Assembly (NCBI GenBank): GCA_022825235.1
Contig: JAJDYI010000026.1
Span: 1-64,000 of the forward strand
Source: Alphaproteobacteria bacterium
Lineage (GTDB): Bacteria; Pseudomonadota; Alphaproteobacteria; TMED109
DNA length: 64,000 bases
Direction: 5' to 3'
Shown: positions 1 to 64,000 of the stretch, in pieces
How positions within the stretch are numbered: position 1 is the stretch's first letter
Layout: every line of letters begins with the position of its first letter
Notes under the pieces: model-generated
Told to the model about the DNA's origin: nothing
Seen by the model: the letters and a program-made list of their open reading frames with translations, nothing else
Databases searched by the model: none
Program-made: the position numbers and the translations under genes

Positions 1-1
1 C

Positions 2-514
2 GCCCCGGACGGCGGGCCGCGGGCCGTGGCGACCACAGCCGGTGCCGCGCGGGCGGTCGCCGAGCCGGTCGCTGCGCCGGCCCGTTCGCCCCGGGCGGTG
101 GCCCCGGCCACCTTCGAGGCTCTCGTCGAGCTGCTGCGGGACCGCAAGCATGCGCGCCTCGTCTACAACCTCGAGAACTACGTCCACCTCGTCAGATACG
201 ACCCCCGCCAACGGCAGATCGAGTACCGGGTGTCCGAGAAGGCCCCGCCCAGGTTCGTCGGGTCATTGGCACAGGACCTGGAACGGACGACCGGTTTTCG
301 CTGGCTACTGGCGCTCGTACAATCCGGAGGACAGGAGACCGTGCGCGAGCGGCGCGTGAAGCAACATGAAGTCCGGCTGCGCCTGGCCCAGATCCAACCG
401 ATCGTTGCGACAGCGCGGCGGCGTGTCCGCGATCTGCCGGATGGAATGCGGATCGGCGAGCCGACGGTCAACGAAGTGCGGGAGCGGTCAGCGACCGGGA
501 AGAACGAGCCATGA
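2..514 (+). CDS. dnaX: DNA polymerase III subunit gamma/tau, C-terminal part (5' truncated)
   Basis: The frame is open from the left edge and ends at TGA 512-514, so only the C-terminal portion of the clamp-loader subunit is present. The visible part has an Ala/Pro/Arg-rich linker (about residues 1-30), then a globular region with FEALVELLRDRKHARL and a stretch around YVHLVRYDPRQRQIEYR that resembles the tau C-terminal domain of alphaproteobacterial DnaX. The ATPase and zinc-binding modules lie outside the window. Assignment rests mainly on position: it overlaps ybaB by ATGA and is followed by recR, the conserved dnaX-ybaB-recR order. Tau would tether polymerase III core and DnaB helicase at the fork. 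Confidence 0.85.
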   Translation, partial: APDGGPRAVATTAGAARAVAEPVAAPARSPRAVAPATFEALVELLRDRKHARLVYNLENYVHLVRYDPRQRQIEYRVSEKAPPRFVGSLAQDLERTTGFRWLLALVQSGGQETVRERRVKQHEVRLRLAQIQPIVATARRRVRDLPDGMRIGEPTVNEVRERSATGKNEP

Positions 515-828
515 GTTTTGCCGAGTTGCTGGAGAGCATGGGGAGCCTGAAGGAAGGCATCTCCGACCTGCAGGGAACGCTGCGCGCCCTCGAATTCACC
601 GGAGAGGGCGGCGCTGGGCTGGTACGCGTGACCGTCAACGGGGTCGGGGAGTGCATCCGTGTCGAGATCGATCCGTCGCTGGCCTCCGACCTGCCGATGC
701 TGCAGGATCTCGTCGTGGCGGCGCAGAATCAGGCGAAGGCGCAGATGGAGCAGCGGGCCCAAGAGGAAGTGAAGAAAACCATGGGATCGATCCTGCCGAT
801 TCCGCCCTGGCTGCTGTCGCGGTTCTGA
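511..828 (+). CDS. ybaB: YbaB/EbfC family nucleoid-associated protein
   Basis: A 105-residue protein of the usual family length. These small dimeric DNA-binding proteins are nucleoid-associated, and their gene sits between dnaX and recR in most bacteria. The sequence begins with a helical MSFAELLESMGSLKEG segment, followed by a conserved beta segment (GLVRVTVNGVGECIRVEIDP) and a C-terminal helix rich in Gln/Lys/Glu (AAQNQAKAQMEQRAQEEVKK). The start codon overlaps the dnaX stop as ATGA, implying translational coupling. Nine bases separate it from recR, so the three genes form one operon. Function in recombination or nucleoid structure is inferred from family and context. Confidence 0.93.
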   Translation: MSFAELLESMGSLKEGISDLQGTLRALEFTGEGGAGLVRVTVNGVGECIRVEIDPSLASDLPMLQDLVVAAQNQAKAQMEQRAQEEVKKTMGSILPIPPWLLSRF

Positions 829-837
829 CCGTTCCGG

Positions 838-1455
838 ATGACCGACCAGACCGAGCCGATTCAACTGCTGGTGGACCGCCTGGCGCGTTTGCCAGGCCTG
901 GGTCCCCGGTCGGCGCGGCGGGTCACGCTGCATCTTCTCAAGCGTCGGAATTCCACCATGCGCGAGGTGATAGAGGCCCTGCGGACGGCCGCCGAAGCGG
1001 TCCGCCCCTGCCACATCTGCGGGAGCCTGGACACCCGGGATCCCTGCCGCATCTGCCGCGATCCGCAACGCGATCCGCGATCTCTTTGCGTGGTGGAGGA
1101 CGTCGCCGACGTGTGGGCACTGGAGCGTGCGCGGGCGTTTTCCGGGCGGTACCACGTACTCGGCGGCACGCTCAACGCGCTCGACGGGGTGGGGCCCGAG
1201 GATCTGATGGTGGAGTCCCTGATGCAGCGCGCGGCCGAGCAGGGGATGCAGGAAGTGATCCTGGCGCTTTCCGCCACGGTCGACGGCCAGGTGACGGCCC
1301 ACTACGTGGCCGAGCGGCTGAGGGGACTCGATGTACGCGTTACGCGCCTCGCGCAGGGAGTCCCGGTAGGCGGAGAGCTGGACTATCTCGACGAAGGAAC
1401 ACTCGGCGCTGCGCTAGCGGCGCGACGGGCATTCGACACCGCCGACCCGCTGTGA
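838..1455 (+). CDS. recR: Recombination mediator protein RecR
   Basis: A 205-residue protein, normal RecR length. RecR works with RecO (and RecF) to load RecA on SSB-coated single-stranded DNA during gap repair. Visible features: an N-terminal helix-hairpin-helix ([14 protein letters not shown], residues 15-29), a four-cysteine zinc finger (CHICGS...DPCRIC, residues about 58-73), a Toprim domain beginning [13 protein letters not shown] (about 83-95) with the [12 protein letters not shown] segment, and the C-terminal [16 protein letters not shown] motif. Last gene of the dnaX-ybaB-recR operon; the next gene, rmuC, is convergent with its stop only 10 bases away. Confidence 0.97.
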
Positions 1456-1465
1456 GGATCCGCCG

Positions 1466-2521
1466 CTAGGGGCTGTCCGGGGGCCGCGTCTCGCCGAGAG
1501 TTGTCGAACCAGCGGGCTCGTCGGCGTCGCTGCCGACCTCGACCTCCCGGATCTTTTCCGCCCGGCTGAGGATTTTCCGTGTGGAAGTATCGATTTCCCG
1601 CAGGTCACCCTCCACCTGGGAAAAGTGCCTCTGGAGGTTGGTGACCCGGCTGTCCAGCCGGCCCAGGTCCTGCATGAGATGGCCGAGTTCAACCTGAATC
1701 AGGCCTGCGTTCGTGCGGAAATCCGCGTCCCGGAGAACGCCCCGAATCGTGTTGAGAAGCGCCATGGTGGTGGATGGTGAAGCGATCCCGATCCGGGACT
1801 CGAACGCGTACTGGATCGTTTTCGGGAAACTCGCGTGGAGTTCGGCGAACAGCGACTCGCTGGGCAGGAACATCACCGCCCAGTCGGAGGTCTCGCCCGG
1901 CACGACGTAGCGATCCCGAATGTCGGAAATGTGTTTCTTGACGGCCGCTTCCAGGTTCCGGCGAGCGTCCCGTTCGTGCGGTGTGCCGCGGGCATCCAGG
2001 AACCCGCGGAAACTCGCGATCGGGAACTTCGAATCGATGGCGATGGGTCCGGGCGGGTGCGGCAGCGTGACGAGGCAGTCGATCCGGTTCCGGTTGGAGA
2101 GCGTCCGCTGGAACGCGTACGCCCTTGGCGGAAGGGCCTGGCGCACGAGATTCTCGAGCTGCACCTCACCGAAGGCGCCCGCGGCCTGCTTGTTGGCCAG
2201 CAGGTTCTGCAGGTCCACGATGTGGGTATCGAGCTTCTCGATCCGCTTGTGGGCTTCCCGAATCTCGCCGATCCGCTCACGGAGCCCGGCAAGAGTCTGA
2301 TTCGTCTCGCTGGCCTGCCGGTCGGACGCCTCGTCCATCGTCTTCCAGCGAAGTTCCAGGCTGTCGGCAAAGGACTGGATCTTGCCCTCGGTGCGGTGGA
2401 TCGAGTCCCGGAGTACGCCCAGTTCAGGATCGTGCCGCCTGGGCCGCAACAGCAGACCGGCAACGAGAGCGAGGACGCCGACCGCTGCACCGATCAGCAG
2501 TTCGGATCCACTTATCTGCAT
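1466..2521 (-). CDS. rmuC: DNA recombination protein RmuC family
   Basis: A 351-residue protein. RmuC-family proteins are predicted membrane-anchored, coiled-coil proteins with a restriction-endonuclease-like fold; loss in E. coli raises inversion at short repeats. Here an N-terminal membrane helix (LIGAAVGVLALVAGLLL) is followed by a long charged coiled coil (about residues 30-110), then the RmuC core with GAFGEVQLENLVRQALP, IDSKFPIASFRGFLDA, and SDWAVMFLPSESLFAELH. The ATG at 2521 places the membrane helix near the N-terminus, as usual; the frame is open further upstream but that part looks non-coding. It is convergent with recR. Its own promoter region would lie in the remnant SDR gene just upstream. 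Confidence 0.93.
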   Translation of the reverse strand: MQISGSELLIGAAVGVLALVAGLLLRPRRHDPELGVLRDSIHRTEGKIQSFADSLELRWKTMDEASDRQASETNQTLAGLRERIGEIREAHKRIEKLDTHIVDLQNLLANKQAAGAFGEVQLENLVRQALPPRAYAFQRTLSNRNRIDCLVTLPHPPGPIAIDSKFPIASFRGFLDARGTPHERDARRNLEAAVKKHISDIRDRYVVPGETSDWAVMFLPSESLFAELHASFPKTIQYAFESRIGIASPSTTMALLNTIRGVLRDADFRTNAGLIQVELGHLMQDLGRLDSRVTNLQRHFSQVEGDLREIDTSTRKILSRAEKIREVEVGSDADEPAGSTTLGETRPPDSP

Positions 2522-2537
2522 GAACTGCGCCGCGCCA

Positions 2538-2909
2538 TCAGATGCAGTTGCGGACGATCCCGCCGTCGGCCCGCAGCGACGCGCCGTTAGTTGGCACCGC
2601 GGCCGGACTGCAGACGTGGCAGGTGAGGTTTGCCAGTTCCTCGGGGGTCGTGTACCGGCCGAGCAGGGAAGAAAACTCCCGAACAGTGAACGTCCCGCGC
2701 TGCAGTTCGTCGACCGAGCGCCCTGCACTGCGGGCCAGCTGCGGCGGGCGCTCCGACTGCGTCTCGACCCAGGTAGGCCCGGTCAGCACCGGGTTGACCG
2801 TGACGCCGGTACCGCTCGTCGCCTCGGCCAGCCCGCAGGGCGCGGCAAAGACAATTCCCCGGGTGAAGCCGGTGACCAGTGCCGTACGCACGGCAAGATC
2901 CGGATTCAT
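2538..2909 (-). pseudogene. Short-chain dehydrogenase/reductase remnant with internal deletion
   Basis: The reading frame encodes 123 residues, about half an SDR. Residues 7-29 (VRTALVTGFTRGI...GLAE) match the N-terminal cofactor-binding strand and helix. The frame then jumps directly to SGTGVTVNPVLTGPTW (about 32-47) and a normal SDR tail with TPEELANLTCHVCSP and LRADGGIVRN. The middle of the Rossmann fold and the catalytic Tyr-x-x-x-Lys are absent, and the first glycine motif is altered. This is best explained by an in-frame deletion of roughly 130 residues in an SDR gene. The frame is still open, so a short product could be made, but it should not be a functional oxidoreductase. Confidence 0.75.
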
Positions 2910-3032
2910 CGCCGGCCCGCCGCGCGGGCGGAAGCCCAGCGGGCACAGCGATGCTGGCCTCGCGCGCCCGGGGCGACCCGCTCGTTGGCGCCCGGTAGAA
3001 TGTGCCTCCCGCCAGGCCCTGGAATCCCGATC

Positions 3033-3677
3033 ATGTCTTCCAACCCCACTGTTTCGCCCCGCCCATCCACACTGGCCGCGCAGCTCCTGCCCGCGCCTGC
3101 ACTGCCGCGGGTCGCACGGGACGCCATGCTGGTGCTCGCGGGTTCCGCCATCGTGGCCGCGTCGGCGCAGCTGACGATACCGCTGGAACCGGTGCCGGTT
3201 ACCGGGCAGACCTTCGGGGTGCTGGTGGTCGCCATGGCTCTGGGTTCGCGGCTGGGCACGTTGGCGCTGGCAGCCTACCTGATCGAGGGACTGGCCGGTC
3301 TGCCGGTGTTTGCGGGCGGCGCGTTCGGCCCGGGTGCGATCGCGGGTCCCAGCGGCGGGTACCTGATCGGGTACCTGCCGGCCGCCTGGCTGATCGGGCG
3401 TCTGGCGGAACGCGGCTGGGACCGCACCGTCGGCCGCACTGCGCTGGCGATGTTCGCGGGCAATGTCGCGCTCTACGTGCCCGGGTTGTTGTGGCTCGGG
3501 TGGCACCTCTCGGGGCTGCCGGCGGAGGAATTCGGCGACCACTCGTTCGTGATGGTGGTCCTGTGGGCCGGCCTGCTTCCGTTCATTCCGGGAGATGCGA
3601 TCAAACTCGCCCTGGCCGCCGTGGTCATGCCACTGGGCTGGAAGCTGGCCCGGAGGATGGGCGGCCCGGCGATCTGA
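3033..3677 (+). CDS. bioY: Biotin transporter BioY (ECF S component)
   Basis: A 214-residue, very hydrophobic protein with about six predicted membrane segments. BioY binds biotin in the membrane and acts as the substrate-specific component of an ECF transporter; in many alphaproteobacteria it works without, or with distant, BioMN. Diagnostic segments are QLTIPLEPVPVTGQTFGVLV (residues about 44-63), LPVFAGGAFGP with GPSGGYLIGYLPAAWLIG, and the C-terminal FIPGDAIKLALAA. The start is ATG 3033, giving a short hydrophilic N-terminus. No bioM or bioN is nearby. It is convergent with recA, with a strong hairpin between them. No biotin-synthesis gene lies in the window. Confidence 0.95.
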   Translation: MSSNPTVSPRPSTLAAQLLPAPALPRVARDAMLVLAGSAIVAASAQLTIPLEPVPVTGQTFGVLVVAMALGSRLGTLALAAYLIEGLAGLPVFAGGAFGPGAIAGPSGGYLIGYLPAAWLIGRLAERGWDRTVGRTALAMFAGNVALYVPGLLWLGWHLSGLPAEEFGDHSFVMVVLWAGLLPFIPGDAIKLALAAVVMPLGWKLARRMGGPAI

Positions 3678-3706
3678 AGCCAGGGGTCTCTCGGGCGGCG
3701 ATGCGG

Positions 3707-3724
3707 CTGGCGCCGAAGCGCCGG
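3707..3724. terminator. GC-rich hairpin with tetraloop between convergent bioY and recA
   Basis: Arms GGCGC (3709-3713) and GCGCC (3718-3722) enclose CGAA, which reads as a TTCG tetraloop on the minus strand. Flanking bases extend the stem by two pairs. It lies in the 55-base gap between the stops of two convergent genes. There is no U-tract, so intrinsic termination is uncertain. Confidence 0.4.
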
Positions 3725-3732
3725 CCGCGCCG

Positions 3733-4809
3733 TCAGGCCGACAGATCGACGGGGTTCGACGGTTCCTGTGCTTCCGCGACCGGTCCCAGGCCCTCCGCTT
3801 CACGAATGGCGCTTTCGATGCGACCCGCGACATCCGCACGTTCGTGCAGGTAGGCCTTGGCGTTTTCGCGGCCCTGCCCGATCCGCTCACTGTCGTAGGA
3901 GTACCAGGATCCGGCCTTCTCGATCACCCCGTGCTTCACGCCGAGATCGAGCATCTCGCCCAGCTTGGAGATGCCCTCTCCGTACATGATGTCGAACTCC
4001 ACCGTCTTGAACGGAGGGGCCATCTTGTTCTTGACGACCCGAACGCGCGTCTGATTGCCGACCACGTCAGCGCCATTCTTGATCTGCCCGATTCTCCGGA
4101 TATCGAGACGTACCGATGCATAGAACTTCAGGGCATTGCCGCCGGACGTGGTTTCCGGGCTGCCGTACATCACGCCGACCTTCATGCGGATCTGGTTGAT
4201 GAAGATCACGATCGTCCGGGACTTGGAGATGGAGCCCGTCAGCTTGCGCAATGCCTGGCTCATGAGGCGGGCCTGGAGGCCGACATGCGTGTCGCCCATC
4301 TCGCCTTCGAGCTCGGCCCGCGGGACCAGGGCGGCCACGCTGTCGATGACGAGCACGTCGATCGCACCCGAGCGTACGAGACTGTCCGCAATCTCCAGGG
4401 CCTGCTCGCCGGCGTCCGGCTGGGACAGGAGCAGATCCTCGACGTTCACCCCGAGCCGCTGCGCGTACATGGGGTCCAGCGCGTGTTCCGCGTCCACGAA
4501 GGCGCAGATGCCGCCGGTCTTCTGGGCTTCGGCCACCGTGTGCAGTGCGAGCGTCGTCTTTCCGGAGCTCTCGGGTCCGTAGATTTCGATGACCCGGCCG
4601 CGCGGAAGGCCGCCGATGCCAAGCGCCACGTCGAGGCCGACCGAACCCGTGGAGACGGCCTCGACCTGGATCGCGCGGTCCGTTCCCAGGCGCATGATCG
4701 AACCGGCGCCGAAATTCCGTTCGATGTCCTTCAGTGCGGCATCAAGATTGCGTTGCCGGTCGTCGGTCGGGGAATTCACATCGATCACCTTGAGATGGTT
4801 TGCAGCCAT
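3733..4809 (-). CDS. recA: Recombinase RecA
   Basis: A 358-residue RecA. It forms filaments on single-stranded DNA, catalyses strand exchange and triggers LexA self-cleavage. Walker A is GPESSGKTT (about residues 67-75); other conserved segments are [42 protein letters not shown] (Walker B), and the L2 loop region [21 protein letters not shown]. The acidic C-terminal tail is short. ATG 4809 is preferred over an in-frame ATG at 4833 because AAGGAC lies eight bases before it. A clear promoter and a palindromic SOS-like operator lie about 50-90 bases upstream. Convergent with bioY, divergent from the hydrolase gene at 5253. Confidence 0.98.
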
Positions 4810-4858
4810 TCTAGTCGTCCTTCGTATTGACACGAGACTCGCACGGAGCCTGGATCGC

Positions 4859-4877
4859 GTTCTCAGGCAAAGAGAAT
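4859..4877. promoter_or_regulatory. Candidate SOS (LexA) operator at recA promoter
   Basis: A palindrome TTCTC-N7-GAGAA (4860-4864 and 4872-4876). It covers most of the predicted -10 element of recA, where a repressor would block RNA polymerase. The classic alphaproteobacterial SOS box is the direct repeat GTTC-N7-GTTC, which this is not; assignment is by position and symmetry only. Confidence 0.5.
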
Positions 4878-4901
4878 ACTATGGCAACATCCGGGTATCA
4901 A
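4873..4901 (-). promoter_or_regulatory. recA promoter (-35 TTGATA, -10 TATTCT)
   Basis: On the minus strand TTGATA (4901-4896) is followed after exactly 17 bases by TATTCT (4878-4873). Both elements are close to sigma-70 consensus, and they lie about 64 bases before the recA start codon. Confidence 0.65.
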
Positions 4902-5252
4902 CAGGAGAAATATCCGCGTCCCTCCTGAGAAAGGCGCGGCGACGCCCCCGGGCATTGGCGACGCGCCCCGTCTGCGGGCGTCGCAATTTCCCTCCCCGGA
5001 GCATCGGCCGTCGCAGCCGTGGCGCGGGTCACCGCCGATCCGGGGCCCACAGGCCGGGCTCGACCCCCGGCCCGCACGGGGACGGAGCCCTCCGGTTGCC
5101 GGCAGCCGCCCCGGGACCGTTCGTGTTGAGCCAGCGGACTTGATCGCGAGGTGCCGGGGGTGTAACGCTCGCCGGATGGCGGAAAGGCTGACCGGCCACG
5201 ATCCGGGCCCCGGAGGCCTGGCCCCCGGCGCGGCCGCGCACGCGTCGGGCCC
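4902..5252. other. Intergenic region between divergent recA and hydrolase gene
   Basis: About 350 bases of GC-rich sequence between the recA promoter and the next gene. Several short inverted repeats occur, as expected at this GC content. I see no convincing open frame, RNA gene or promoter for the downstream hydrolase. Confidence 0.5.
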
Positions 5253-6143
5253 GTGAGCGATTTCCTGCAGCACCGGACGGCGTCGTTGCGGCAGGTTGCC
5301 ATGCACTACGTCACGGTCAGCGGCCCCGGCGAGACGGTCGTGCTGCTGCACGGCTGGCCCCAGACCTGGTATGCGTGGCGTCGGGTCATTCCGCACCTCA
5401 CGGGCGCGGGCTATGCCGTGGTCGCGCCCGACCTTCGCGGTCTCGGGGACACCTCCCGGCCGACCGCGGGATACGACAGCGGTACCGTGGCCCGCGACGT
5501 CCTGGAATTGCTGCAGGACCATCTCGGAGTGCCGCGTTTTCATCTTGCCGGCCATGACTGGGGCGGCGCGGCGGCATTTGCCGTGGCCGCCGCGGCCCCG
5601 GACGCCGTGCGGTCCCTCGCGGTCGTCGATGTGACGGTGCCCGGGCTGGGACCGGACCTGTCGCAGGGCGGGCGACGGTGGCATCACGCGTTTCACATGA
5701 CCCCCGACCTGCCGGAGACTCTCACGGAGGGTCGGGAACGCGCCTATCTGGGCTGGTTCTATCGCGCTTTTTCGCAGCAGGCGGACGCCATCGAACCGGC
5801 GGCGGTTGACGAGTACCTGCGCACCTACGGCCGCCCGGGCGCCCTCGGCACGAGCTTCGCGTACTATCGCTGCATCCCTGACACCGTCGCCGCCAACCGG
5901 GCCCTCGCTGCGAGCGGGTTTCGGCTCCCGATGCCGGTGCTCGCCGTCGGCGGAGGCTCCACGGAGGCACGGGGCCGGGCCCGCGAGCCGGCGATCTCGC
6001 TGCGGACGATCGCGGACGACGTGACGGAGGTGGTGATCCCCGACTGCGGACACTTCGTGCCGGAAGAACAGCCTGCTGTCTTCGCGGAGTCCCTGCTGGC
6101 GTTCATCGGCCGGGTGGGGGGCCTCGACGCGGCGGGCTGCTGA
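5253..6143 (+). CDS. Alpha/beta hydrolase, epoxide hydrolase-like
   Basis: A 296-residue alpha/beta hydrolase starting at GTG. The oxyanion-hole motif HGWPQTWYAW lies at about residues 32-41, the nucleophile elbow is GHDWGG (Asp about residue 103), and the catalytic His is in GHFVPEEQP near the C-terminus. An Asp nucleophile with HGWP and cap-domain tyrosines (YLGWFYRAF, FAYYRC) is the pattern of soluble epoxide hydrolases and related dehalogenases. GHDWGG favours an epoxide hydrolase, but substrate cannot be read from sequence. It is convergent with a haloacid dehalogenase gene, which may hint at haloalkane or haloacid chemistry; that is only suggestive. Confidence 0.85.
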   Translation: MSDFLQHRTASLRQVAMHYVTVSGPGETVVLLHGWPQTWYAWRRVIPHLTGAGYAVVAPDLRGLGDTSRPTAGYDSGTVARDVLELLQDHLGVPRFHLAGHDWGGAAAFAVAAAAPDAVRSLAVVDVTVPGLGPDLSQGGRRWHHAFHMTPDLPETLTEGRERAYLGWFYRAFSQQADAIEPAAVDEYLRTYGRPGALGTSFAYYRCIPDTVAANRALAASGFRLPMPVLAVGGGSTEARGRAREPAISLRTIADDVTEVVIPDCGHFVPEEQPAVFAESLLAFIGRVGGLDAAGC

Positions 6144-6167
6144 CGTCCCGGCCGGAGCGGCGTCCGG

Positions 6168-6896
6168 TCAGCAGCCGAGCCGGCCGGCGAGATCAAGGAA
6201 ATCGCCGGCCACGATGTCCCAGTCGCCGTCCGGAGCCAGGTCCGACACCTGCTCCGGTCCGTATTCGGTCGGACGGGATACGAACGCCGTGCGCATGCCG
6301 CGCGCACGCGCGGCGCGCAGGTCGTCGTTGTGGGCGGCGACCATCATGGTCTCCCGCGGCGCGAGGCCGAGCATCCTGATCGTGGTGTCGTACACCTCGG
6401 CGCGGGGCTTGTACTGTCGCGCCATTTCCGCCCCCAGCGGCGCGTCCCACGGCAGTCCGGCGTGGCGGGCCATGTTGACGATCAGTGCGACATGACCGTT
6501 CGAGAGCGCCGCGAGCAGGAAACGCTGGCGCAATCGACGCATGCCCTCGCGAGCGTCCGGCCAGCCGTCCAGCCGGTGCCACACCCGGTTGAAGTGGTCG
6601 CGTTCGTCCTCGTTCAGGCCCGAGAGTCCGAAGCGCGGCAGCAGCTCGTCGAGGATTTCCCGGTGCAGGATGTCCAGGTGCACGTAGGCGCGACCCCCCT
6701 CGCGCACGGGGGTCATCGCCGGCTGGTAGCCGGCGCGCCAGGCATCGGCGAATCCCGCGCAATCGATCTCGAGGCCCCTGGCCGTGCAGAGCGTCTCGCA
6801 TTCACGGATCACCGATCCGCGCCAGTCGACCACGGTGCCGAACACGTCGAAGCACAGTGCCTTCACCGTGTCCATGGATTCGGGGCTGCCCGTCAT
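6168..6896 (-). CDS. Haloacid dehalogenase, type II (HAD superfamily)
   Basis: A 242-residue HAD-family protein. Type II haloacid dehalogenases hydrolyse L-2-haloacids to D-2-hydroxyacids through an Asp ester intermediate. Motif I is CFDVFGTVVDWRG (nucleophile Asp about residue 17), the Ser/Asn motif is ALSNGH, a Lys lies in QYKPRAEVYDTTIRMLG, and the C-terminal motif is VAAHNDDLRAARARG. VVDWRGSVI and the AHNxDLxAA motif are typical of this subgroup. An alternative ATG at 6875 would remove seven residues. It is convergent with the epoxide-hydrolase-like gene 24 bases away. True haloacid activity is not certain, since this family also contains other phosphatase-like members. Confidence 0.85.
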   Translation of the reverse strand: MTGSPESMDTVKALCFDVFGTVVDWRGSVIRECETLCTARGLEIDCAGFADAWRAGYQPAMTPVREGGRAYVHLDILHREILDELLPRFGLSGLNEDERDHFNRVWHRLDGWPDAREGMRRLRQRFLLAALSNGHVALIVNMARHAGLPWDAPLGAEMARQYKPRAEVYDTTIRMLGLAPRETMMVAAHNDDLRAARARGMRTAFVSRPTEYGPEQVSDLAPDGDWDIVAGDFLDLAGRLGC

Positions 6897-7441
6897 CGAT
6901 CCGTCTCCGTCTCACCAGCGGGCCGGGACGCTACAACACCTGCGTTGCCGCTGCTCGCCACACCTGTGCCGCGCTCCCGCGCGGGCAGGCGATCGCCGGT
7001 CGCGAGCGCTTCGCCGGGGCCGGCGATTCCGACGGACCGAACTCGCGACGGCGCGGTGCCGGCGCGTCGTGGAGCGTTGCGAACCGGTCGAAAACGGGTA
7101 ACGTCGCCGGCGGACCGCCCGCCCTTCGCGGGAACCCCGCTTGGCGGTTGTCGTCACGGTCGGTTGCGGAAGGTGTCCGTGCGTCTGTTCCGATGTCGGG
7201 CGCGCCTCCATGCCGCATCGACGCCGCGGCTGCTCGCCGTGGGGACGCGGGATTGTCGGCCGGCTGTTGACTAAGATGACGGCGCAGTCCGGCTTTTGCT
7301 CCTGCGATCGGATGCGCCAGTGAAGGTACGTCGGTACCGCTGCCAGCCCCGCGGCGCGGTTCAGCAGAAAGCCGGGCCATGCACGAGTCACTTGACCGCC
7401 AGGAAGGCGCCGCCGGTGTGTAGCTCCAGGGACCGGCTGCG
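6897..7441. other. Long intergenic region between divergent dehalogenase and chorismate mutase genes
   Basis: About 545 bases. Frames present on both strands are low-complexity Arg/Ala/Gly frames without recognisable domains, typical of GC-rich non-coding DNA. A TTGACT at 7266-7271 could be a -35 element but has no good -10 partner. It could hold the promoter and leader of the aromatic amino acid genes. Confidence 0.4.
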
Positions 7442-8212
7442 ATGAAGGGTGAGATGCGGCTGGACGACCTGCGCGTTGAGATCGACGACGTCGACGATCG
7501 CATCCATGACTTGCTGATGCGCCGTGCCCAGATCGCATCCATGGTGGGCGAGTCCAAGCGGAAGCAGGCCGGCGACGGCGCGCCCCGCCTGTTCCGTCCG
7601 GCCCGGGAGGCACGGGTACTCCGGCGATTGCTCGCCCGCCATCATGGACCGCTGCCCCGTGCAGTCGTGCAGGATGTCTGGCGCGCGATTATCGCCGGCA
7701 ACCTGCTGCTGCAGGGCAAGATGATCGTGGCCGCGACGCCCGGCGTGAGCGCGCGGCTGGCCCGCGACCATTTCGGGTCGTGCGTCGGCCTGCAGGAGGC
7801 TCCGGCCGCGGGGGCGGCGCTCGACGCGGTCAGTCAGGGGCGGGCGGCGGTCGCCGTGCTGCCGTTTCCCGGCTGTCCCGCCAGTGATGGTTCGGCCTGG
7901 TGGCCAGCGCTGGCGGAGCATCCGGGGCTCCACATCGTCGGCCAGATTCCCGTGTTCCGGTCAGCGTCGTCGCCGACCGCCGCCCTGGTTGCCGAACAGG
8001 CCCCCGAACCGTCCGATGTGGACGTGACGCTCGTCCTGGCATCCGCGGCGACGCTTCCCTCGGGTGACGATGCCCCGGCGGTCCTGGCCACTGCGACACG
8101 CGGCGAGGGCACGCTTCGCCTCGTTGCGCTCGGTGGCTACGTCCCCGCCGTGCCGCGCTGGGCCGGGCCGGAGGCACGGATTGCCGGCGTGGTGGCGGCC
8201 GCTCTGACATGA
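7442..8212 (+). CDS. Chorismate mutase (AroQ type) with C-terminal prephenate dehydratase-like extension
   Basis: A 256-residue protein. Residues about 5-90 are an AroQ-type chorismate mutase: LDDLRVEIDDVDDRIHDLLMRRAQIA (helix 1 with active-site Arg), VGESKRKQ (Lys), and the helix 3 region REARVLRRLLARHHGPLP...VWRAIIAGNLLLQ. This converts chorismate to prephenate. The remaining 165 residues have alternating strand/helix character (MIVAATPGVSARLARDHFG, GRAAVAVLPFPG) and look like a degenerate periplasmic-binding or prephenate-dehydratase fold without its TRF-type catalytic motif. Such long mutases are known in Rhodospirillales. The stop overlaps the tyrA start by ATGA, so product would pass directly to the next enzyme. 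An ATG at 7454 is an alternative start. Confidence 0.88.
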   Translation: MKGEMRLDDLRVEIDDVDDRIHDLLMRRAQIASMVGESKRKQAGDGAPRLFRPAREARVLRRLLARHHGPLPRAVVQDVWRAIIAGNLLLQGKMIVAATPGVSARLARDHFGSCVGLQEAPAAGAALDAVSQGRAAVAVLPFPGCPASDGSAWWPALAEHPGLHIVGQIPVFRSASSPTAALVAEQAPEPSDVDVTLVLASAATLPSGDDAPAVLATATRGEGTLRLVALGGYVPAVPRWAGPEARIAGVVAAALT

Positions 8213-9099
8213 CCCGCCCGGATTTCCTGTTTTCCCGGGTCGCCTATATCGGTTGCGGCCTCATCAACAGTTCGCTCGCCCGGGCGCTGACTGCCGCGGT
8301 CGCCGTGGAACACCAGGTGGCGTTCGCCCGCACCCGGGCGACACGCGACCGCGTGCGCGAGCTCGGGATCGTGGATTCGGTGGCCGATGCGCCGGATGCG
8401 GCGGTCCGGGGTGCCGACCTCGTCGTGATCGGCACCCCGGTCTCGGCGTACGGGGACGTGGCCGCCGCGATTGCGCCGGCCCTGCAACCGGGCGCGATCG
8501 TGACCGACGTCGGGTCGGTGAAGACCGCGGTGATCCGGGCGGTCGCCCCGCACCTGCCGGCCGGGGTTCATTTCGTGCCGGGCCATCCCATCGCCGGGAC
8601 CGAGAAGTCTGGCCCGGATGCGGGGTTCGCGGACCTGTTCCAGAGCCGCTGGTGCGTCCTCACGCCCTCACCGGCCACGGACGGTGCGGCCGTGGCGAAG
8701 GTGCGCCGGATGTGGGAAGCGGTCGGCATGCACGTGGATGAGATGGACGCGGAGCACCACGACAGGGTCCTCGCCATTACCTCGCATGTGCCGCACCTGA
8801 TCGCCTTCTCCATCGTCGGGACGGTCACCCTGCTGGAGGAACACCTCCAGACCGAGGTGATGAAGTACGCGGCGGGCGGCTTCCGCGATTTCACGCGGAT
8901 TGCTGCCAGTGACCCGCAGATGTGGCGCGACATCTTTCTCGGCAACAAGGACGCCGTGCTGGAAATGGTCGCGCGGGCGACCGAGGATCTCGCCGGGCTG
9001 CAGCGGCTCATCCGTCACGAGGACGGTGACGCCCTCGTCAAGCTCATTACCCGGACTCGTGAAGTCCGTCAGGGTGTGATCGCCTTCGAGCAGGACTAG
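8209..9099 (+). CDS. tyrA: Prephenate/arogenate dehydrogenase
   Basis: A 296-residue NAD(P)-dependent dehydrogenase that oxidatively decarboxylates prephenate or arogenate in tyrosine synthesis. The N-terminal Rossmann motif is VAYIGCGLINSSLARAL (residues about 10-26). Family motifs include IGTPVSAYGDV, VTDVGSVKTAVI, the active-site loop FVPGHPIAGTEKSGPDAG, the catalytic His region ITSHVPHLIAF, and GGFRDFTRIAASDPQMWRDI. There is no ACT domain. The start overlaps the mutase stop by ATGA. The last 53 bases overlap, tail to tail, the convergent DUF2125 gene. Cofactor and substrate preference (prephenate versus arogenate) are not determined here. Confidence 0.95.
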   Translation: MTRPDFLFSRVAYIGCGLINSSLARALTAAVAVEHQVAFARTRATRDRVRELGIVDSVADAPDAAVRGADLVVIGTPVSAYGDVAAAIAPALQPGAIVTDVGSVKTAVIRAVAPHLPAGVHFVPGHPIAGTEKSGPDAGFADLFQSRWCVLTPSPATDGAAVAKVRRMWEAVGMHVDEMDAEHHDRVLAITSHVPHLIAFSIVGTVTLLEEHLQTEVMKYAAGGFRDFTRIAASDPQMWRDIFLGNKDAVLEMVARATEDLAGLQRLIRHEDGDALVKLITRTREVRQGVIAFEQD

Positions 9100-10069
9100 C
9101 TGCCGAGACCGGCACCAGGGGCGGGACCCGCAGCAGCGGCACCCCCGCGACGGTGACCTCGCCATCCTGCACGGTAACCGCAAACGTGGCCTCGGCCGTG
9201 GCGTGGCCGGCCTCGACCACGGCCGCTTCAGCGGCGCGGGCGGCGGCCGGTGATGTCCATCCCTGGTCTTCGAGGAACCGGATCGCGCCCGGAAAATTCC
9301 CGGTACGCAGGGTGAACGCACCGAGCAGCCGCCCGTCGGCGTCGAGGGTGGCCGTTCCCTGGGCGTCGCCCTGCAGCGGCCCCCAGGCGAAGGCGAGGCG
9401 GGACACCTCGAGGACGCCCCCGGCATGTGCCCAGCGCGCCGGGTCGGCCAGGGCCGCGAGACCGGGCGCCGGCGCGAGGGTGCCTTCGAGCAGCGCGTGC
9501 TGGATGTGAGGTCGGGCCGGTGCGCCGCGGTCCGTGCCGCGGCCATCTTCCAGCCTGCTGGCGGTTTCGAAACCGTCGGGAGTGCGGCGGGCATGCAGCT
9601 CGATCCGGCCCAGCGACCAGTGCGGCGCCGAGAGGCCGGTGGCTTCGATCGAGATCCGCTGCAGGACCCCGTCCCGGTCGTGGACCAGGCTCGCGCGCAG
9701 CACGTTCGCCGCCAGTGCGGTTGCGCCGGGTGCGCGGCCCCACTGATGCGCGCTGCCAGCCAGTACGACCAGGTGCCGGAGATTCCAGGGCTGCACGAAG
9801 ATGCGCACCTGTTCGGGCGCCCAGTGCCAGCCGGGACCGGCGGCGGTCGCGCTGCGCAGCGCCAGCTCCACGCGGTAGGGGAACCCGCCGACCTCGGTCG
9901 TCCCGGGGTCGAGCGCGATGCCCGCCTCCGCGCCCGCGGCGACCATCAGCGGAACGTGCGATCGAACCGCGTCCGCGACGGCATGCCACCACCACGTGTA
10001 GCCGCCGGCGGCGACGAGCAGGCCCGCCGCCGGCAGGAGGACGCGCAGCTTCTTCAAGAGCGCCGGCAT
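9047..10069 (-). CDS. DUF2125 domain-containing protein
   Basis: A 340-residue protein with an N-terminal membrane anchor or uncleaved signal (LLPAAGLLVAAGGYTWWWHAVADAV, residues about 11-35). Most of the rest should be periplasmic. The GFPYRVELALR, VRIFVQPWNLRHLVVLA and GTATLDADGRLLGAFTLRT segments match alphaproteobacterial DUF2125 proteins, which have repeated beta-rich units and resemble AsmA-like or lipid-transfer proteins. Function is unknown. It commonly neighbours tyrosine-biosynthesis genes in this lineage. ATG 10069 is chosen because it starts just before the membrane helix, although the frame continues upstream under denD. The 3' end overlaps tyrA by 53 bases on the opposite strand. 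Confidence 0.85.
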   Translation of the reverse strand: MPALLKKLRVLLPAAGLLVAAGGYTWWWHAVADAVRSHVPLMVAAGAEAGIALDPGTTEVGGFPYRVELALRSATAAGPGWHWAPEQVRIFVQPWNLRHLVVLAGSAHQWGRAPGATALAANVLRASLVHDRDGVLQRISIEATGLSAPHWSLGRIELHARRTPDGFETASRLEDGRGTDRGAPARPHIQHALLEGTLAPAPGLAALADPARWAHAGGVLEVSRLAFAWGPLQGDAQGTATLDADGRLLGAFTLRTGNFPGAIRFLEDQGWTSPAAARAAEAAVVEAGHATAEATFAVTVQDGEVTVAGVPLLRVPPLVPVSAASPARRRSHPDGLHESG

Positions 10070-10083
10070 GCGCCCGCGCCCGC

Positions 10084-11067
10084 TCAGGCGTCGACGTAGT
10101 CCCGGATATAGGTCTCGATGATCGTGTCCACGTCGGGGTCCTTGGGCAGGCCCAGCTGGGCGGAGCGGCGGTTGTCCGTCTCCCGCGGCCAGCCGGACGT
10201 GACCTTGGCGACCAGCGGGTCCGCGTCGATCGTGACCTTGCCGAGGGAGCGGTCGCCGGCCACGCGCTGCAATGCCTCCAGCATGTCGGTCACGCTCGCG
10301 GAGAGGCCCGGCACGTTCACCGTACGGTCGGGTCCGATGGCATCCCCGTCCAGCTCGGCCATCGCGATCAGGCAACCGACGCAGGTCTCGTACCCGATCA
10401 TCGGCATGTTGGTCTCCGCCGATACGGGACACACGTAATCGATCCCGGCGAGCGGTTCGCGGATCACGGCGCTCGCGTAGCTGGACAGCGCCATGTTGGG
10501 CTTTCCGGCCCGCACGATCACGGTCGCGAGGCGGGCCGCTCGGGCATCGACAAACCCCTTGCGCGCGTAGTCGTTGACCAGGAGCTCGCCGATGGACTTG
10601 CTGACGCCGTACGTGGTCTGCGGGCTCTGCTTGGTGAAGTCGCCCACGGGTGCGCGGACGTAGTCCCCGCCGAAGGCACCCATCGTCGACGTGAACACCA
10701 GCCGGGGAGCCGACCCGACGGCGCGGGCCGCCTCGAGAACATTGCGCGTTCCCTCCACGTTGGCCCGCCAGGCCCCGTCGAAGTCCTCTTCGCATCCACC
10801 GCTGACCATCGCGCCGAGATGAAAGATGCCGATGTCCGGCCGGTCGATGACGGCGGCCACCGAAGCGGGGTCGCCGAGATCGCCCTGCACGACGGTCGCA
10901 TCGGGGGCTTCCGGTACTGGTCCGTCCGGCGCCACCGCATCGAACAGCACGATTTCGTCGATCGCCTGGCGGGTGCCGTCGGGTCCGGCGAGCTCTCCGC
11001 GCGCCCCGAGCGCCCGGGCGAGGCGACGGCCGACGAAGCCGGCGCCGCCCGTGATCACGACCTTCAT
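10084..11067 (-). CDS. denD: NAD-dependent epimerase/dehydrogenase, D-erythronate dehydrogenase type
   Basis: A 327-residue extended SDR. It begins MKVVITGGAGFVGRRLARAL, the NAD-binding TGxxGxxG motif. The catalytic Tyr-x-x-x-Lys is YGVSK (about residue 151), with FTSTMGAFGG supplying the Ser/Thr. AKxP-type features and CPVSAETNMPMIGYETCVGCL resemble D-erythronate dehydrogenase (DenD), which makes 2-oxo-tetronate for the OtnK/OtnC/OtnI acid-sugar pathway. Those partner genes are not in the window, so the substrate is an inference. It ends 14 bases upstream of the DUF2125 start on the same strand. The ATG is preceded by GGAGG-type sequence (complement of cctcc at 11073-11077). Confidence 0.8.
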   Translation of the reverse strand: MKVVITGGAGFVGRRLARALGARGELAGPDGTRQAIDEIVLFDAVAPDGPVPEAPDATVVQGDLGDPASVAAVIDRPDIGIFHLGAMVSGGCEEDFDGAWRANVEGTRNVLEAARAVGSAPRLVFTSTMGAFGGDYVRAPVGDFTKQSPQTTYGVSKSIGELLVNDYARKGFVDARAARLATVIVRAGKPNMALSSYASAVIREPLAGIDYVCPVSAETNMPMIGYETCVGCLIAMAELDGDAIGPDRTVNVPGLSASVTDMLEALQRVAGDRSLGKVTIDADPLVAKVTSGWPRETDNRRSAQLGLPKDPDVDTIIETYIRDYVDA

Positions 11068-11147
11068 GGATGGCCTCCTGGGGATGTCCGTGCCCGATTG
11101 TACAGACGCCTGTAGGATTGCCGGCAACGCCGCCCCGGAGATCACCG

Positions 11148-11459
11148 ATGCGTTATCTCGTGCTCGCTTGGGACGGGGACGATCCCGCCGCGCCCGCCCG
11201 CCGCCAGAAGGCGCGTCCCGCCCACATCGCCTGTGCGTCGCGGCTGCAGGCCGAGGGCCGCCTGCTCGTCGGCGGGGCCCTGCTGGATGACGACGGCAAC
11301 ATGATCGGCACCGCGGCGGTCGCCGACTTCCCGACCCGCGAGGAGCTGGACCGGTGGATTGCCACCGATCCCTACACGACCGAGGGGGTCTGGAAGCGGG
11401 TCTCGGTGACTCCCTACCGCGTGGCCGAGCATTACACGCACCTCTTCCAGCCCGACTGA
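11148..11459 (+). CDS. YciI family protein
   Basis: A 103-residue ferredoxin-fold protein of the YciI/YCII family. It begins MRYLVLAWDGDD and contains the family His in RPAHIACASRL (about residue 28), LLVGGALLDDDG, and the C-terminal WIATDPYTTEGVW segment. The conserved His-Asp pair is thought to be catalytic, but reactions are known only for a few members. The start codon lies 80 bases from the divergent denD start, so the two may share a control region. The next gene downstream is a helicase 105 bases away. Confidence 0.92.
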   Translation: MRYLVLAWDGDDPAAPARRQKARPAHIACASRLQAEGRLLVGGALLDDDGNMIGTAAVADFPTREELDRWIATDPYTTEGVWKRVSVTPYRVAEHYTHLFQPD

Positions 11460-11564
11460 GGGGCGTCTGGTCGGCACGCGCCGCTAGGGAACGCGGGATG
11501 GCCTGCACCGCACGGGCGTGCTGCCGGCCGGTAGCCGCGGGGCGTCCGGGAGGCGAGGGTCCCG

Positions 11565-14039
11565 GTGGATAGGTACGTCGACGGGGCCCGGCTCCGCGTG
11601 GTGCTCGGGCCGACCAATACCGGCAAGACGCACCTCGCGGTCGAACGCATGCTTGGCCACGCCAGCGGGCTCATCGGATGTCCGCTTCGCCTGCTTGCGC
11701 GCGAGATCTACGACCGCATGGTCCGGGTCCGCGGCCGCGATGCCGCGGCCCTGATCACCGGCGAGGAGCGAATCGTGCCGCGGGGTGCGCGCTACTACGC
11801 GGCGACGACGGAGGCCATTCCCAGCGACCTCGACGTCGAGTTCCTGGCCGTGGACGAGATCCAGCTGGCCGCGGACCCCGAGCGGGGGCACGTGTTCACG
11901 GATCGCCTGCTCCATGCGCGCGGACGGGCGGAAACCATGTTCCTCGGCTCCGCCACGGTTCGACCGGTCCTGCGGCGGATCCTGCCCGGCGCGGACATCG
12001 AGGAGCGGCCGCGGTTCTCGACGCTGAGTTGGGGCGGCGAGCGCAAGCTGACCCGCCTGCCCCGGCGCACTGCCGTGGTCGCCTTTTCCGCCCACGAGGT
12101 CTACGGACTGGCCGAGCAGATGCGCCGTCGGCACGGCGGTGCGGCCGTGGTCCTCGGCGCCCTGAGCCCCCGTACCCGCAATGCGCAGGTGGCGCTCTAC
12201 GAGGCCGGCGAGGTGGACCACCTGGTGGCCACCGACGCGATCGGGATGGGGCTCAACATGGACATCGCCCATGTGGCGTTTGCCGGCCGCCGGAAGTTCG
12301 ACGGGCGGGAGCACCGCGACCTGCTGCCGGCCGAACTCGGCCAGATCGCCGGCCGCGCCGGTCGGCATGTCCAGGACGGCACGTTCGGGACGACCGCAGG
12401 ATGCCAGCCGTTCGATGCGGCCCTGGTCGAGGCGCTGGAAGAGCACCGGTTCGACCCGGTCCGGCGCCTCATGTGGCGGAGCCGCGACCTCGACTACGCC
12501 TCGATCCGGGCGTTGCAGCGGAGCCTGGAAGCGCCGCCACCCGACCCGCTCTTCATGCGCGTGCGGGAGGTCGACGACGAGCGCTCGCTGAAGGTGTTGG
12601 CCCGGAATCCGGCCGTGGCGGCCCGGGCCGCGAGTCGGGCCAGGATCCGCGTGCTCTGGGACGTCGCCTCGATCCCGGACTTCCGCAGGAACCTGGACGA
12701 CAGCCACACGGCCTTGCTGGCCGAGATCTACCTTCGGTTGACGGACGGGCACGGCACGCTGCCGTCGTCCTGGACCCACCCGCAGGTCGCCGCCCTCGAC
12801 CGGGTGGACGGCAGCCTCGACCTGCTGGTGGCCCGCCTCGACCATGTCCGCGTCTGGCGCTACGTCGCGCACCGGGAGCACTGGGTCGAGGACGCCGGCG
12901 GCCTCCGGAAGCACACCCGGGAAGTCGAGGATCGGCTCTCGGACGCGCTGCACGAGGCGCTGACCCGGCGGTTCGTGGATCGCCGGATGGCCACGTTGAT
13001 GCGGCGGCTCCAGGATTCCGGTGAGCTCGTGGGGGCGGTCCGCAACGACGGCGAGGTGGTGGTCGAGGGACAGTACGTCGGGACGCTCAGCGGATTCCGG
13101 TTCACGCCGGACGCCGCGCGGGAGGAATGGGACGCCCGCCCCGTCCGGACGGCGGCTCGACGGGCGCTGGCAGCCGCGGTGAAGACCCGCGCCGAACAGC
13201 TGACGACCGCGACCGACGACGCTTTCCGGCTTACCGCGGACGGGTACCTGGCATGGGAAGGGGCACCCGTCGCAAAGCTCCGCCGGGGCCAGTCCTGGTG
13301 GCGTCCCGCGCTGATACTGGAGGCCGACGACCTGCTCGACGGGACGGTGCGCAGGCGGGTCGAACAGCGGCTGCGGGAATGGCTCCGCGGCCACATCGAC
13401 GGGGCCTTGCCGCCGCTGGTCGCACTCGCCGAGAGTTCGCTGCCGCCGGCGGTGCGGGGATTGGCCTGGCGGCTCCGGGAGGAGGCGGGCCTGCTGGCCC
13501 GCCGCGACGTACAGGCGGTCCTCGCCACGCTGACGGCCGCCGATCGCACCTGCCTCCGTCGTATCGGCATTCGGGTGGGCCGGGAATGCCTGGACGTGCC
13601 CGCCCTCCGGCAAGGCGCTGGCGGCACGCTCGTGTGGATGCTCAAGGCGCTCGGCGTCGACGGCGCCGGGTCGCCGCCGGATCAGCCCTGGTGCGATGCG
13701 AGCGTCTGCCCGTCCGCCCTCTGGTCCGCCGCCGGCTACGTGGTGGTCGGCCCGGCGGCCGGCCGCGCGGAGGTCGTGGAGAAGCTGGCGGGGCGACTGG
13801 CGCGCCGCGCTCGGAGCGGTCCGTTTGCCTTCGACCCGCTGGCGGAAACCGGGCTGCCCGAGGCGCTGGCGTCGCGGCTGATGACGGGCCTGGGATATCA
13901 GCGGGCCGGGGTCCAGGAAGGGCAGACCCTCTGGGCACGGCGGCGCAGCGGCAAGCGCCACCGGAAGGCCCGGCCTCCCGAGGTGTCGCCCGACCGGCCC
14001 TTCGCAGCCCTCGCCGAGCTCAGGGCCACGGTCCGCTGA
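11565..14039 (+). CDS. Suv3-like DEAD/DEAH helicase (alphaproteobacterial type)
   Basis: An 824-residue helicase related to mitochondrial Suv3. Motif I is GPTNTGKTH (residues 14-22), motif II is VDEIQL (about 92-97), motif III is FLGSAT, and motif VI is QIAGRAGRH (about 263-271), with IGMGLNMDI before it. The segment SRDLDYASIRALQRSLEAPP is a Suv3 signature. The C-terminal half (about 380-824) is the alphaproteobacterial extension, ending in a basic tail (RRRSGKRHRKARPP). Suv3 helicases unwind RNA for degradation by exoribonucleases; the bacterial role is less well defined. Translation starts at GTG 11565, eight bases after GGCGAGGG. No S4-domain or ferredoxin gene follows, unlike in many relatives. 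Confidence 0.9.
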   Translation: MDRYVDGARLRVVLGPTNTGKTHLAVERMLGHASGLIGCPLRLLAREIYDRMVRVRGRDAAALITGEERIVPRGARYYAATTEAIPSDLDVEFLAVDEIQLAADPERGHVFTDRLLHARGRAETMFLGSATVRPVLRRILPGADIEERPRFSTLSWGGERKLTRLPRRTAVVAFSAHEVYGLAEQMRRRHGGAAVVLGALSPRTRNAQVALYEAGEVDHLVATDAIGMGLNMDIAHVAFAGRRKFDGREHRDLLPAELGQIAGRAGRHVQDGTFGTTAGCQPFDAALVEALEEHRFDPVRRLMWRSRDLDYASIRALQRSLEAPPPDPLFMRVREVDDERSLKVLARNPAVAARAASRARIRVLWDVASIPDFRRNLDDSHTALLAEIYLRLTDGHGTLPSSWTHPQVAALDRVDGSLDLLVARLDHVRVWRYVAHREHWVEDAGGLRKHTREVEDRLSDALHEALTRRFVDRRMATLMRRLQDSGELVGAVRNDGEVVVEGQYVGTLSGFRFTPDAAREEWDARPVRTAARRALAAAVKTRAEQLTTATDDAFRLTADGYLAWEGAPVAKLRRGQSWWRPALILEADDLLDGTVRRRVEQRLREWLRGHIDGALPPLVALAESSLPPAVRGLAWRLREEAGLLARRDVQAVLATLTAADRTCLRRIGIRVGRECLDVPALRQGAGGTLVWMLKALGVDGAGSPPDQPWCDASVCPSALWSAAGYVVVGPAAGRAEVVEKLAGRLARRARSGPFAFDPLAETGLPEALASRLMTGLGYQRAGVQEGQTLWARRRSGKRHRKARPPEVSPDRPFAALAELRATVR

Positions 14040-14072
14040 CGGTGGCGCCGCGCCCGGCGTCCGGGCCGCGGC

Positions 14073-15245
14073 TTACGCCTGCAGGAGTCCCCGGGCCGCG
14101 AGGTTCGCCATCAACGCGCGGGCACCGAACGTCCAGGGCGGGCACTCGTCCGTCGGCAGGACCCGGTTGATCAGCCCGCCGAACCGCGGCGAGCGGATCC
14201 TGACCACGTCGTGGGCGTGGTGCGTGAAGCCCGACCCCGGCGTGCCGCGGTCCTGGGTCGGCGCGAACATCGTGCCGAGAAACAGGGCCGCGCCGTCGGG
14301 AAACGGGTGATGGCGGTTCACGAGCTGACCGGCCAGGTCGGCGGGGGTGCGCGAGATCAGGGTCATCGAGATGGTGTCGTCCAGCCGGAAGCCGTCCGTG
14401 CCGTCGACCTCCAGCCGGACCTCGGCAGCGCCCGCGTCGTCAAGCCCGAAGCTTCCGTCGAAGAGCCGGATGAACGGCCCGATCGCGCAGCTCGCGTTGT
14501 TGTCCTTGGCGCGCCCGAGCAGCAGGGCCGACCGTCCTTCGAAATCCCGCAGGTTGACGTCGTTGCCGAGCGTGGCGCCCTGGATCGCCCCGCTGGCGGC
14601 GATGACCAGCACGACTTCCGGCTCGGGGTTGTTCCACGCCGAGTCGGGATGGACGCCGATGTCCGCGCCGGTGCCGACCGCTGCCATCGGCTGCGCCTTG
14701 GTGAACAGTTCCGCATCGGGGCCCAGCCCGACCTCCAGGTACGGTGACCACAGGTCGCGGGCGCTCAGGTGCTGCTTGAGTTCGGCCGCCTCCGGGCTGC
14801 CGGGCCGGACGTCGGCGATGCTGGAGCCGAGGATGCCGGTCATCTCGGCGCGCGCGGTCTCGGCCCGGGACGGGTCTCCCCGCGCGTGTTCCTCGATGAC
14901 CCGTTCCAGCATGCTCCGGACGAAGGTCACGCCGGATGCCTTGATCGCCTGCAGGTCGACCGGGGCCAGCAGCCTGGGCCCGTCGTCGCGCCCCGCCGCG
15001 GTGGCGGCGAGGCATGTCTCGAGATCGGCGATGCGCTCGCCGGACGCGGCGCGGACCGCCGCCGCCGGGTCCGGTTCCTCGATCAGGTCGCGCACGGTGG
15101 CCCAGCTGCCGGTCACGTCCACCACGCCGTCCGGGTCCAGGCGCACCACGCTAGGCCCCGCGACCTCGGGTCGCCAGACGCGCCCGACAAACGTCCCGTG
15201 TTCGAAATCCTCCGGGAGCACCTCGTCGGCGGTGAAGAGCGCCAT
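14073..15245 (-). CDS. Fumarylacetoacetate hydrolase family protein
   Basis: A 390-residue member of the FAA hydrolase family. The C-terminal catalytic region contains metal-ligand motifs (WNNPEPEVVLVI, with Glu residues; GNDVNLRDFEGRSALLL), an RAKDNNASCAIGPFI segment, and GTMFAPTQDRGTPGSGFTHHAHD. The N-terminal 100 residues form the usual accessory domain. The family cleaves or decarboxylates beta-diketo and ketoacid compounds using Mg2+. The protein resembles the longer sugar-acid branch of the family rather than human-type fumarylacetoacetase, but no substrate is assigned. The start overlaps the msrA stop by ATGA, so it is the second gene of a two-gene unit. Confidence 0.85.
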   Translation of the reverse strand: MALFTADEVLPEDFEHGTFVGRVWRPEVAGPSVVRLDPDGVVDVTGSWATVRDLIEEPDPAAAVRAASGERIADLETCLAATAAGRDDGPRLLAPVDLQAIKASGVTFVRSMLERVIEEHARGDPSRAETARAEMTGILGSSIADVRPGSPEAAELKQHLSARDLWSPYLEVGLGPDAELFTKAQPMAAVGTGADIGVHPDSAWNNPEPEVVLVIAASGAIQGATLGNDVNLRDFEGRSALLLGRAKDNNASCAIGPFIRLFDGSFGLDDAGAAEVRLEVDGTDGFRLDDTISMTLISRTPADLAGQLVNRHHPFPDGAALFLGTMFAPTQDRGTPGSGFTHHAHDVVRIRSPRFGGLINRVLPTDECPPWTFGARALMANLAARGLLQA

Positions 15246-15709
15246 CAGATTCCCGTTCCGCGGCGCTTTTCCTCGTACTGCTGGTGATAGTCCTCGGCCA
15301 GCCAGAAATGTCCCGCGTCGTCGATGCCGGTGGTCACCGGGCGGGCGAACCGAGCCTCCCGCACGACCCGCTCCCGCGACGCGCTGGCGAGCAGCGTCTG
15401 GCCGAAATCGACCGGAAAGAGCATGGAACGGTACTGGCTCCCGATGTCCGGGCCCTGCCGGTCGCCCTGCGTCGGGTCATGGACCTTCCAAAACACTTCG
15501 AGCAGATCCTCGTAGCCGACGGTGTCGGGGTCGAATTCCACGCGGACGGTCTCGGCATGCCCGGTCGTGCCCGTGCAAACGTCCTCGTACGTGGGATCGG
15601 ACTGCGTGCCGCCCATGTACCCCACGGAGGTCGATCGCACCCCGTCGACTTTCCGGAAGGCGGTTTCGACCCCCCAGAAGCATCCTGCAGCGAAGTATGC
15701 AATGGCCAT
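15245..15709 (-). CDS. msrA: Peptide-methionine (S)-S-oxide reductase MsrA
   Basis: A 154-residue MsrA. It reduces methionine-S-sulfoxide in proteins and free methionine using thioredoxin. The catalytic GCFWG motif is at residues 8-12. GYMGG, YEDVCTGTTGHAE (about 40-52), FWKVHDPTQGDRQGPDIGSQYRS and AEDYHQQY complete the family pattern. Only two cysteines are present, the catalytic one and that in DVCTG, so the C-terminal resolving cysteines of E. coli MsrA are missing. ATG 15709 is chosen because AGGAGA lies five bases before it. It is translationally coupled to the downstream FAA hydrolase and divergent from the symporter gene. Confidence 0.96.
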   Translation of the reverse strand: MAIAYFAAGCFWGVETAFRKVDGVRSTSVGYMGGTQSDPTYEDVCTGTTGHAETVRVEFDPDTVGYEDLLEVFWKVHDPTQGDRQGPDIGSQYRSMLFPVDFGQTLLASASRERVVREARFARPVTTGIDDAGHFWLAEDYHQQYEEKRRGTGI

Positions 15710-15865
15710 GGCTGTCTCCTTGTCCGCCATCCTTGCCCTCCGTCCGTGTTTCGTCAATCGCCCGGCCGCGGGAAGAGGGTTTCAGCCGGTTTGCGGCGCC
15801 CTGCCGGTTATGGAAGAGTCCATCCTGATCCGGAACGCTGGATCGCACCACTGGGAGGCGTGACC

Positions 15866-17851
15866 ATGGACTCCATCGCACAGGCGCTGGCAAGCCCAAA
15901 AATGATTTGGCTTGCCATCTTCGTCGTTCTGTACTGGGGATACTGCATCTTCTGGGGGATCAAGGGCGCGATCGCGTCCCGTACCGCGTCGGATTACTTC
16001 ATCGCCGGTCGGCGGATTTCCATCCTGGTCTTCGTGCTCGCCGCGACCGCGACGTCATTCTCGGGCTGGACGTTCATGGGGCACCCCGGCCTGATCTACC
16101 GGGACGGCTTCCCCTACGCCTACGCGTCCTTCTACGCCATCACGATCCCGTTTACCGGCGTGCTGTTCCTGAAGCGCCAGTGGATGATCGGCAAGCGTTT
16201 CGGGTTCGTGACGCCCGGGGAGATGCTCTCCACCTACTTCCGCTCGGACGCGATCCGCGTGCTGGTGGTCATCGTGGCGCTGGTGTTCTCCATTCCGTAT
16301 CTCGGCGTGCAGCTGCGCGCCTCCGGTTTCCTGTTCAACGTCCTGACCGACGGGCTGCTCAACGTCGAGGTCGGCATGTGGCTGCTCTCGCTGGTGGTGC
16401 TGATCTACGTGGCCTCGGGCGGACTGCGCGCGGTGGCGTACGTCGACACCCTCCAATGCATCCTGCTGGCGGGCGGGATCATGATCATCGGGATCGTGAC
16501 CCTTGCCTACGTCGGCGGCATCGGCAACCTGGTGGACGGAATCAAGGTGCTCGCCGAGCATGACACCAAGCTGACCCCCGACGGCTACAGCCACTATGTG
16601 GCGATTCCGGGGGTGATCCAATTCGTGGAGGCCGGGCCATCCGCTGTCGGCGGGGCCTGGACCGGCATCATGGTGCTCACGTACATGTTCGCGCTGATGG
16701 GCATCCAGGCGGCGCCCGCCTTCACGATGTGGGCGTACTCGAACCGCGATCCGAAGCCGTTCGCCCCGCAGCAGGTGTGGGCATCCTCGTTCGGGATCGG
16801 CCTGATCCTCTTCACGTTTACCGCCATCCAGGGCATGGGCGGCCATCTCCTGGGTGCTGACGCCGCGTTCCTGGCGGCGGCCCCGGAGGCCGTGACCAAC
16901 GTCATCGGCCCCGGGCTCGCGACCGGCGATCTGATGACCGAGGCCGGCAAGCAGGGGATGCTGGTGCCCCAGCTCATCAATCTCCTGGAGGGGACCGCGC
17001 CGTGGCTGCTGGCCCTGCTGTCGGTCTGCGCGCTGGCCGCCATGCAGTCGACGGGCGCCGCCTACATGTCCACGGCCGGCGGCATGCTGACCCGCGACCT
17101 GATCAAGCACTACCTGATTCCGGACGCAGGCCACGCTGCCCAGAAGGCGTACGGCCGGATCGGCGTCGCGTTCATCGTGCTGGCGGCACTGGTGGTGGCG
17201 ACCGTATCGAGCGACGCCCTCGTGCTGCTGGGCGGGCTCGCGGTGGCCTACGGCTTCCAGATGTGGCCGTCGCTGATCGCGGTGTGCTGGTGGCCGTGGC
17301 TGACCCGCGCCGGGGTGGTGTTCGGATTGATTGCCGGCCTGGTTGCCGTCACCCTGACCGAAAACCTCGGTCGGGACTGGTTCGGGATCGAAGCGTGGGG
17401 CCGCTGGCCGCTGACCATCCACTCCGCCGGTTGGGGGATCATCTTCAACTTCGGAATCGCGGTGATCGTGTCGTACTTCACGCAGGACGAGGCGGAGACG
17501 CGGCACCGGATGACGTACCACACGTTCCTGCGCGAGCACGCGTCGCTGCCGGAGGAGAAACGCTCCCTCGTGCCGGTCGCATGGATCATCACGCTGGCGT
17601 GGTTCTTCTTCGGGATCGGTCCGGGCGCCGTGATCGGCAACTGGATCTTCGGTGATCCGAACACGCCGAGCGAGTGGATCTTCGGCATTCCTTCGATCTG
17701 GGCCTGGCAGATCCTGTTCTGGGCGGTCGGCGTCTACATGATGTGGATGCTGGCGTACCGGATGGAGCTTTCCACTCCGCCCAAGACGGAGGTCCAGCCC
17801 ATCACGGAGGACATCGGCGACCAGCCGGCAACCGCCCGCGCGGCGTCATAG
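15866..17851 (+). CDS. Sodium:solute symporter (SSS family)
   Basis: A 661-residue integral membrane protein with about 13-14 predicted transmembrane helices. It starts at ATG 15866, ten bases after GGGAGG. SSS features include SDYFIAGRRISILVFVLAATATSFSGWTF (TM1-TM2 region), FGFVTPGEMLSTYF, and YVASGGLRAVAYVDTLQ (TM5-6). The core is followed by a long C-terminal section with three further helices and an acidic tail. SSS proteins move solutes such as sugars, carboxylates or amino acids with Na+. The substrate is not evident. The next genes, a two-helix membrane protein and a TPR protein, follow closely on the same strand and may be accessory components. Confidence 0.92.
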   Translation: MDSIAQALASPKMIWLAIFVVLYWGYCIFWGIKGAIASRTASDYFIAGRRISILVFVLAATATSFSGWTFMGHPGLIYRDGFPYAYASFYAITIPFTGVLFLKRQWMIGKRFGFVTPGEMLSTYFRSDAIRVLVVIVALVFSIPYLGVQLRASGFLFNVLTDGLLNVEVGMWLLSLVVLIYVASGGLRAVAYVDTLQCILLAGGIMIIGIVTLAYVGGIGNLVDGIKVLAEHDTKLTPDGYSHYVAIPGVIQFVEAGPSAVGGAWTGIMVLTYMFALMGIQAAPAFTMWAYSNRDPKPFAPQQVWASSFGIGLILFTFTAIQGMGGHLLGADAAFLAAAPEAVTNVIGPGLATGDLMTEAGKQGMLVPQLINLLEGTAPWLLALLSVCALAAMQSTGAAYMSTAGGMLTRDLIKHYLIPDAGHAAQKAYGRIGVAFIVLAALVVATVSSDALVLLGGLAVAYGFQMWPSLIAVCWWPWLTRAGVVFGLIAGLVAVTLTENLGRDWFGIEAWGRWPLTIHSAGWGIIFNFGIAVIVSYFTQDEAETRHRMTYHTFLREHASLPEEKRSLVPVAWIITLAWFFFGIGPGAVIGNWIFGDPNTPSEWIFGIPSIWAWQILFWAVGVYMMWMLAYRMELSTPPKTEVQPITEDIGDQPATARAAS

Positions 17852-17905
17852 GGTTGCGGCGGGGGTGCGCCTCGGGCGCGCCCCCGTCCCACGGGGAGGC
17901 TCGGC

Positions 17906-18133
17906 GTGGTTTGGTTCGTGCTGACCACCGGACTGCTCGCAGCCGCACTGTGGATACCGGTGTCCCGGCTCGTCTGGACACTCAGTGTCCGTCGTATCGA
18001 GCGGCGGACCAAACGCCGGCTGGACACTGCCGAGATTGCGGGCCAGAAACGCCGGGCCGGCGTCATCGCGGTCCTGGTCGTGGTGCCGTTCGCGCTCCTC
18101 TTCAACTACTGGCTGCTGTCGACGCATGCGTGA
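17906..18133 (+). CDS. Small two-helix membrane protein after the symporter
   Basis: A 75-residue protein starting at GTG with GGGGAGG a few bases upstream. It has two predicted membrane helices (about residues 2-20 and 51-70) joined by a strongly basic loop (RRIERRTKRRLDTAEIAGQKRR), so the loop should face the cytoplasm. I do not recognise a named family; it does not look like the DUF4212 small subunit known for some other SSS transporters. Its position 54 bases after the symporter stop and its eight-base overlap with the next gene suggest co-expression, perhaps as a partner of the transporter. Confidence 0.75.
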   Translation: MVWFVLTTGLLAAALWIPVSRLVWTLSVRRIERRTKRRLDTAEIAGQKRRAGVIAVLVVVPFALLFNYWLLSTHA

Positions 18134-18707
18134 GAGCCGGTACCGGGTGCTGTCGTGGATCGCCATCGCGATGGCGGTGGTGACCGTTGGCTGGATGCTC
18201 GCAGAGTACCTCGATGTCGCCGGTCAGTATCCCGGCCGCATTGCCTATCGCGAAGGCAATCGCGCGTTTCTCGACGGGCGGTACGAGGAGGCGCTGGAGA
18301 AATACCGCGACGCGCTCGCGTTGGACGAGCAGAACGTCTACGCGGCGGAAGGCGTCGCGCGCAGCCTGCAACGGCTCCGGCGGCACGACGCCGCGCTCGC
18401 CGCCTTCGACGCCGCGCTCGCCATCGAGCCCGAGTTCGCCGCCGGCATTGCCAACCGGGGCATCCTGCTCGACACGATGGGCCGGCACGAGGACGCGCTC
18501 AAGGCGTACCAGTCGGCGCTGGTCCTCGATCCGGACCTGTCGGACGGCATGCACTGGATCGACCGCCTTCTCTACAACGTGCAGGTGCGCCCGCCGACCG
18601 TCGAGGACCGCATGCGTTACTTGGAGGAGCAGCTGGCGCTGCCCGAACATCGTCGGGTGCTCGTCCGACCGATGGAAGACCTGCTGCAGCGCCCGTACGA
18701 ACGCTGA
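18126..18707 (+). CDS. Membrane-anchored TPR protein
   Basis: A 193-residue protein with an N-terminal membrane helix (about residues 8-28, VLSWIAIAMAVVTVGWMLAEYL). Three to four tetratricopeptide repeats follow (GNRAFLDGRYEEALEKYRDAL; VARSLQRLRRHDAALAAFDAAL; GILLDTMGRHEDALKAYQSAL) over about residues 45-145. A charged C-terminal segment ends in LLQRPYER. TPR proteins are scaffolds for protein-protein contacts. The start overlaps the preceding small membrane protein gene by eight bases. Symporter, two-helix protein and TPR protein therefore form a likely operon, and the TPR protein may help assemble or regulate the transporter; that role is inference. Confidence 0.88.
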   Translation: MRESRYRVLSWIAIAMAVVTVGWMLAEYLDVAGQYPGRIAYREGNRAFLDGRYEEALEKYRDALALDEQNVYAAEGVARSLQRLRRHDAALAAFDAALAIEPEFAAGIANRGILLDTMGRHEDALKAYQSALVLDPDLSDGMHWIDRLLYNVQVRPPTVEDRMRYLEEQLALPEHRRVLVRPMEDLLQRPYER

Positions 18708-18730
18708 GGCCGCCGCGACCCGGGGCCGCG

Positions 18731-18913
18731 CTACCGGAAGACGGGGAGGCCTAGGATGTCGACGGCCAGCACCCGGAGCGCGAAGATGAGGGCGATGCAG
18801 CCGAAGAGGAGCCGCACCCAGTCGCGCTCGCCCTCCTCGTCCCGGAAGGTAATGCCGTGCCAGGCAATTGCCCCGGTTGCGGCAAGAAAGACCCAGTCAA
18901 GCAGGGTGTCCAT
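18731..18913 (-). CDS. Small two-helix membrane protein, hypothetical
   Basis: A 60-residue protein with two predicted membrane helices: LLDWVFLAATGAIAWHGI (residues about 4-21) and LLFGCIALIFALRVLAV (about 35-51). A short acidic-basic loop (RDEEGERDW) separates them. Amino acid composition is typical of a real membrane protein rather than a GC-rich shadow frame. It follows the larger hypothetical gene on the same strand by 23 bases, so they are probably co-transcribed. No known family is recognised. Confidence 0.6.
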   Translation of the reverse strand: MDTLLDWVFLAATGAIAWHGITFRDEEGERDWVRLLFGCIALIFALRVLAVDILGLPVFR

Positions 18914-18936
18914 GGGGCGCTCGGACGGCTCGGGGC

Positions 18937-19335
18937 TCAGTAGCAGGGCGGGAAGAAGCAGCCCTCCGGCGGGCTGCCGGCAGCGGCCAGTGCGATCACC
19001 AGCGCGACCACGCCGAGGACCAGCCCCCCGGCAATGACCCCCTGTCTCGGCGCCGGGGCCGGCGGCGCCAGTCCGGCCGCGCGCTCGTGCGGCGGCATGC
19101 CTTGTGTCAGCGTGCGCCGGGCGTAGTGCCGGACCCAGGCCGGCACGACCTTGCGCAGCAGGTAGGCGGCGAACGCCCGGTCGACGGCGACGGGATCGGT
19201 GCCGCCGAACCAGTTCCGGTAGGCCAGCGCGAAGACATCGTACTCGGGGATGTCGAGATTCTGCGCGGCACGAAGCACGAGATCGAGGTCCTGGCTGTCG
19301 CGGATTCCGGGTTGACCTGACCGCTTCCGACGCAT
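18937..19335 (-). CDS. Hypothetical protein with C-terminal membrane helix
   Basis: A 132-residue protein. The N-terminal part has a well-formed helical pattern (RAAQNLDIPEYDVFALAYRNWFGG, then VDRAFAAYLLRKVVPAWVRHYARR) and is cytoplasmic by prediction. A Pro/Ala-rich stretch leads to a single hydrophobic helix (GVIAGGLVLGVVALVIALAAA, about 98-118), and the protein ends with GCFFPPCY, carrying two cysteines. Composition and the preceding promoter-sized gap from the divergent UbiB gene support a real gene. The function is unknown. It is the first gene of a probable pair with the small membrane protein downstream. Confidence 0.68.
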   Translation of the reverse strand: MRRKRSGQPGIRDSQDLDLVLRAAQNLDIPEYDVFALAYRNWFGGTDPVAVDRAFAAYLLRKVVPAWVRHYARRTLTQGMPPHERAAGLAPPAPAPRQGVIAGGLVLGVVALVIALAAAGSPPEGCFFPPCY

Positions 19336-19572
19336 TGCCGTGTTTCCGCGACTGGAGATGAGCCCCCAGAATACCCGGATACGGAGACTGCAGGCGGCCG
19401 CACGGCCACTGGCGTGCCCGCGTCTCCGGAGGTGGCCGCCCGCGCGCCGGCCGCCGCGTGCAGAACGGCTGCCATGCCTGGCGGGGATTCGTCGCGGGAA
19501 CCGGCGGGGGCGCGAAATGGGGCGCGAAATGGGCTATTTCAAGCGTGCGTGTCGCGGTGGCCTGGACCGGGG

Positions 19573-20949
19573 ATGAACATGGGTCAGGATCACGAGAAGG
19601 CGGATCAGAAGGCGGTCGACACCAGAATCGGCGGACAGGCGCGGCGGCATGCGCGACTGGGCCTCGAGGCCAGCCGGGTGGCCGCCCGCTACGTGGGAAG
19701 GCGGGCGACTGGCCGTCAGGATGACGGCGTCTCGGGGGCCACCGACCTGGTCCGGGCGCTGGGGGGCCTCAAGGGACCCGTCATGAAGGTCGCCCAGTTG
19801 CTGGCCGCGGTTCCCGACCTGCTCCCGCCGGAGTACGCCAAGCAGCTCAGTACCCTGCAGGCCGACGCCCCCCCGATGGGATGGCTGTTCGTGCGCCGAC
19901 GCATGGCGGCGGAACTGGGGCCGGACTGGCAGGACCGGTTCGAGGCGTTCGGCCGCAAGGCGGCGCACGCGGCGTCACTCGGGCAGGTCCACCGCGCCCG
20001 CGCCGATGGACGCGACGTGGCGCTCAAGCTGCAGTACCCCGACATGGCATCGACCGTGCAGGCCGATCTCAAGCAACTGCGGTTCTTTCTCGGCCTGTAC
20101 GGCCGCTACGACCGGGCCATTCACACGAGCGAGGTCTACGCCGAACTGGCCGTGCGGCTGCAGGAGGAACTCGACTACGCCCGCGAGCGGCGGACCATGC
20201 GGATGTTCGCGGACATGCTGGCCTCGACGGACGGTGTTCGGGTGCCCGAGCCGGTTGCGGCACTGTGCACCGAACGGTTGCTCACGATGACGTGGCTGGA
20301 AGGCCGGCGCCTCGGCGAGTTTGCCGACGCGGCGCAGGAAGTCCGCGATCAGGCGGCGCTTCGGCTATTCCATGCCTGGTACCAGCCGTTCTACTGGTAC
20401 GGCGTGATTCACGGGGATCCGCACCCCGGAAACTATTCGCTCGCCGCGGACGGAACCCTCAACCTGCTCGATTTCGGATGCGTGCGGACGTTCGAGGCCC
20501 GGTTCGTCGAAGGCGTCATCAACCTCTACCGGGCGAAACGCGACGGCGACAGGGAACTGGCGGTCGCTGCCTATGAATCGTGGGGGTTCACCGGGCTGTC
20601 CCAGGAGATGCTCGACGTGCTCGACCTCTGGGCGGACTATCTCTACGCGCCGCTGCTCGACGATCAGACCCGGCCGATCCAGGAGGCTACCAGCGAGGGC
20701 CGGCGGGTCGTCGTGCATGTCCATCGGGAACTGCGGCGCCTTGGCGGCGTGAAGCCGCCCAGGGAATTCGTCCTGGTCGACCGGGCGGCGATCGGCCTGG
20801 GGTCAGTCTTCACGACACTGGGTGCCCGGCTCAACTGGCATCGGCTGATCGAGGAAATCATGGGGGGATTTTCGAAGGAGGGACTAGCCCGCAACCAGCG
20901 CCGCGCCTTACAACAGGCCGGTCTTCCCCCGACCGAGGCGTCAAGCTGA
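19573..20949 (+). CDS. ABC1/AarF (UbiB) family atypical kinase-like protein
   Basis: A 458-residue ABC1-family protein. These atypical kinase-like ATPases support ubiquinone synthesis or lipid handling. The family KxGQ motif appears as MKVAQLL (Lys about residue 71), so Gly is replaced by Ala. The Ala-rich loop is AASLGQVHRA (about 133-142), the Lys of VAIK type is VALKLQYP, the catalytic loop is HGDPHPGN (about 279-286), and the metal-binding motif is LDFGCV (about 298). There is no C-terminal membrane helix as in UbiB proper, so the role may differ from UbiB. The start ATG 19573 is six codons before the charged N-terminus. It marks the left edge of the accessory region. Confidence 0.9.
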   Translation: MNMGQDHEKADQKAVDTRIGGQARRHARLGLEASRVAARYVGRRATGRQDDGVSGATDLVRALGGLKGPVMKVAQLLAAVPDLLPPEYAKQLSTLQADAPPMGWLFVRRRMAAELGPDWQDRFEAFGRKAAHAASLGQVHRARADGRDVALKLQYPDMASTVQADLKQLRFFLGLYGRYDRAIHTSEVYAELAVRLQEELDYARERRTMRMFADMLASTDGVRVPEPVAALCTERLLTMTWLEGRRLGEFADAAQEVRDQAALRLFHAWYQPFYWYGVIHGDPHPGNYSLAADGTLNLLDFGCVRTFEARFVEGVINLYRAKRDGDRELAVAAYESWGFTGLSQEMLDVLDLWADYLYAPLLDDQTRPIQEATSEGRRVVVHVHRELRRLGGVKPPREFVLVDRAAIGLGSVFTTLGARLNWHRLIEEIMGGFSKEGLARNQRRALQQAGLPPTEASS

Positions 20950-21017
20950 GGGTTCAATTTAGACAAAAGGAAACGATCGTCGTGTTCTTGATCATCAACT
21001 CGTCTAGCGGCGTGTAA

Positions 21018-21656
21018 TCACGCCGGAGGATTGGATTCAATGCGGCTATGGTGGGAGTAAGTGTTCCAACCAATCTCATAATTTTCTGCCTCATGGCCCC
21101 ACGCGGTCCAGCCTTTACGCGTGTCGCGCGCAAACATTTCGAGAAACGGGCCGTTGCTGCAAGCTTCGATGACTTCGTACAGTTCGTCAGGCTTCCGGCT
21201 GTGTTCGCGCTTCTGGCTCGCCACGAGATTGACTTGACGTCTACCGGGAGGAAGGGTTCGGGCGTTTTTCCCACGGACCCCGAATAGGACCAGTTCAGTA
21301 ACGTTCCGGAAGTAAAAGCCGACCCCACGTCCGTCGGAGCCGCCATCCTTTCGTATTTTGTGCCAAACAATATTTGACTTATACTCAAAACCCCAAGCCC
21401 GCAACACTTCTATTCCTTCGGGCAATAATGCATTTGGCACCCAGAGATAAAGATGTGCTGGCTCGTTGATGACATCAGAAACCGGGAGGTCCTTAATCTC
21501 GGCAAGCTCCATTGTGTGATAACGGTTCAAACGCCGATGTTCTGGAGCCATCTTCCCGGTTCGATTCGTAAACCGCCATGGCGGATCAGCCAGGACAGTA
21601 TGAAACTTGGTCCCGTTCGCAATTGCCAGAAGTTCTTCTCTTGGAATGATGGTCAT
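21018..21656 (-). CDS. MT-A70 family adenine-specific methyltransferase
   Basis: A 212-residue MT-A70 methyltransferase. The catalytic motif DPPW (ADPPWRFTNR, about residues 24-33) marks N6-adenine methylation with S-adenosylmethionine. Other family segments are HLYLWVPNALLPEGIEVLRAWGFEYK, IVWHKIRKDG and RNVTELVLFGVRG. The C-terminal KPDELYEVIEACSNGPFLEMFARD carries the conserved Glu-Met-Phe-Ala-Arg block. Base composition is lower in GC than its neighbours and codon use is less biased, suggesting transfer. It is divergent from an HNH nuclease gene 99 bases away. The pair looks like a restriction-modification system in which this enzyme protects host DNA; target sequence unknown. An orphan regulatory role is possible. 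Confidence 0.9.
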   Translation of the reverse strand: MTIIPREELLAIANGTKFHTVLADPPWRFTNRTGKMAPEHRRLNRYHTMELAEIKDLPVSDVINEPAHLYLWVPNALLPEGIEVLRAWGFEYKSNIVWHKIRKDGGSDGRGVGFYFRNVTELVLFGVRGKNARTLPPGRRQVNLVASQKREHSRKPDELYEVIEACSNGPFLEMFARDTRKGWTAWGHEAENYEIGWNTYSHHSRIESNPPA

Positions 21657-21755
21657 ATGCTCTTTCGAAATAGTTTCTTAACGCTTAAACTCAAAGTGGG
21701 CTAATGTTAGCGGCACGCGCTTTCTGAATCAAGGCAATGGCAGCGTTTTTATAGC

Positions 21756-22991
21756 ATGGCATACCGACCGGGCAGTTTTTCCAAGAACTTCGCATGGCGG
21801 GGCAAGGGCCTACACAAGCTGCACGCCGTCATTCGTAAGGGCTTCCGTGGGAACCTGACACCAGTAGCGCGCCAGCGGTTTCGTGACGAGTCAGGTCTCG
21901 GGGCATCACTGAGTTTGATTCCGGTCAATTTTTTCCTGAACAATCTAAACAACGAATTGTCTGTCGATGAGCTTGTATTTCAAGCAATCCAATACACGCA
22001 CTCTGCACGCTTCGATCGCCTCGCATTGTTTGCTTTCCATTTGAATCGGGTGGGTGTTTTTAGCCAGAAAGACGCTCGCCCTGCGATGTGGGCAAATGAA
22101 TTTGTGCGTGAGCGGCTTTGGTTAGATGGTGTTTGGCAATCGTCGGCCCTTTCTGTCTCGTCGCTTGACGATTTCTTCAAAGACAGAATTCGTGCCCAAG
22201 AAGATGTTAAGGTCAAGTGTAGGAGCAATTATCGTCATTTGTATGAACTATGCGAATTCTTGCCGTCCCCTCTGCCCGTAATTAATTCCGGGGCAGATTA
22301 TTGGTTTCGGTCCTCGATGTTTCTCGCTTGGGATCGGCACGTATTGGCCGGCGGCTCTGACGATAGAACGTCCTTACTCAGTATTGTTGACGAAGACGAA
22401 CTATATAAGCTCTTGGGATTAACGAGAGAATACACATTAGCGAGAGCAAATGACGTGGTTGGACGCTACTTTGCCGTCGGGGGAGTTGCTCGCTTTACGA
22501 AACGGAAAAAGGAAGCTACTGAAACAGTGTTGTCATCCGCTGGCAGTGCATCGGATGAGCAAATCATGGATGAGTTAGCCATCCATGAAATGGAAGAGGA
22601 GGATGCCGCAGTTCAGCGCAGAACAGTGGAGCGGCAGGAGCAGCAACGTGATCAACGGAAGGCAGCTGTACTTAAGCAGCATTATAGGAATACTTGCATG
22701 TTTTGTGGAATTGGGTTGGAAATTGGCGGTGGTAAAATTTATTCGGAGGCTGCTCACATCAAGGCGTTGGGCAAACCTCATAATGGACCGGACAAAAAAA
22801 GCAACATGCTAGTACTGTGTCCGAATCACCATCTCCAGTTTGACAGGGGTGTCTTGCGGTTGCATCGAGTTGGTGAGCATTATCAAATTAAATCGAAGTC
22901 CGCTGGCGACTCGCTCCATGGAAAACTCATTGATTTCAAGCATAGGATTGACGAGAATTACGTAAAATATCATCACGATTGGCACAAATAA
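21756..22991 (+). CDS. HNH endonuclease, likely restriction enzyme
   Basis: A 411-residue protein with a C-terminal HNH nuclease domain (about residues 310-375). It has a Cys-x-x-Cys pair (CMFCG), then SEAAHIKALGKP, NMLVLCPNHHLQFDRG, giving the His/Asn/His core plus metal-binding Cys. The first 300 residues form an unrecognised domain, moderately basic at the start (KNFAWRGKGLHKLHAVIRKGFRG) with a coiled-coil linker (MEEEDAAVQRRTVERQEQQRDQRK) before the nuclease. DNA recognition probably lies in the N-terminal part. AT-richer than the flanks. Paired divergently with an adenine methyltransferase, it is best read as the nuclease of a type II-like system. Function as McrA-type modification-dependent nuclease is an alternative. 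Confidence 0.85.
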   Translation: MAYRPGSFSKNFAWRGKGLHKLHAVIRKGFRGNLTPVARQRFRDESGLGASLSLIPVNFFLNNLNNELSVDELVFQAIQYTHSARFDRLALFAFHLNRVGVFSQKDARPAMWANEFVRERLWLDGVWQSSALSVSSLDDFFKDRIRAQEDVKVKCRSNYRHLYELCEFLPSPLPVINSGADYWFRSSMFLAWDRHVLAGGSDDRTSLLSIVDEDELYKLLGLTREYTLARANDVVGRYFAVGGVARFTKRKKEATETVLSSAGSASDEQIMDELAIHEMEEEDAAVQRRTVERQEQQRDQRKAAVLKQHYRNTCMFCGIGLEIGGGKIYSEAAHIKALGKPHNGPDKKSNMLVLCPNHHLQFDRGVLRLHRVGEHYQIKSKSAGDSLHGKLIDFKHRIDENYVKYHHDWHK

Positions 22992-23225
22992 TCGTGTTGT
23001 AAACAACTACATTAGGTTCATATTATATGATGTTTGCGAAATACAATTCTAATCCGTGACACGTTCTTGAAGCTTACGGAGAGCATCTCTGCTATTGCTT
23101 GAGTTGTATTTGCAGATACTCACGGAAATTCAGTCTCCCGAATCCGGATTACCCCGCGTGCGCTCGATCGGTTGTGGCAGGTCAACGAAATCGCCCGCGG
23201 AAGCGCGATAGAACCATATCGATGG

Positions 23226-23254
23226 TTGGCTAGGGAGAAGCAGGTGCCTATAGT
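23226..23254 (+). promoter_or_regulatory. Promoter for tRNA-Val
   Basis: TTGGCT (23226-23231) and TATAGT (23249-23254) are spaced by 17 bases. The -10 ends 17 bases before the mature tRNA 5' end, leaving a short leader. Confidence 0.6.
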
Positions 23255-23271
23255 CGGAGCCCGTATGCGGC

Positions 23272-23346
23272 GGGCGCGTAGCTCAGCGGGAGAGCACTAC
23301 GTTGACATCGTAGGGGTCGCTGGTTCAATCCCAGCCGCGCCCACCA
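23272..23346 (+). tRNA. tRNA-Val (GAC anticodon)
   Basis: A full cloverleaf can be folded. The acceptor stem GGGCGCG/CGCGCCC closes perfectly; the D-arm is GCTCAGCGGGAGAGC; the anticodon stem CTACG/CGTAG surrounds the loop TTGACAT, giving GAC; the T-arm contains GGTTCAATCCC. The 3' CCA (23344-23346) is encoded. It sits at the junction between the AT-rich nuclease/methyltransferase region and a repeat cluster, a common place for mobile elements to insert, though no integrase is seen. Confidence 0.97.
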
Positions 23347-23364
23347 CCGTCTTGTCGGTATCGG

Positions 23365-23422
23365 CATAACGTGGCCGTACGGCCACGTTATGAGGGGTCA
23401 GCGGTATCAGCCACGTTATGAG
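23365..23422. repeat. 28-bp perfect palindrome plus a further direct half-site copy
   Basis: Bases 23365-23392 form a perfect palindrome whose left half is CATAACGTGGCCGT. The right half contains GCCACGTTATGAG (23382-23394 with two flanking bases), and exactly the same 13 bases recur at 23410-23422, 28 bases later. So the half-site occurs once inverted and twice direct within 58 bases. It lies 19 bases after tRNA-Val. It could be a protein-binding array at the end of a mobile element or a hairpin; no other copy was noticed in the window. Confidence 0.75.
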
Positions 23423-23792
23423 CGGTCTCAACCTGCCGGCGCCGAAATTCCTTTACACGCCCGGGAAGGCGTTTCCGCAGCGAATTCACCCTGACGTCCA
23501 GCGTTCTGGCGACATCCCGAAGGTTCATGATCCCTGAGTCACGAAGGATCACCTGGAATTCAGCGTCTACACGGTTCCACTGAATTGACCTGCCCCGATC
23601 GATTGGTTCAGGCGTAATGTTGGTGCTGAGGGGGACTAAGCCGGCCAGGCGATGGAGCGAAGCGGAGTCGTCCAACCGGCTTGCTGTCGCGACAGTCAGT
23701 GGTGCCGGCGGACGGCAGCCCAGCGCACGGCCGGGCACGCGGTCGAGGAAAACTGCCACGGTTTGTGAACGCCGCCGGAGGCCAGAAAGCAC
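23388..23792 (-). CDS. Hypothetical protein with C-terminal helix-turn-helix (possible TniQ/TnsD remnant)
   Basis: The frame encodes 134 residues. The first 65 are low-complexity and may not be coding. The C-terminal 65 residues look structured: SIQWNRVDAEFQVILRDSG, then MNLRDVARTLDVRVNSLRKRLP (a helix-turn-helix pattern, about 87-108) and VKEFRRRQVETA. This resembles the end of TniQ/TnsD transposition proteins in the spacing of Trp/Asp/Glu, the helix-turn-helix and a final FxxRRxxxxA helix, but the similarity is weak and judged by eye. The stop codon falls inside the palindromic repeat cluster. If coding at all, it is probably a decayed fragment. Confidence 0.4.
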   Translation of the reverse strand: MLSGLRRRSQTVAVFLDRVPGRALGCRPPAPLTVATASRLDDSASLHRLAGLVPLSTNITPEPIDRGRSIQWNRVDAEFQVILRDSGIMNLRDVARTLDVRVNSLRKRLPGRVKEFRRRQVETAHNVADTADPS

Positions 23793-23895
23793 CGTGCAGT
23801 TGGGCTAAACTGGGTTACCGGCAGCTTCCTGCCCGTCAGCCGCGATGTTCCGTGCGGGCGAGGCGGGACGGCCCAAAGGAGCACAGGAGGCGTCC

Positions 23896-25215
23896 ATGAC
23901 AGCGTGCCGACAACGAACCGGCGAACGTGCACAACTGCGACCGAACCCAGCGCTTGGCATATGGCGGGGTGCGTTCAACTCCTTTCTTGGCTGCGTGGCC
24001 CTCTTGGCGTTGGGCATGCCGAGCGGAAGTCACGCCGGCGACTGGATCACCGCTTGGTCGGCCAGTCCGCACCCCCGGTTTGCGCCGGATTTCATCCTGC
24101 CCAACACGCCGCCAAAGTCGCTGACCAACCAGACCATCCGGCAGGTAGCACGCCTCAATCTTGGTGGCAGCAAGGTGCGGGTGGTGATCTCCAATGAATA
24201 CAATGACCTGCCGCTCCATATTGGTGCAGCATCCGTAGCGGCAGCAGGAGAGGGCGGTGGGATCGTTGAAGGATCAAGCCAAGCCCTGACGTTTGCGGGA
24301 GCCGAAGCAATCCGCATTCCGCAAGGCGCCCGGATCATCAGTGACCCAGTCGAGCGCTCGGTGAGCGCCTTCGACAGCCTAGCGGTGAGCATCTACCTCC
24401 CGAACGATTCCCTGATCGAGACCTATCACTGGGACGGTGTGCAGACTGCCTATATCTCCGGGCCGGGGAACTTCGTCGCACACCCGGCGTTTGATGCAGA
24501 GATGACCAATCCGTCGCGCATGCTCCTCAGTGGGATCATGGTCGATGCTCCCGCCGACGCTCGAGCGATCGTCCTGTTCGGCGATTCGATTACCGACGGC
24601 AACTGCTCGACCGTGGACGCCAACCATCGCTATCCCGATTTCCTGGCTGAGCGTCTGCATGCCGGTGGCATCACCAACGTCGCAATCATCAATGCCGGCG
24701 TTTCCGGAGCGAGGCTGTTCAAGGACGGCATGGGTGAGAGCGCATTGGCGCGACTGGACAGCGAGGTCTTCGCGCAGCCGGGCGTCACCACGATGGTAAT
24801 CATGCTGGGAATCAATGACATCGGGTGGTCGGCAATGGCGCTGGACCCGTGGAACCCGGTCCCCTCTAGCGCCGATGTCACGCGGATGTACCAAATGATC
24901 ATCGATCGAGCGCACATGCTTGGCATCCGCATCCTCGGTGCCACCCTGACACCGTTTGCCGATTCCTTCCAAGGCGCAATCCTTGAAGGCTATTACAGCG
25001 AGGCGAAGAACGCGGTGCGGCAGGAAGTCAACGCCTGGATTCGCGACAGCGGCGCATTCGATGGTGTCATCGACTTCGACACGGCGGTCCGCGATCCGGA
25101 GAATCCCGACTACATTCTTGAGGCATACGATTGCGGCGACAATTTGCATCCGAATGACGCCGGATACAAGGCGATGGCGGAATCGATCGACCTTGATCTG
25201 TTGCTCGGGAATTAG
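23896..25215 (+). CDS. Secreted SGNH/GDSL hydrolase
   Basis: A 439-residue exported esterase-like protein. The ATG at 23896 follows AGGAGG by six bases. The N-terminus is long and basic, then a signal peptide (FLGCVALLALGMPSGSHA, cleavage near residue 48). The mature protein starts with a beta-rich domain (ITAWSASPHPRF...) and an SGNH domain: block I VLFGDSITDG (Ser about residue 235), block II Gly in AGVSGARL, block III MLGINDIG (Asn), and block V DNLHPNDAGY (Asp/His). Relatives act on acylated sugars, lipids or polysaccharide esters. It stands alone in the accessory region, with a hairpin 55 bases after the stop. Substrate unknown. Confidence 0.92.
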   Translation: MTACRQRTGERAQLRPNPALGIWRGAFNSFLGCVALLALGMPSGSHAGDWITAWSASPHPRFAPDFILPNTPPKSLTNQTIRQVARLNLGGSKVRVVISNEYNDLPLHIGAASVAAAGEGGGIVEGSSQALTFAGAEAIRIPQGARIISDPVERSVSAFDSLAVSIYLPNDSLIETYHWDGVQTAYISGPGNFVAHPAFDAEMTNPSRMLLSGIMVDAPADARAIVLFGDSITDGNCSTVDANHRYPDFLAERLHAGGITNVAIINAGVSGARLFKDGMGESALARLDSEVFAQPGVTTMVIMLGINDIGWSAMALDPWNPVPSSADVTRMYQMIIDRAHMLGIRILGATLTPFADSFQGAILEGYYSEAKNAVRQEVNAWIRDSGAFDGVIDFDTAVRDPENPDYILEAYDCGDNLHPNDAGYKAMAESIDLDLLLGN

Positions 25216-25270
25216 GAGACCTGTGCGCGGTCAGGAATTTAGGTTGTGGGGGCAAGGAGATGGCATGATA

Positions 25271-25287
25271 CCCGCCACGGTGGCGGG
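25271..25287 (+). terminator. Hairpin downstream of SGNH hydrolase gene
   Basis: CCCGCC (25271-25276) and GGCGGG (25282-25287) flank a five-base loop, with the stem extendable by two pairs through the loop. It is 55 bases after the stop codon. No U-tract follows, so termination is uncertain. Confidence 0.35.
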
Positions 25288-25491
25288 GGCAGAGAGTCTG
25301 TCCGGAGTCCGGCCTACTATCGCTGCGGCCAAGCGATCGGCACTGGCGCCGGGTTTGACCTCTACGAATAAAGTCGCCTCAAAGGCTTACTGGGTAGAGC
25401 CGCCTCCTGCGCCCCGATCAACGCCCTGACTGCGGTCAGCGCTGAAGGGGAAACCCGGTGAACAACGGGAACGGCGTAAGTTCTCGTGCGG

Positions 25492-26592
25492 TCAGGCCTC
25501 GTACAGGTTTCCGGCGACGACATCTTCGTTCCACTCCAGGCCCATTCCCGGCACATTCGGGATGTGCAGATGGCTGTCCTTGAGCTCATAGGGCTTTGCC
25601 AGGATCGGATCGGCCCAGTCTTGCCACTCCAGCCAATGCGCCGTCTCGGTCGCCCGCATCACATGGGCGCCGACCTCGGGATAGAGGTGCGTTGACATCG
25701 GGACACCGGCCGCACCGGCGATGGCCGCTGCGCGCATCCATCCGGTAACGCCGCCGATGCGCATGAAATCCGGCATCACGTAGTCGCAGGCCTGCAAACG
25801 CAATGCCTTGTGCAGATCGCGTGGCCCGTAGAAATTCTCACCGATCTGCAGGGGCGTCCTGAGTTCCCGGGCGAGCTGCGCGTATCCGTCGAAATTGTCG
25901 TAGACAACCGGCTCTTCCAGCCAGGTCAGTCCAAGATCGTCGAGCATGTGGCACCGGCGTAATGCCTCCGCCATGTCCAGACCCTGGTTGAAATCGATCA
26001 TCAGATGCATGGCGTCGCCGACCGCCCGACGGACCGCATCGATCGTGGCAAGGTCGTCCCTGGGATCTTCCCGGCCGAGACGCAGTTTCAGGCCGTGGAA
26101 CTGTCCCTCGTCCCGGATCTCGATGGCTTCCTCGGCGACTTCCGAAGGAGGCTTGAGCCAGAGCCCGTTGCTGTTGTAGGCGCGCACCGGGCCGGGTGAA
26201 CCGCCGAGCAATGTGCACAACGGCATGCCGGCGGCCCTGGCCAGCGCATCCCAGGCTGCCATGTCGATGCCGGACACGGCGATCATCGTCATGCCTTCGT
26301 ATCCGACAAAGTGCAGTGATTTTCGGGTGGTATCGTAGACCTCGGCCGGCGCCAGCTTCTGGCCTTTGAGCATCGCCCCCATGTCGCGCAAGGCCGGCAC
26401 GAGATAGTTCATCGACTTGACAATGTAGGGTTCCAGATAGCAGCGTCCGACGATTCCTTCCTCCGTCTGCAGATCGATCAGGATCAGCGGCCATTCCGTG
26501 ATGGTCGCGATCTTGGCGACTACGGGGCGCCTCATCTTGAGGACGACAGGGCGCACTTGGACGCTGTGGAAGGTCAGTGTTTCGGACGTCAT
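25492..26592 (-). CDS. Mandelate racemase/muconate lactonizing enzyme family protein
   Basis: A 366-residue enolase-superfamily enzyme. It abstracts a proton alpha to a carboxylate using Mg2+. The KxK-type motif appears as HGLKLRLG (Lys about residue 168), metal ligands are Asp in LMIDFNQG, Glu in WLEEPV and Glu in QIGENFYG, and the catalytic His is in STHLYPEVG. These place it in the mandelate racemase subgroup, whose members include many acid-sugar dehydratases. The N-terminal capping domain is intact. It is isolated: a promoter-sized gap of about 400 bases lies upstream and no sugar-catabolism genes adjoin it. Substrate cannot be assigned; denD at 10 kb shows that sugar-acid metabolism exists in this genome. 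Confidence 0.9.
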   Translation of the reverse strand: MTSETLTFHSVQVRPVVLKMRRPVVAKIATITEWPLILIDLQTEEGIVGRCYLEPYIVKSMNYLVPALRDMGAMLKGQKLAPAEVYDTTRKSLHFVGYEGMTMIAVSGIDMAAWDALARAAGMPLCTLLGGSPGPVRAYNSNGLWLKPPSEVAEEAIEIRDEGQFHGLKLRLGREDPRDDLATIDAVRRAVGDAMHLMIDFNQGLDMAEALRRCHMLDDLGLTWLEEPVVYDNFDGYAQLARELRTPLQIGENFYGPRDLHKALRLQACDYVMPDFMRIGGVTGWMRAAAIAGAAGVPMSTHLYPEVGAHVMRATETAHWLEWQDWADPILAKPYELKDSHLHIPNVPGMGLEWNEDVVAGNLYEA

Positions 26593-26999
26593 CTATCGGG
26601 ACTCCATCGGTGTTGCGGGGCCTCTCGGCACATGCGAGATCATTTGGTTGGCGTTACAGGGGGCCCCGGGCAAATCACCCGAGTGGTTCTGGCACCTTGC
26701 GGTTCAAAGTTAGAGGAAAGCCCGTGGCTGTGAACCACTCACTTTACCGGCACACGAAGTTGTGGAGGGCGGATCGGACTGCCTGTGAATAGCGCGCCGA
26801 GCGGCGGGACCGTGGGCGTGCGCCGCCGAACCTTCATGGCTTCCAGGTCGGGGGAGGTCATCGTCCATCGCTCCCGGCCGGGCACTCGGCTCATGCTCCG
26901 GGATCTGGACATCCCGGCCGTCTGCGTGCCGAACGGCGAATTCCGACCGGTCTCCCGGCAAGGGTCGCGCCAGCACCGCATTTGCCCTGAACCTGACAC
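26593..26999. other. Intergenic region upstream of the enolase-superfamily gene
   Basis: About 400 bases. Frames occur on both strands but give no recognisable protein. The left part probably contains the promoter of the minus-strand enzyme. The right part adjoins the broken monooxygenase gene and may be further decayed sequence. Confidence 0.4.
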
Positions 27000-27290
27000 A
27001 GGCGTCGGTCACGTCGAAGTGGCGGATGCTCGGTGCCTCGGCGAGGCCCTCCATGAGCCGGGCGATGGTACCCTGTCCCGCTGCCAGGCAAGATATTTCT
27101 CGTATTGCCTGCGGGATTCCCACGCTTCCACGACCACCACATCATCGGCGTCGTCGCTGTTCTGCAGCGTCACGACGCTTATGCACCCGTCATGGGCGCG
27201 CGTGTCCGGCAGGATCGACCTGAAGAACGCGACCAGCTCGACTCCCGTGCCCGGCTTCGCCTTGACCTCGAAAATCACCTTTACAGCCAT
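27000..27290 (-). pseudogene. Antibiotic biosynthesis monooxygenase-like protein, frameshifted
   Basis: Starting at ATG 27290 the frame encodes MAVKVIFEVKAKPGTGVELV and continues through VVVVEAWESRRQYEKYLAW, a normal ABM-fold (ferredoxin-like) sequence of about 70 residues. Near 27075-27085 the frame changes: in frame it becomes a random tail, while a neighbouring frame continues with GTIARLMEGLAEAP and SIRHFDVTDA, the expected C-terminal helix and strand. A single-base indel in a run around the cagcgggacagg complement explains this. The stop after FDVTDA is also lost. ABM proteins are small cofactor-free monooxygenases or dimeric stress proteins. Sequencing error is possible, but the missing stop favours a true pseudogene. 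Confidence 0.72.
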
Positions 27291-27950
27291 TTTGATGCCA
27301 CTCTTTCCCGCCTGCGACCGTATCACGTGGCGGGCCTGTTGCCCGCGGCTGGTCATGCGCCGACCGCGTCCCGGCCCGAAGGACAAGTACCTCGTTTCTT
27401 TCACCGCATCCAGAGACCGGGGCCATGGAAGCCGGGACCGGGTGGCGGGGCGGGTTGGCGGTCGAATCGTCGCTCCCGCTGCCGGGGGGATCAAGCTTCC
27501 ACCACCTCCTCGTGACCGTCTGCTCGTCGTTCATTTCAAGGAGCAGAGGCACCGACGAGGCGGGCGATGGTAATTTCGTTGGGGAGCCGGCGTCCAGGGA
27601 CCCCGCAACCCGCCACGGGGACAGCAGTCGGATGGATCGACGGCGGGACTGGCCGGCGTATGCGCCGAGGTACTCGGTTTTGGCTGAGTTACTGTCCAAA
27701 GCTCCCTAGTCGCCCAGCGGCAAATGTCCAGTTTCAAGCGGTGTGGCATGGTTGCCGGTCAGCTTATAGTTTTAGTTGCGGGTGCAGCCAGCAATCGGCA
27801 ATACAGACAGTGGTTGTCGGTATTCTGGAAATTTGGCCGTAGAATCGAGTTGTAGGTATGCTCCGCAGGCTGAACAGAACCAGCTTGCCGTGTCCAGACA
27901 ACGGAGCTATTGAAGGCGTGGCCGAAGCGCGTGGCCGAGGGCACGAACTC
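27291..27950. other. Gene-poor stretch in the accessory region
   Basis: About 660 bases with only short, unconvincing frames. GC content falls noticeably towards the right end. I see no RNA gene, integrase fragment or insertion-sequence end here. Confidence 0.4.
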
Positions 27951-27984
27951 AAAAAAGCCCTAGACGTCACCGCCTCTAGGGCTT
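27951..27984 (-). terminator. Intrinsic terminator for the ClpP-like module
   Basis: On the minus strand AAGCCCTAGA and TCTAGGGCTT form a perfect 10-bp stem around a 10-base loop (stem arms 27955-27964 and 27975-27984) and run into TTTTTT (27956-27951). This is a textbook rho-independent terminator. It lies 40 bases after the stop of the small gene at 28025. Confidence 0.85.
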
Positions 27985-28024
27985 CGGCGTTTCTGGCAGA
28001 TGGTTTGGAACAGCCCTAAGGATG

Positions 28025-28297
28025 CTAGTGCTGCGTTTCGGAACTCGCCGGACACCTCTGCGTCCCGGATTTCCAAATCACTAGCGTCGTAATGGACCAG
28101 CTGTTCCGTAACTTGCTAGCAAGAACCGTTGTCTTACCTGCGATCAATTTCTTGACAAATGCGATTTTTGCCCCCATTTTCCGGAAGGACGGAGTCGGTT
28201 CGGATTTCTGAATAACTAGCAGAAATCCCTCCTGCGCCGATTTGTCTAGCTCCGCGACCGGGGACGAGGCATCCATGGCAAACGGCTTTCCAACCAA
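28025..28297 (-). CDS. Small basic hypothetical protein downstream of ClpP-like gene
   Basis: A 90-residue frame on the same strand as the ClpP-like gene, 52 bases after it, and followed 40 bases later by a strong terminator. The protein is basic in its middle (MGAKIAFVKKLIAGKTTVLASKLRN) and has no recognised motif. Support comes from position inside a terminated transcription unit rather than from similarity. It could equally be a non-coding 3' region. A start at the internal ATG in FAMDASSP (28276) is also possible. Confidence 0.33.
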   Translation of the reverse strand: MVGKPFAMDASSPVAELDKSAQEGFLLVIQKSEPTPSFRKMGAKIAFVKKLIAGKTTVLASKLRNSWSITTLVIWKSGTQRCPASSETQH

Positions 28298-28349
28298 TCA
28301 AGATGTTGATCTGATGAGCGCATCTGAAATAAGTGAAAACGACGCCCTG

Positions 28350-28958
28350 TCACTTGAATATAAGTTGCAAAATCGGCATCCCCTGAGGCAGGCAGAAGTC
28401 AGTGACTTCATCGGTGACGCCGCATTGAAGAGCTTCATTCGAACTGAGATACCCCATGTCGAGGAAGAGTTTGTCCAGTTGATCACGACCTAATTGCGTA
28501 TGCCTGACCATGATATCGGCTATGCGAGATTGGTCATTTTCAATTCCTTGCATGCGTTCTTGAAGCTGCTTTCTTTCTAGGCGAGCATTTTGAATATCAA
28601 AACCGACTCCGTGAAACATGAAGCTTGATACGGTGGATGCCACTCGGCGTGCTGCCGCCTGATAAACGACATTTCCAATGGAATTGACGCTACCTACATT
28701 ATAAACAATTACTGACACAGGCAGAGCACGTATAAAGTTGTATATCGCAATACCATCTTGAACAGTACCACCTGGTGTTGATAGGAGCAAATGGATTTCG
28801 TCATGGTTCTTGTTTGCCAGGTCGGCCAGCGAACCCATTAGCACTGGGGCGGTCTGAGCGGATATGTTGGACGAAAATGAAACACAAACTGGTCTTGATC
28901 CGTTCGGTGTGATCTCCGTCGGTTCTGCTGCCACTGGAATTTTCAGGCTCTCGTCCAC
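28350..28958 (-). CDS. ClpP-like serine protease (stand-alone)
   Basis: A 202-residue protein of the ClpP/crotonase fold. Segments match the ClpP-like subgroup: EIHLLLSTPGGTVQDGIAIY (substrate-binding loop, Gly-Gly), VGSVNSIGNVVYQAA with the likely nucleophile Ser in NSIG (about residue 98), SSFMFHGVGF with His (about 120), and a C-terminal DMGYLSSNEALQCGVTDEV. It is about the length of ClpP but lacks a ClpP processing site and has no adjacent ClpX or ClpA. The GTG at 28958 is preferred, with GGAG eight bases upstream; a TTG at 28982 is the upstream alternative. AT-richer than the chromosome, so probably acquired. Role unknown; such proteases appear in phage-related and defence contexts. Confidence 0.82.
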   Translation of the reverse strand: MDESLKIPVAAEPTEITPNGSRPVCVSFSSNISAQTAPVLMGSLADLANKNHDEIHLLLSTPGGTVQDGIAIYNFIRALPVSVIVYNVGSVNSIGNVVYQAAARRVASTVSSFMFHGVGFDIQNARLERKQLQERMQGIENDQSRIADIMVRHTQLGRDQLDKLFLDMGYLSSNEALQCGVTDEVTDFCLPQGMPILQLIFK

Positions 28959-29474
28959 TGCTATTTCTCCGAGCGATGACAAATTGGATTATCGGCAGCC
29001 GCCGTCGGCAGTACGCTTATTCGCTGCCGCAATAATTTCCTCTGCAACTACGTAGATTGTCCCAAAATTCCGTGGGCAGGGGCAACAATCTGAAGCCACC
29101 GGAGGATACATGGACCTTATAGGCCTATCAATCGGGCTTCCATCCCGGCAGCATTCCACCCTGACATCCTCGAACCAGTTATGTAATTGCCACGATCAAT
29201 AAAAGATCATCAGGCCAGCACGGAATACCGAACCAGAACTGTCCTGATCGCGGGCTCGGGGCCGGCTCGAAAGGCAGCTTCTCGCGTCGATTCTGCGCGT
29301 GTGCATCGGTCCAGCTATCACGCCCGAAAGCGCAACAACCATCTGGACGCCGATCGCTTTACCGGGAACCGACTGATCTTCCGATGCTCCGGCAAGCAGC
29401 CGCCCGGAAAGTGAAGCCCAGCCTGTCCGTGGACGGAGCCGCCGACGCACGCGCCAGCATGGTTCGCCAGGTGT
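28959..29474. other. Intergenic region between ClpP-like and VOC genes
   Basis: About 515 bases. The left 200 bases are AT-richer and should contain the promoter of the ClpP-like gene. The right part returns to chromosomal GC content. No gene is recognised. Confidence 0.45.
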
Positions 29475-29942
29475 TCAAGGATCCTGGTGCCAGTCAGGAT
29501 CATCACTCGGCGAGATCGGAGGATCGGCGGCGAGCAGCCCCTTGCCGGGGACATGGTTGATCTCGAGGCGGATCCCGTCCGGGTCTTCGAAGACGATGTA
29601 GTAGTAGCCGGGCGCCCAGCTGCCTTCGAGCGGCCCCCGGTCGATCTTTGCTCCCATCGTCCGCAATTTCGCTGCCGCCCTGTCCACGTCCTCGCGCGAA
29701 CGGGCGCGCAGGCAGAGATGGTGCAGCCCGACCCGGTTTTGGACGAAGCGCTCGTCCTCATGGTCTGGTCCGGCCCGCTGGATGCCGAGCGCCGTGCGCC
29801 CGCCCACGTGATAGACGAAATTGTTGCCGTCATAGACCTTCTGCATGCCGAGAAACGGCAGCAGCTCGCAATAGAACGTTCGCGCCTCATCGAAGTTGCT
29901 GACGGTCAGGATGACGTGCGCCATGCCGTTGATTTCGATCAT
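29475..29942 (-). CDS. VOC family (glyoxalase-like) protein
   Basis: A 155-residue vicinal-oxygen-chelate protein with two beta-alpha-beta-beta-beta modules. Module one begins INGMAHVILTVSNFDEARTFYCELLPFLGM with metal-binding His (about residue 8). Module two contains RVGLHHLCLRARSREDVDRAAAKL (His about 73) and IVFEDPDGIRLEINHVPGKG with Glu. These suggest a metal-dependent lyase or dioxygenase-type fold, such as glyoxalase I or fosfomycin-resistance relatives. Its start overlaps the GST stop by ATGA, so it is made with a glutathione S-transferase-like protein. A glutathione-dependent detoxification pair is a reasonable inference; the substrate is unknown. Confidence 0.9.
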   Translation of the reverse strand: MIEINGMAHVILTVSNFDEARTFYCELLPFLGMQKVYDGNNFVYHVGGRTALGIQRAGPDHEDERFVQNRVGLHHLCLRARSREDVDRAAAKLRTMGAKIDRGPLEGSWAPGYYYIVFEDPDGIRLEINHVPGKGLLAADPPISPSDDPDWHQDP

Positions 29943-30640
29943 CGGACCGCTCCGGGATTCGCGTGCGCCATCAGGTGCTTGCGGGCCTCTTCGTCCCAGG
30001 TGCCGGTGGGTTTGCCAAATGCCCTGCCGACCTCGTAGCCGCGCCTGAGGCCGGGGCGCTGCTGCAGCGCTTTGTACCAACGCTTGACGTTCGGAAAGCG
30101 GTCGAGATCCACCTCCTGGCGCTTGTAGGTGATCACCCAGGGCCAGCAGGCCATGTCGGCGATCGAGTAGTCGCCGGCAATGAACTCGCGCCCGTCCAGC
30201 CGGCGGTCGAGAACGCCGTAGAGCCGCAGCATCTCGTTCGTGTAGCGCTCAACAGCGTAAGGCATCGTTTCCGGGGCGTAGAGGCGGAAGTGTCCCGCCT
30301 GGCCGAGCATCGGCCCGAGCCCGCTCATCTGCCACATCAGCCACTCGACGACCTCCATGCGGCCGCGGAGGTCGGAGGGCAGGAACTTCCCGGTCTTTTC
30401 GGCGAGATAAAGCAGGATCGCGCCGCTCTCGAACACCGACACGGGCTCTCCGCCATCCGGCGGGTCGTGGTCGACGATCGCCGGCATCCGGTTGTTGGGA
30501 CTGATCTTCAGGAAATCCGGCTCGAACTGTGCGCCGCGGCCGATGTTCACCGGCACGACGCGGTAGTCGAGCTCCATCTCCTCGAGTGCGATGGAGATCT
30601 TCCAGCCGTTCGGGGTCGGCCAGTAGTGGGCATCGATCAA
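29939..30640 (-). CDS. Glutathione S-transferase family protein (YfcG/nu-class-like)
   Basis: A 233-residue GST. The thioredoxin-fold N-terminus starts IDAHYWPTPNGWKISIALEE, where the TPNGWK segment is typical of YfcG/YghU-type (nu class) disulfide reductases. SPNNRMPAIVDHDP and SVFESGAILLYLAEKTGKFLP form the glutathione-binding site. The all-helical domain has GDYSIADMACWPWV. No ATG or GTG fits the family N-terminus, so TTG 30640 is chosen, with GGAG eight bases upstream. A longer upstream frame looks non-coding. The stop overlaps the VOC gene start by ATGA. It likely uses two glutathione molecules to reduce disulfides or peroxides, by family analogy. Confidence 0.88.
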   Translation of the reverse strand: MIDAHYWPTPNGWKISIALEEMELDYRVVPVNIGRGAQFEPDFLKISPNNRMPAIVDHDPPDGGEPVSVFESGAILLYLAEKTGKFLPSDLRGRMEVVEWLMWQMSGLGPMLGQAGHFRLYAPETMPYAVERYTNEMLRLYGVLDRRLDGREFIAGDYSIADMACWPWVITYKRQEVDLDRFPNVKRWYKALQQRPGLRRGYEVGRAFGKPTGTWDEEARKHLMAHANPGAVR

Positions 30641-30986
30641 GGACGGAACTCCGGGAAGGGATCGGCAATCGGGTGCGGAGCATAGGCTCCGAACCCGGAC
30701 CGCGGTATCGCGGGACGGGCCGTCGTCGTGCCCGGAACGCCCACAGACCGTCCCGGTTCCGAGGGCCCCGCCTGACGGTTCGTGCCGCAATTGCGGTATA
30801 TTCGTGGCGGTGTCCGCAGTGATCTGGCCGAGATGCGGTTACCGGTCTGTCGAACCGCCGGCGATGCCGACCGTCATGGCGGTAGGCGCGTTCGCGCCAG
30901 AGCTTCGTCTCACGGCCTCGCGTCCGACCGTCTGGCCGCCTGGTTTCGCGCTGTCGGCTTCGGCGTCTGTTCAGTAAGGTGGAAGC
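30641..30986. other. Intergenic region between divergent GST and rpe genes
   Basis: About 345 bases that mark the right edge of the accessory region. It should contain two divergent promoters. In relatives rsmB often lies before rpe; no trace of it is seen. Confidence 0.4.
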
Positions 30987-31661
30987 GTGTCCCGACGACC
31001 GCGTCTTGCTCCGTCGTTGCTAGCGGCTGACTTCGCCTCGCTGGGAAGCGAGACGCGGGCCATGGAGGCCGCGGGCGCCGACCTCATCCACGTCGATGTG
31101 ATGGACGGGCACTTCGTCCCGGAGTTGACCTTCGGCCCCGCCGTCGTCAGGGCGCTCCGCCCCCACACCCGCTTGCCGCTGGACGTCCACCTGATGGTCG
31201 AGCCGGCAGAGGCAGCCGTCGAGGCGTTTGCCGCCGCGGGTGCCGATCTCATCACCGTCCACGTCGAGGCCTGCCCGCATCTCGACCGCACGTTGCGCCG
31301 GATCCGCGAACTGGGGAAGAAGGCGGGTGTCGCGCTCAATCCCGGCACCTCCGAGCACCTGCTCGAGCCGACGCTGGGAATCTGTGACCTGGTTCTGGTG
31401 ATGACGGTGAACCCCGGCTACGGGGGCCAGACGTTCCTCACGGACCAGGTGCGGAAGATCGGGGCGCTTCGCGCGCGAATCGACGCGCGCTCGCTCCCGG
31501 TGGAGCTGAGCGTGGACGGCGGTGTGAATCCGGACACCGCGCCGCTGGCGATCGAGGCCGGCGCCGACATCCTGGTGGCCGGTGCCGCCGCGTTCCGGGG
31601 CGGCCCGGAACGGTACCGCGGGAACCTGGACGGATTGCGGCCCGGCGGAAGCACGGCGTGA
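30987..31661 (+). CDS. rpe: Ribulose-phosphate 3-epimerase
   Basis: A 224-residue TIM-barrel epimerase that interconverts ribulose 5-phosphate and xylulose 5-phosphate in the pentose phosphate pathway. It starts at GTG 30987 after AAGGTGGA. The substrate-binding Ser is in APSLLAADF (residues 8-16); metal-binding His/Asp are in IHVDVMDGHFVP (about 34-45) and LDVHLMVE; VMTVNPGYGGQTF and ELSVDGGVNPDT (catalytic Asp) complete the active site. Its stop overlaps the heparinase-family gene by GTGA, so they are translationally coupled, as in other alphaproteobacteria. Confidence 0.97.
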   Translation: MSRRPRLAPSLLAADFASLGSETRAMEAAGADLIHVDVMDGHFVPELTFGPAVVRALRPHTRLPLDVHLMVEPAEAAVEAFAAAGADLITVHVEACPHLDRTLRRIRELGKKAGVALNPGTSEHLLEPTLGICDLVLVMTVNPGYGGQTFLTDQVRKIGALRARIDARSLPVELSVDGGVNPDTAPLAIEAGADILVAGAAAFRGGPERYRGNLDGLRPGGSTA

Positions 31662-33265
31662 TCGGGAGCGGCGACACCAGGGATCCGCATCGGTCAATCC
31701 CCGCCTGGCGTGCTGCGCTGTACGGGTCGTCGTTCTGGAACATGTGGCTGCGGCGCCGGCGCCCGGAAACGATCATCCGTCGCGCGGAGGACCCGGTCCC
31801 GGGCGACGCGAAGTTGGGCGATGCGCTGTTCACGGGCAGCTACGCGTTCCAGGGCGAGACGCTCGTTTCCCGCACGCAGCCGGTGTGGGAGCCTGACGGG
31901 CGCGGCACGGCCTGGCTGGAAGACTTGCACGGTTTCCTGTGGATTCGCGATCTGCGCGCTGCCGGCGACGAGCTCGCGGCACTGCACGCGCGGAAGCTGA
32001 TCGACTCGTGGCTCGAGGCGTATGCCCACTGGCATCCTGAGTTCTGGCGCATCGACATCCTGGGCAATCGCGTCGCAGCGTGGCTGCTGCACGCCGATTT
32101 CCTGCTGAAGCGGGCGGACGACGCGTTCAGCCAGCGTTTCCATGCGGCACTGACGGCGCAGGTCCGGCATCTCGCGCATGGCGCCCGCGTCCCGCGCCTC
32201 GCGTACCGACCCGTGGCGGCCGTGCGTGGGCTGTACCTGTCGGGCCTGCTGTTGAGCGACGGTGCGAAACGCCTGCAGCAGGCGCGGCTGCTCCTGCCAG
32301 AGGCTCTGCAAACGGCCCCTGGACGCGACCCGCTGGTCTCTCCGAGGCCGTCGGAATGCGTGGGGTTGCTGGAACAGCTGATCACGCTGCGCGGGGCCCT
32401 CGCCGAGTGCGGCGAGGAGTCGGCGGCCGCGACCGTCACCCCGGCCCTGCGCGAGACCGCGTCCTGCGTCAGCACCTGCCTGCTGGGAGATCACCAGCTC
32501 GGGCGGTTCCACGGTGGCGTGGCGGGGGACGCCGAGCAGATTCGTCGTTTCCTCAACGCCTGCCGGGACGCCGGACCCGGTTCCGCCGATGCTACCGGCT
32601 ACCGGAGGATGTCCGTGGGCGGAACGACGGTAGTCGCCGACTTCGGCCTGCCGCCGCCGGCTGGAAGCAGTGCGCCGCTCAGCTTCGAGATGAGCGACGC
32701 TGATCAGCGCCTGATCGTCAACTGCGGACCGGCCCAGCCGATGGCCCGGGCCACGGGCACCGCAGTGCGGGCGAACGGCGCCCATTCCGCGCTCTCGATC
32801 CGTGACAGCGATGCGCGGCTACGGCGCGACCAGCGCAACCCGATGGTGACGGCGGAGCGGCGGCCCCGGGCGGACGGCGAAGAGGTCACCGGCATGCATC
32901 GGGGCTACGAGGCACGCTTCGGGATTGTCCATGTGCGCCGGCTGGCGCTGACCCGCGCCGGCCGAGCCCTCACCGGCACGGAGACGCTGACCGGGCGGCG
33001 CGAGCACCCATTCGCGATACGGTTTCACCTGCATCCGAAAGTGCAGCCGCTCGGCGGCGAGGACTCGCGCTCGGTCCTGCTGCACCGAAGCGGGCGCGTC
33101 TGGGAATTTCACTTCGAGGGAGACGCCGCGCTCTCGATCGAGCCGTCGGTCTACACGGGCAGCGGCGCGGAGATTGCCGACACCTGGCAGGTGGTGCTCA
33201 GGGGCCGTTACCGCAGCCCGGTCAGCGCGGTGACGTGGCGGCTGGTCCGCTCGGCGAGCGGGTGA
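31658..33265 (+). CDS. Heparinase II/III family protein
   Basis: A 535-residue protein. The N-terminal 270 residues form the alpha/alpha toroid (LDDLHGFLWIRDLRA type segment near residue 90, HWHPEFWRIDILGNRVAAWLLH). The C-terminal part, from about residue 320, is the beta-sandwich heparinase II/III domain (MSVGGTTVVADFGLPPP, LSFEMSDADQRLIVNCG, GYEARFGIVHVRRLAL, HPFAIRFHLHPKVQP). The family eliminates uronic-acid-containing polysaccharides, but the chromosomal alphaproteobacterial version next to rpe has no established substrate and lacks a signal peptide here. It starts at GTG 31658, overlapping the rpe stop. It is convergent with the ketoacyl synthase gene 18 bases away. Confidence 0.88.
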   Translation: MIGSGDTRDPHRSIPAWRAALYGSSFWNMWLRRRRPETIIRRAEDPVPGDAKLGDALFTGSYAFQGETLVSRTQPVWEPDGRGTAWLEDLHGFLWIRDLRAAGDELAALHARKLIDSWLEAYAHWHPEFWRIDILGNRVAAWLLHADFLLKRADDAFSQRFHAALTAQVRHLAHGARVPRLAYRPVAAVRGLYLSGLLLSDGAKRLQQARLLLPEALQTAPGRDPLVSPRPSECVGLLEQLITLRGALAECGEESAAATVTPALRETASCVSTCLLGDHQLGRFHGGVAGDAEQIRRFLNACRDAGPGSADATGYRRMSVGGTTVVADFGLPPPAGSSAPLSFEMSDADQRLIVNCGPAQPMARATGTAVRANGAHSALSIRDSDARLRRDQRNPMVTAERRPRADGEEVTGMHRGYEARFGIVHVRRLALTRAGRALTGTETLTGRREHPFAIRFHLHPKVQPLGGEDSRSVLLHRSGRVWEFHFEGDAALSIEPSVYTGSGAEIADTWQVVLRGRYRSPVSAVTWRLVRSASG

Positions 33266-33283
33266 ACTGATGGCATGAACGTG

Positions 33284-34231
33284 TCAGGTGCGGATCACGC
33301 AGCCGGCAAGCGACAGGCCTACACCGAATCCCATGACCACCATGGTCATGCCCGCCTGGAGACGGCCTTCCTGTTGCGCCTGCCGGAGTGCGATCGGGAT
33401 CGTCGCGGAGACGGTATTGCCCGTGCCGTCAAGGCTCTGGAACCATCTCTCCGGCGCCACGCCGAGCTGCTCGCGGAGGCGGTCGAGGACCACGGCGCTC
33501 GCTTGGTGAAAGACGAACAGGTCGATGTCGTCCTGCACCAGCCCAGCCCGTTCCAGCAGGTCCCGGAGCGCATCGGGGACCACGCGGAGCGTGAAGGCGA
33601 GAACCTTCGGGCCGTCCATGAACAGCACCGGCCCGTCGACGTCCGCGACTCCCTCGTTGGGGGTGAGCGTGAGGTACGGCGCACCGGAGCCTTCCGTGGT
33701 AAACACGAACGGTCCGATGGTCCCCGGTCCGTCGCGTTCGACGATGCAGGCCGCGGCACCGTCCCCGAAGATCGGCCTCGACGTGCGGTCGTGACGCGAG
33801 ATGTAGCGAGAGTAGTGGTCCGTGCAGATCAGCAGGATTCGGGCCGGATGGGCGTTGGCGATCAGCGACGCCGCGACCGACAGCCCGTACACGAAGCCCG
33901 AACAGCCTTGAATCAGATCGAAGGCCAGGAGCGTGTTGGGCAGTCCGAGCCGGTCCTGCAGCAGGCAGGCGGTGGTCGGCAGGGTCGACTCCGGCGATTG
34001 CGTCACATGGATCAGGCCGTCCAGCGACGCGGGATCGACCCGTTCCAGGAGCTGGCGGGCAGCGCCCTCGGCGAGCACGGTCGCGTTCTCCTGCGGCGCC
34101 GCCACGCGCCGGGTGGCGACGCCCGTCTTGGCGTGCAAGCGTTCTATTCGCCAGTGTGGGTTCAGCGCGCCGAGCTCTTCGAGAGTCTCTGTCCGGGAAC
34201 CCAGCCGGTACTCGATATCCGCGATTTGCAA
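33284..34231 (-). CDS. 3-oxoacyl-ACP synthase III family protein (FabH-like)
   Basis: A 315-residue thiolase-fold condensing enzyme. The catalytic triad is visible: Cys in IQGCSGF (about residue 107), His in FVFHQAS (about 243) and Asn in GTGNTVSATIP (about 273). FabH enzymes start fatty acid synthesis from acetyl-CoA and malonyl-ACP. This gene is not in the usual plsX-fabH-ihfA group, and the sequence around HYSRYISRHDRTSRPIFGDGA resembles secondary FabH-like synthases of lipid or polysaccharide modification. Function as the main FabH cannot be excluded. It is divergent from the cysQ-like gene with about 20 bases between assigned starts, unusually tight. Confidence 0.88.
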   Translation of the reverse strand: MQIADIEYRLGSRTETLEELGALNPHWRIERLHAKTGVATRRVAAPQENATVLAEGAARQLLERVDPASLDGLIHVTQSPESTLPTTACLLQDRLGLPNTLLAFDLIQGCSGFVYGLSVAASLIANAHPARILLICTDHYSRYISRHDRTSRPIFGDGAAACIVERDGPGTIGPFVFTTEGSGAPYLTLTPNEGVADVDGPVLFMDGPKVLAFTLRVVPDALRDLLERAGLVQDDIDLFVFHQASAVVLDRLREQLGVAPERWFQSLDGTGNTVSATIPIALRQAQQEGRLQAGMTMVVMGFGVGLSLAGCVIRT

Positions 34232-34251
34232 GTTGGCGTCCGGGGGCAGTC

Positions 34252-35142
34252 GTGCAATCGTCCAACCTATCGGGCGACCGCGATTCCGTCAAAAAGTCCA
34301 ATGCGGGCGCGTCCGCCGGGGCCGGGGTGCTGAGCGCTCCGAACGAGGCAAGCATCGCCGCGATCCAGCGGGCGATGCGGGCGGCCGGAGACGCCATCCT
34401 GGCGGTGCGCGCCGGCGGGGCCGTCCGGTCCGATGTGAAGCACGACGGCTCCCCCGTGACCGAGGCGGATCGGCGGGCCGACGCGATTCTGGTGCCCGCG
34501 CTGCAGGCCATCGATCCGGCCACCCCGGTGGTGAGCGAAGAGCGCCAGCACCCGGGCGACCTTGACGCCCATGCCCGCCACTGGCTGATCGATCCGCTTG
34601 ATGGAACCCGAAGCTTCCTCGCCGGGGGCGACGACTTCACGGTCAACGTCGGGCTCGTGCTCGATGGCGAGCCCGTGTTCGGGAGCATGCTGGACCCGGT
34701 GGGGGGCCGGTTCTACTGGGGCGGCACCGGCGTGGCGGCGCGCGTCGCCGATGCAGACGGCAACTGCACCCGGCTGCGGGTGCGCCGGTGCCCCGCCGAG
34801 GGCCCAACGGTCCTCACAAGCCGCTGGCACGAGGTCGCGTTCGAGCGAAGCGTCGGGCGGATCGAGGGGGGTCGGCGGGAATCGATGAGCAGCGCGCTGA
34901 AATTCTGCCGCGTGGCCGAGGGAACGGCCGACCTGTATCCGCGGCCGGGCCGGACCATGGAGTGGGACACCGCCGCCGGGCACGCCATCGTGATGGCCGC
35001 CGGCGGGACTGTGTCGAAGCTCACAGGCGGCCGGCTCCGGTACGGCAAGGCGTCCCGGGAGAATCCTTCATTCCTGGTGGAAGGTTCTCCGGAGTGGCGG
35101 CGTTTTCTCCGGCCGGTCGACTCCTCGAGCGCCACATCGTGA
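34252..35142 (+). CDS. cysQ: Inositol monophosphatase family, CysQ-like 3'(2'),5'-bisphosphate nucleotidase
   Basis: A 296-residue member of the lithium-sensitive phosphatase family. The metal-site motifs are VVSEERQ (Glu, about residue 100), [11 protein letters not shown] (about 115-125) and [12 protein letters not shown] (about 242). [11 protein letters not shown] and the WDTAAG form fit CysQ, which hydrolyses 3'-phosphoadenosine 5'-phosphate to AMP, a by-product of sulfate assimilation. GTG 34252 is taken as start because GGGGG precedes it; a GTG at 34327 would leave a more normal length and a larger gap to the divergent gene. The stop overlaps the purH start by GTGA. The inositol phosphatase alternative cannot be fully excluded. 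Confidence 0.82.
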
Positions 35143-36740
35143 GCGCCGCCGGCGAAACGGTCGTGGCGGTGCGCCGTGCGCTGGTCTCGGTGTCGGACAA
35201 GACCGGGCTGGTGGAATTCGGGCGGGCCCTGCAGGCGGCCGGCGTCGAGATCTTGTCAACGGGCGGCACGGCGTCAGCCCTCCGGGCCGCGGGCATCCCG
35301 GTGACCGAGGTCGCCGAGCACACCGGGTTCCCCGAGATTCTGGATGGCCGGGTCAAGACGCTTCATCCGGCCATCCACGGCGGTCTGCTCGGGCGGCGCG
35401 ATTCCGAGGAGCATGTGCGCACGATGGCCGCGCACGGGATCGGCCCCATCGACCTGCTGGTCGTCAGCCTGTATCCGTTCGAGGCCGCGGTGTGGGGCGG
35501 CGAGGCGCCGGCCGTGTGCGTCGAGAACATCGACATCGGCGGCCCGGCGATGATCCGTTCGGCTGCCAAGAACCACGACGCGGTAACGGTCGTGGTGGAC
35601 CCGGCCGACTACGACGGGATCGCGGCGGAGATCAGCGCCAAGGGAGGCGTCACAGCGGAAGCCCGTCGGTGGCTGGCGGCCAAGGCGTTCGCCCGCACAG
35701 CCGCGTACGATTCGATGGTGGCGGGGTGGCTGGCCGAACGCGCAGGTGCCGGGCTCGGGACGTTTCCCTGGTACAGCATCGGCGGGCCCCGCCGATCCCC
35801 GCTCCGGTACGGCGAGAACCCGCACCAGCAGGCCGCCCTGTTTGCGACCGGGATGGCCGAGCCGGGCGTGGCGCACGCCCGTCAGCTACAGGGCAAGGCC
35901 CTGTCGTTCAATAATCTGAACGATGCCGACGCGGCCTTCCGACTGGTTGCGGAATTCGCGGATCCGGCGGTCGCGATCATCAAGCACGCCAACCCGGCGG
36001 GCGTGGCCACTGCACTGGTGACGGCCGACGCCTTCCGCCTGGCGCTGCGCTGTGATCCGGTGTCGGCGTTCGGCGGCATCGTCGCCCTCAACCGGCGGCT
36101 GGACGCCGAGACCGCCCGCGCGATCGCGGCGCTCTTCGTCGAGGTCGTGGTGGCCCCCGAGATTTCGGCTGCGGCACAGGCGGTATTCGAGGAGGCCGGC
36201 CGATCGGGCCTGCGGCTCCTGGAGACCGGCGGCATGCCGGACGCCGCTGCCGCCGCACCGGATGTCCGGACAATCGCGGGCGGCCTGCTGGTACAGAATC
36301 GCGATGGCGGGCAGATCGATGAGGCCGACCTGCAGGTCGTGACGGCCCGTGCGCCGAGCGCCGCCGAGATGCGCGACCTCCTGTTCGCGTTCAAGGTCTG
36401 CAAGCACGTGAAATCGAATGCGATCGTCTATGCCAAGAACGGGGCAACGGTCGGTGTGGGGGCGGGGCAGATGAGCCGCGTGGACTCGGCGCGGGTGGCG
36501 GCGGAAAAGGCGGTCGAGGCGGCCCGGGCGGCCGGGCTCGGTGCGTCGCTGGCGGCCGGTTCGGTCGTGGCGTCGGATGCCTTCTTTCCGTTTCCGGACG
36601 GGCTGCTGGCGGCCGTCGAAGCGGGTGCGACCGCGGTTATTCAGCCGGGCGGTTCGGTGCGCGACAAGGAAGTCATCCGGACGGCCGACGAGCGCGGCCT
36701 GGCCATGGTGTTCACGGGCATGCGGCACTTCCGCCACTGA
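35139..36740 (+). CDS. purH: Bifunctional AICAR formyltransferase/IMP cyclohydrolase
   Basis: A 533-residue PurH, the last two steps of purine synthesis. The N-terminal IMP cyclohydrolase (MGS-like) domain has [50 protein letters not shown] and [16 protein letters not shown]. The AICAR transformylase domain follows from about residue 200, with [39 protein letters not shown] (catalytic Lys-His), [26 protein letters not shown] and [11 protein letters not shown]. It starts at GTG 35139, coupled by GTGA to the cysQ-like gene. Purine-regulated control is not visible. It is convergent with the amidase gene, eight bases apart. Confidence 0.97.
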
Positions 36741-36748
36741 GGCAACCG

Positions 36749-38101
36749 TCAGTCGGCGAGCGCACCCTCCACGGCGGCGGCGATGCGCAGCAGGATGCGG
36801 TTGTCGTCAGCGGGCCGGGCGACCGTGATCCCGACCGGCAGCGAGTCCGTTGCCGGGAGCGTGATCGCGGCTAGCCGGAGCACGTTCCCCAGCCGCGTGT
36901 TCCGCAACGCGAGGGCATTGGCACGGGCGTAGGCCGCGCGGTCGCCGGTCACCTGGGCAAGCGGCGGCGGCAGGATGGGCAGGGTGGGATGGATCAGCGC
37001 GTCCCAGCCGGCCAGGCGGCGCGCCAGTGCACCGGCCAGCCGTTCCGAAGCATCCCGCACGGTGAGGAAGTCCACTGCGGACATGGCGCGGCCTTCTTCC
37101 ATGCGGGCGAGCACGTCGGGATCGATTTGGGCTTCGCGCCCGTCGATCAAGTGGCGGCACGACACGTAGCCCTCGGCCGTCACGATGCCGCCGTGGCGCT
37201 GCAGCAGGTCGTGGATGTCGGTGAATTCCGGAATCTCCGCCTCGACGACGGTCGCGCCGAATTGCCGCAGGGTCTCGACGGCCGCCGGCATCGCTGAGGC
37301 CACCTCTGGGTCGGCCTCGTCGAACACGAGGTTGGTGGCGGCCAGCAGGCGCAGCCCCGCGACCCGCGCATGTGCGAGGTCGACGGGCGTATCGTTCGCG
37401 AGAACCGCGAACATCTGCCCGGCGTCCGCCACCGTGCGGCACAGGGGCCCGACCGTGTCGAGCGTGGAGGACAGCGGCAGGACGCCGTCTCTCGGCACGG
37501 CACCGATGCCGGTCTTGAACCCGACGAGACGATTCCAGGCGGCGGGGATCCTGACCGAGCCGCCCGTATCGGTGCCGATCCCGATCGGCACATGCCCGCC
37601 GGCCACCGAGACCGCGGCTCCGGCGGAGGAGCCGCCGGGCACGCGTGGAACATCCGTCATCGCGGCGTTGGCCGGCGTGCCGAAGTGCGGGTTCGTGCCG
37701 ATTCCGCCGAGCGCGAACTCGACGGTCAGCGTCTTGCCGATACACACGAGGCCTGCTTCCCGTGACCGGCGGAGGACCACAGCGTCGAGCGGCGGGGTCC
37801 GGCCCGCGTGCTGCGGGGAGCCGCCCTCGGTCAGGACACCGGCGGTGTCGAAGAGGTCCTTCCAGGAGATCGGCACGCCGTCGAGCGGGCTCCGTCGCAG
37901 GCCGGCAGCCGCACGGGCAGCGGCCGCGGCCGCCTCGGCGCGGGCGCGCTGGGCCGTCAGCCTGACGAAGCCCGCGGACTGCAGGCCGGCGTCCTCAATG
38001 TGCGACAGGCAGGACTCGACCAGATCGACCGGGTCAAGCTTCCCGGATTCGATCGCGGCCCCCAGGGCAAGCGCAGTGGGCTGGCGTGGTTCGTCGGCCA
38101 T
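36749..38101 (-). CDS. Amidase (amidase signature family)
   Basis: A 450-residue amidase-signature enzyme. The Ser-cisSer-Lys triad is visible: Lys in VPISWKDLFD (about residue 78), cis-Ser in VPGGSSAGAA (about 153), and nucleophile Ser in GTDTGGSVRIPAAW (about 177). The glycine-rich region between them is intact. The family includes nonspecific amidases, malonamidase and GatA; this protein is not GatA because gatB and gatC are absent and the length and C-terminus differ. It hydrolyses a carboxamide to acid and ammonia, substrate unknown. ATG 38101 is 86 bases from the divergent UbiH-like gene. Confidence 0.9.
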   Translation of the reverse strand: MADEPRQPTALALGAAIESGKLDPVDLVESCLSHIEDAGLQSAGFVRLTAQRARAEAAAAAARAAAGLRRSPLDGVPISWKDLFDTAGVLTEGGSPQHAGRTPPLDAVVLRRSREAGLVCIGKTLTVEFALGGIGTNPHFGTPANAAMTDVPRVPGGSSAGAAVSVAGGHVPIGIGTDTGGSVRIPAAWNRLVGFKTGIGAVPRDGVLPLSSTLDTVGPLCRTVADAGQMFAVLANDTPVDLAHARVAGLRLLAATNLVFDEADPEVASAMPAAVETLRQFGATVVEAEIPEFTDIHDLLQRHGGIVTAEGYVSCRHLIDGREAQIDPDVLARMEEGRAMSAVDFLTVRDASERLAGALARRLAGWDALIHPTLPILPPPLAQVTGDRAAYARANALALRNTRLGNVLRLAAITLPATDSLPVGITVARPADDNRILLRIAAAVEGALAD

Positions 38102-38187
38102 GGCGGGAACGAGGATAGTGATTGGCGAGCCGTGTGGCAGCCGGCCGTGCCCCTCGCGCCGGGCGGCTGGCGTATGCTGGCTGGCGC

Positions 38188-39426
38188 ATGGCCGAGGAGT
38201 TCCCTGAGCGTATGTCGGAGGAACCGCTTCGAACCGAAGTGCTGATCGCGGGCGCGGGGCTGACCGGGCTGACCGCCGCGGCCGCGTTCGCGTCGGCCGG
38301 GATCGACTGCCGGATCGCGGACCCGGCGGAGGGTAGCCCGCGGTCAGACGCGCGGACCACGGCGGTGACCTGCGGCTCTCAGCGTCTCTACGCAACCCTC
38401 GGGGTCTGGCGGGCGCTCCGAGCACGCTCGCAGCCGATCCGCCGGATACGCGTGGCGGAGGACGATGTCCCGCTGTTCCTCCACTTCGAATGCGACGACA
38501 TCGGCGAGGGGCCGGTCGGGCATATCGTCCGGAATGACGATCTCTCGGGCGCCCTGAGGGCCCGGCTCGAGACACTCGGCGTGCCCTTGGCCGCCAGCGC
38601 AGTCGAGGCGTTCGAGGAGCGGCCGGGATGGGTGCGCGCGAGACTGGGTGACGGATCGGAGATCGACAGCCGGATCCTGGTGGGAGCCGACGGGCGGGCC
38701 TCGCCGGTGCGGGATCTGGCCGGCATCGGCAAGCGCACCCATACCTACCGGCAGACCGCGATGGTGTGCACGGTTCGGCACACGGAACCGCACCGCGACA
38801 CCGCCGTGGAGCGGTTCTTCCCCGCCGGCCCGTTCGCCGTACTGCCGATGCGCGGTCGCCGGAGCGCCATCGTCTGGACCGCGCCGCATCGGGTCGCGGC
38901 GAGGCTGATGCAGCTGCCGGCCCCCGACTTCCAAGCGGAACTTGCAGCCCGGTTCGATGGCATGTTCGGCACCCCGACCGTGGAGGGCCCGCCGAAGGCG
39001 TTTCCGTTGTCGTTGGTGCTCGCCAAGCGCCATGTGCAGGGGCGCGTGGTCTTGGTTGGGGATGCAGCTCACGCGCTGCATCCCATTGCGGGCCAGGGAT
39101 TCAATCTGGGGCTACGCGGGGTGGCGCTGCTGGCGGAGCTGGCCGCCGATCACGTGCGGCTGGGGCTCGACCCCGGCGATCCGCGAGTGCTCGCCGAATA
39201 CGCCGAACGCCGGCGCATCGACACGGCCACCCTCGTGGCGGTCACCGATGGGGTCAACCGCCTCTTCTCGAACGGGCTGCCCGGGCTCGGCGTCGTGCGT
39301 GCGCTCGGTCTGGGAATGGTCAACTCGATTCCACCGGTGAAGCAGGCGCTCATGCGCCAGGCCATGGGCATCGCCGCCGGCATGGCGGGGCCGCTGCCGC
39401 GGCTGATCCGGGGCGAGCCGATCTGA
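38188..39426 (+). CDS. UbiH/UbiF/COQ6 family FAD-dependent hydroxylase
   Basis: A 412-residue flavoprotein monooxygenase. The FAD-binding GxGxxG motif is LIAGAGLTGLTAAAAFASAG (about residues 18-37), the second motif is LVGADGRASPVRDLAGI, and the third is VVLVGDAAHALHPIAGQGFNLGLRG (split here as GDAAHALHP and GQGFNLGLRG). This is the pattern of ubiquinone-ring hydroxylases such as UbiH, UbiI and UbiL. The family member cannot be told from sequence alone. An ATG at 38212 with GAGGAG upstream is an alternative start. No other ubiquinone genes are close, though a UbiB-family protein lies at 20 kb. Confidence 0.93.
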   Translation: MAEEFPERMSEEPLRTEVLIAGAGLTGLTAAAAFASAGIDCRIADPAEGSPRSDARTTAVTCGSQRLYATLGVWRALRARSQPIRRIRVAEDDVPLFLHFECDDIGEGPVGHIVRNDDLSGALRARLETLGVPLAASAVEAFEERPGWVRARLGDGSEIDSRILVGADGRASPVRDLAGIGKRTHTYRQTAMVCTVRHTEPHRDTAVERFFPAGPFAVLPMRGRRSAIVWTAPHRVAARLMQLPAPDFQAELAARFDGMFGTPTVEGPPKAFPLSLVLAKRHVQGRVVLVGDAAHALHPIAGQGFNLGLRGVALLAELAADHVRLGLDPGDPRVLAEYAERRRIDTATLVAVTDGVNRLFSNGLPGLGVVRALGLGMVNSIPPVKQALMRQAMGIAAGMAGPLPRLIRGEPI

Positions 39427-39521
39427 CCCGGAGGTGGCTTGGCCGGACCAGCACGGACGTGGCGGTCTTGCACGAGCCGAACCGGCGCTGACCGCAGCAC
39501 CGGCCGGGCCGGCCGTGGCGC

Positions 39522-40217
39522 TTACCGGATGCGAAGAAGATGGTTGGCACCCCGCTGGAATTCGAACGGAACCGGTTCGATGGTGACGCGCGCACCGCGT
39601 CGTTCCAGAAAGCGCCGGCAGGCCTCGACGTGTGGCGAGGGTGTGCCGTCGAGGCTGATCATCGGAAACACGCGCACTTCGGCGGCGACCCGCGCGAGTT
39701 CCGACAAGGCGTGGAGATGGAACTCCAGGTCAAGCTCACGGCTGTAAAGGAACAGGAGATGTGAGCACAGCGCCAGATCGAAGCTCGAGGTGGCCAGCGG
39801 CAGCCTGGGAAGCTCACCGCAGACGTACCGCCCGCCCGCCCGGCCCGCCGAGTAGTCGGCGAAGAACCGCTCGGCGGCCTCGCGACGCGCGGTGAGAAGG
39901 CGATGGATATCGCCGTAGAAATCCCAGACGAAGCGGTGACGCTCGGCCGTCAGGGCGGGCCCGATCTTGTGCTGGGCGTCGGCAAGCAGGCGCTGCATGG
40001 CGGGCACCGGGAGACGGTACAGGGGATCGAGGGCAGTTACCCTGACGCCGGCGCCGGTCATTTCCGCGGTGTACGACGACGGTCCGGCGCCGCAATCGAG
40101 AATCCTCCCGGGCCCGGGATCTTCTGGCAGGTCGAAGAAGGCCCGGTATTCGGATGCGCGGCGTCCCCACGGGGTCACGCCGGCGAGCCCCAACCGGGCC
40201 GTCCGCTCCCGGTTCAC
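39522..40217 (-). CDS. SAM-dependent methyltransferase (class I)
   Basis: A 231-residue predicted methyltransferase. Motif I is ILDCGAGPSSYTAEM (about residues 37-51), followed by VTALDPLYRLP with the acidic residue at the end of strand 2, and a motif IV-like FDLALCSHLLFLYS. A family name is not apparent; it resembles uncharacterised small-molecule or RNA methyltransferases. The GTG 40217 overlaps the DUF971 stop by GTGA, so it ends a chain of five coupled genes (CnoX, LON, Trm112-like, DUF971, this). Trm112 proteins activate methyltransferases in eukaryotes, archaea and some bacteria; the coupling here suggests, but does not show, such a partnership. Confidence 0.82.
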   Translation of the reverse strand: MNRERTARLGLAGVTPWGRRASEYRAFFDLPEDPGPGRILDCGAGPSSYTAEMTGAGVRVTALDPLYRLPVPAMQRLLADAQHKIGPALTAERHRFVWDFYGDIHRLLTARREAAERFFADYSAGRAGGRYVCGELPRLPLATSSFDLALCSHLLFLYSRELDLEFHLHALSELARVAAEVRVFPMISLDGTPSPHVEACRRFLERRGARVTIEPVPFEFQRGANHLLRIR

Positions 40218-40576
40218 GGCTCGCGGGTGGCGCCGGCCTGCTGCAACGCCTGCAGGTAGTCCTCCCACAGGCCCGTCTGGCGTTCGCCCAGTTCCCTCAG
40301 GTAGCTCCAGGAGTAGATGCCGGTGTCGTGGCCGTCATCGAATGAGATGCGAATGGCGTAGTGTCCCACCGGTTCGACGGCCGCAATGCCGACGTCGCGC
40401 TTGCCGGACACGAGCTGCTTGGGGCCGCCGTGTCCCTGGACCTCGGCGGACGGGCTCTCGACCCTCAGCAGCTCCGCCGGTAATTGAAATGCGGCACCGT
40501 CGTCGAAGGCGATGTCGACGACCCGCTCCGCCCGGCGCACCCGTATGCGCACCGGCCGGGGACCGGGCGCGGCCAT
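40214..40576 (-). CDS. DUF971 domain-containing protein
   Basis: A 120-residue protein of the DUF971 family (gamma-butyrobetaine hydroxylase N-terminal-like). Typical segments are FDDGAAFQLPAELLRVESPSA and YAIRISFDDGHDTGIYSWSYLRELG. In alphaproteobacteria DUF971 occurs as a short separate protein; homologues are linked to Fe-S cluster or amino acid metabolism, but the role is unsettled. No conserved cysteine or histidine metal motif is present in this copy apart from HDTGIYSW. The ATG overlaps the Trm112-like stop as TGATG, and the stop overlaps the methyltransferase start as GTGA. Confidence 0.92.
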   Translation of the reverse strand: MAAPGPRPVRIRVRRAERVVDIAFDDGAAFQLPAELLRVESPSAEVQGHGGPKQLVSGKRDVGIAAVEPVGHYAIRISFDDGHDTGIYSWSYLRELGERQTGLWEDYLQALQQAGATREP

Positions 40577-40779
40577 CAGGGCTCGTCGTCCTCCAGGGCC
40601 CGCGCCTCGTCCACCAGCATGATGGGGACCCCGTCCCGAACCGGAAAGGCCAGGCCGGCCGCGCGGCTGACGAGCTCGTTGCGGTCACGGTCGTACTCGA
40701 GGTCGGTCTTGGTCACCGGACAGACGAGGATCTCCAGCAGGCGCGGATCCACCTCGGGTCCCGTTGACTCCCGGGTCAA
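40576..40779 (-). CDS. Trm112 family protein (YcaR-like)
   Basis: A 67-residue protein of the Trm112/YcaR group. The pattern [20 protein letters not shown] (residues 14-33) and [19 protein letters not shown] is diagnostic. Only one cysteine is present, so the zinc knuckle of eukaryotic Trm112 is lost, as is common in bacterial members. Trm112 binds and stabilises class I methyltransferases elsewhere; the bacterial role is poorly known. The start overlaps the LON gene stop by ATGA and the stop overlaps DUF971 by TGATG. Confidence 0.95.
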
Positions 40780-41444
40780 TTGATGCTCCCCGATCCTGAT
40801 CCGGAACGCTCCGCCTCTTTCATGGCGAGCGACGCCAGCAGCATCCTGGCCCTTTCGGTGACCCCGGCCGCCTCCAGCATTCCCTGCTTCTCGCGGTTGT
40901 CCAACTGGCAGATGCGAATGCCGAAGTGCAGAAGCATTTCGGTCGCGTCGTTCTCAAGATTGTCCCAGTTTACCTTGAGGCCCTGAATCTTGGCATGACG
41001 CTGCAGTGCGCTCAGCAGCTTCTCCTGGTCAACCGTGCTGCAATCGGCGGCTTCGAAGTCAGAGCCGAACTCATCCCACGCCACGGTGGCGCGCCGATAG
41101 CCGGCCTGATCCAGCGCTTCGCTCGTGATCCGGAACCGCGAGATTCCCGTGAGCTGCAGCAGGTAGCGTTCGTCGTCCGTCTCGTGAAAAGCCTGGATGT
41201 AGGCGCCGCCGCCCACGGCGTAGAGGGGACAGTCGTTGGGAAGCGGGTGAGTGTGCGCTGTGCCGTCGTCGCGCGGCTGGACGATGCCGAACAGGCGCGA
41301 TCCCGCGAGCGCATCGTTGACCATGCGGAGGTAGCGGGGCTCAAATGCCTGGATCACGATCCGGTCGCGGGGAAACATGATGGCGCCCGGCAATGGGAAG
41401 AGCGGGAGGTGAGTCGGTAACTCCCCTGGGCCAGGCGGCGGCAC
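40776..41444 (-). CDS. LON peptidase substrate-binding domain protein
   Basis: A 222-residue protein consisting of the LON N-terminal (substrate-binding) domain only. Diagnostic parts are [30 protein letters not shown] (as [13 protein letters not shown] and FEPRYLRMV) and LTGISRFRI. There is no AAA or protease domain. Such proteins in bacteria are small regulators or adaptors of unknown target, often called LonN-like. It follows the CnoX gene by eight bases and overlaps Trm112-like by ATGA. The C-terminal part is helical ([32 protein letters not shown]). Confidence 0.93.
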
Positions 41445-41452
41445 CGGACGAC

Positions 41453-42373
41453 TCAGGCGAACAGGATCGCCGACAGCCGCATGCGTGTCTGAGCGGTCAG
41501 GGGATCGCCTTCACCGAAGACCTCGAAGAGCTTCAGCAGGCGCTTGCGAGCGGCGGCATCGTTCCACTTGCGGTCGCGGCGCACGCTTTCGAGCAGCTGA
41601 TCGACGGCCTCTTCGCGGGCGTCGGTGGCCAGCAACGCGTTCGCGAGATCGATGCGGGCCTGATGATCGTCCGGGTTCGCTTCCACCTTGGCGCGCAACG
41701 TCGGCACGTCGCCGGCCCTGCTGGCCTCGGCGGCGAGCGAGATCGCCGAACGGAGCGACTCGATGGCCGGATCGTTGGCCAAATCTTCCGAGATGTTCTC
41801 CAGGATGTCTCGCGCGTCAGCCGTGCGGCCGGCCTTGAGCAGCGCCTTCCCGAGGCCGGCGATGGCGCGCGCATTGGCGCCGTCGCGCTCCAGCACCGCG
41901 GTGTAGAGATCGGCAGCCTTCTTGGCGTCTTCGGCCAGCGCGGCGTCGGCCGCTTCGAGGGCCTGCTCGATCTGCTCCTGCACGGCGCCGACCGACTGCT
42001 GAGCCACCCGGTCGACGAACGCGCGGACTTCGCCAGCCGGCAAGGCGCCGGCGAAGCCGTCCACCGGTTGACCGTCCACGAACGCGTACACCATCGGCAG
42101 CGACTGGACCCGCAGCTGCGCGGCCAGCGTCTGATTCTCATCGACATTGACACGGGCGAGCGCCACCTTGCCACCCGCGGCGCCCACCGCTGCCTCCAGC
42201 AGCGGCGTGAGCTGCTTGCAGGGGCCGCACCATTCGGCCCAGAAGTCCACGATCACCGGCCGGTTTCGGGAAGCGGACAGCACATCCTCGGCGAATCGGG
42301 CGGTACCGGTGTCGAAGATGTGACCCGTGGGAGCGGCCGGCGCGCCGCCGATCAGGGCGTCGGAATCTTGCAT
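41453..42373 (-). CDS. cnoX: Thioredoxin-like co-chaperone CnoX (YbbN)
   Basis: A 306-residue protein with a thioredoxin domain (about residues 15-110) and a helical TPR-like C-terminal part. The active site is DFWAEWCGPCKQLTP with WCGPC, unlike E. coli CnoX where the motif is SQHC; so this one is likely redox-active. The C-terminal domain has RDGANARAIAGLGKALLKAGRTADARDILE-type repeats (RDGANARAIAGLGKALLKAG). CnoX holds oxidised proteins for GroEL and DnaK. ATG 42373 is preferred over GTG 42403 because GGAAAA lies six bases before it. It heads a coupled cluster with LON, Trm112, DUF971 and methyltransferase genes. Confidence 0.9.
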   Translation of the reverse strand: MQDSDALIGGAPAAPTGHIFDTGTARFAEDVLSASRNRPVIVDFWAEWCGPCKQLTPLLEAAVGAAGGKVALARVNVDENQTLAAQLRVQSLPMVYAFVDGQPVDGFAGALPAGEVRAFVDRVAQQSVGAVQEQIEQALEAADAALAEDAKKAADLYTAVLERDGANARAIAGLGKALLKAGRTADARDILENISEDLANDPAIESLRSAISLAAEASRAGDVPTLRAKVEANPDDHQARIDLANALLATDAREEAVDQLLESVRRDRKWNDAAARKRLLKLFEVFGEGDPLTAQTRMRLSAILFA

Positions 42374-42413
42374 GGATTTTCCGATGGAGGCAGGGCTCGC
42401 CACGTGCTGAAGG

Positions 42414-42441
42414 TTGCGCGGCCGAGACCTTACTCTATCAT
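42414..42441 (+). promoter_or_regulatory. Promoter for tRNA-Gly
   Basis: TTGCGC (42414-42419) and TATCAT (42436-42441) are 16 bases apart. The -10 ends 15 bases before the mature tRNA 5' end. Confidence 0.5.
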
Positions 42442-42456
42442 GCCGAACCCGGCTCA

Positions 42457-42531
42457 GCGGGCGTAGCTCAGGGGTAGAGCGCTACCTTGCCAAGGTAGAA
42501 GTCGTGAGTTCGAATCTCATCGCCCGCTCCA
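42457..42531 (+). tRNA. tRNA-Gly (GCC anticodon)
   Basis: The acceptor stem GCGGGCG/CGCCCGC is perfect. The D-arm is GCTCAGGGGTAGAGC, the anticodon stem CTACC/GGTAG surrounds TTGCCAA, giving anticodon GCC, and the T-arm contains GAGTTCGAATCTC. CCA is encoded at 42529-42531. It sits between cnoX (divergent) and egtD. Confidence 0.98.
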
Positions 42532-42786
42532 TCATGGGCTCCGCGTGGCGCCGGCGCCGCCCGTCCGACGCGAGGGCGATGCGGGGTTGAACACGGCACC
42601 GCGCCGCGGTCCGTGGACGGTGCCGTGACCGTCATCAGCCGGGCAGCACCGAAGTCGCCGGTTCATCCGAATCCGTGCTCGTGTCGCCCGGCGGCCGGGC
42701 CTTTGCCGAGGCCCCCCTGCACGCACCTTCGGAGTGTTCGGGTTGGTCGGGAACCGGGAGCGGCGCGCTCAGGCGCCGCGTACTCT

Positions 42787-43791
42787 TCACCGCGCGGCGG
42801 AGCCCTCGAAGCCCGCCAGCACGAGCGAGAAGTACTGGTTGTCCGGCGTGTAGTGACGATGCAGCCTGAAGCCCGCGCTGCGCACGAGGTGTTCCAGCGA
42901 TTCGCGACTGAATTTCCGGCTGACCTCGGTCAGGATTGACTCGCCCGGCGCGAACCGGACCTGCTCGTCCAGGCGGCCGATGGTCACGGTTTGCGGCTGC
43001 GTCGCCACCAGGCGCATTTCGATCTGGCTGCGTTGCTCGCTGTAGATCGCGTCGTGGCGGAAGGCCTCGGGTTCGAAGTCGGCACCGAGGCGCGCGTTCA
43101 GGACGCGCAACACGTTCTGGTTGAAGGCAGCGGTCAAGCCTTCGGAATCGTTGTAGGCGTCATGCAGGACCTGGTGGTCCTTGATCCGGTCGGCCCCCAT
43201 CAGGAGAAAGTCGCCGGGCTCCATCCTGGCAGCGAGATCCCGGAGAAACCGGATGCCCTCCGTCTCGGGAAAGTTGCCGATGGTCCCGCCCAGGAACAGA
43301 AAGAGGCGGGGCCCCTCCGGTACCGGCAGCGCGTCCAGCCCGGCGGTGTAGTCGCCCACGAACAGCTGCACGTCGATCTCCGGATGACGCGCCTGCAGCG
43401 CCCGGCCGCCGGCGTGCAGCGCATCGGGCGAAATGTCGAACGCGGCGTAGGTCGCGAGTGGGCCGACGCGACTGCAGGCGTCGATGATCTGCGGGGTCTT
43501 TCGGGACATTCCGCTGCCGAACTCGAACACGGTGGCTGGCCGGACGGTGGCGGCGACGCTCCCGACCACGTTGGTCAGCAGCGCGTCCTCGGTCCGGGTC
43601 ACGTAGTACTCCTTGGTCCGGCAGATCTGGTCGAACAGATCGGAACCGGCCTCGTCGTACAGGTACTTGGGAGGCAGCGAGCGCGGGGAACCAAGCAGCA
43701 GCTCACGCACGTCGTCGGCGAGCGTGGGCACGGGGCGGGACGGGGGGACAACCTGGGTGGTGAGCTCGCCCACGCCGGCAGTGATGTCCAT
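42787..43791 (-). CDS. egtD: L-histidine N(alpha)-methyltransferase EgtD
   Basis: A 334-residue protein of normal EgtD length. It trimethylates histidine to hercynine, the first step of ergothioneine synthesis. Diagnostic segments are LPPKYLYDEAGSDLFDQICRTKEYY, TVFEFGSGMSRKT (SAM motif I, about 89-101), YAAFDISPDAL, FLGGTIGNFPE (about 168-178), LLMGADRIKD and the C-terminal AIYSEQRSQIEMRLVA, in which the Glu-x-Arg region binds histidine. The other ergothioneine genes, egtB and egtC, are 12 kb away. No egtA or egtE is recognised in the window. Confidence 0.95.
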   Translation of the reverse strand: MDITAGVGELTTQVVPPSRPVPTLADDVRELLLGSPRSLPPKYLYDEAGSDLFDQICRTKEYYVTRTEDALLTNVVGSVAATVRPATVFEFGSGMSRKTPQIIDACSRVGPLATYAAFDISPDALHAGGRALQARHPEIDVQLFVGDYTAGLDALPVPEGPRLFLFLGGTIGNFPETEGIRFLRDLAARMEPGDFLLMGADRIKDHQVLHDAYNDSEGLTAAFNQNVLRVLNARLGADFEPEAFRHDAIYSEQRSQIEMRLVATQPQTVTIGRLDEQVRFAPGESILTEVSRKFSRESLEHLVRSAGFRLHRHYTPDNQYFSLVLAGFEGSAAR

Positions 43792-43915
43792 GATGCTTGT
43801 CCGGCTCGGGAGCAGTTCGGCCGCTGCAATGCTCCGGCGCGGAGTCCGGCAGCCATCGAAGCCTCAGGCTGCGGACCGTACAGGACCTTCCAGGGACAGA
43901 CAACTTGCCGGCCGC

Positions 43916-44464
43916 TCAGGCTCCCTCGGCACGTGCCCGTTCGGCCCGGTGGAACCGTGCGAGCTGGTGCCAGGGCCGCGGTTGCCAGAAAGTCTGGGCC
44001 CGGCCCGACGTCGAGGGCAGCACCCAGAGGCGCGTGCTGCCGATGCGCTGTGGCTGCAGCCCGTAACCCTCGGGTCCGGTGGCCAGCCGCACGTCGAACT
44101 GCTCGCGGAGGAAGGCCCGGGCAGGCGTCTTGGCCGTGAAGGCGAGGACGCGCGGCTGGTACCGCTCGATCTTCTTCCGCAGCGCATCGGACTGGTACGC
44201 CTCCGCGGAGAGGTCGGAGTCGTTGCCGAACTCGTGCTTGGCGAGGTCGGTCAGGCCCAGGCCGTAACCGGATACGAGGCGATACTCCGCGGGATCGAGC
44301 CGCCGGTCGGTGAAGCCGGCCTCGTGCAGCACCGCCCAGAACCGGTTCCCGCGGCGGGCGTAGTACGCGCCGACCCTCGCCGAAGTAAAGCCGACAGCCG
44401 AGCCGCAGAACACGGTGATCAGGCCCCCTCGGAGGACATCGGGCAGGACGTAGGGACGGTTCAT
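43916..44464 (-). CDS. mug: Mismatch-specific uracil/thymine DNA glycosylase (Mug family)
   Basis: A 182-residue protein of the TDG/Mug group. Motif A, usually GINPG, is FCGSAVGFTSA here, a GSAxG form seen in many Mug-family proteins and in other relatives. The following GAYYARRGNRFWAVLHEAGFTDRRL, YGLGLTDLAKHE and C-terminal VLPSTSGRAQTFW (motif B, here LPSTSG) fit the family. The enzyme removes uracil or thymine opposite guanine. It starts at ATG 44464, next to the divergent arsR promoter. Loss of the Asn in motif A suggests lower activity on uracil, or different base preference. Confidence 0.88.
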   Translation of the reverse strand: MNRPYVLPDVLRGGLITVFCGSAVGFTSARVGAYYARRGNRFWAVLHEAGFTDRRLDPAEYRLVSGYGLGLTDLAKHEFGNDSDLSAEAYQSDALRKKIERYQPRVLAFTAKTPARAFLREQFDVRLATGPEGYGLQPQRIGSTRLWVLPSTSGRAQTFWQPRPWHQLARFHRAERARAEGA

Positions 44465-44664
44465 GCAGCTGGCTCGCGGCAGTTCGCGGCCCCGTGTCCG
44501 ACTGGGCGGGCGTCCGCCCGGCAGTTGCCCCGGCCGGATCCCGCCGGTGCGCGTGGACGGACGCCGCCGGCGCCGTGCAGGCGCGTCACGGAAGCTGTGG
44601 TCCGGCGGCGCGGCTCCCAAACCCGGGGCTGCGCCGGTGGCCGGTCAGCGGCGTCGGTTTTTTC

Positions 44665-44693
44665 TTGACGATTGGCCGATCTTTCGATATTTC
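44665..44693 (+). promoter_or_regulatory. Promoter of the arsRC-aqpS operon
   Basis: TTGACG (44665-44670) and TATTTC (44688-44693) are 17 bases apart, just before the arsR start at 44701. An imperfect dyad (CTTTCG to CGCGAAG) overlaps the -10, where ArsR would be expected to bind; the short leader agrees with an autoregulated gene. Confidence 0.5.
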
Positions 44694-44700
44694 GCGAAGT

Positions 44701-45060
44701 ATGGAAAGCAAGAGAGCCCTGGAGGCACTGAGCGCCCTGTCCCACGAGACGCGGCTTTCGGTTTTTCGGCTTCTCGTCACGGCGGGCCCCACGGGTCTAT
44801 CGGCCGGCGTCATCGCCGAACAGCTGGAGGTGCTGCCGAACACCCTGTCGAACCACTTGGGGCTGCTTGCCCGGGCCGGGCTGGTCGTGCCGGCCCGGAA
44901 CGGCCGGGTGATCCGGTACTCCGCCAATTATGACGGGATGCGCGAGCTCATGGCGTTTCTCGTGCGCGACTGCTGCGCGGGAAACCCGGAAATCTGCTCG
45001 TCGCTGCTCGCGGTCGCGGCCCATGGCGCCACCTGCGACGGGACGACGGCGCTGACGTGA
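44701..45060 (+). CDS. arsR: ArsR/SmtB family transcriptional regulator
   Basis: A 119-residue winged helix-turn-helix repressor. The DNA-binding region is LSAGVIAEQLEVLPNTLSNHLGLLARAGLV (about residues 37-66), preceded by ALSHETRLSVFRLLV. The C-terminal segment RDCCAGNPEICSS carries three cysteines that could bind arsenite or a related metalloid, as in C-terminal-site ArsR proteins. It would repress the operon until metalloid binds. The gene starts right after the promoter and is followed by arsC (10 bases) and aqpS, giving a complete small arsenic operon. Confidence 0.93.
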   Translation: MESKRALEALSALSHETRLSVFRLLVTAGPTGLSAGVIAEQLEVLPNTLSNHLGLLARAGLVVPARNGRVIRYSANYDGMRELMAFLVRDCCAGNPEICSSLLAVAAHGATCDGTTALT

Positions 45061-45070
45061 AAAGGGAACC

Positions 45071-45592
45071 ATGACCCGTATCTACAACGTGCTGTTCCTC
45101 TGTACGGGAAACTCCGCCCGCTCGATCATGGCCGAGGCGATCCTGGGCCGTGAGGGGATGGGGAGGTTCAAGGCCTTCTCCGCGGGCTCCTACCCGAAGG
45201 GGGAGGTCCATCCGTACGCCCACGAATTTCTCGCGGGCCTGAATTACGACATGTCGTTCGCCCGCTCGAAGAGCTGGGATGACTTCGCGCGCCCCGATGC
45301 GCCGGACCTGGATTTCGTCTTCACCGTCTGCGACCGGGCGGCGGCAGAAGTCTGCCCGGCCTGGCCCGGGCAGCCGATGTCGGCCCACTGGGGCGTCCCG
45401 GACCCCGCGGCGCTCGGCGGCAGCGAGGCGGAACGACGATTCGCGTTTGCCGATACGTACCGGATGCTGTTCAACCGCATTTCCATCTTCGTGAACCTGC
45501 CGTTTGCCTCCCTGGACGAGCTCACGCTGCAGAAGCAGCTGGAAGAGATCGGTCAGCACAAGGAGGATGCAGCCCAGGCTGCACCGGGATAG
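45071..45592 (+). CDS. arsC: Arsenate reductase ArsC (low-molecular-weight phosphatase/thioredoxin type)
   Basis: A 173-residue arsenate reductase of the low-molecular-weight tyrosine phosphatase family. The phosphate loop CTGNSARS (Cys 11 to Ser 18, CX5R) is followed by SIMAEAIL. The later cysteine (FTVCDRAAAEVCPAW) matches the region where the second and third redox cysteines lie in thioredoxin-coupled ArsC, and the DP acid motif is in VPDPAALGG. It reduces As(V) to As(III), which the channel downstream would export. Length is somewhat longer than the usual 130-140, with a C-terminal extension. Confidence 0.93.
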   Translation: MTRIYNVLFLCTGNSARSIMAEAILGREGMGRFKAFSAGSYPKGEVHPYAHEFLAGLNYDMSFARSKSWDDFARPDAPDLDFVFTVCDRAAAEVCPAWPGQPMSAHWGVPDPAALGGSEAERRFAFADTYRMLFNRISIFVNLPFASLDELTLQKQLEEIGQHKEDAAQAAPG

Positions 45593-45600
45593 TCCGCCCC

Positions 45601-46287
45601 GTGGAGTTCGATCGCGCTCGGCGGCACCTCGCCGAAGGGGCTGGCACGGCCTTCCTCGTCGCCACGGTCGTCGGGTCCGGCATCATGGCCGAGACCCTCG
45701 CCGACGACACGGCGGTCGCCCTGCTGGGCAATACCATTGCGACCGGGGCGATCCTCGTCGTGTTGATCACGGTGCTGGGGCCCGTGTCGGGGGCGCACTT
45801 CAACCCGGCCGTGACGCTGGCCTTCGCGGTCCGTCGCGACCTGCCGCCCGCCCACGCGGTCACCTACATGGCGGTTCAGATCACCGGCGGCGTGGCCGGC
45901 ACCGTCGCCGCCCACCTCATGTTCGAGCAGCCGCTTCTCCAGCTCTCGGAGACGGCGCGGGCCGGGCCGGCGCAATGGTTCGCGGAAATGGTCGCGACGT
46001 TCGGGCTGGTTGCGACCATTCTGGCCGGGCTCCGGTTTCGCCCGTCGGCGGTCCCCTGGCTCGTCGGCCTGTACATTTCGGCCGCGTACTGGTTCACGGC
46101 GTCGACGTCCTTCGCCAATCCTGCCGTCACCATTGCGCGCTGTCTTTCCGACACCTTTTCCGGGATCCGGCCTGTCGACGTTCCGGCGTTTCTCCTCGCG
46201 CAGGCCGCCGGCGCACTGCTCGCCGCACTGGCCGTCAGGTGGCTGCTCAAGGAATGCGCGGCCGAGACGCGGCTCCGGCAGGGCTGA
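45601..46287 (+). CDS. aqpS: Aquaporin family protein, AqpS-like arsenite channel
   Basis: A 228-residue MIP-family channel starting at GTG with six membrane helices. The first Asn-Pro-Ala loop is AHFNPAVTLAF (about residue 65). The second is FANPAVTIARCLSDTFSGI (about 175-193), where the residue after NPA is Val rather than the usual selectivity-filter Arg, which widens the pore. This form matches AqpS of Sinorhizobium, which lets arsenite out down its gradient after ArsC makes it. No arsB or acr3 pump is in the window, so this is the likely exit route. The gene follows arsC by eight bases. Confidence 0.9.
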   Translation: MEFDRARRHLAEGAGTAFLVATVVGSGIMAETLADDTAVALLGNTIATGAILVVLITVLGPVSGAHFNPAVTLAFAVRRDLPPAHAVTYMAVQITGGVAGTVAAHLMFEQPLLQLSETARAGPAQWFAEMVATFGLVATILAGLRFRPSAVPWLVGLYISAAYWFTASTSFANPAVTIARCLSDTFSGIRPVDVPAFLLAQAAGALLAALAVRWLLKECAAETRLRQG

Positions 46288-46401
46288 GCCGGCACCCGCC
46301 CGGCCACGGGTTGCCGGTCCCGGATTCGCCCGGCCCGCCCGGAGCGCCCTATGTTGCGCTGCAACCCGAACCCATTCCGCCTGACGGGAGGACCCTCCGC
46401 C

Positions 46402-46737
46402 GTGTCTCGAATTGTCGTCGCCTGCGCGTTGCTGAGCATCGCGCTCGTCACCGCTCTGCCCGCTTCGGCAAAGTTGATCTGCGTCCGCAATGCCGGCGCC
46501 GATTCGCTCGGAGTCCGATCCGGCCATTCGATGTTCTGGCTGGACGGCGGGCGCCTGCGCTGTTTCCGCACCGACGAGGATCTGGCCACGCTCCAGAACT
46601 GGGATGTCCAGCAGTGCGACGAGCGCGATATCGCCGTTGACCTCCGGGAACACGCGTGCCTGATCGCCGTCGGCAGTGACGGCGTGTGCGTGCCGGAACT
46701 GGAGACGCGCCAGCTTGCGGACGCCTGCCGCGAATGA
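46402..46737 (+). CDS. Small secreted cysteine-rich hypothetical protein
   Basis: A 111-residue protein with a clear signal peptide (VSRIVVACALLSIALVTALPASA, cleavage after ASA near residue 23, GTG start). The mature part has six cysteines (ICVRN, LRCFR, QQCDE, EHACL, DGVCV, DACRE), an even number that suggests three disulfides in the periplasm. An upstream ATG at 46351 would add 17 residues; GGGAGG lies 11 bases before the GTG. No family recognised. It is convergent with a zincin-like metallopeptidase gene, eight bases away. Confidence 0.72.
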   Translation: MSRIVVACALLSIALVTALPASAKLICVRNAGADSLGVRSGHSMFWLDGGRLRCFRTDEDLATLQNWDVQQCDERDIAVDLREHACLIAVGSDGVCVPELETRQLADACRE

Positions 46738-46744
46738 GTCGTCG

Positions 46745-47170
46745 TCAGCCGGCCTGCGCCTCGATCTGCTCCATGTCCTCGTCGCTCAGGCCGAAGTGGT
46801 GGCCGATTTCGTGGATCAGCACGTGGCGCACGATGGACTCGAAGCTGTCCTCGGAGTCGGCCCAGTAGTCGATGAGCGCGCGTCGGTACAGGAAGACCAT
46901 GTCCGGCCCGTCGGGCACCGAAACCGAATCCTTGTGACCGATGGCGACACCCTGATATAGCCCCATCAGCTCGAAGGGGCTGTCGAGCTGCAGGTCACGC
47001 AGCACGTCGTCGTCGCAGAACTCCTCGACGCGGAATGCGATGGCCCCGACCTGCGAGCGAAAGGGCTCCGGCAGGCGCGCGAGCTCGATGGCCGCGATCG
47101 CCGCGATGTCGTCGAGCGAGGGGGCCCGCCCGAACGCCCGGGGCGTCGCGCTGCTTGCAGCCTCCGTCAC
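46745..47170 (-). CDS. Metallopeptidase family protein (zincin-like, DUF1025 type)
   Basis: A 141-residue protein with the zinc-binding motif HVLIHEIGHHFGLSDEDME (HExxH, about residues 116-134). It belongs to a family of small minigluzincin-like metallopeptidases annotated as metallopeptidase family protein. The rest is VGAIAFRVEEFCDD and GHKDSVSVPDGPDMVFLYRRALID. No signal peptide is seen, so it should act in the cytoplasm. Natural substrates are unknown. GTG 47170 fits the family's N-terminal length and no ATG is near. It is divergent from phhB. Confidence 0.9.
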   Translation of the reverse strand: MTEAASSATPRAFGRAPSLDDIAAIAAIELARLPEPFRSQVGAIAFRVEEFCDDDVLRDLQLDSPFELMGLYQGVAIGHKDSVSVPDGPDMVFLYRRALIDYWADSEDSFESIVRHVLIHEIGHHFGLSDEDMEQIEAQAG

Positions 47171-47233
47171 GGTCGTGCACGGTGTCCTTGGAAGCCCGGG
47201 CCGGGCCGCGGGAACCGACACCAGCGAGGAGCC

Positions 47234-47536
47234 ATGCCTGCACCTCTCACGGAACCGGAGCTGACCGGCGCGCTCGCCCGGCTGGCAGGCTGGGAGCGCC
47301 AACCGGGCCGACCGGCGATCAGGAAGACGTACCAGTTCGATGACTTCCAGGCCGCCTTCGCGTGGATGGCCAGGATCGCCGAAGTCGCTGAGCGCATGAA
47401 TCACCATCCCGAGTGGACCAACGTCTACAACCGCGTCGAGGTGACGCTTGCCACCCACGATGCCGGCGCGGTCACCCAGCTCGATGTCGACCTGGCCCTG
47501 GCCATGGAGGCGGCGTGGGGCGACCGAGCCCCGTAG
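47234..47536 (+). CDS. phhB: 4a-hydroxytetrahydrobiopterin dehydratase
   Basis: A 100-residue pterin-4a-carbinolamine dehydratase. It recycles the pterin cofactor formed by aromatic amino acid hydroxylases. The family signatures are KTYQFDDFQAAFAWMARIAEVAE and the active-site motif MNHHPEWTNVYNRVEVTLATHDAGAVT, in which HHPEW is diagnostic (about residue 56-60). No phenylalanine hydroxylase is near; in some bacteria the enzyme also serves molybdopterin metabolism, and moaB lies 2.6 kb downstream. The next gene starts 22 bases before this one ends. Confidence 0.96.
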   Translation: MPAPLTEPELTGALARLAGWERQPGRPAIRKTYQFDDFQAAFAWMARIAEVAERMNHHPEWTNVYNRVEVTLATHDAGAVTQLDVDLALAMEAAWGDRAP

Positions 47537-47997
47537 ACCCTACTCCGGCGGCGGCCTGGTTGGCCACGGCCGGCGGATCGGCGCCTTTTGTCGGGACGGC
47601 GGGCGGCCTCTGGCTGCTCGAGGGGGCATGGCGGGACTACCTCTACCTGACCGGTCTGAACTACGCGCTCGCGTCGCTCGCGTTCCTCGGCGCCCTGCAT
47701 CTCGGCCTCGCGCTGGGGGCCGCCGCGCGCGGCTTCCGCCAGCACGGTTTCTGGTGGGTGGTCCCGTTCCTGCCGGCGGTGGCGGGCCTGGCCGCGCTCG
47801 CCGGCTTCGTCGACTACTTCTGGGTGGTGGTGCTGTTCCTGGGCGCGTTCCTGGCATCCCACGCGGCCGACCTGCGGGCCGTGCGCGAGGGGGTCGCCCC
47901 GGCGTGGTACCGCACCGTCCGCAAGTGGGTGACGGGCGTGGTGCTGTTCTGGGGCGGGACCTTCCTGGTCCATGCCCCGGTCAGCGTCGCCGGATGA
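47515..47997 (+). CDS. DUF3429 family membrane protein
   Basis: A 160-residue protein with four to five predicted membrane helices: WLATAGGSAPFVGTAGGLWL, YLTGLNYALASLAFLGALHLGLAL, WWVVPFLPAVAGLAALAGFV, FWVVVLFLGAFLASHAADL and WVTGVVLFWGGTFLVHAP. The GFxQHGF/W region and the PFL...GL pattern fit DUF3429. Function unknown. The start is GTG 47515 inside the phhB gene, after GGAGG, so the two overlap by 22 bases and are translationally coupled. It ends 17 bases inside the convergent EamA gene. Confidence 0.82.
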   Translation: MGRPSPVDPTPAAAWLATAGGSAPFVGTAGGLWLLEGAWRDYLYLTGLNYALASLAFLGALHLGLALGAAARGFRQHGFWWVVPFLPAVAGLAALAGFVDYFWVVVLFLGAFLASHAADLRAVREGVAPAWYRTVRKWVTGVVLFWGGTFLVHAPVSVAG

Positions 47998-48883
47998 GTC
48001 CCAGTTGGGCCGTGTCGACGCGCTCACCACGCCGGGCGATGAAGAGCGTGGCGGCGACGATGACGCCGGCGCCGGTGATGGTGGCCGCGGCAGGCAGCTG
48101 CCCGAAGAGCAGGAAGCCGTAGAACGTGGCGAAGATCAGCCGGGTGTAGTCGACGGGCATCACCGCGCTCGGCTGCACGCCGCGCAACCCGAGCACGGTG
48201 AACATCTGCCCGAGTGTGCCGGCACCGCCGATCGCCAATAGCAGCAGCAGTTCGAACGGTTCTGGCCAGCGCCAGACGAACAGCGCCGGAACGAACGTCG
48301 CCAGCGTCGCGAAGCCGGCAAACCACAGCTGGATGGTGAGCGTCGCCTCGGTCTCCGCCAGCGATTTCACCGTCAGCTTGACACCGGCAATGGTCACCGC
48401 CGACGCCAGTGACAAGGCCACCCCGGCTGCCGGCAAGTCCGTGCCGGACGGGCCGACCATCAGCACGATGCCGCCAAACCCGATCAGGGTCGCGATCCAG
48501 CGCGGGAGATCGACGCGGTCCCCCATGATCAGGACCGCAAGCGGAATCAGGAAGAGAATGCGCGTGAAACCCAGGGTCACGGCTTCCGCCAGCGGCAGCA
48601 GCGACAGGGCCGTGAAGCCCATCCACATGGAGACCACCCCGAGCAGGCCTCGAAAGAGATGCATGCGCGGCCGTGCGGTCACGATCGCCGCGGGACGTCG
48701 CAGGAAGAAGGGGATCAGGACCACGCCGCCGAAGAGGCACCGGAAGAACGCGAGTTGCAGGGGATGGAAGTCGGTAGAAAGGAACTTGACCAGCGCTGCC
48801 ATCACCGGGAACGTGGCGGCAGCGCAGAGAATGAAGAGCGTGGCGCGCGTATGCGCCGAGACCGGCACCCCCAACCCGCGCAT
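47981..48883 (-). CDS. DMT/EamA family transporter (second of pair)
   Basis: A 300-residue, ten-helix drug/metabolite transporter with two EamA repeats (about residues 10-140 and 155-290). Segments such as FHPLQLAFFRCLFGGVVLIPFFLRR and DRVDLPRWIATLIGFGGIVLMVGP mark repeat one; repeat two has AVMPVDYTRLIFATFYGFLLFG. EamA proteins export amino acids or metabolites; the substrate is not clear. It begins exactly where the first EamA gene ends (TGATG, one-base overlap). The 3' end overlaps the DUF3429 gene by 17 bases. The two tandem EamA proteins differ enough that a heterodimer or duplicated function is possible. Confidence 0.92.
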   Translation of the reverse strand: MRGLGVPVSAHTRATLFILCAAATFPVMAALVKFLSTDFHPLQLAFFRCLFGGVVLIPFFLRRPAAIVTARPRMHLFRGLLGVVSMWMGFTALSLLPLAEAVTLGFTRILFLIPLAVLIMGDRVDLPRWIATLIGFGGIVLMVGPSGTDLPAAGVALSLASAVTIAGVKLTVKSLAETEATLTIQLWFAGFATLATFVPALFVWRWPEPFELLLLLAIGGAGTLGQMFTVLGLRGVQPSAVMPVDYTRLIFATFYGFLLFGQLPAAATITGAGVIVAATLFIARRGERVDTAQLGLIRRR

Positions 48884-49800
48884 CACTGGCGCCGCCGGTG
48901 CGCGCGGCTTTCCCGATGCGCCATGTAGACCGAACTCCCCAGGATCACCGCCGCGCCGACCCAGGTCCAGAGGTCCGGAATCTCGGCGTAGAGAGCGTAG
49001 CCGGCCAGGGCCATCATCGGGAGGCGGATGAAATCGTACGGCAGCACGGCCGTGGCTTCCGTGACGGCAAAAGCGCGCACCCAGCAGTGATGGGCCAGGG
49101 TGCCGACCAGGCCGAGCACGGCCATCAACGCGAGGTCCGTTCCGGTCGGGGGGGTCCACTCGAGCAACGCCGGGGCGACGGCGAACACCGACAGGAACAG
49201 CGGCACGTACAGCACCACCGAATTAGGGTGGTCCGTCCGGGCGACGACCTTGACCACGGTCGCCCCGACCGCCATCAGCATGGAAGCGCAGAGCGCCGAA
49301 CCGATCGCCAGCGAGAATTCGGCGAACCCCGGCCGGAGGACGATGAGCATCCCGACGAAACCCAGCGCGGTCGCGGTCCAGCGCCGGGCCCGCATGCGCT
49401 CACCGAGAAAGACGGCGATCAGCACCGCCGCGAAGATGGGTGCGGAGAAGTTGATCGCCGTCGCCTGCGCGAGGGGGATGTTGCTGACCGCGTAAAACCA
49501 CAGGTACATGGCGGTGAACCCGAGCAGGCCCCGGACCACCTGCAGCGCCGGCCGCGTCGTCTTGAGCGAGCGGATTCCTGCGGGCCAGACCAGCAGCAGC
49601 ACGAAGATGAGCCCGAACAGCGAGCGGACGAAAAGGAGCTCGAACAGCCCGTAGCGGGACGACAGCTCGCGGACCAGCGTGTTCATGAGGGTGAAGAACA
49701 CGTTGGCGAGGATCATCCACATCGCGCCACGCACCGGCGGCGGGATGGCCGCCCACGCGATCCGGACGGTGTGCAGACTCCTGGTGTGCAGACTCCTCAT
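48883..49800 (-). CDS. DMT/EamA family transporter (first of pair)
   Basis: A 305-residue transporter with ten predicted membrane helices in two EamA repeats. Diagnostic parts are [57 protein letters not shown] and [23 protein letters not shown]. It looks like the rhodanese/RarD-related exporter group, substrate unknown. The assigned N-terminus contains a tandem RSLHT repeat from a 15-base duplication right at the start codon; translation could begin a few codons further in. The stop overlaps the second EamA gene by one base (TGATG). moaB lies upstream on the same strand, 51 bases away. Confidence 0.92.
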
Positions 49801-49851
49801 AAGACCCGGGCAGTCCGCCCGGCACGCCAGCGCCGGCGGCCGGGCCGGCGA

Positions 49852-50388
49852 TCAGCGGCGATGTTCGTTCAGGCGCGGCATCAACTCGACCAGGTTGCAG
49901 GGGCGAAACCGGTTGTCGAGTTGGTGGACGAGGATGTCGTCCCAGCCGTCGCGACAGGCACCGGGCGAGCCCGGCAGCGCGAACAGGTACGTGCCGTGGG
50001 CGACTCCTGCGAGTGCCCGTGACTGCATGGTGGAGGTTCCGATCTTGGAGAAGCTCAGCATCCTGAAGAGTTCTCCGAAACCTGGGATGTCCTTCTCCAC
50101 CACGCGCTGGAACGCCTCCGGTGTGACGTCGCGTCCCGTGATGCCGGTGCCGCCGGTGGCGATGACCGCATCCACCTCGGGATCCGCGATCCAAGCCCGC
50201 AACTGCGCCTCGATTCGGTCGGCTTCATCCGGAACCAGCACGCGCGCCTGCAGGACGTGATTCGCGGCCGTGATACGCCCGGCGAGAAGGTCGCCGGAAC
50301 GATCGTCGGACGCCGTCCTGGAGTCAGAGACGGTGAGGACGGCGATCTGGACCGGGAGGAACGGCCTGGCGGCATCAAGACCCGACAT
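49852..50388 (-). CDS. moaB: Molybdenum cofactor biosynthesis protein MoaB
   Basis: A 178-residue MoaB/Mog fold protein. It belongs to the family that adenylylates molybdopterin before metal insertion. It contains [17 protein letters not shown] (substrate-binding Ser, Asp), [19 protein letters not shown] (about residues 76-94) and [20 protein letters not shown] near the C-terminus. Other molybdenum-cofactor genes are not in the window. It overlaps the upstream lytic transglycosylase gene by 14 bases, so it may be part of that operon. The downstream EamA genes continue on the same strand. Confidence 0.95.
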
Positions 50389-52156
50389 AGAACTCCGTGT
50401 TCCCTGCCCCGGATTCGGAATCCAGCGGGACGTACTGCGGCCACTTGCCGTGGCTCAGGGCCACCCGGGCCGGTTTGTGCTGGCCGAAGCGATCCCGGTA
50501 GAGCCACAGGCTGGCTAGCACGCGTTTCACGAACCACCGCGTCTCCAGCAACGGGATGCTCTCGATGAACAGGAGCGGGTGGTCGGTGCCGATATTCTCC
50601 TTCCACGCCACCCAGTGGCGTGCCCCGGCGTTGTAGGACACCAGGAGGCCGATCAGGTCGCGGCGGATCTTCGGGTGGTCCAGGGCGTCACTGAGCACCC
50701 GCTGGCCCAGGTTCAGATTGAAGACGGGGTCGTACAGGAAGTCGGCGCCGGGCCCGCGAAGCCGTTCGTCGCCGGTCAGTCTCCGTCCGATCCGCGGCAG
50801 CACCTGCATGAGCCCGCGGGCTCCGCGCGAACTCTTGGCCCGGATGTGGAAGCCCGATTCCTTGCGGACGATCGCGTGGACTAGGGCTTGGTCGATCTCG
50901 GATGCCGCGCTGCCGACCCAGTCCGCCGCCGGGTAGAGCGCCGAGAGGTTGAGGGTCCCCGATCGACCCAGGCGGCTGCCCAGCCGGAGCTGGACCCCGG
51001 GCAGGTCGAGGGCCATCGCGAAGGCGAGAAGTTCGGGGTCCGTTGCCTGCCGGCCCTCGCCGGCGAGCCGCCGGAATTCGGCATCGGCCTCGTACACGCG
51101 TCCTGCCTGCACCAGCGCGATCGCGCGCCGGGCGCCGGGGCGTGCGAAAACCGGCCAGGCAGGGTCGACCGTGACCCCGAGCCGGTCGACCCAGTCGTGG
51201 CGTTCGGAGAGCCCGAGTTGTTCCAGGGCAAGCTGTCCGTAGAGGGTCAGGGGGAAACCGGCGGCCGTGCGCAGCATCGCCTCGGCGTCGTCGTCGTGGT
51301 CGATGCGGGCGTAGATGTGGGCGGCCCAGTACGCACCGGCGGCGGTTTCCCACGTGCTTCCGGGAGTCACCGCCGCCTGCCCGAAGTGCTCAAGCGCGGA
51401 ATAGGTGAGGTCGAGCCTGAGAGCCGCCAGCCCGGCGCGCAGATGGATCCACGAGAACCCCGGCTCCACGGACGTGCTGGCGGCCGCGGCCAGCGTGAAG
51501 GCGCGCCAGTAATCGCCATCCGCGTAGTAGCCGATGGCGATCCGGCCCTCAAGCTGGGCAACGTCCTCGGGCGAGAGGTTGTGGGGCTCGCCGTGGAGGC
51601 GCGACAGGGCGGCGTCATACCTGCCGCGGGTCACCAGGCGGATGATCTCCTGCGCGAGCTTCCGTTCCGCCGGCGTGTCCCCGATTTTCAGGGCATGGCT
51701 GGGCCAGTCGGGACCGTAACCGCCGAGGCGCCGCACGCGTTCCGGCGGCGGCGGCTTGGCGTCGTCCGGACCCTGGCGCCGGAGTGCGAGGCGGTGGATC
51801 AGGCGCGCGCCTGGGTGATCGGCGTAGGCGTCGAGCCATCCGGCGAGGTCGGCGAACGACGACCGGTACTCCGTCGGGTGCATCAGTTTCTGGTAGCGCA
51901 CGTGGCCGAGCAGGACGTGGTCCCGGAGCAGCGCGATTTCGTTTTCCGCGGCCGCCCAGTCGCCCCGCTCCTGCAGGGCAAAGATGCGTCGGTAGCGGGC
52001 AGCATCTTCCCGTGACAGCACCAGCGGAACGCCGGCCCGCAGGAGTTCCTCGGTGACCTGCGCCAGCGGCTTGACCGCTGCGTTGGGTTCGGCCGCCGCG
52101 CTCCAGGCGATCGCGCTGGCGGCCACAAACACGGCTAGTCGTGAAACTGCAACCAT
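50375..52156 (-). CDS. Soluble lytic murein transglycosylase (Slt70-like)
   Basis: A 593-residue periplasmic enzyme. A signal peptide is present (LAVFVAASAIAWSAAA, cleavage near residue 20). A long alpha-superhelix of TPR-like repeats (about 30-420) forms the Slt70 doughnut, and the C-terminal SLT catalytic domain contains the catalytic Glu in IVRKESGFHIRAKSSRGARGLMQVLP (about residue 446; shown here as VRKESGFHIRAKSS and GARGLMQVLP), then SYNAG and the YxxRV-type end. It cleaves peptidoglycan with 1,6-anhydro product formation. ATG 52156 starts just before the signal peptide. It is divergent from the scoAB operon, and overlaps moaB at its 3' end. Confidence 0.93.
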   Translation of the reverse strand: MVAVSRLAVFVAASAIAWSAAAEPNAAVKPLAQVTEELLRAGVPLVLSREDAARYRRIFALQERGDWAAAENEIALLRDHVLLGHVRYQKLMHPTEYRSSFADLAGWLDAYADHPGARLIHRLALRRQGPDDAKPPPPERVRRLGGYGPDWPSHALKIGDTPAERKLAQEIIRLVTRGRYDAALSRLHGEPHNLSPEDVAQLEGRIAIGYYADGDYWRAFTLAAAASTSVEPGFSWIHLRAGLAALRLDLTYSALEHFGQAAVTPGSTWETAAGAYWAAHIYARIDHDDDAEAMLRTAAGFPLTLYGQLALEQLGLSERHDWVDRLGVTVDPAWPVFARPGARRAIALVQAGRVYEADAEFRRLAGEGRQATDPELLAFAMALDLPGVQLRLGSRLGRSGTLNLSALYPAADWVGSAASEIDQALVHAIVRKESGFHIRAKSSRGARGLMQVLPRIGRRLTGDERLRGPGADFLYDPVFNLNLGQRVLSDALDHPKIRRDLIGLLVSYNAGARHWVAWKENIGTDHPLLFIESIPLLETRWFVKRVLASLWLYRDRFGQHKPARVALSHGKWPQYVPLDSESGAGNTEFYVGS

Positions 52157-52371
52157 GCGACGCGACGTCCTCCGTACGCGGAGAGGGTAGCGCAGGCGGG
52201 CCCAAGCCCGCGCGCCGCGCCGAATCCGCGCTCCGGACGGCATGGCCGCCGGCGCCGTCCGGCGCGGGCCGGTGCCGGGCCCGCTGATGGTCTGCAGCAC
52301 CGTTGCCGCCCGCTGGAGTCTCTCGTACTCTCTGGCCGGCCGGAGTGGCCAATCATCGGGATCAGGGCTCC

Positions 52372-53073
52372 ATGAACAAGGTGTACGAGGATGCTGCCGT
52401 GGCGCTGGATGGGCTGGCTGCTGACGGCATGACGGTGATGGCCGGCGGCTTTGGGCTCTGCGGCATTCCCGAGAACCTGATTCTTGCGCTCAAGGACACG
52501 GGCGTGCGGGACCTCACGGTCATCAGCAACAATGCCGGTGTGGATGGTGCCGGACTGGGGCTTCTGCTCGAGACCCGGCAGGTCCGCAAGATGATTTCCA
52601 GCTACGTGGGCGAGAACAAGATCTTTGCCCAGCAGTATCTCGACGGAATCCTGGAGCTTGAATTCAATCCGCAGGGGACGCTGGCGGAACGGATCCGCGC
52701 CGGCGGCGCCGGAATTCCCGCGTTCTACACGGCGAGCGGCGCCGGAACGGTCGTGGCCGATGGCAAGGAGACCCGCACGTTCAACGGGCGGGCGTACGTC
52801 ATGGAAACGGGACTCGTTGCCGACCTCGCCATCGTGAAAGCCTGGAAGGGCGATACCAAGGGCAACCTGATCTATCGCAAGACCGCCCGGAACTTCAATC
52901 CGATGATGGCCACCGCCGGCAAGGTCACGGTCGCCGAGGTCGAGCACCTCGTCGAACCGAGCGAGCTCGACGGCGACCAGGTCCACACGCCCGGGATCTA
53001 CGTCGACCGCATTCTGCAGGGGCCCAGCTACAGTCGGGTGGTCGAGCACCGGACCACCCGGCCCCGGTCCTGA
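52372..53073 (+). CDS. scoA: Succinyl-CoA:3-ketoacid CoA transferase subunit A
   Basis: A 233-residue alpha subunit. It has the family pattern [23 protein letters not shown] (as [15 protein letters not shown], about residues 22-36), [17 protein letters not shown], and an [15 protein letters not shown] stretch near the C-terminus. With subunit B it moves CoA from succinyl-CoA to acetoacetate or related ketoacids. ATG 52372 is chosen by homology of the N-terminus. Subunit B follows after 23 bases. A TCA operon with 2-oxoglutarate dehydrogenase lies 4 kb downstream, so succinyl-CoA supply is local in the same genome. Confidence 0.95.
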
Positions 53074-53096
53074 GCGCGCGAACGGAGGCGATCATC

Positions 53097-53741
53097 ATGC
53101 CTTGGAATCGAACTGACATCTGTGCCCGTGCCGCACAGGAACTCCAGGACGGGTTCTACGTGAACCTCGGGATCGGGATGCCGACGGAGGTGGCGAACTT
53201 CGTGCCCGAGGGGGTCGACATCACGCTCCAGAGCGAGAACGGACTGCTTGGCATGGGTCCGTTTCCGTACGACGACGAAGTCGACCCTGACCTGATCAAT
53301 GCCGGCAAGCAGACCGTATCCGAGCTTGCCGACTCCAGCTATTTCTCGAGCGCCGAGAGTTTCGCCATGATTCGGGGCGGGCACGTGGATCTCTCCATCC
53401 TCGGCGCCATGCAGGTTGCGGCCAATGGCGACCTCGCCAACTGGACCATCCCGGGAAAGATGGTCAAGGGCATGGGCGGCGCGATGGACCTTGTCGCCGG
53501 CGTCCGCCGGGTCATCGTGGTGATGGAACACGTTGCCCGCGACGGCAGTCCGAAACTGCTGAAGACCTGCACCCTGCCGCTTACGGGGCAGGCGTGCGTC
53601 GATCTCGTGATCACGGATCTCGGGGTCTTCGTGCCGAAGGACGGGGTGGTCCGGGTCGTGGAACTGGCGCCGGGCGTGCAGTTCGGCGAGGTCGAGGCCA
53701 AGACCGGGGCGCCGCTGGCCGAAGCGCTCCGCGCCGCCTGA
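53097..53741 (+). CDS. scoB: Succinyl-CoA:3-ketoacid CoA transferase subunit B
   Basis: A 214-residue beta subunit. The catalytic Glu lies in [14 protein letters not shown] (about residue 47), the site that carries the CoA thioester intermediate. [16 protein letters not shown] (Gly-rich loop), [13 protein letters not shown] and [18 protein letters not shown] (the GxGGAMDL loop) complete the family picture. The stop lies six bases before the 3' end of a tRNA-Arg on the other strand. It is the end of the scoAB operon. Confidence 0.96.
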
Positions 53742-53747
53742 GCATGT

Positions 53748-53824
53748 GGCGCGCCCTGCAGGACTCGAACCTGCGACCTGCGGTTTAGAAGACCGCTGCT
53801 CTATCCGCCTGAGCTAAGGGCGCC
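53748..53824 (-). tRNA. tRNA-Arg (TCT anticodon)
   Basis: Read on the minus strand: acceptor stem GCGCCCT/AGGGCGC, D-arm GCTCAGGCGGATAGAGC, anticodon stem GCGGT/ACCGC around CTTCTAA (anticodon TCT, for AGA codons), and T-stem GCAGG/CCTGC around TTCGAGT. CCA is encoded (53750-53748). It is convergent with scoB. Confidence 0.97.
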
Positions 53825-53937
53825 CACCTAGACACTACCGGCTGCACCGAGCGGTTGCACCGCGCCGCGCCGCCGCAGCAACGGGTGTGGCTGCATCGGC
53901 TCGGGGGCTGCGGGGCCGCCCCCGTCGGGTCCCGGGG

Positions 53938-54528
53938 CTAGTCGGCGAATACACCGGTTTCCCCGTCGGGGAGCGGCACCTCGAACGCGTTCAGGATGTA
54001 CGAGATAAGCGTGTAGTAACCGACGAGCGTGACGAGTTCGACCAGTCCGTCGTCGCCGACGACCGCGCGGGCGCTCCGGTACGTGGTCTCGTCCACCTTG
54101 CCGTCCTTCAGGAGCGCTGCGGCCACGTCGTACGCGGCTTGCTCGACGGGATCCGACAGGGAAGGGGGCTCCCCGTTCAGAATGGCCGTGAGGGTGTCTT
54201 CGGGGACGCCTTCCTGCCGGGCGATCCGGGCGTGGGCCCACCATTCGAATTCGGCTCGCCAGGTCGCACCCGCTGTCAGGATCGCGATTTCACGGGCAGC
54301 GGCGGGCAGCCTGCCGCGGAACCGGAGCTGCTCGCCCAGGGCCAGCACGCTCTCTCCCAGGTCCGGACGATGGGCCCAGGCGTTGAACGGACCGGCCAGG
54401 CCGCCGCGCGAATCGATGAAGGTGGCGGGCGTGTGGTGCCGTGCACGTTCGCCACCGGTGACGGCGTCGAAAACGACCCGCTGTGCGGCGGTGGCCTCCT
54501 GAAGAGTGATGGGGGGAAGTCGACTCAT
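53938..54528 (-). CDS. Carboxymuconolactone decarboxylase family protein
   Basis: A 196-residue AhpD-like fold protein. It contains LAGPFNAWAHRPDLGESVLALGEQLRF and a catalytic-region segment EFEWWAHARIARQEGVPED, the CMD motif without the AhpD Cys-x-x-Cys pair; the positions are Glu/Trp/Trp/His. So it should not be a peroxidase of the AhpD type. Some members decarboxylate or act as gamma-carboxymuconolactone decarboxylase. No aromatic catabolism genes are near. ATG 54528 is preceded by GGAG. It stands alone between tRNA-Arg and the NDUFS4-like gene. Confidence 0.88.
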   Translation of the reverse strand: MSRLPPITLQEATAAQRVVFDAVTGGERARHHTPATFIDSRGGLAGPFNAWAHRPDLGESVLALGEQLRFRGRLPAAAREIAILTAGATWRAEFEWWAHARIARQEGVPEDTLTAILNGEPPSLSDPVEQAAYDVAAALLKDGKVDETTYRSARAVVGDDGLVELVTLVGYYTLISYILNAFEVPLPDGETGVFAD

Positions 54529-54657
54529 GCTTGGTGCTCCAGTCCCGGCTGGCTCATCCGGGTCGGTGATTGCCACGAATCGGGACCGCCCCGGGGTCGT
54601 GACCGATGCCGGGGTGGCCAGTGAAGCGGCGCCGGCGTGACGGCCGCGCCCGGCGGT

Positions 54658-54954
54658 TCACATCGGGGGCAGGGGCCGGAAATTGTCGGCGTAGGTCTGC
54701 TGTCCCGGCCGCTGATCGGCCGGATCGGCGATTTCGTACCGCAGCCCGTGCGTCTCCGCGAACCGGACCGCGGAGGCCCGGCTCGGGAACGTCATGGTGA
54801 CCTGCTCGGCCGTGTCGTTGGACGCGGTCCAGCCCATCAGGGTTTCCACGCTCTGTGGCACCCTGGCCAGGAATTCCAGGCGCCAGCGGCGGGTCTTGCG
54901 CAGGCCCGACTGCATGGCCGTCCGCGCTGGGCGGTAGATCCGGACGTCCGCCAT
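54658..54954 (-). CDS. Complex I accessory subunit, NDUFS4/ETC complex I family
   Basis: A 98-residue protein of the ETC_C1_NDUFA4 (18-kDa, NDUFS4) family. It begins MADVRIYRPARTAMQSGLRKTRRWRLEF and contains LMGWTASNDTAEQVTMTFPSRASAVRFAE, the family core. In mitochondria and alphaproteobacteria it supports assembly of NADH:ubiquinone oxidoreductase. This gene is a good lineage marker because it is nearly confined to Alphaproteobacteria. It lies 13 bases downstream of tRNA-Pro on the same strand, so they may be co-transcribed. No other nuo genes are in the window. Confidence 0.93.
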   Translation of the reverse strand: MADVRIYRPARTAMQSGLRKTRRWRLEFLARVPQSVETLMGWTASNDTAEQVTMTFPSRASAVRFAETHGLRYEIADPADQRPGQQTYADNFRPLPPM

Positions 54955-54967
54955 AGACGACTCCCTG

Positions 54968-55044
54968 TGGTCGGGGCGGCGTGATTTGAACACGCGACCC
55001 CCTGCTCCCAAAGCAGGTGCGCTACCAGGCTGCGCTACGCCCCG
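54968..55044 (-). tRNA. tRNA-Pro (TGG anticodon)
   Basis: Minus-strand cloverleaf: acceptor CGGGGCG/CGCCCCG, D-arm GCGCAGCCTGGTAGCGC, anticodon stem CCTGC/GCAGG around TTTGGGA (anticodon TGG), T-arm GCGTGTTCAAATCACGC. CCA is encoded at 54970-54968. It precedes the NDUFS4-like gene by 13 bases. Confidence 0.97.
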
Positions 55045-55071
55045 TGGCCCGCAGGCTACCCGAAGTTCGTA

Positions 55072-56193
55072 TCAGGCGCTGCCGTCAAACGCCAGCCGGA
55101 CGCCGCAGAGGATATGCCGCGTCGCGGGCGGGTAGTAGTTGCGGAACGCGGGGCGCCGGACTTCCGGCTCGCTCAGGCGGCTGCCACCCTTCAGCACGAA
55201 GTGCCGTCCGTCGAACCATGGCAGCGAGTACTCGCGGTAGGGGAACGGCCGGAACCCGGGATAGGGATGGAAGCGGTTGGCGCACCACTCCCAGACGCGG
55301 CCGGTGTCGTGGAGCAGACCGGCCCGCCGGGCGGTCTCCCATTCATGCTCGTGCGGCAAACGTCCACCGCGAAACCGCGCGTAGGCGCCGGCTTCGTGAC
55401 GACTCACGCCGGCGACGAATTCGCCGGGGTCGTCCGGAACGGCGCCCTGCCATGCATCCGGTGCTTCGACTTCCGTTCGCGTCTGCCAACGCCAGCCTTC
55501 CGGTGTCCACCACCGGGGATCGCGGTACCCGCCGGCGACGACAAACGCCTCCCATTCGCGATTGGTGACCGGCCGCTGCGCGATGCGGAAATCGCGCAGC
55601 CGGACCCGGGCACGCGGGAGCTCGTTGTCGTGCGCGCGGGCCGGATCGGCGCTGCCGACGGGCACGACTGCGCCAGGCAGCGACCGGGTCGGCGCATCAA
55701 CCGAGCCCGGGTGCCCGGGCCCGGCTGCCGGCTGGCCGGGGGTGCGCACCCGGCCGGCGGCCGTGCGAACGGTCTCGAGATGCTGGGCGTGATGCGAGAC
55801 GAGGAAATGCAGGATGCGGTCATCCGCGCGCAGCGGGTCCGCCGCGTCCGGATCGCGCACCTTGCAGAGGAGTGCCCAGTTGCGCTGCATCGTTTCGTTC
55901 GACCACCGGAGCAGCTCGGCGCGCCGCGGCAGCAGGCCTCCCCGGGCGGATTTCGGTGCGAGTTCCGGCAGGCAGCGTTGCGCGAGGCGATCTCGGATCG
56001 CGTGATCGGCCAACAGGGCGGAACGGATCCACACGCATTCGACGAACACGCAGTGTTCGAGATGCCACCCGATCGGACTGAGGTCGGGGTGCGCCTGGTC
56101 GCGCAGGCGGTCCTCGCTCTGCGCGGCAGCGGCACCGAGGAGCGCCCGCTGCAGGTCGTGCCAGCGACCAAGGGGATCGTGGGCCGGGCTCAC
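55072..56193 (-). CDS. egtB: Ergothioneine biosynthesis sulfoxide synthase EgtB
   Basis: A 373-residue protein with an N-terminal DinB-like iron-binding domain and a C-terminal FGE-sulfatase domain. The ferrous iron ligands are visible: His in IGWHLEH (about residue 43) and the HX3HXE motif in VSHHAQHLETV (about 133-139). The C-terminal part holds RPVTNREWEAFVVAGGYRDPRWW, RLPHEHEWETARRAG, VWEWCANRFHPYPGF and VLKGGSRLSEP. The enzyme joins hercynine with gamma-glutamylcysteine or cysteine, using oxygen. It is shorter than the usual EgtB of about 430. The start overlaps the egtC stop by ATGA. A SenA-type selenoneine enzyme is an alternative, but egtC favours ergothioneine. Confidence 0.85.
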   Translation of the reverse strand: MSPAHDPLGRWHDLQRALLGAAAAQSEDRLRDQAHPDLSPIGWHLEHCVFVECVWIRSALLADHAIRDRLAQRCLPELAPKSARGGLLPRRAELLRWSNETMQRNWALLCKVRDPDAADPLRADDRILHFLVSHHAQHLETVRTAAGRVRTPGQPAAGPGHPGSVDAPTRSLPGAVVPVGSADPARAHDNELPRARVRLRDFRIAQRPVTNREWEAFVVAGGYRDPRWWTPEGWRWQTRTEVEAPDAWQGAVPDDPGEFVAGVSRHEAGAYARFRGGRLPHEHEWETARRAGLLHDTGRVWEWCANRFHPYPGFRPFPYREYSLPWFDGRHFVLKGGSRLSEPEVRRPAFRNYYPPATRHILCGVRLAFDGSA

Positions 56194-56969
56194 AACGGCT
56201 GGGTCTCGATGCCGGTGCCCGCGATCACGACGAGATGGCCCGACGGCACGCGTTTCCAGGACGTATCCTGGTCGAACGGTTCCGAAGCCACCAGCAGGCC
56301 GTCGGCGAACGCTGGGTGGCGCACGGCGGTGTACAGGCTGGGCGCGGGGCGTCGGCCGACGGCGTGACGGGTGGCGACGATCAGGTCGGGCGTGGCTGCG
56401 ATCACGTTCAGCAGCGCATCCGCATCTCGTGGAAGCAGATGGGACAGGATCTTGAATGCCTGGCGCACGGCTCCGGGCAGGTCATCGCCCGGGAGCTCCC
56501 ACTGTCGGCGCACCAGCGCGAACAGGAGTTCGGAATCGCTCGAACCCCGGATGGTTGCCTCAAGTCCGGGGGGCAGGAGCTGGCGCAGGCGCGGGCGCAC
56601 CGTGCCCAGGAACTGCTCGATGTAGCCGTTGTGCGAGAACAGCAGACCGTCCGCCTGAAACGGGTGGGTGTTCTCGTGGTGCACGGGCAGGGGCGGCGTG
56701 GCGCTCCGGACGTTGGCGACCCAGACTGGCCGTGTCAGCGCGCTTGCCAACTGCGGTAGGTTGGGATCCTGCCAGACCGGGAGCGTGCTTCGGTAATGGC
56801 CGGGACTCCGGTCGTCGTTGAACCAGCCGAAGCCGTAGCCATCGGCGCACACGAGGGTCCGTTCGAACTCGCGGGCGGCATGGCTCTGGACCACGAGCGA
56901 GTGCGCCGGCCGGGTCAGGAAGGCGTCCAGGCGGCACGGGGGGCCGAGGTAGGCGGCGTGACGGCACAT
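56190..56969 (-). CDS. egtC: Class II glutamine amidotransferase EgtC
   Basis: A 259-residue Ntn-type amidohydrolase. The nucleophile is Cys 2 (MCRHAAYLGPP). Family features are CADGYGFGWFNDDR, WVANVRSATPPLPVHHENTHPF and LFSHNGYIEQFLG. EgtC removes the gamma-glutamyl group from the hercynyl sulfoxide intermediate made by EgtB in the mycobacterial-type ergothioneine pathway. It lies upstream of egtB and overlaps it by ATGA. In many relatives EgtB uses cysteine directly and egtC is missing, so its presence predicts use of gamma-glutamylcysteine. egtD is 12 kb away. Confidence 0.88.
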   Translation of the reverse strand: MCRHAAYLGPPCRLDAFLTRPAHSLVVQSHAAREFERTLVCADGYGFGWFNDDRSPGHYRSTLPVWQDPNLPQLASALTRPVWVANVRSATPPLPVHHENTHPFQADGLLFSHNGYIEQFLGTVRPRLRQLLPPGLEATIRGSSDSELLFALVRRQWELPGDDLPGAVRQAFKILSHLLPRDADALLNVIAATPDLIVATRHAVGRRPAPSLYTAVRHPAFADGLLVASEPFDQDTSWKRVPSGHLVVIAGTGIETQPL

Positions 56970-59510
<2,541 letters not shown>

Positions 59511-59511
<1 letters not shown>

Positions 59512-60386
59512 TGGCAATTCTCGTGAACAGCCGGACCCGGGTCATCTGCCAGGGCTTCACGGGCGCCCAGGGGACCTTCCATTCGGAACAGGCGATTGCC
59601 TATGGCACCCGGATGGTCGGCGGCGTGACGCCGGGCAAGGGGGGCGGCACGCACCTCGGGCTGCCGGTGTTCGATACGGTCCGCGAGGCCGTCGCCGAGA
59701 CCGGTGCCGACGCGACCGTGATCTACGTGCCGCCGCCGTTCGCGGCGGATGCGATCCTGGAAGCCGCGGACGCCGGGGTGGCGCTGGCCGTGTGCATCAC
59801 GGAAGGCATCCCCGTCCTCGACATGGTGCGGGTCCGGCGGGTGCTGGAAGGGTCGGGCACCCGTCTGGTGGGCCCGAACTGCCCGGGGGTGATCACCCCG
59901 GGGGCCTGCAAGATCGGCATCATGCCGGGGCACATCCACCTGCCCGGCAGTGTCGGCATCGTGTCGCGTTCCGGCACCCTGACCTATGAAGCCGTTGCCC
60001 AGACGACGGCGGCGGGACTCGGGCAGTCCACCTGCGTCGGGATCGGCGGCGATCCGGTTCCCGGGACCTCGTTCGTGGACGTCCTCGAGGCGTTCGTCGC
60101 GGATGACGCCACGCATTCGATCGTGCTCATCGGCGAGATCGGCGGGGTCGCGGAGGAGGAAGCCGCCGAGTTCCTCCGGAGTGCCGGCAGCGACAAGCCG
60201 GTCGTCGCGTTCATTGCCGGGCGGGCGGCACCGCCCGGCCGCCGGATGGGACATGCCGGCGCCATCATCGCCGGCGGGTCGGGTGGCGCGGACGCGAAGA
60301 TCGAGGCGCTTCGCGAGGCGGGGGTCTCGGTGGTGGATTCGCCCGCCGAAATCGGTGCCACCATGGCACGTGTCGCTGCCAGTTAA
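59511..60386 (+). CDS. sucD: Succinate-CoA ligase subunit alpha
   Basis: A 291-residue alpha subunit. The CoA-binding domain begins [19 protein letters not shown] (residues about 11-29). [13 protein letters not shown]-type text appears as [21 protein letters not shown], and the phosphohistidine is in [21 protein letters not shown] (His about residue 247; shown as [10 protein letters not shown]). It forms a heterotetramer with SucC. The start overlaps the sucC stop by one base. sucA follows after 42 bases, preceded by its own strong ribosome-binding site. Confidence 0.98.
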
Positions 60387-60428
60387 CGGGTGCGGGGCAC
60401 CCGCGCCCGCCCAGAGGAGAGGGTCAGC

Positions 60429-63236
<2,808 letters not shown>

Positions 63237-63248
63237 CGGGGATCCGCT

Positions 63249-64000
63249 ATGGCCATCGACGTCGTCGTTCCCGCCCTGGGTGAATCGATCAGCGAAGCCA
63301 CGGTCCTGAACTGGCGCAAGAACCCGGGCGATCCGGTGGCCCGGAACGAGATCCTGGTCGAACTCGAAACCGACAAGGTGACGGTAGAGGTGGAGGCGCC
63401 GGAAGACGGCGTCCTGCTCGAGATCTCGGCCGGTGACGGCGACGACGTGGAGGTGGGCGCGGTGATCGCCCGGATCAGCGCGGCGGACGCATCACCGGGC
63501 AAGTCGCCGGAGACCGCTGTGTTGGCCGTCCCGCAGCCAGCAGCCCCCGCCGCAGCGGCCGCCGACTCCGAACTGGAAGTGGCCACCGAAGCACCGGTCC
63601 CCGATGATTCCGGGGACGATCCGGCCGCGGCCGCCACCCTGGACCGCCCGGACCCGTCCGGGCCCGCCGGGGACCAGGCTCGCACCGAGGATCCCGCTCC
63701 GCCCGCGGCGGCCGAAGGACCGGCACCGGAGCCGTCGCCGCCACTTCCGGACCCGGCGCAGGTGCGCCGCAGCGGTCAGGGCGACCGCATCACCGCCGAC
63801 GATCTCAGGGAGTTCCTGGGCGCTCCGGATCGGCCCCTGTCCCCGGCGGCGCGCCGGGCGGCGCGCGAGCATGCGGTCGATCCCGCCGCCATCACGCCGA
63901 CGGGTCCAGGCGGGCGGATCCTGAAGGCTGACGTGTTGGCAGCGGCCGGCGACGCGCCCGCCCCCGGTCCACTCCCCGGGGCGGAGCCGGTGCCCGCGCC
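63249..64000 (+). CDS. sucB: 2-oxoglutarate dehydrogenase E2 component (3' truncated)
   Basis: The first 250 residues of dihydrolipoyl succinyltransferase; the right edge of the window cuts the gene. The lipoyl domain (about 1-75) carries the lipoylated Lys in ELETDKVTVEVEAP (about residue 43). A long Ala/Pro/acidic linker follows (about 78-190). The peripheral-subunit-binding domain is LSPAARRAAREHAVDP, then ITPTGPGGRILKADVL (about 197-232). The catalytic domain is beyond the window. It lies 12 bases after sucA and belongs to the same operon. The linker is longer than in E. coli SucB. Confidence 0.96.
   Translation, partial: MAIDVVVPALGESISEATVLNWRKNPGDPVARNEILVELETDKVTVEVEAPEDGVLLEISAGDGDDVEVGAVIARISAADASPGKSPETAVLAVPQPAAPAAAAADSELEVATEAPVPDDSGDDPAAAATLDRPDPSGPAGDQARTEDPAPPAAAEGPAPEPSPPLPDPAQVRRSGQGDRITADDLREFLGAPDRPLSPAARRAAREHAVDPAAITPTGPGGRILKADVLAAAGDAPAPGPLPGAEPVPA

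Follow-up and report, generated by a model that had tools for sequence, protein, structure and literature searches.

The window analysed here, a stretch of 64,000 nucleotides, carries an AT-rich insertion of ~2.3 kb, whose gene content consists only of an MT-A70 methylase (MT) gene and a divergently oriented gene for a nuclease, here called NTD-HNH after its N-terminal domain (NTD) and its C-terminal HNH domain (Table 1). The earlier note on this DNA had described a DPPW methyltransferase and a 411-residue protein with a C-terminal HNH domain, divergent and 99 bp apart, in an AT-richer block holding nothing else; the open reading frames are exactly as it gave them, and both composition and comparison bear out the block. 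GC content is 0.48-0.51 over the gene pair versus 0.60-0.72 in the surroundings, and GC3 is 0.55 in the MT gene and 0.50 in the HNH gene versus 0.82 and 0.72 in the neighbour genes. The homology of the window to three congeneric genomes (L132-L134) breaks at ~20940 and restarts at ~23219, and in these congeners about 140-160 bp separate the ABC1 kinase-like gene, 86-95% identical, from the tRNA-Val(GAC) gene that comes after it. Because this site is empty in the congeners, the GC drop represents a real insertion.

Table 1. Features of the methylase/nuclease cassette, its chromosomal flanks and the second pair of the host.
Feature	Position	Strand	Basis or remark
ABC1 kinase-like gene, left chromosomal flank, outside the system	19414..20949	+	Pfam ABC1 1.3e-50
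Acquired insertion	20941..23218	.	Empty site in three congeneric genomes and GC drop
MT-A70 family N6-adenine DNA methyltransferase, 212 aa, predicted RGATCY	21018..21656	-	Pfam MT-A70 E 2.6e-30
DPPW catalytic motif, residues 24-27	21576..21587	-	Read from the sequence; kept in 12/13 aligned relatives
Divergent intergenic region, 99 bp	21657..21755	.	Between the MT and NTD-HNH genes; GATC absent inside
NTD-HNH nuclease, 411 aa	21756..22991	+	Pfam HNH_2 at C-terminus; full-length relatives L001-L003, L032, L033
Uncharacterised NTD, about residues 1-265	21756..22550	+	Common to HNH-fused proteins and PIN-linked 350-367 aa proteins
HNH_2 nuclease domain, residues 314-367	22695..22856	+	Pfam HNH_2 1.6e-9
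tRNA-Val(GAC), right chromosomal flank, outside the system	23272..23346	+	ARAGORN
Second MT-A70/BglII pair of the host	contig C55 (G000), about 55159-56540 (locus L131:5159-6540)		Near partial phage integrase

The cassette is horizontally acquired and mobile, and it is rare, occurring in one of 385 genomes of the class; neither an integrase gene within the insert nor direct repeats long enough to mark its ends were found. The divergent gap, which measures 51, 70 and 80 bp in the relatives L001, L002 and L003, gave no informative site in a promoter and terminator scan, and the insertion holds no open reading frame resembling a C-protein, as had been noted before. GATC occurs 506 times in the window against 496 expected, and this lack of depletion speaks neither for nor against a recent acquisition. 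Separately, the window has one more AT-rich patch, with a GC content of about 0.485, that contains a ClpP-like protease gene (28350-28982; Pfam CLP_protease 3.7e-20) and is possibly another small acquired cassette.

The methylase aligns without gaps over 199 residues to M.Nph3I (NrS3_07, BCD83123.1) of Nitratiruptor phage NrS-3, with 66% identity and 82% similarity. The synthesised NrS3_07 was reported to methylate RGATCY to RG(6mA)TCY, and its BglII-family neighbour in the R-M system of this phage, NrS3_08, cuts RGATCY (Zhang et al., 2023; PMC10734518). On the basis of this identity, the specificity of the window MT is predicted to be RGATCY. Small MT-A70 proteins had been remarked to be often orphans; this one is not a typical orphan, as it belongs to the M.Nph3I family of a phage R-M system. 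Its closest annotated phage relatives include those of Mesorhizobium phage Lo5R7ANS (69%), which adjoins a gene annotated as BglII, and of NrS-3. A BglII-family restriction endonuclease (REase) gene is found in 46 of 80 viral loci with close MT relatives, nearly always directly beside the MT, and at 14 of 19 chromosomal alphaproteobacterial loci; therefore, the usual partner of this MT subfamily is a BglII/BstYI-type enzyme. Additionally, another MT-A70 of this subfamily, with 65% identity to the window MT, is encoded elsewhere in the host genome beside a BglII-family REase, so that the host seems, judging from these likenesses, to carry two RGATCY-type methylases. The usual BglII/BstYI-type partner, this second pair, and the PIN nuclease that accompanies the NTD elsewhere had been missed by the earlier note.

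Since MT-A70 also includes RNA methyltransferases, the MT could instead modify RNA, with the nuclease unrelated or part of a regulatory circuit in which it acts on nucleic acid. A prophage MT-A70 enzyme, M.EcoPA8orf6770P, is reported to methylate 16S rRNA, which it prefers when together with a partner (PMC10810198), and the other partner of the NTD is a PIN domain. However, the 66% identity to a proven DNA methyltransferase and the BglII-type DNA REase partners across the MT subfamily make this explanation highly improbable.

The nuclease gene is not of the BglII kind, as PF09195 (Endonuc-BglII) is absent from the 411-residue protein in both the Pfam search and the BglII HMM search. Five full-length relatives were found, namely that of Ruegeria intermedia (L001, 62% identical), located in a prophage between the terminase and portal genes, those of a gammaproteobacterial MAG (L002, 54%) and of a MAG labelled Bacillota (L003, 53%), and two of Ruegeria-family genomes (L032 and L033, ~30-33%). 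The contig that carries the L003 pair is 3 kb long. Most relatives are proteobacterial, and the Bacillota label of L003 is a possible binning error. The HNH motif residues, C314-x2-C317, H334, N350 and C355-x2-HH359, are intact in all six NTD-HNH proteins. Differences between the window and L001 amount to 0.33/0.25/0.63 at codon positions 1/2/3 in the HNH gene and to 0.16/0.08/0.62 in the MT gene; the changes concentrate at the third position, so that the protein sequences of both genes are conserved. On the MT side of two NTD-HNH loci there is a nearby AIPR-family (abortive infection phage resistance) gene, at L001:3978-5174 and at L002:344-1555.

The same MT directly adjoins all six known NTD-HNH genes, divergently in four cases and co-directionally in two. 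A failure of the two genes to co-occur in other genomes, by which the first description could have been refuted, was thus looked for and not found. No BglII-family gene is present at any of the six NTD-HNH loci in the available flanks, which are short for L003. A genome-wide search for PF09195 gave no match in four of the six genomes and only a sub-cut-off fragment in a fifth, and the window genome is the one NTD-HNH genome with a BglII-family gene, on another contig and together with its own MT-A70.

That two independent genes hitch-hike by chance on one mobile cassette would agree with the rarity and mobility of this cassette, but the partnership is kept in divergent and co-directional arrangements, on two MT branches and in the NTD-PIN relatives described below, and we give such a coincidence very little credence. 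In the MT tree, the window MT lies among BglII-partnered MTs (the M.Nph3I group), where it groups with the MTs of L001-L003 (support 100/96) and this group is sister to the BglII-partnered L036_BGL (98/90), while the MTs of L032 and L033 are placed elsewhere, among BglII- and PIN-partnered MTs (100/93). In the NTD tree, the HNH- and PIN-linked forms separate at a single branch (96/94), where long branches urge caution. With the HNH-partnered MTs in two places of one tree and the NTD-HNH proteins on one side of one branch in the other, it appears that different RGATCY-type MTs have been joined by the NTD-HNH gene and that the partnership was kept. Such repeated joining would argue for a functional bond, and not for shared ancestry of one island.

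The N-terminal part had been called unrecognised, and it still is: apart from the C-terminal HNH region, the protein has no match above noise in Pfam, NCBIfam, PADLOC or PHROGs, so that residues ~1-265 are without a family there. No Pfam reader domain (winged-helix or PUA) is found in the window protein, and among PDB sequences none is convincingly related to the NTD. An NTD profile match of 16.9 bits inside the host BglII REase (residues 218-278) was treated as chance after hhalign. The AlphaFold model of the window protein reached a pLDDT of 45 and was not used, and the structure searches were made with an AF2 model of the PIN-linked relative L016 (pLDDT 79, pTM 0.83), in which the NTD is mostly helical. 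Foldseek with this model against the PDB and BFVD gave nothing at E <= 0.001, and we do not take the absent matches as evidence of a new fold. VIA-align ranked the N.BspD6I nickase first, through its recognition part (Z 4.1, rmsd 4.4, 155 residues), followed by weak winged-helix-like matches (Z 2-3.4) at model residues ~23-96. Scores this low do not allow kinship to be claimed and are of a size that common arrangements also give, and by the model a winged-helix part in the NTD is possible. N.BspD6I and other FokI-like type IIS enzymes also resemble the window protein in having the recognition domain (here putative) N-terminal and the nuclease C-terminal, although their nuclease is of the PD-(D/E)XK type and not HNH.

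The HNH part leads to enzymes that cut modified DNA. Its best PDB sequence match is TagI (6ghs, E 4e-17, HNH part only), and together with the upstream region it matches HhiV4I with 35% identity over 127 residues (pairwise E 1e-13). It also matches NF045808 (2e-15), with 57 bits against a family cut-off of 180 bits. By these sequence matches, the window HNH domain is assigned to the HhiV4I/TagI kind. Could the NTD-HNH protein then be a type IV, N6-methyladenine-dependent endonuclease of the wH-HNH-like sort, lying beside the methylase by happenstance? HhiV4I is itself G6mATC-dependent (PMC11037411), HhiV4I and the other PUA-wH-HNH and wH-HNH type IV enzymes share with the window protein the HNH and upstream region, a DNA-reading domain (here putative) N-terminal to HNH and the GATC context, and the winged-helix-like matches of the model would point the same way. 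However, their N-terminal parts are not alignable with that of the window protein, and while these enzymes need 6mA and mostly stand alone, with 87% of >1,000 wH-fusion enzymes having no MTase within three genes (PMC11037411), the NTD-HNH gene has a constant partner in 6/6 loci, and one of the conflicting GATC type. Such an enzyme would cut the DNA methylated by its own neighbour. A 6mA-dependent enzyme beside an RGATCY methylase would hardly be viable, and we therefore regard the type IV explanation as unlikely.

Two further comparisons bear on the HNH part. TagI, an SRA-HNH protein, is modification-dependent, whereas an SRA domain is not detected in the window protein. The wHTH+SAD+HNH (SBD-HNH) proteins of phosphorothioate (Dnd) loci share the HNH part (NF045808), but respond to phosphorothioate and not to 6mA, and their N-terminal domains are not alignable with the window protein. 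Work on Dnd systems proposes that HNH proteins with a DNA-reading domain at the N-terminus serve a modification module as its alternative restriction partner (PMC10853773).

The NTD also occurs unfused, in proteins of 350-367 residues encoded in prophages and on plasmids of Rhizobium and roseobacters (loci L004, L005, L006/L024, L013-L018 and L034), where a PIN-domain gene directly follows, usually with a 4-bp overlap or close spacing. HNH-linked and PIN-linked forms align with 47 invariant columns and about 30-35% identity. PIN domains are usually RNases. A VapBC-type toxin-antitoxin identity was rejected for these loci, with the partner being the 350-367 aa NTD protein and not a small antitoxin and the PIN scores falling below the NCBIfam VapC cut-offs. 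At NTD-PIN loci an MT is usually present, and a BglII-type REase is present too in five of ten; L034 is the one locus with no MT nearby, and another contig of its genome carries an MT together with a BglII-family gene. Overall, this MT is found in all seven examined bacterial genomes with the NTD versus 18 of 385 sampled alphaproteobacterial genomes generally. Two of these loci have further features: the MT-A70 beside the NTD-PIN pair of L013 (L013:4388-4921) has RPPW for DPPW, is without the KREHSRKP stretch, and is probably catalytically dead though retained; and a region near the pair of L034 (L034:7486-10549), with a GmrSD N-domain protein, a C5 cytosine methylase and a NaeI-type REase, looks like a defence island. 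Literature searches that combined MT-A70 with either HNH or PIN, for restriction and for defence, turned up no description of either module, and the PIN fold is not mentioned among type II REases in a 2014 review (PMC4081073).

The pairing of the same NTD with HNH, by fusion, or with PIN, as a separate gene, raises another explanation, in which the MT is coupled to a module for abortive infection or methylation guarding that uses the NTD as its sensor and an exchangeable nuclease as its suicide effector. The NTD would respond to a phage component, an anti-restriction protein or the loss of methylation at RGATCY, and then HNH would degrade DNA or PIN would cleave RNA. Consistent with this, five PIN loci already have a complete MT and BglII pair, so that NTD-PIN is extra there, and in G897 the NTD-PIN pair stands apart from its MT and BglII genes, which are on another contig. 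However, a BglII-family gene near 0/6 NTD-HNH versus 5/10 PIN loci fits replacement better than an accessory effector, and the triggers named are hypothetical; we consider this sensor-effector module a possible but rather doubtful alternative. Also on tentative ground, the NTD may be a new modular domain, aware of DNA methylation, that couples methylases of RGATCY to exchangeable effectors, either an HNH DNase (in cis) or a PIN nuclease (in trans). It would then define a family of "methylation-guarded" defence modules on prophages and plasmids, with PIN possibly RNA-cutting.

Based on the gene pair, its repeated association, the kinship of the MT to a proven RGATCY methylase and the intact HNH motif, we propose, with somewhat better than even confidence, a type II-like restriction-modification system for the cassette, in which NTD-HNH has replaced the BglII enzyme; the lack of a BglII-family gene beside NTD-HNH favours such a replacement. 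The MT-A70 enzyme would methylate the adenine of RGATCY-type sites and so protect the host. The 411-residue protein would be the restriction enzyme; its NTD would bind DNA, with unmethylated sites that share this GATC-core specificity as the most likely target, and its HNH domain would cut in or near the bound sites. Thereby, NTD-HNH would take the place held by the BglII/BstYI-type REase in sister systems. Two marks of type II systems are found here, namely adjacent DNA methyltransferase and nuclease genes conserved as a pair at six of six loci, and a methyltransferase of a DNA-methylating family with an intact motif (DPPW), and the N.BspD6I recognition-part match counts weakly toward the same reading. 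In comparison with M.Nph3I/R.Nph3I, the cassette shares the MT-A70 of a phage-borne subfamily and an adjacent nuclease gene, whereas R.Nph3I is a BglII-family protein of 195 residues and the window nuclease has no BglII similarity.

The main counter-argument to the type II-like reading is that the best characterised HNH relatives, TagI, HhiV4I and the phosphorothioate-dependent SBD-HNH, all cut modified DNA. Moreover, the NTD is not necessarily a restriction module, because elsewhere it partners PIN, with a BglII REase retained at five of the PIN loci, and the window MT may not be the sole protector, as the host has the other MT-A70/BglII pair; the second MT may have protected RGATCY sites before the cassette arrived, or the reverse.

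In conclusion, this work supports the candidate uncharacterised R-M pair put forward from the sequence, in which the nuclease would restrict unmodified DNA. The pair is real and well supported, and the nuclease, whose function we infer, is a new partner for a known kind of methylase. A likely target (RGATCY) is assigned to a previously unread cassette, and an uncharacterised domain is found recurring with one methylase subfamily. An HNH relative of the methyl-dependent type IV nucleases may have become a conventional methyl-blocked enzyme, or a sensor may work with interchangeable DNA- and RNA-cutting effectors. The nuclease half of a restriction system has apparently been exchanged, while the kind of methylase was kept.
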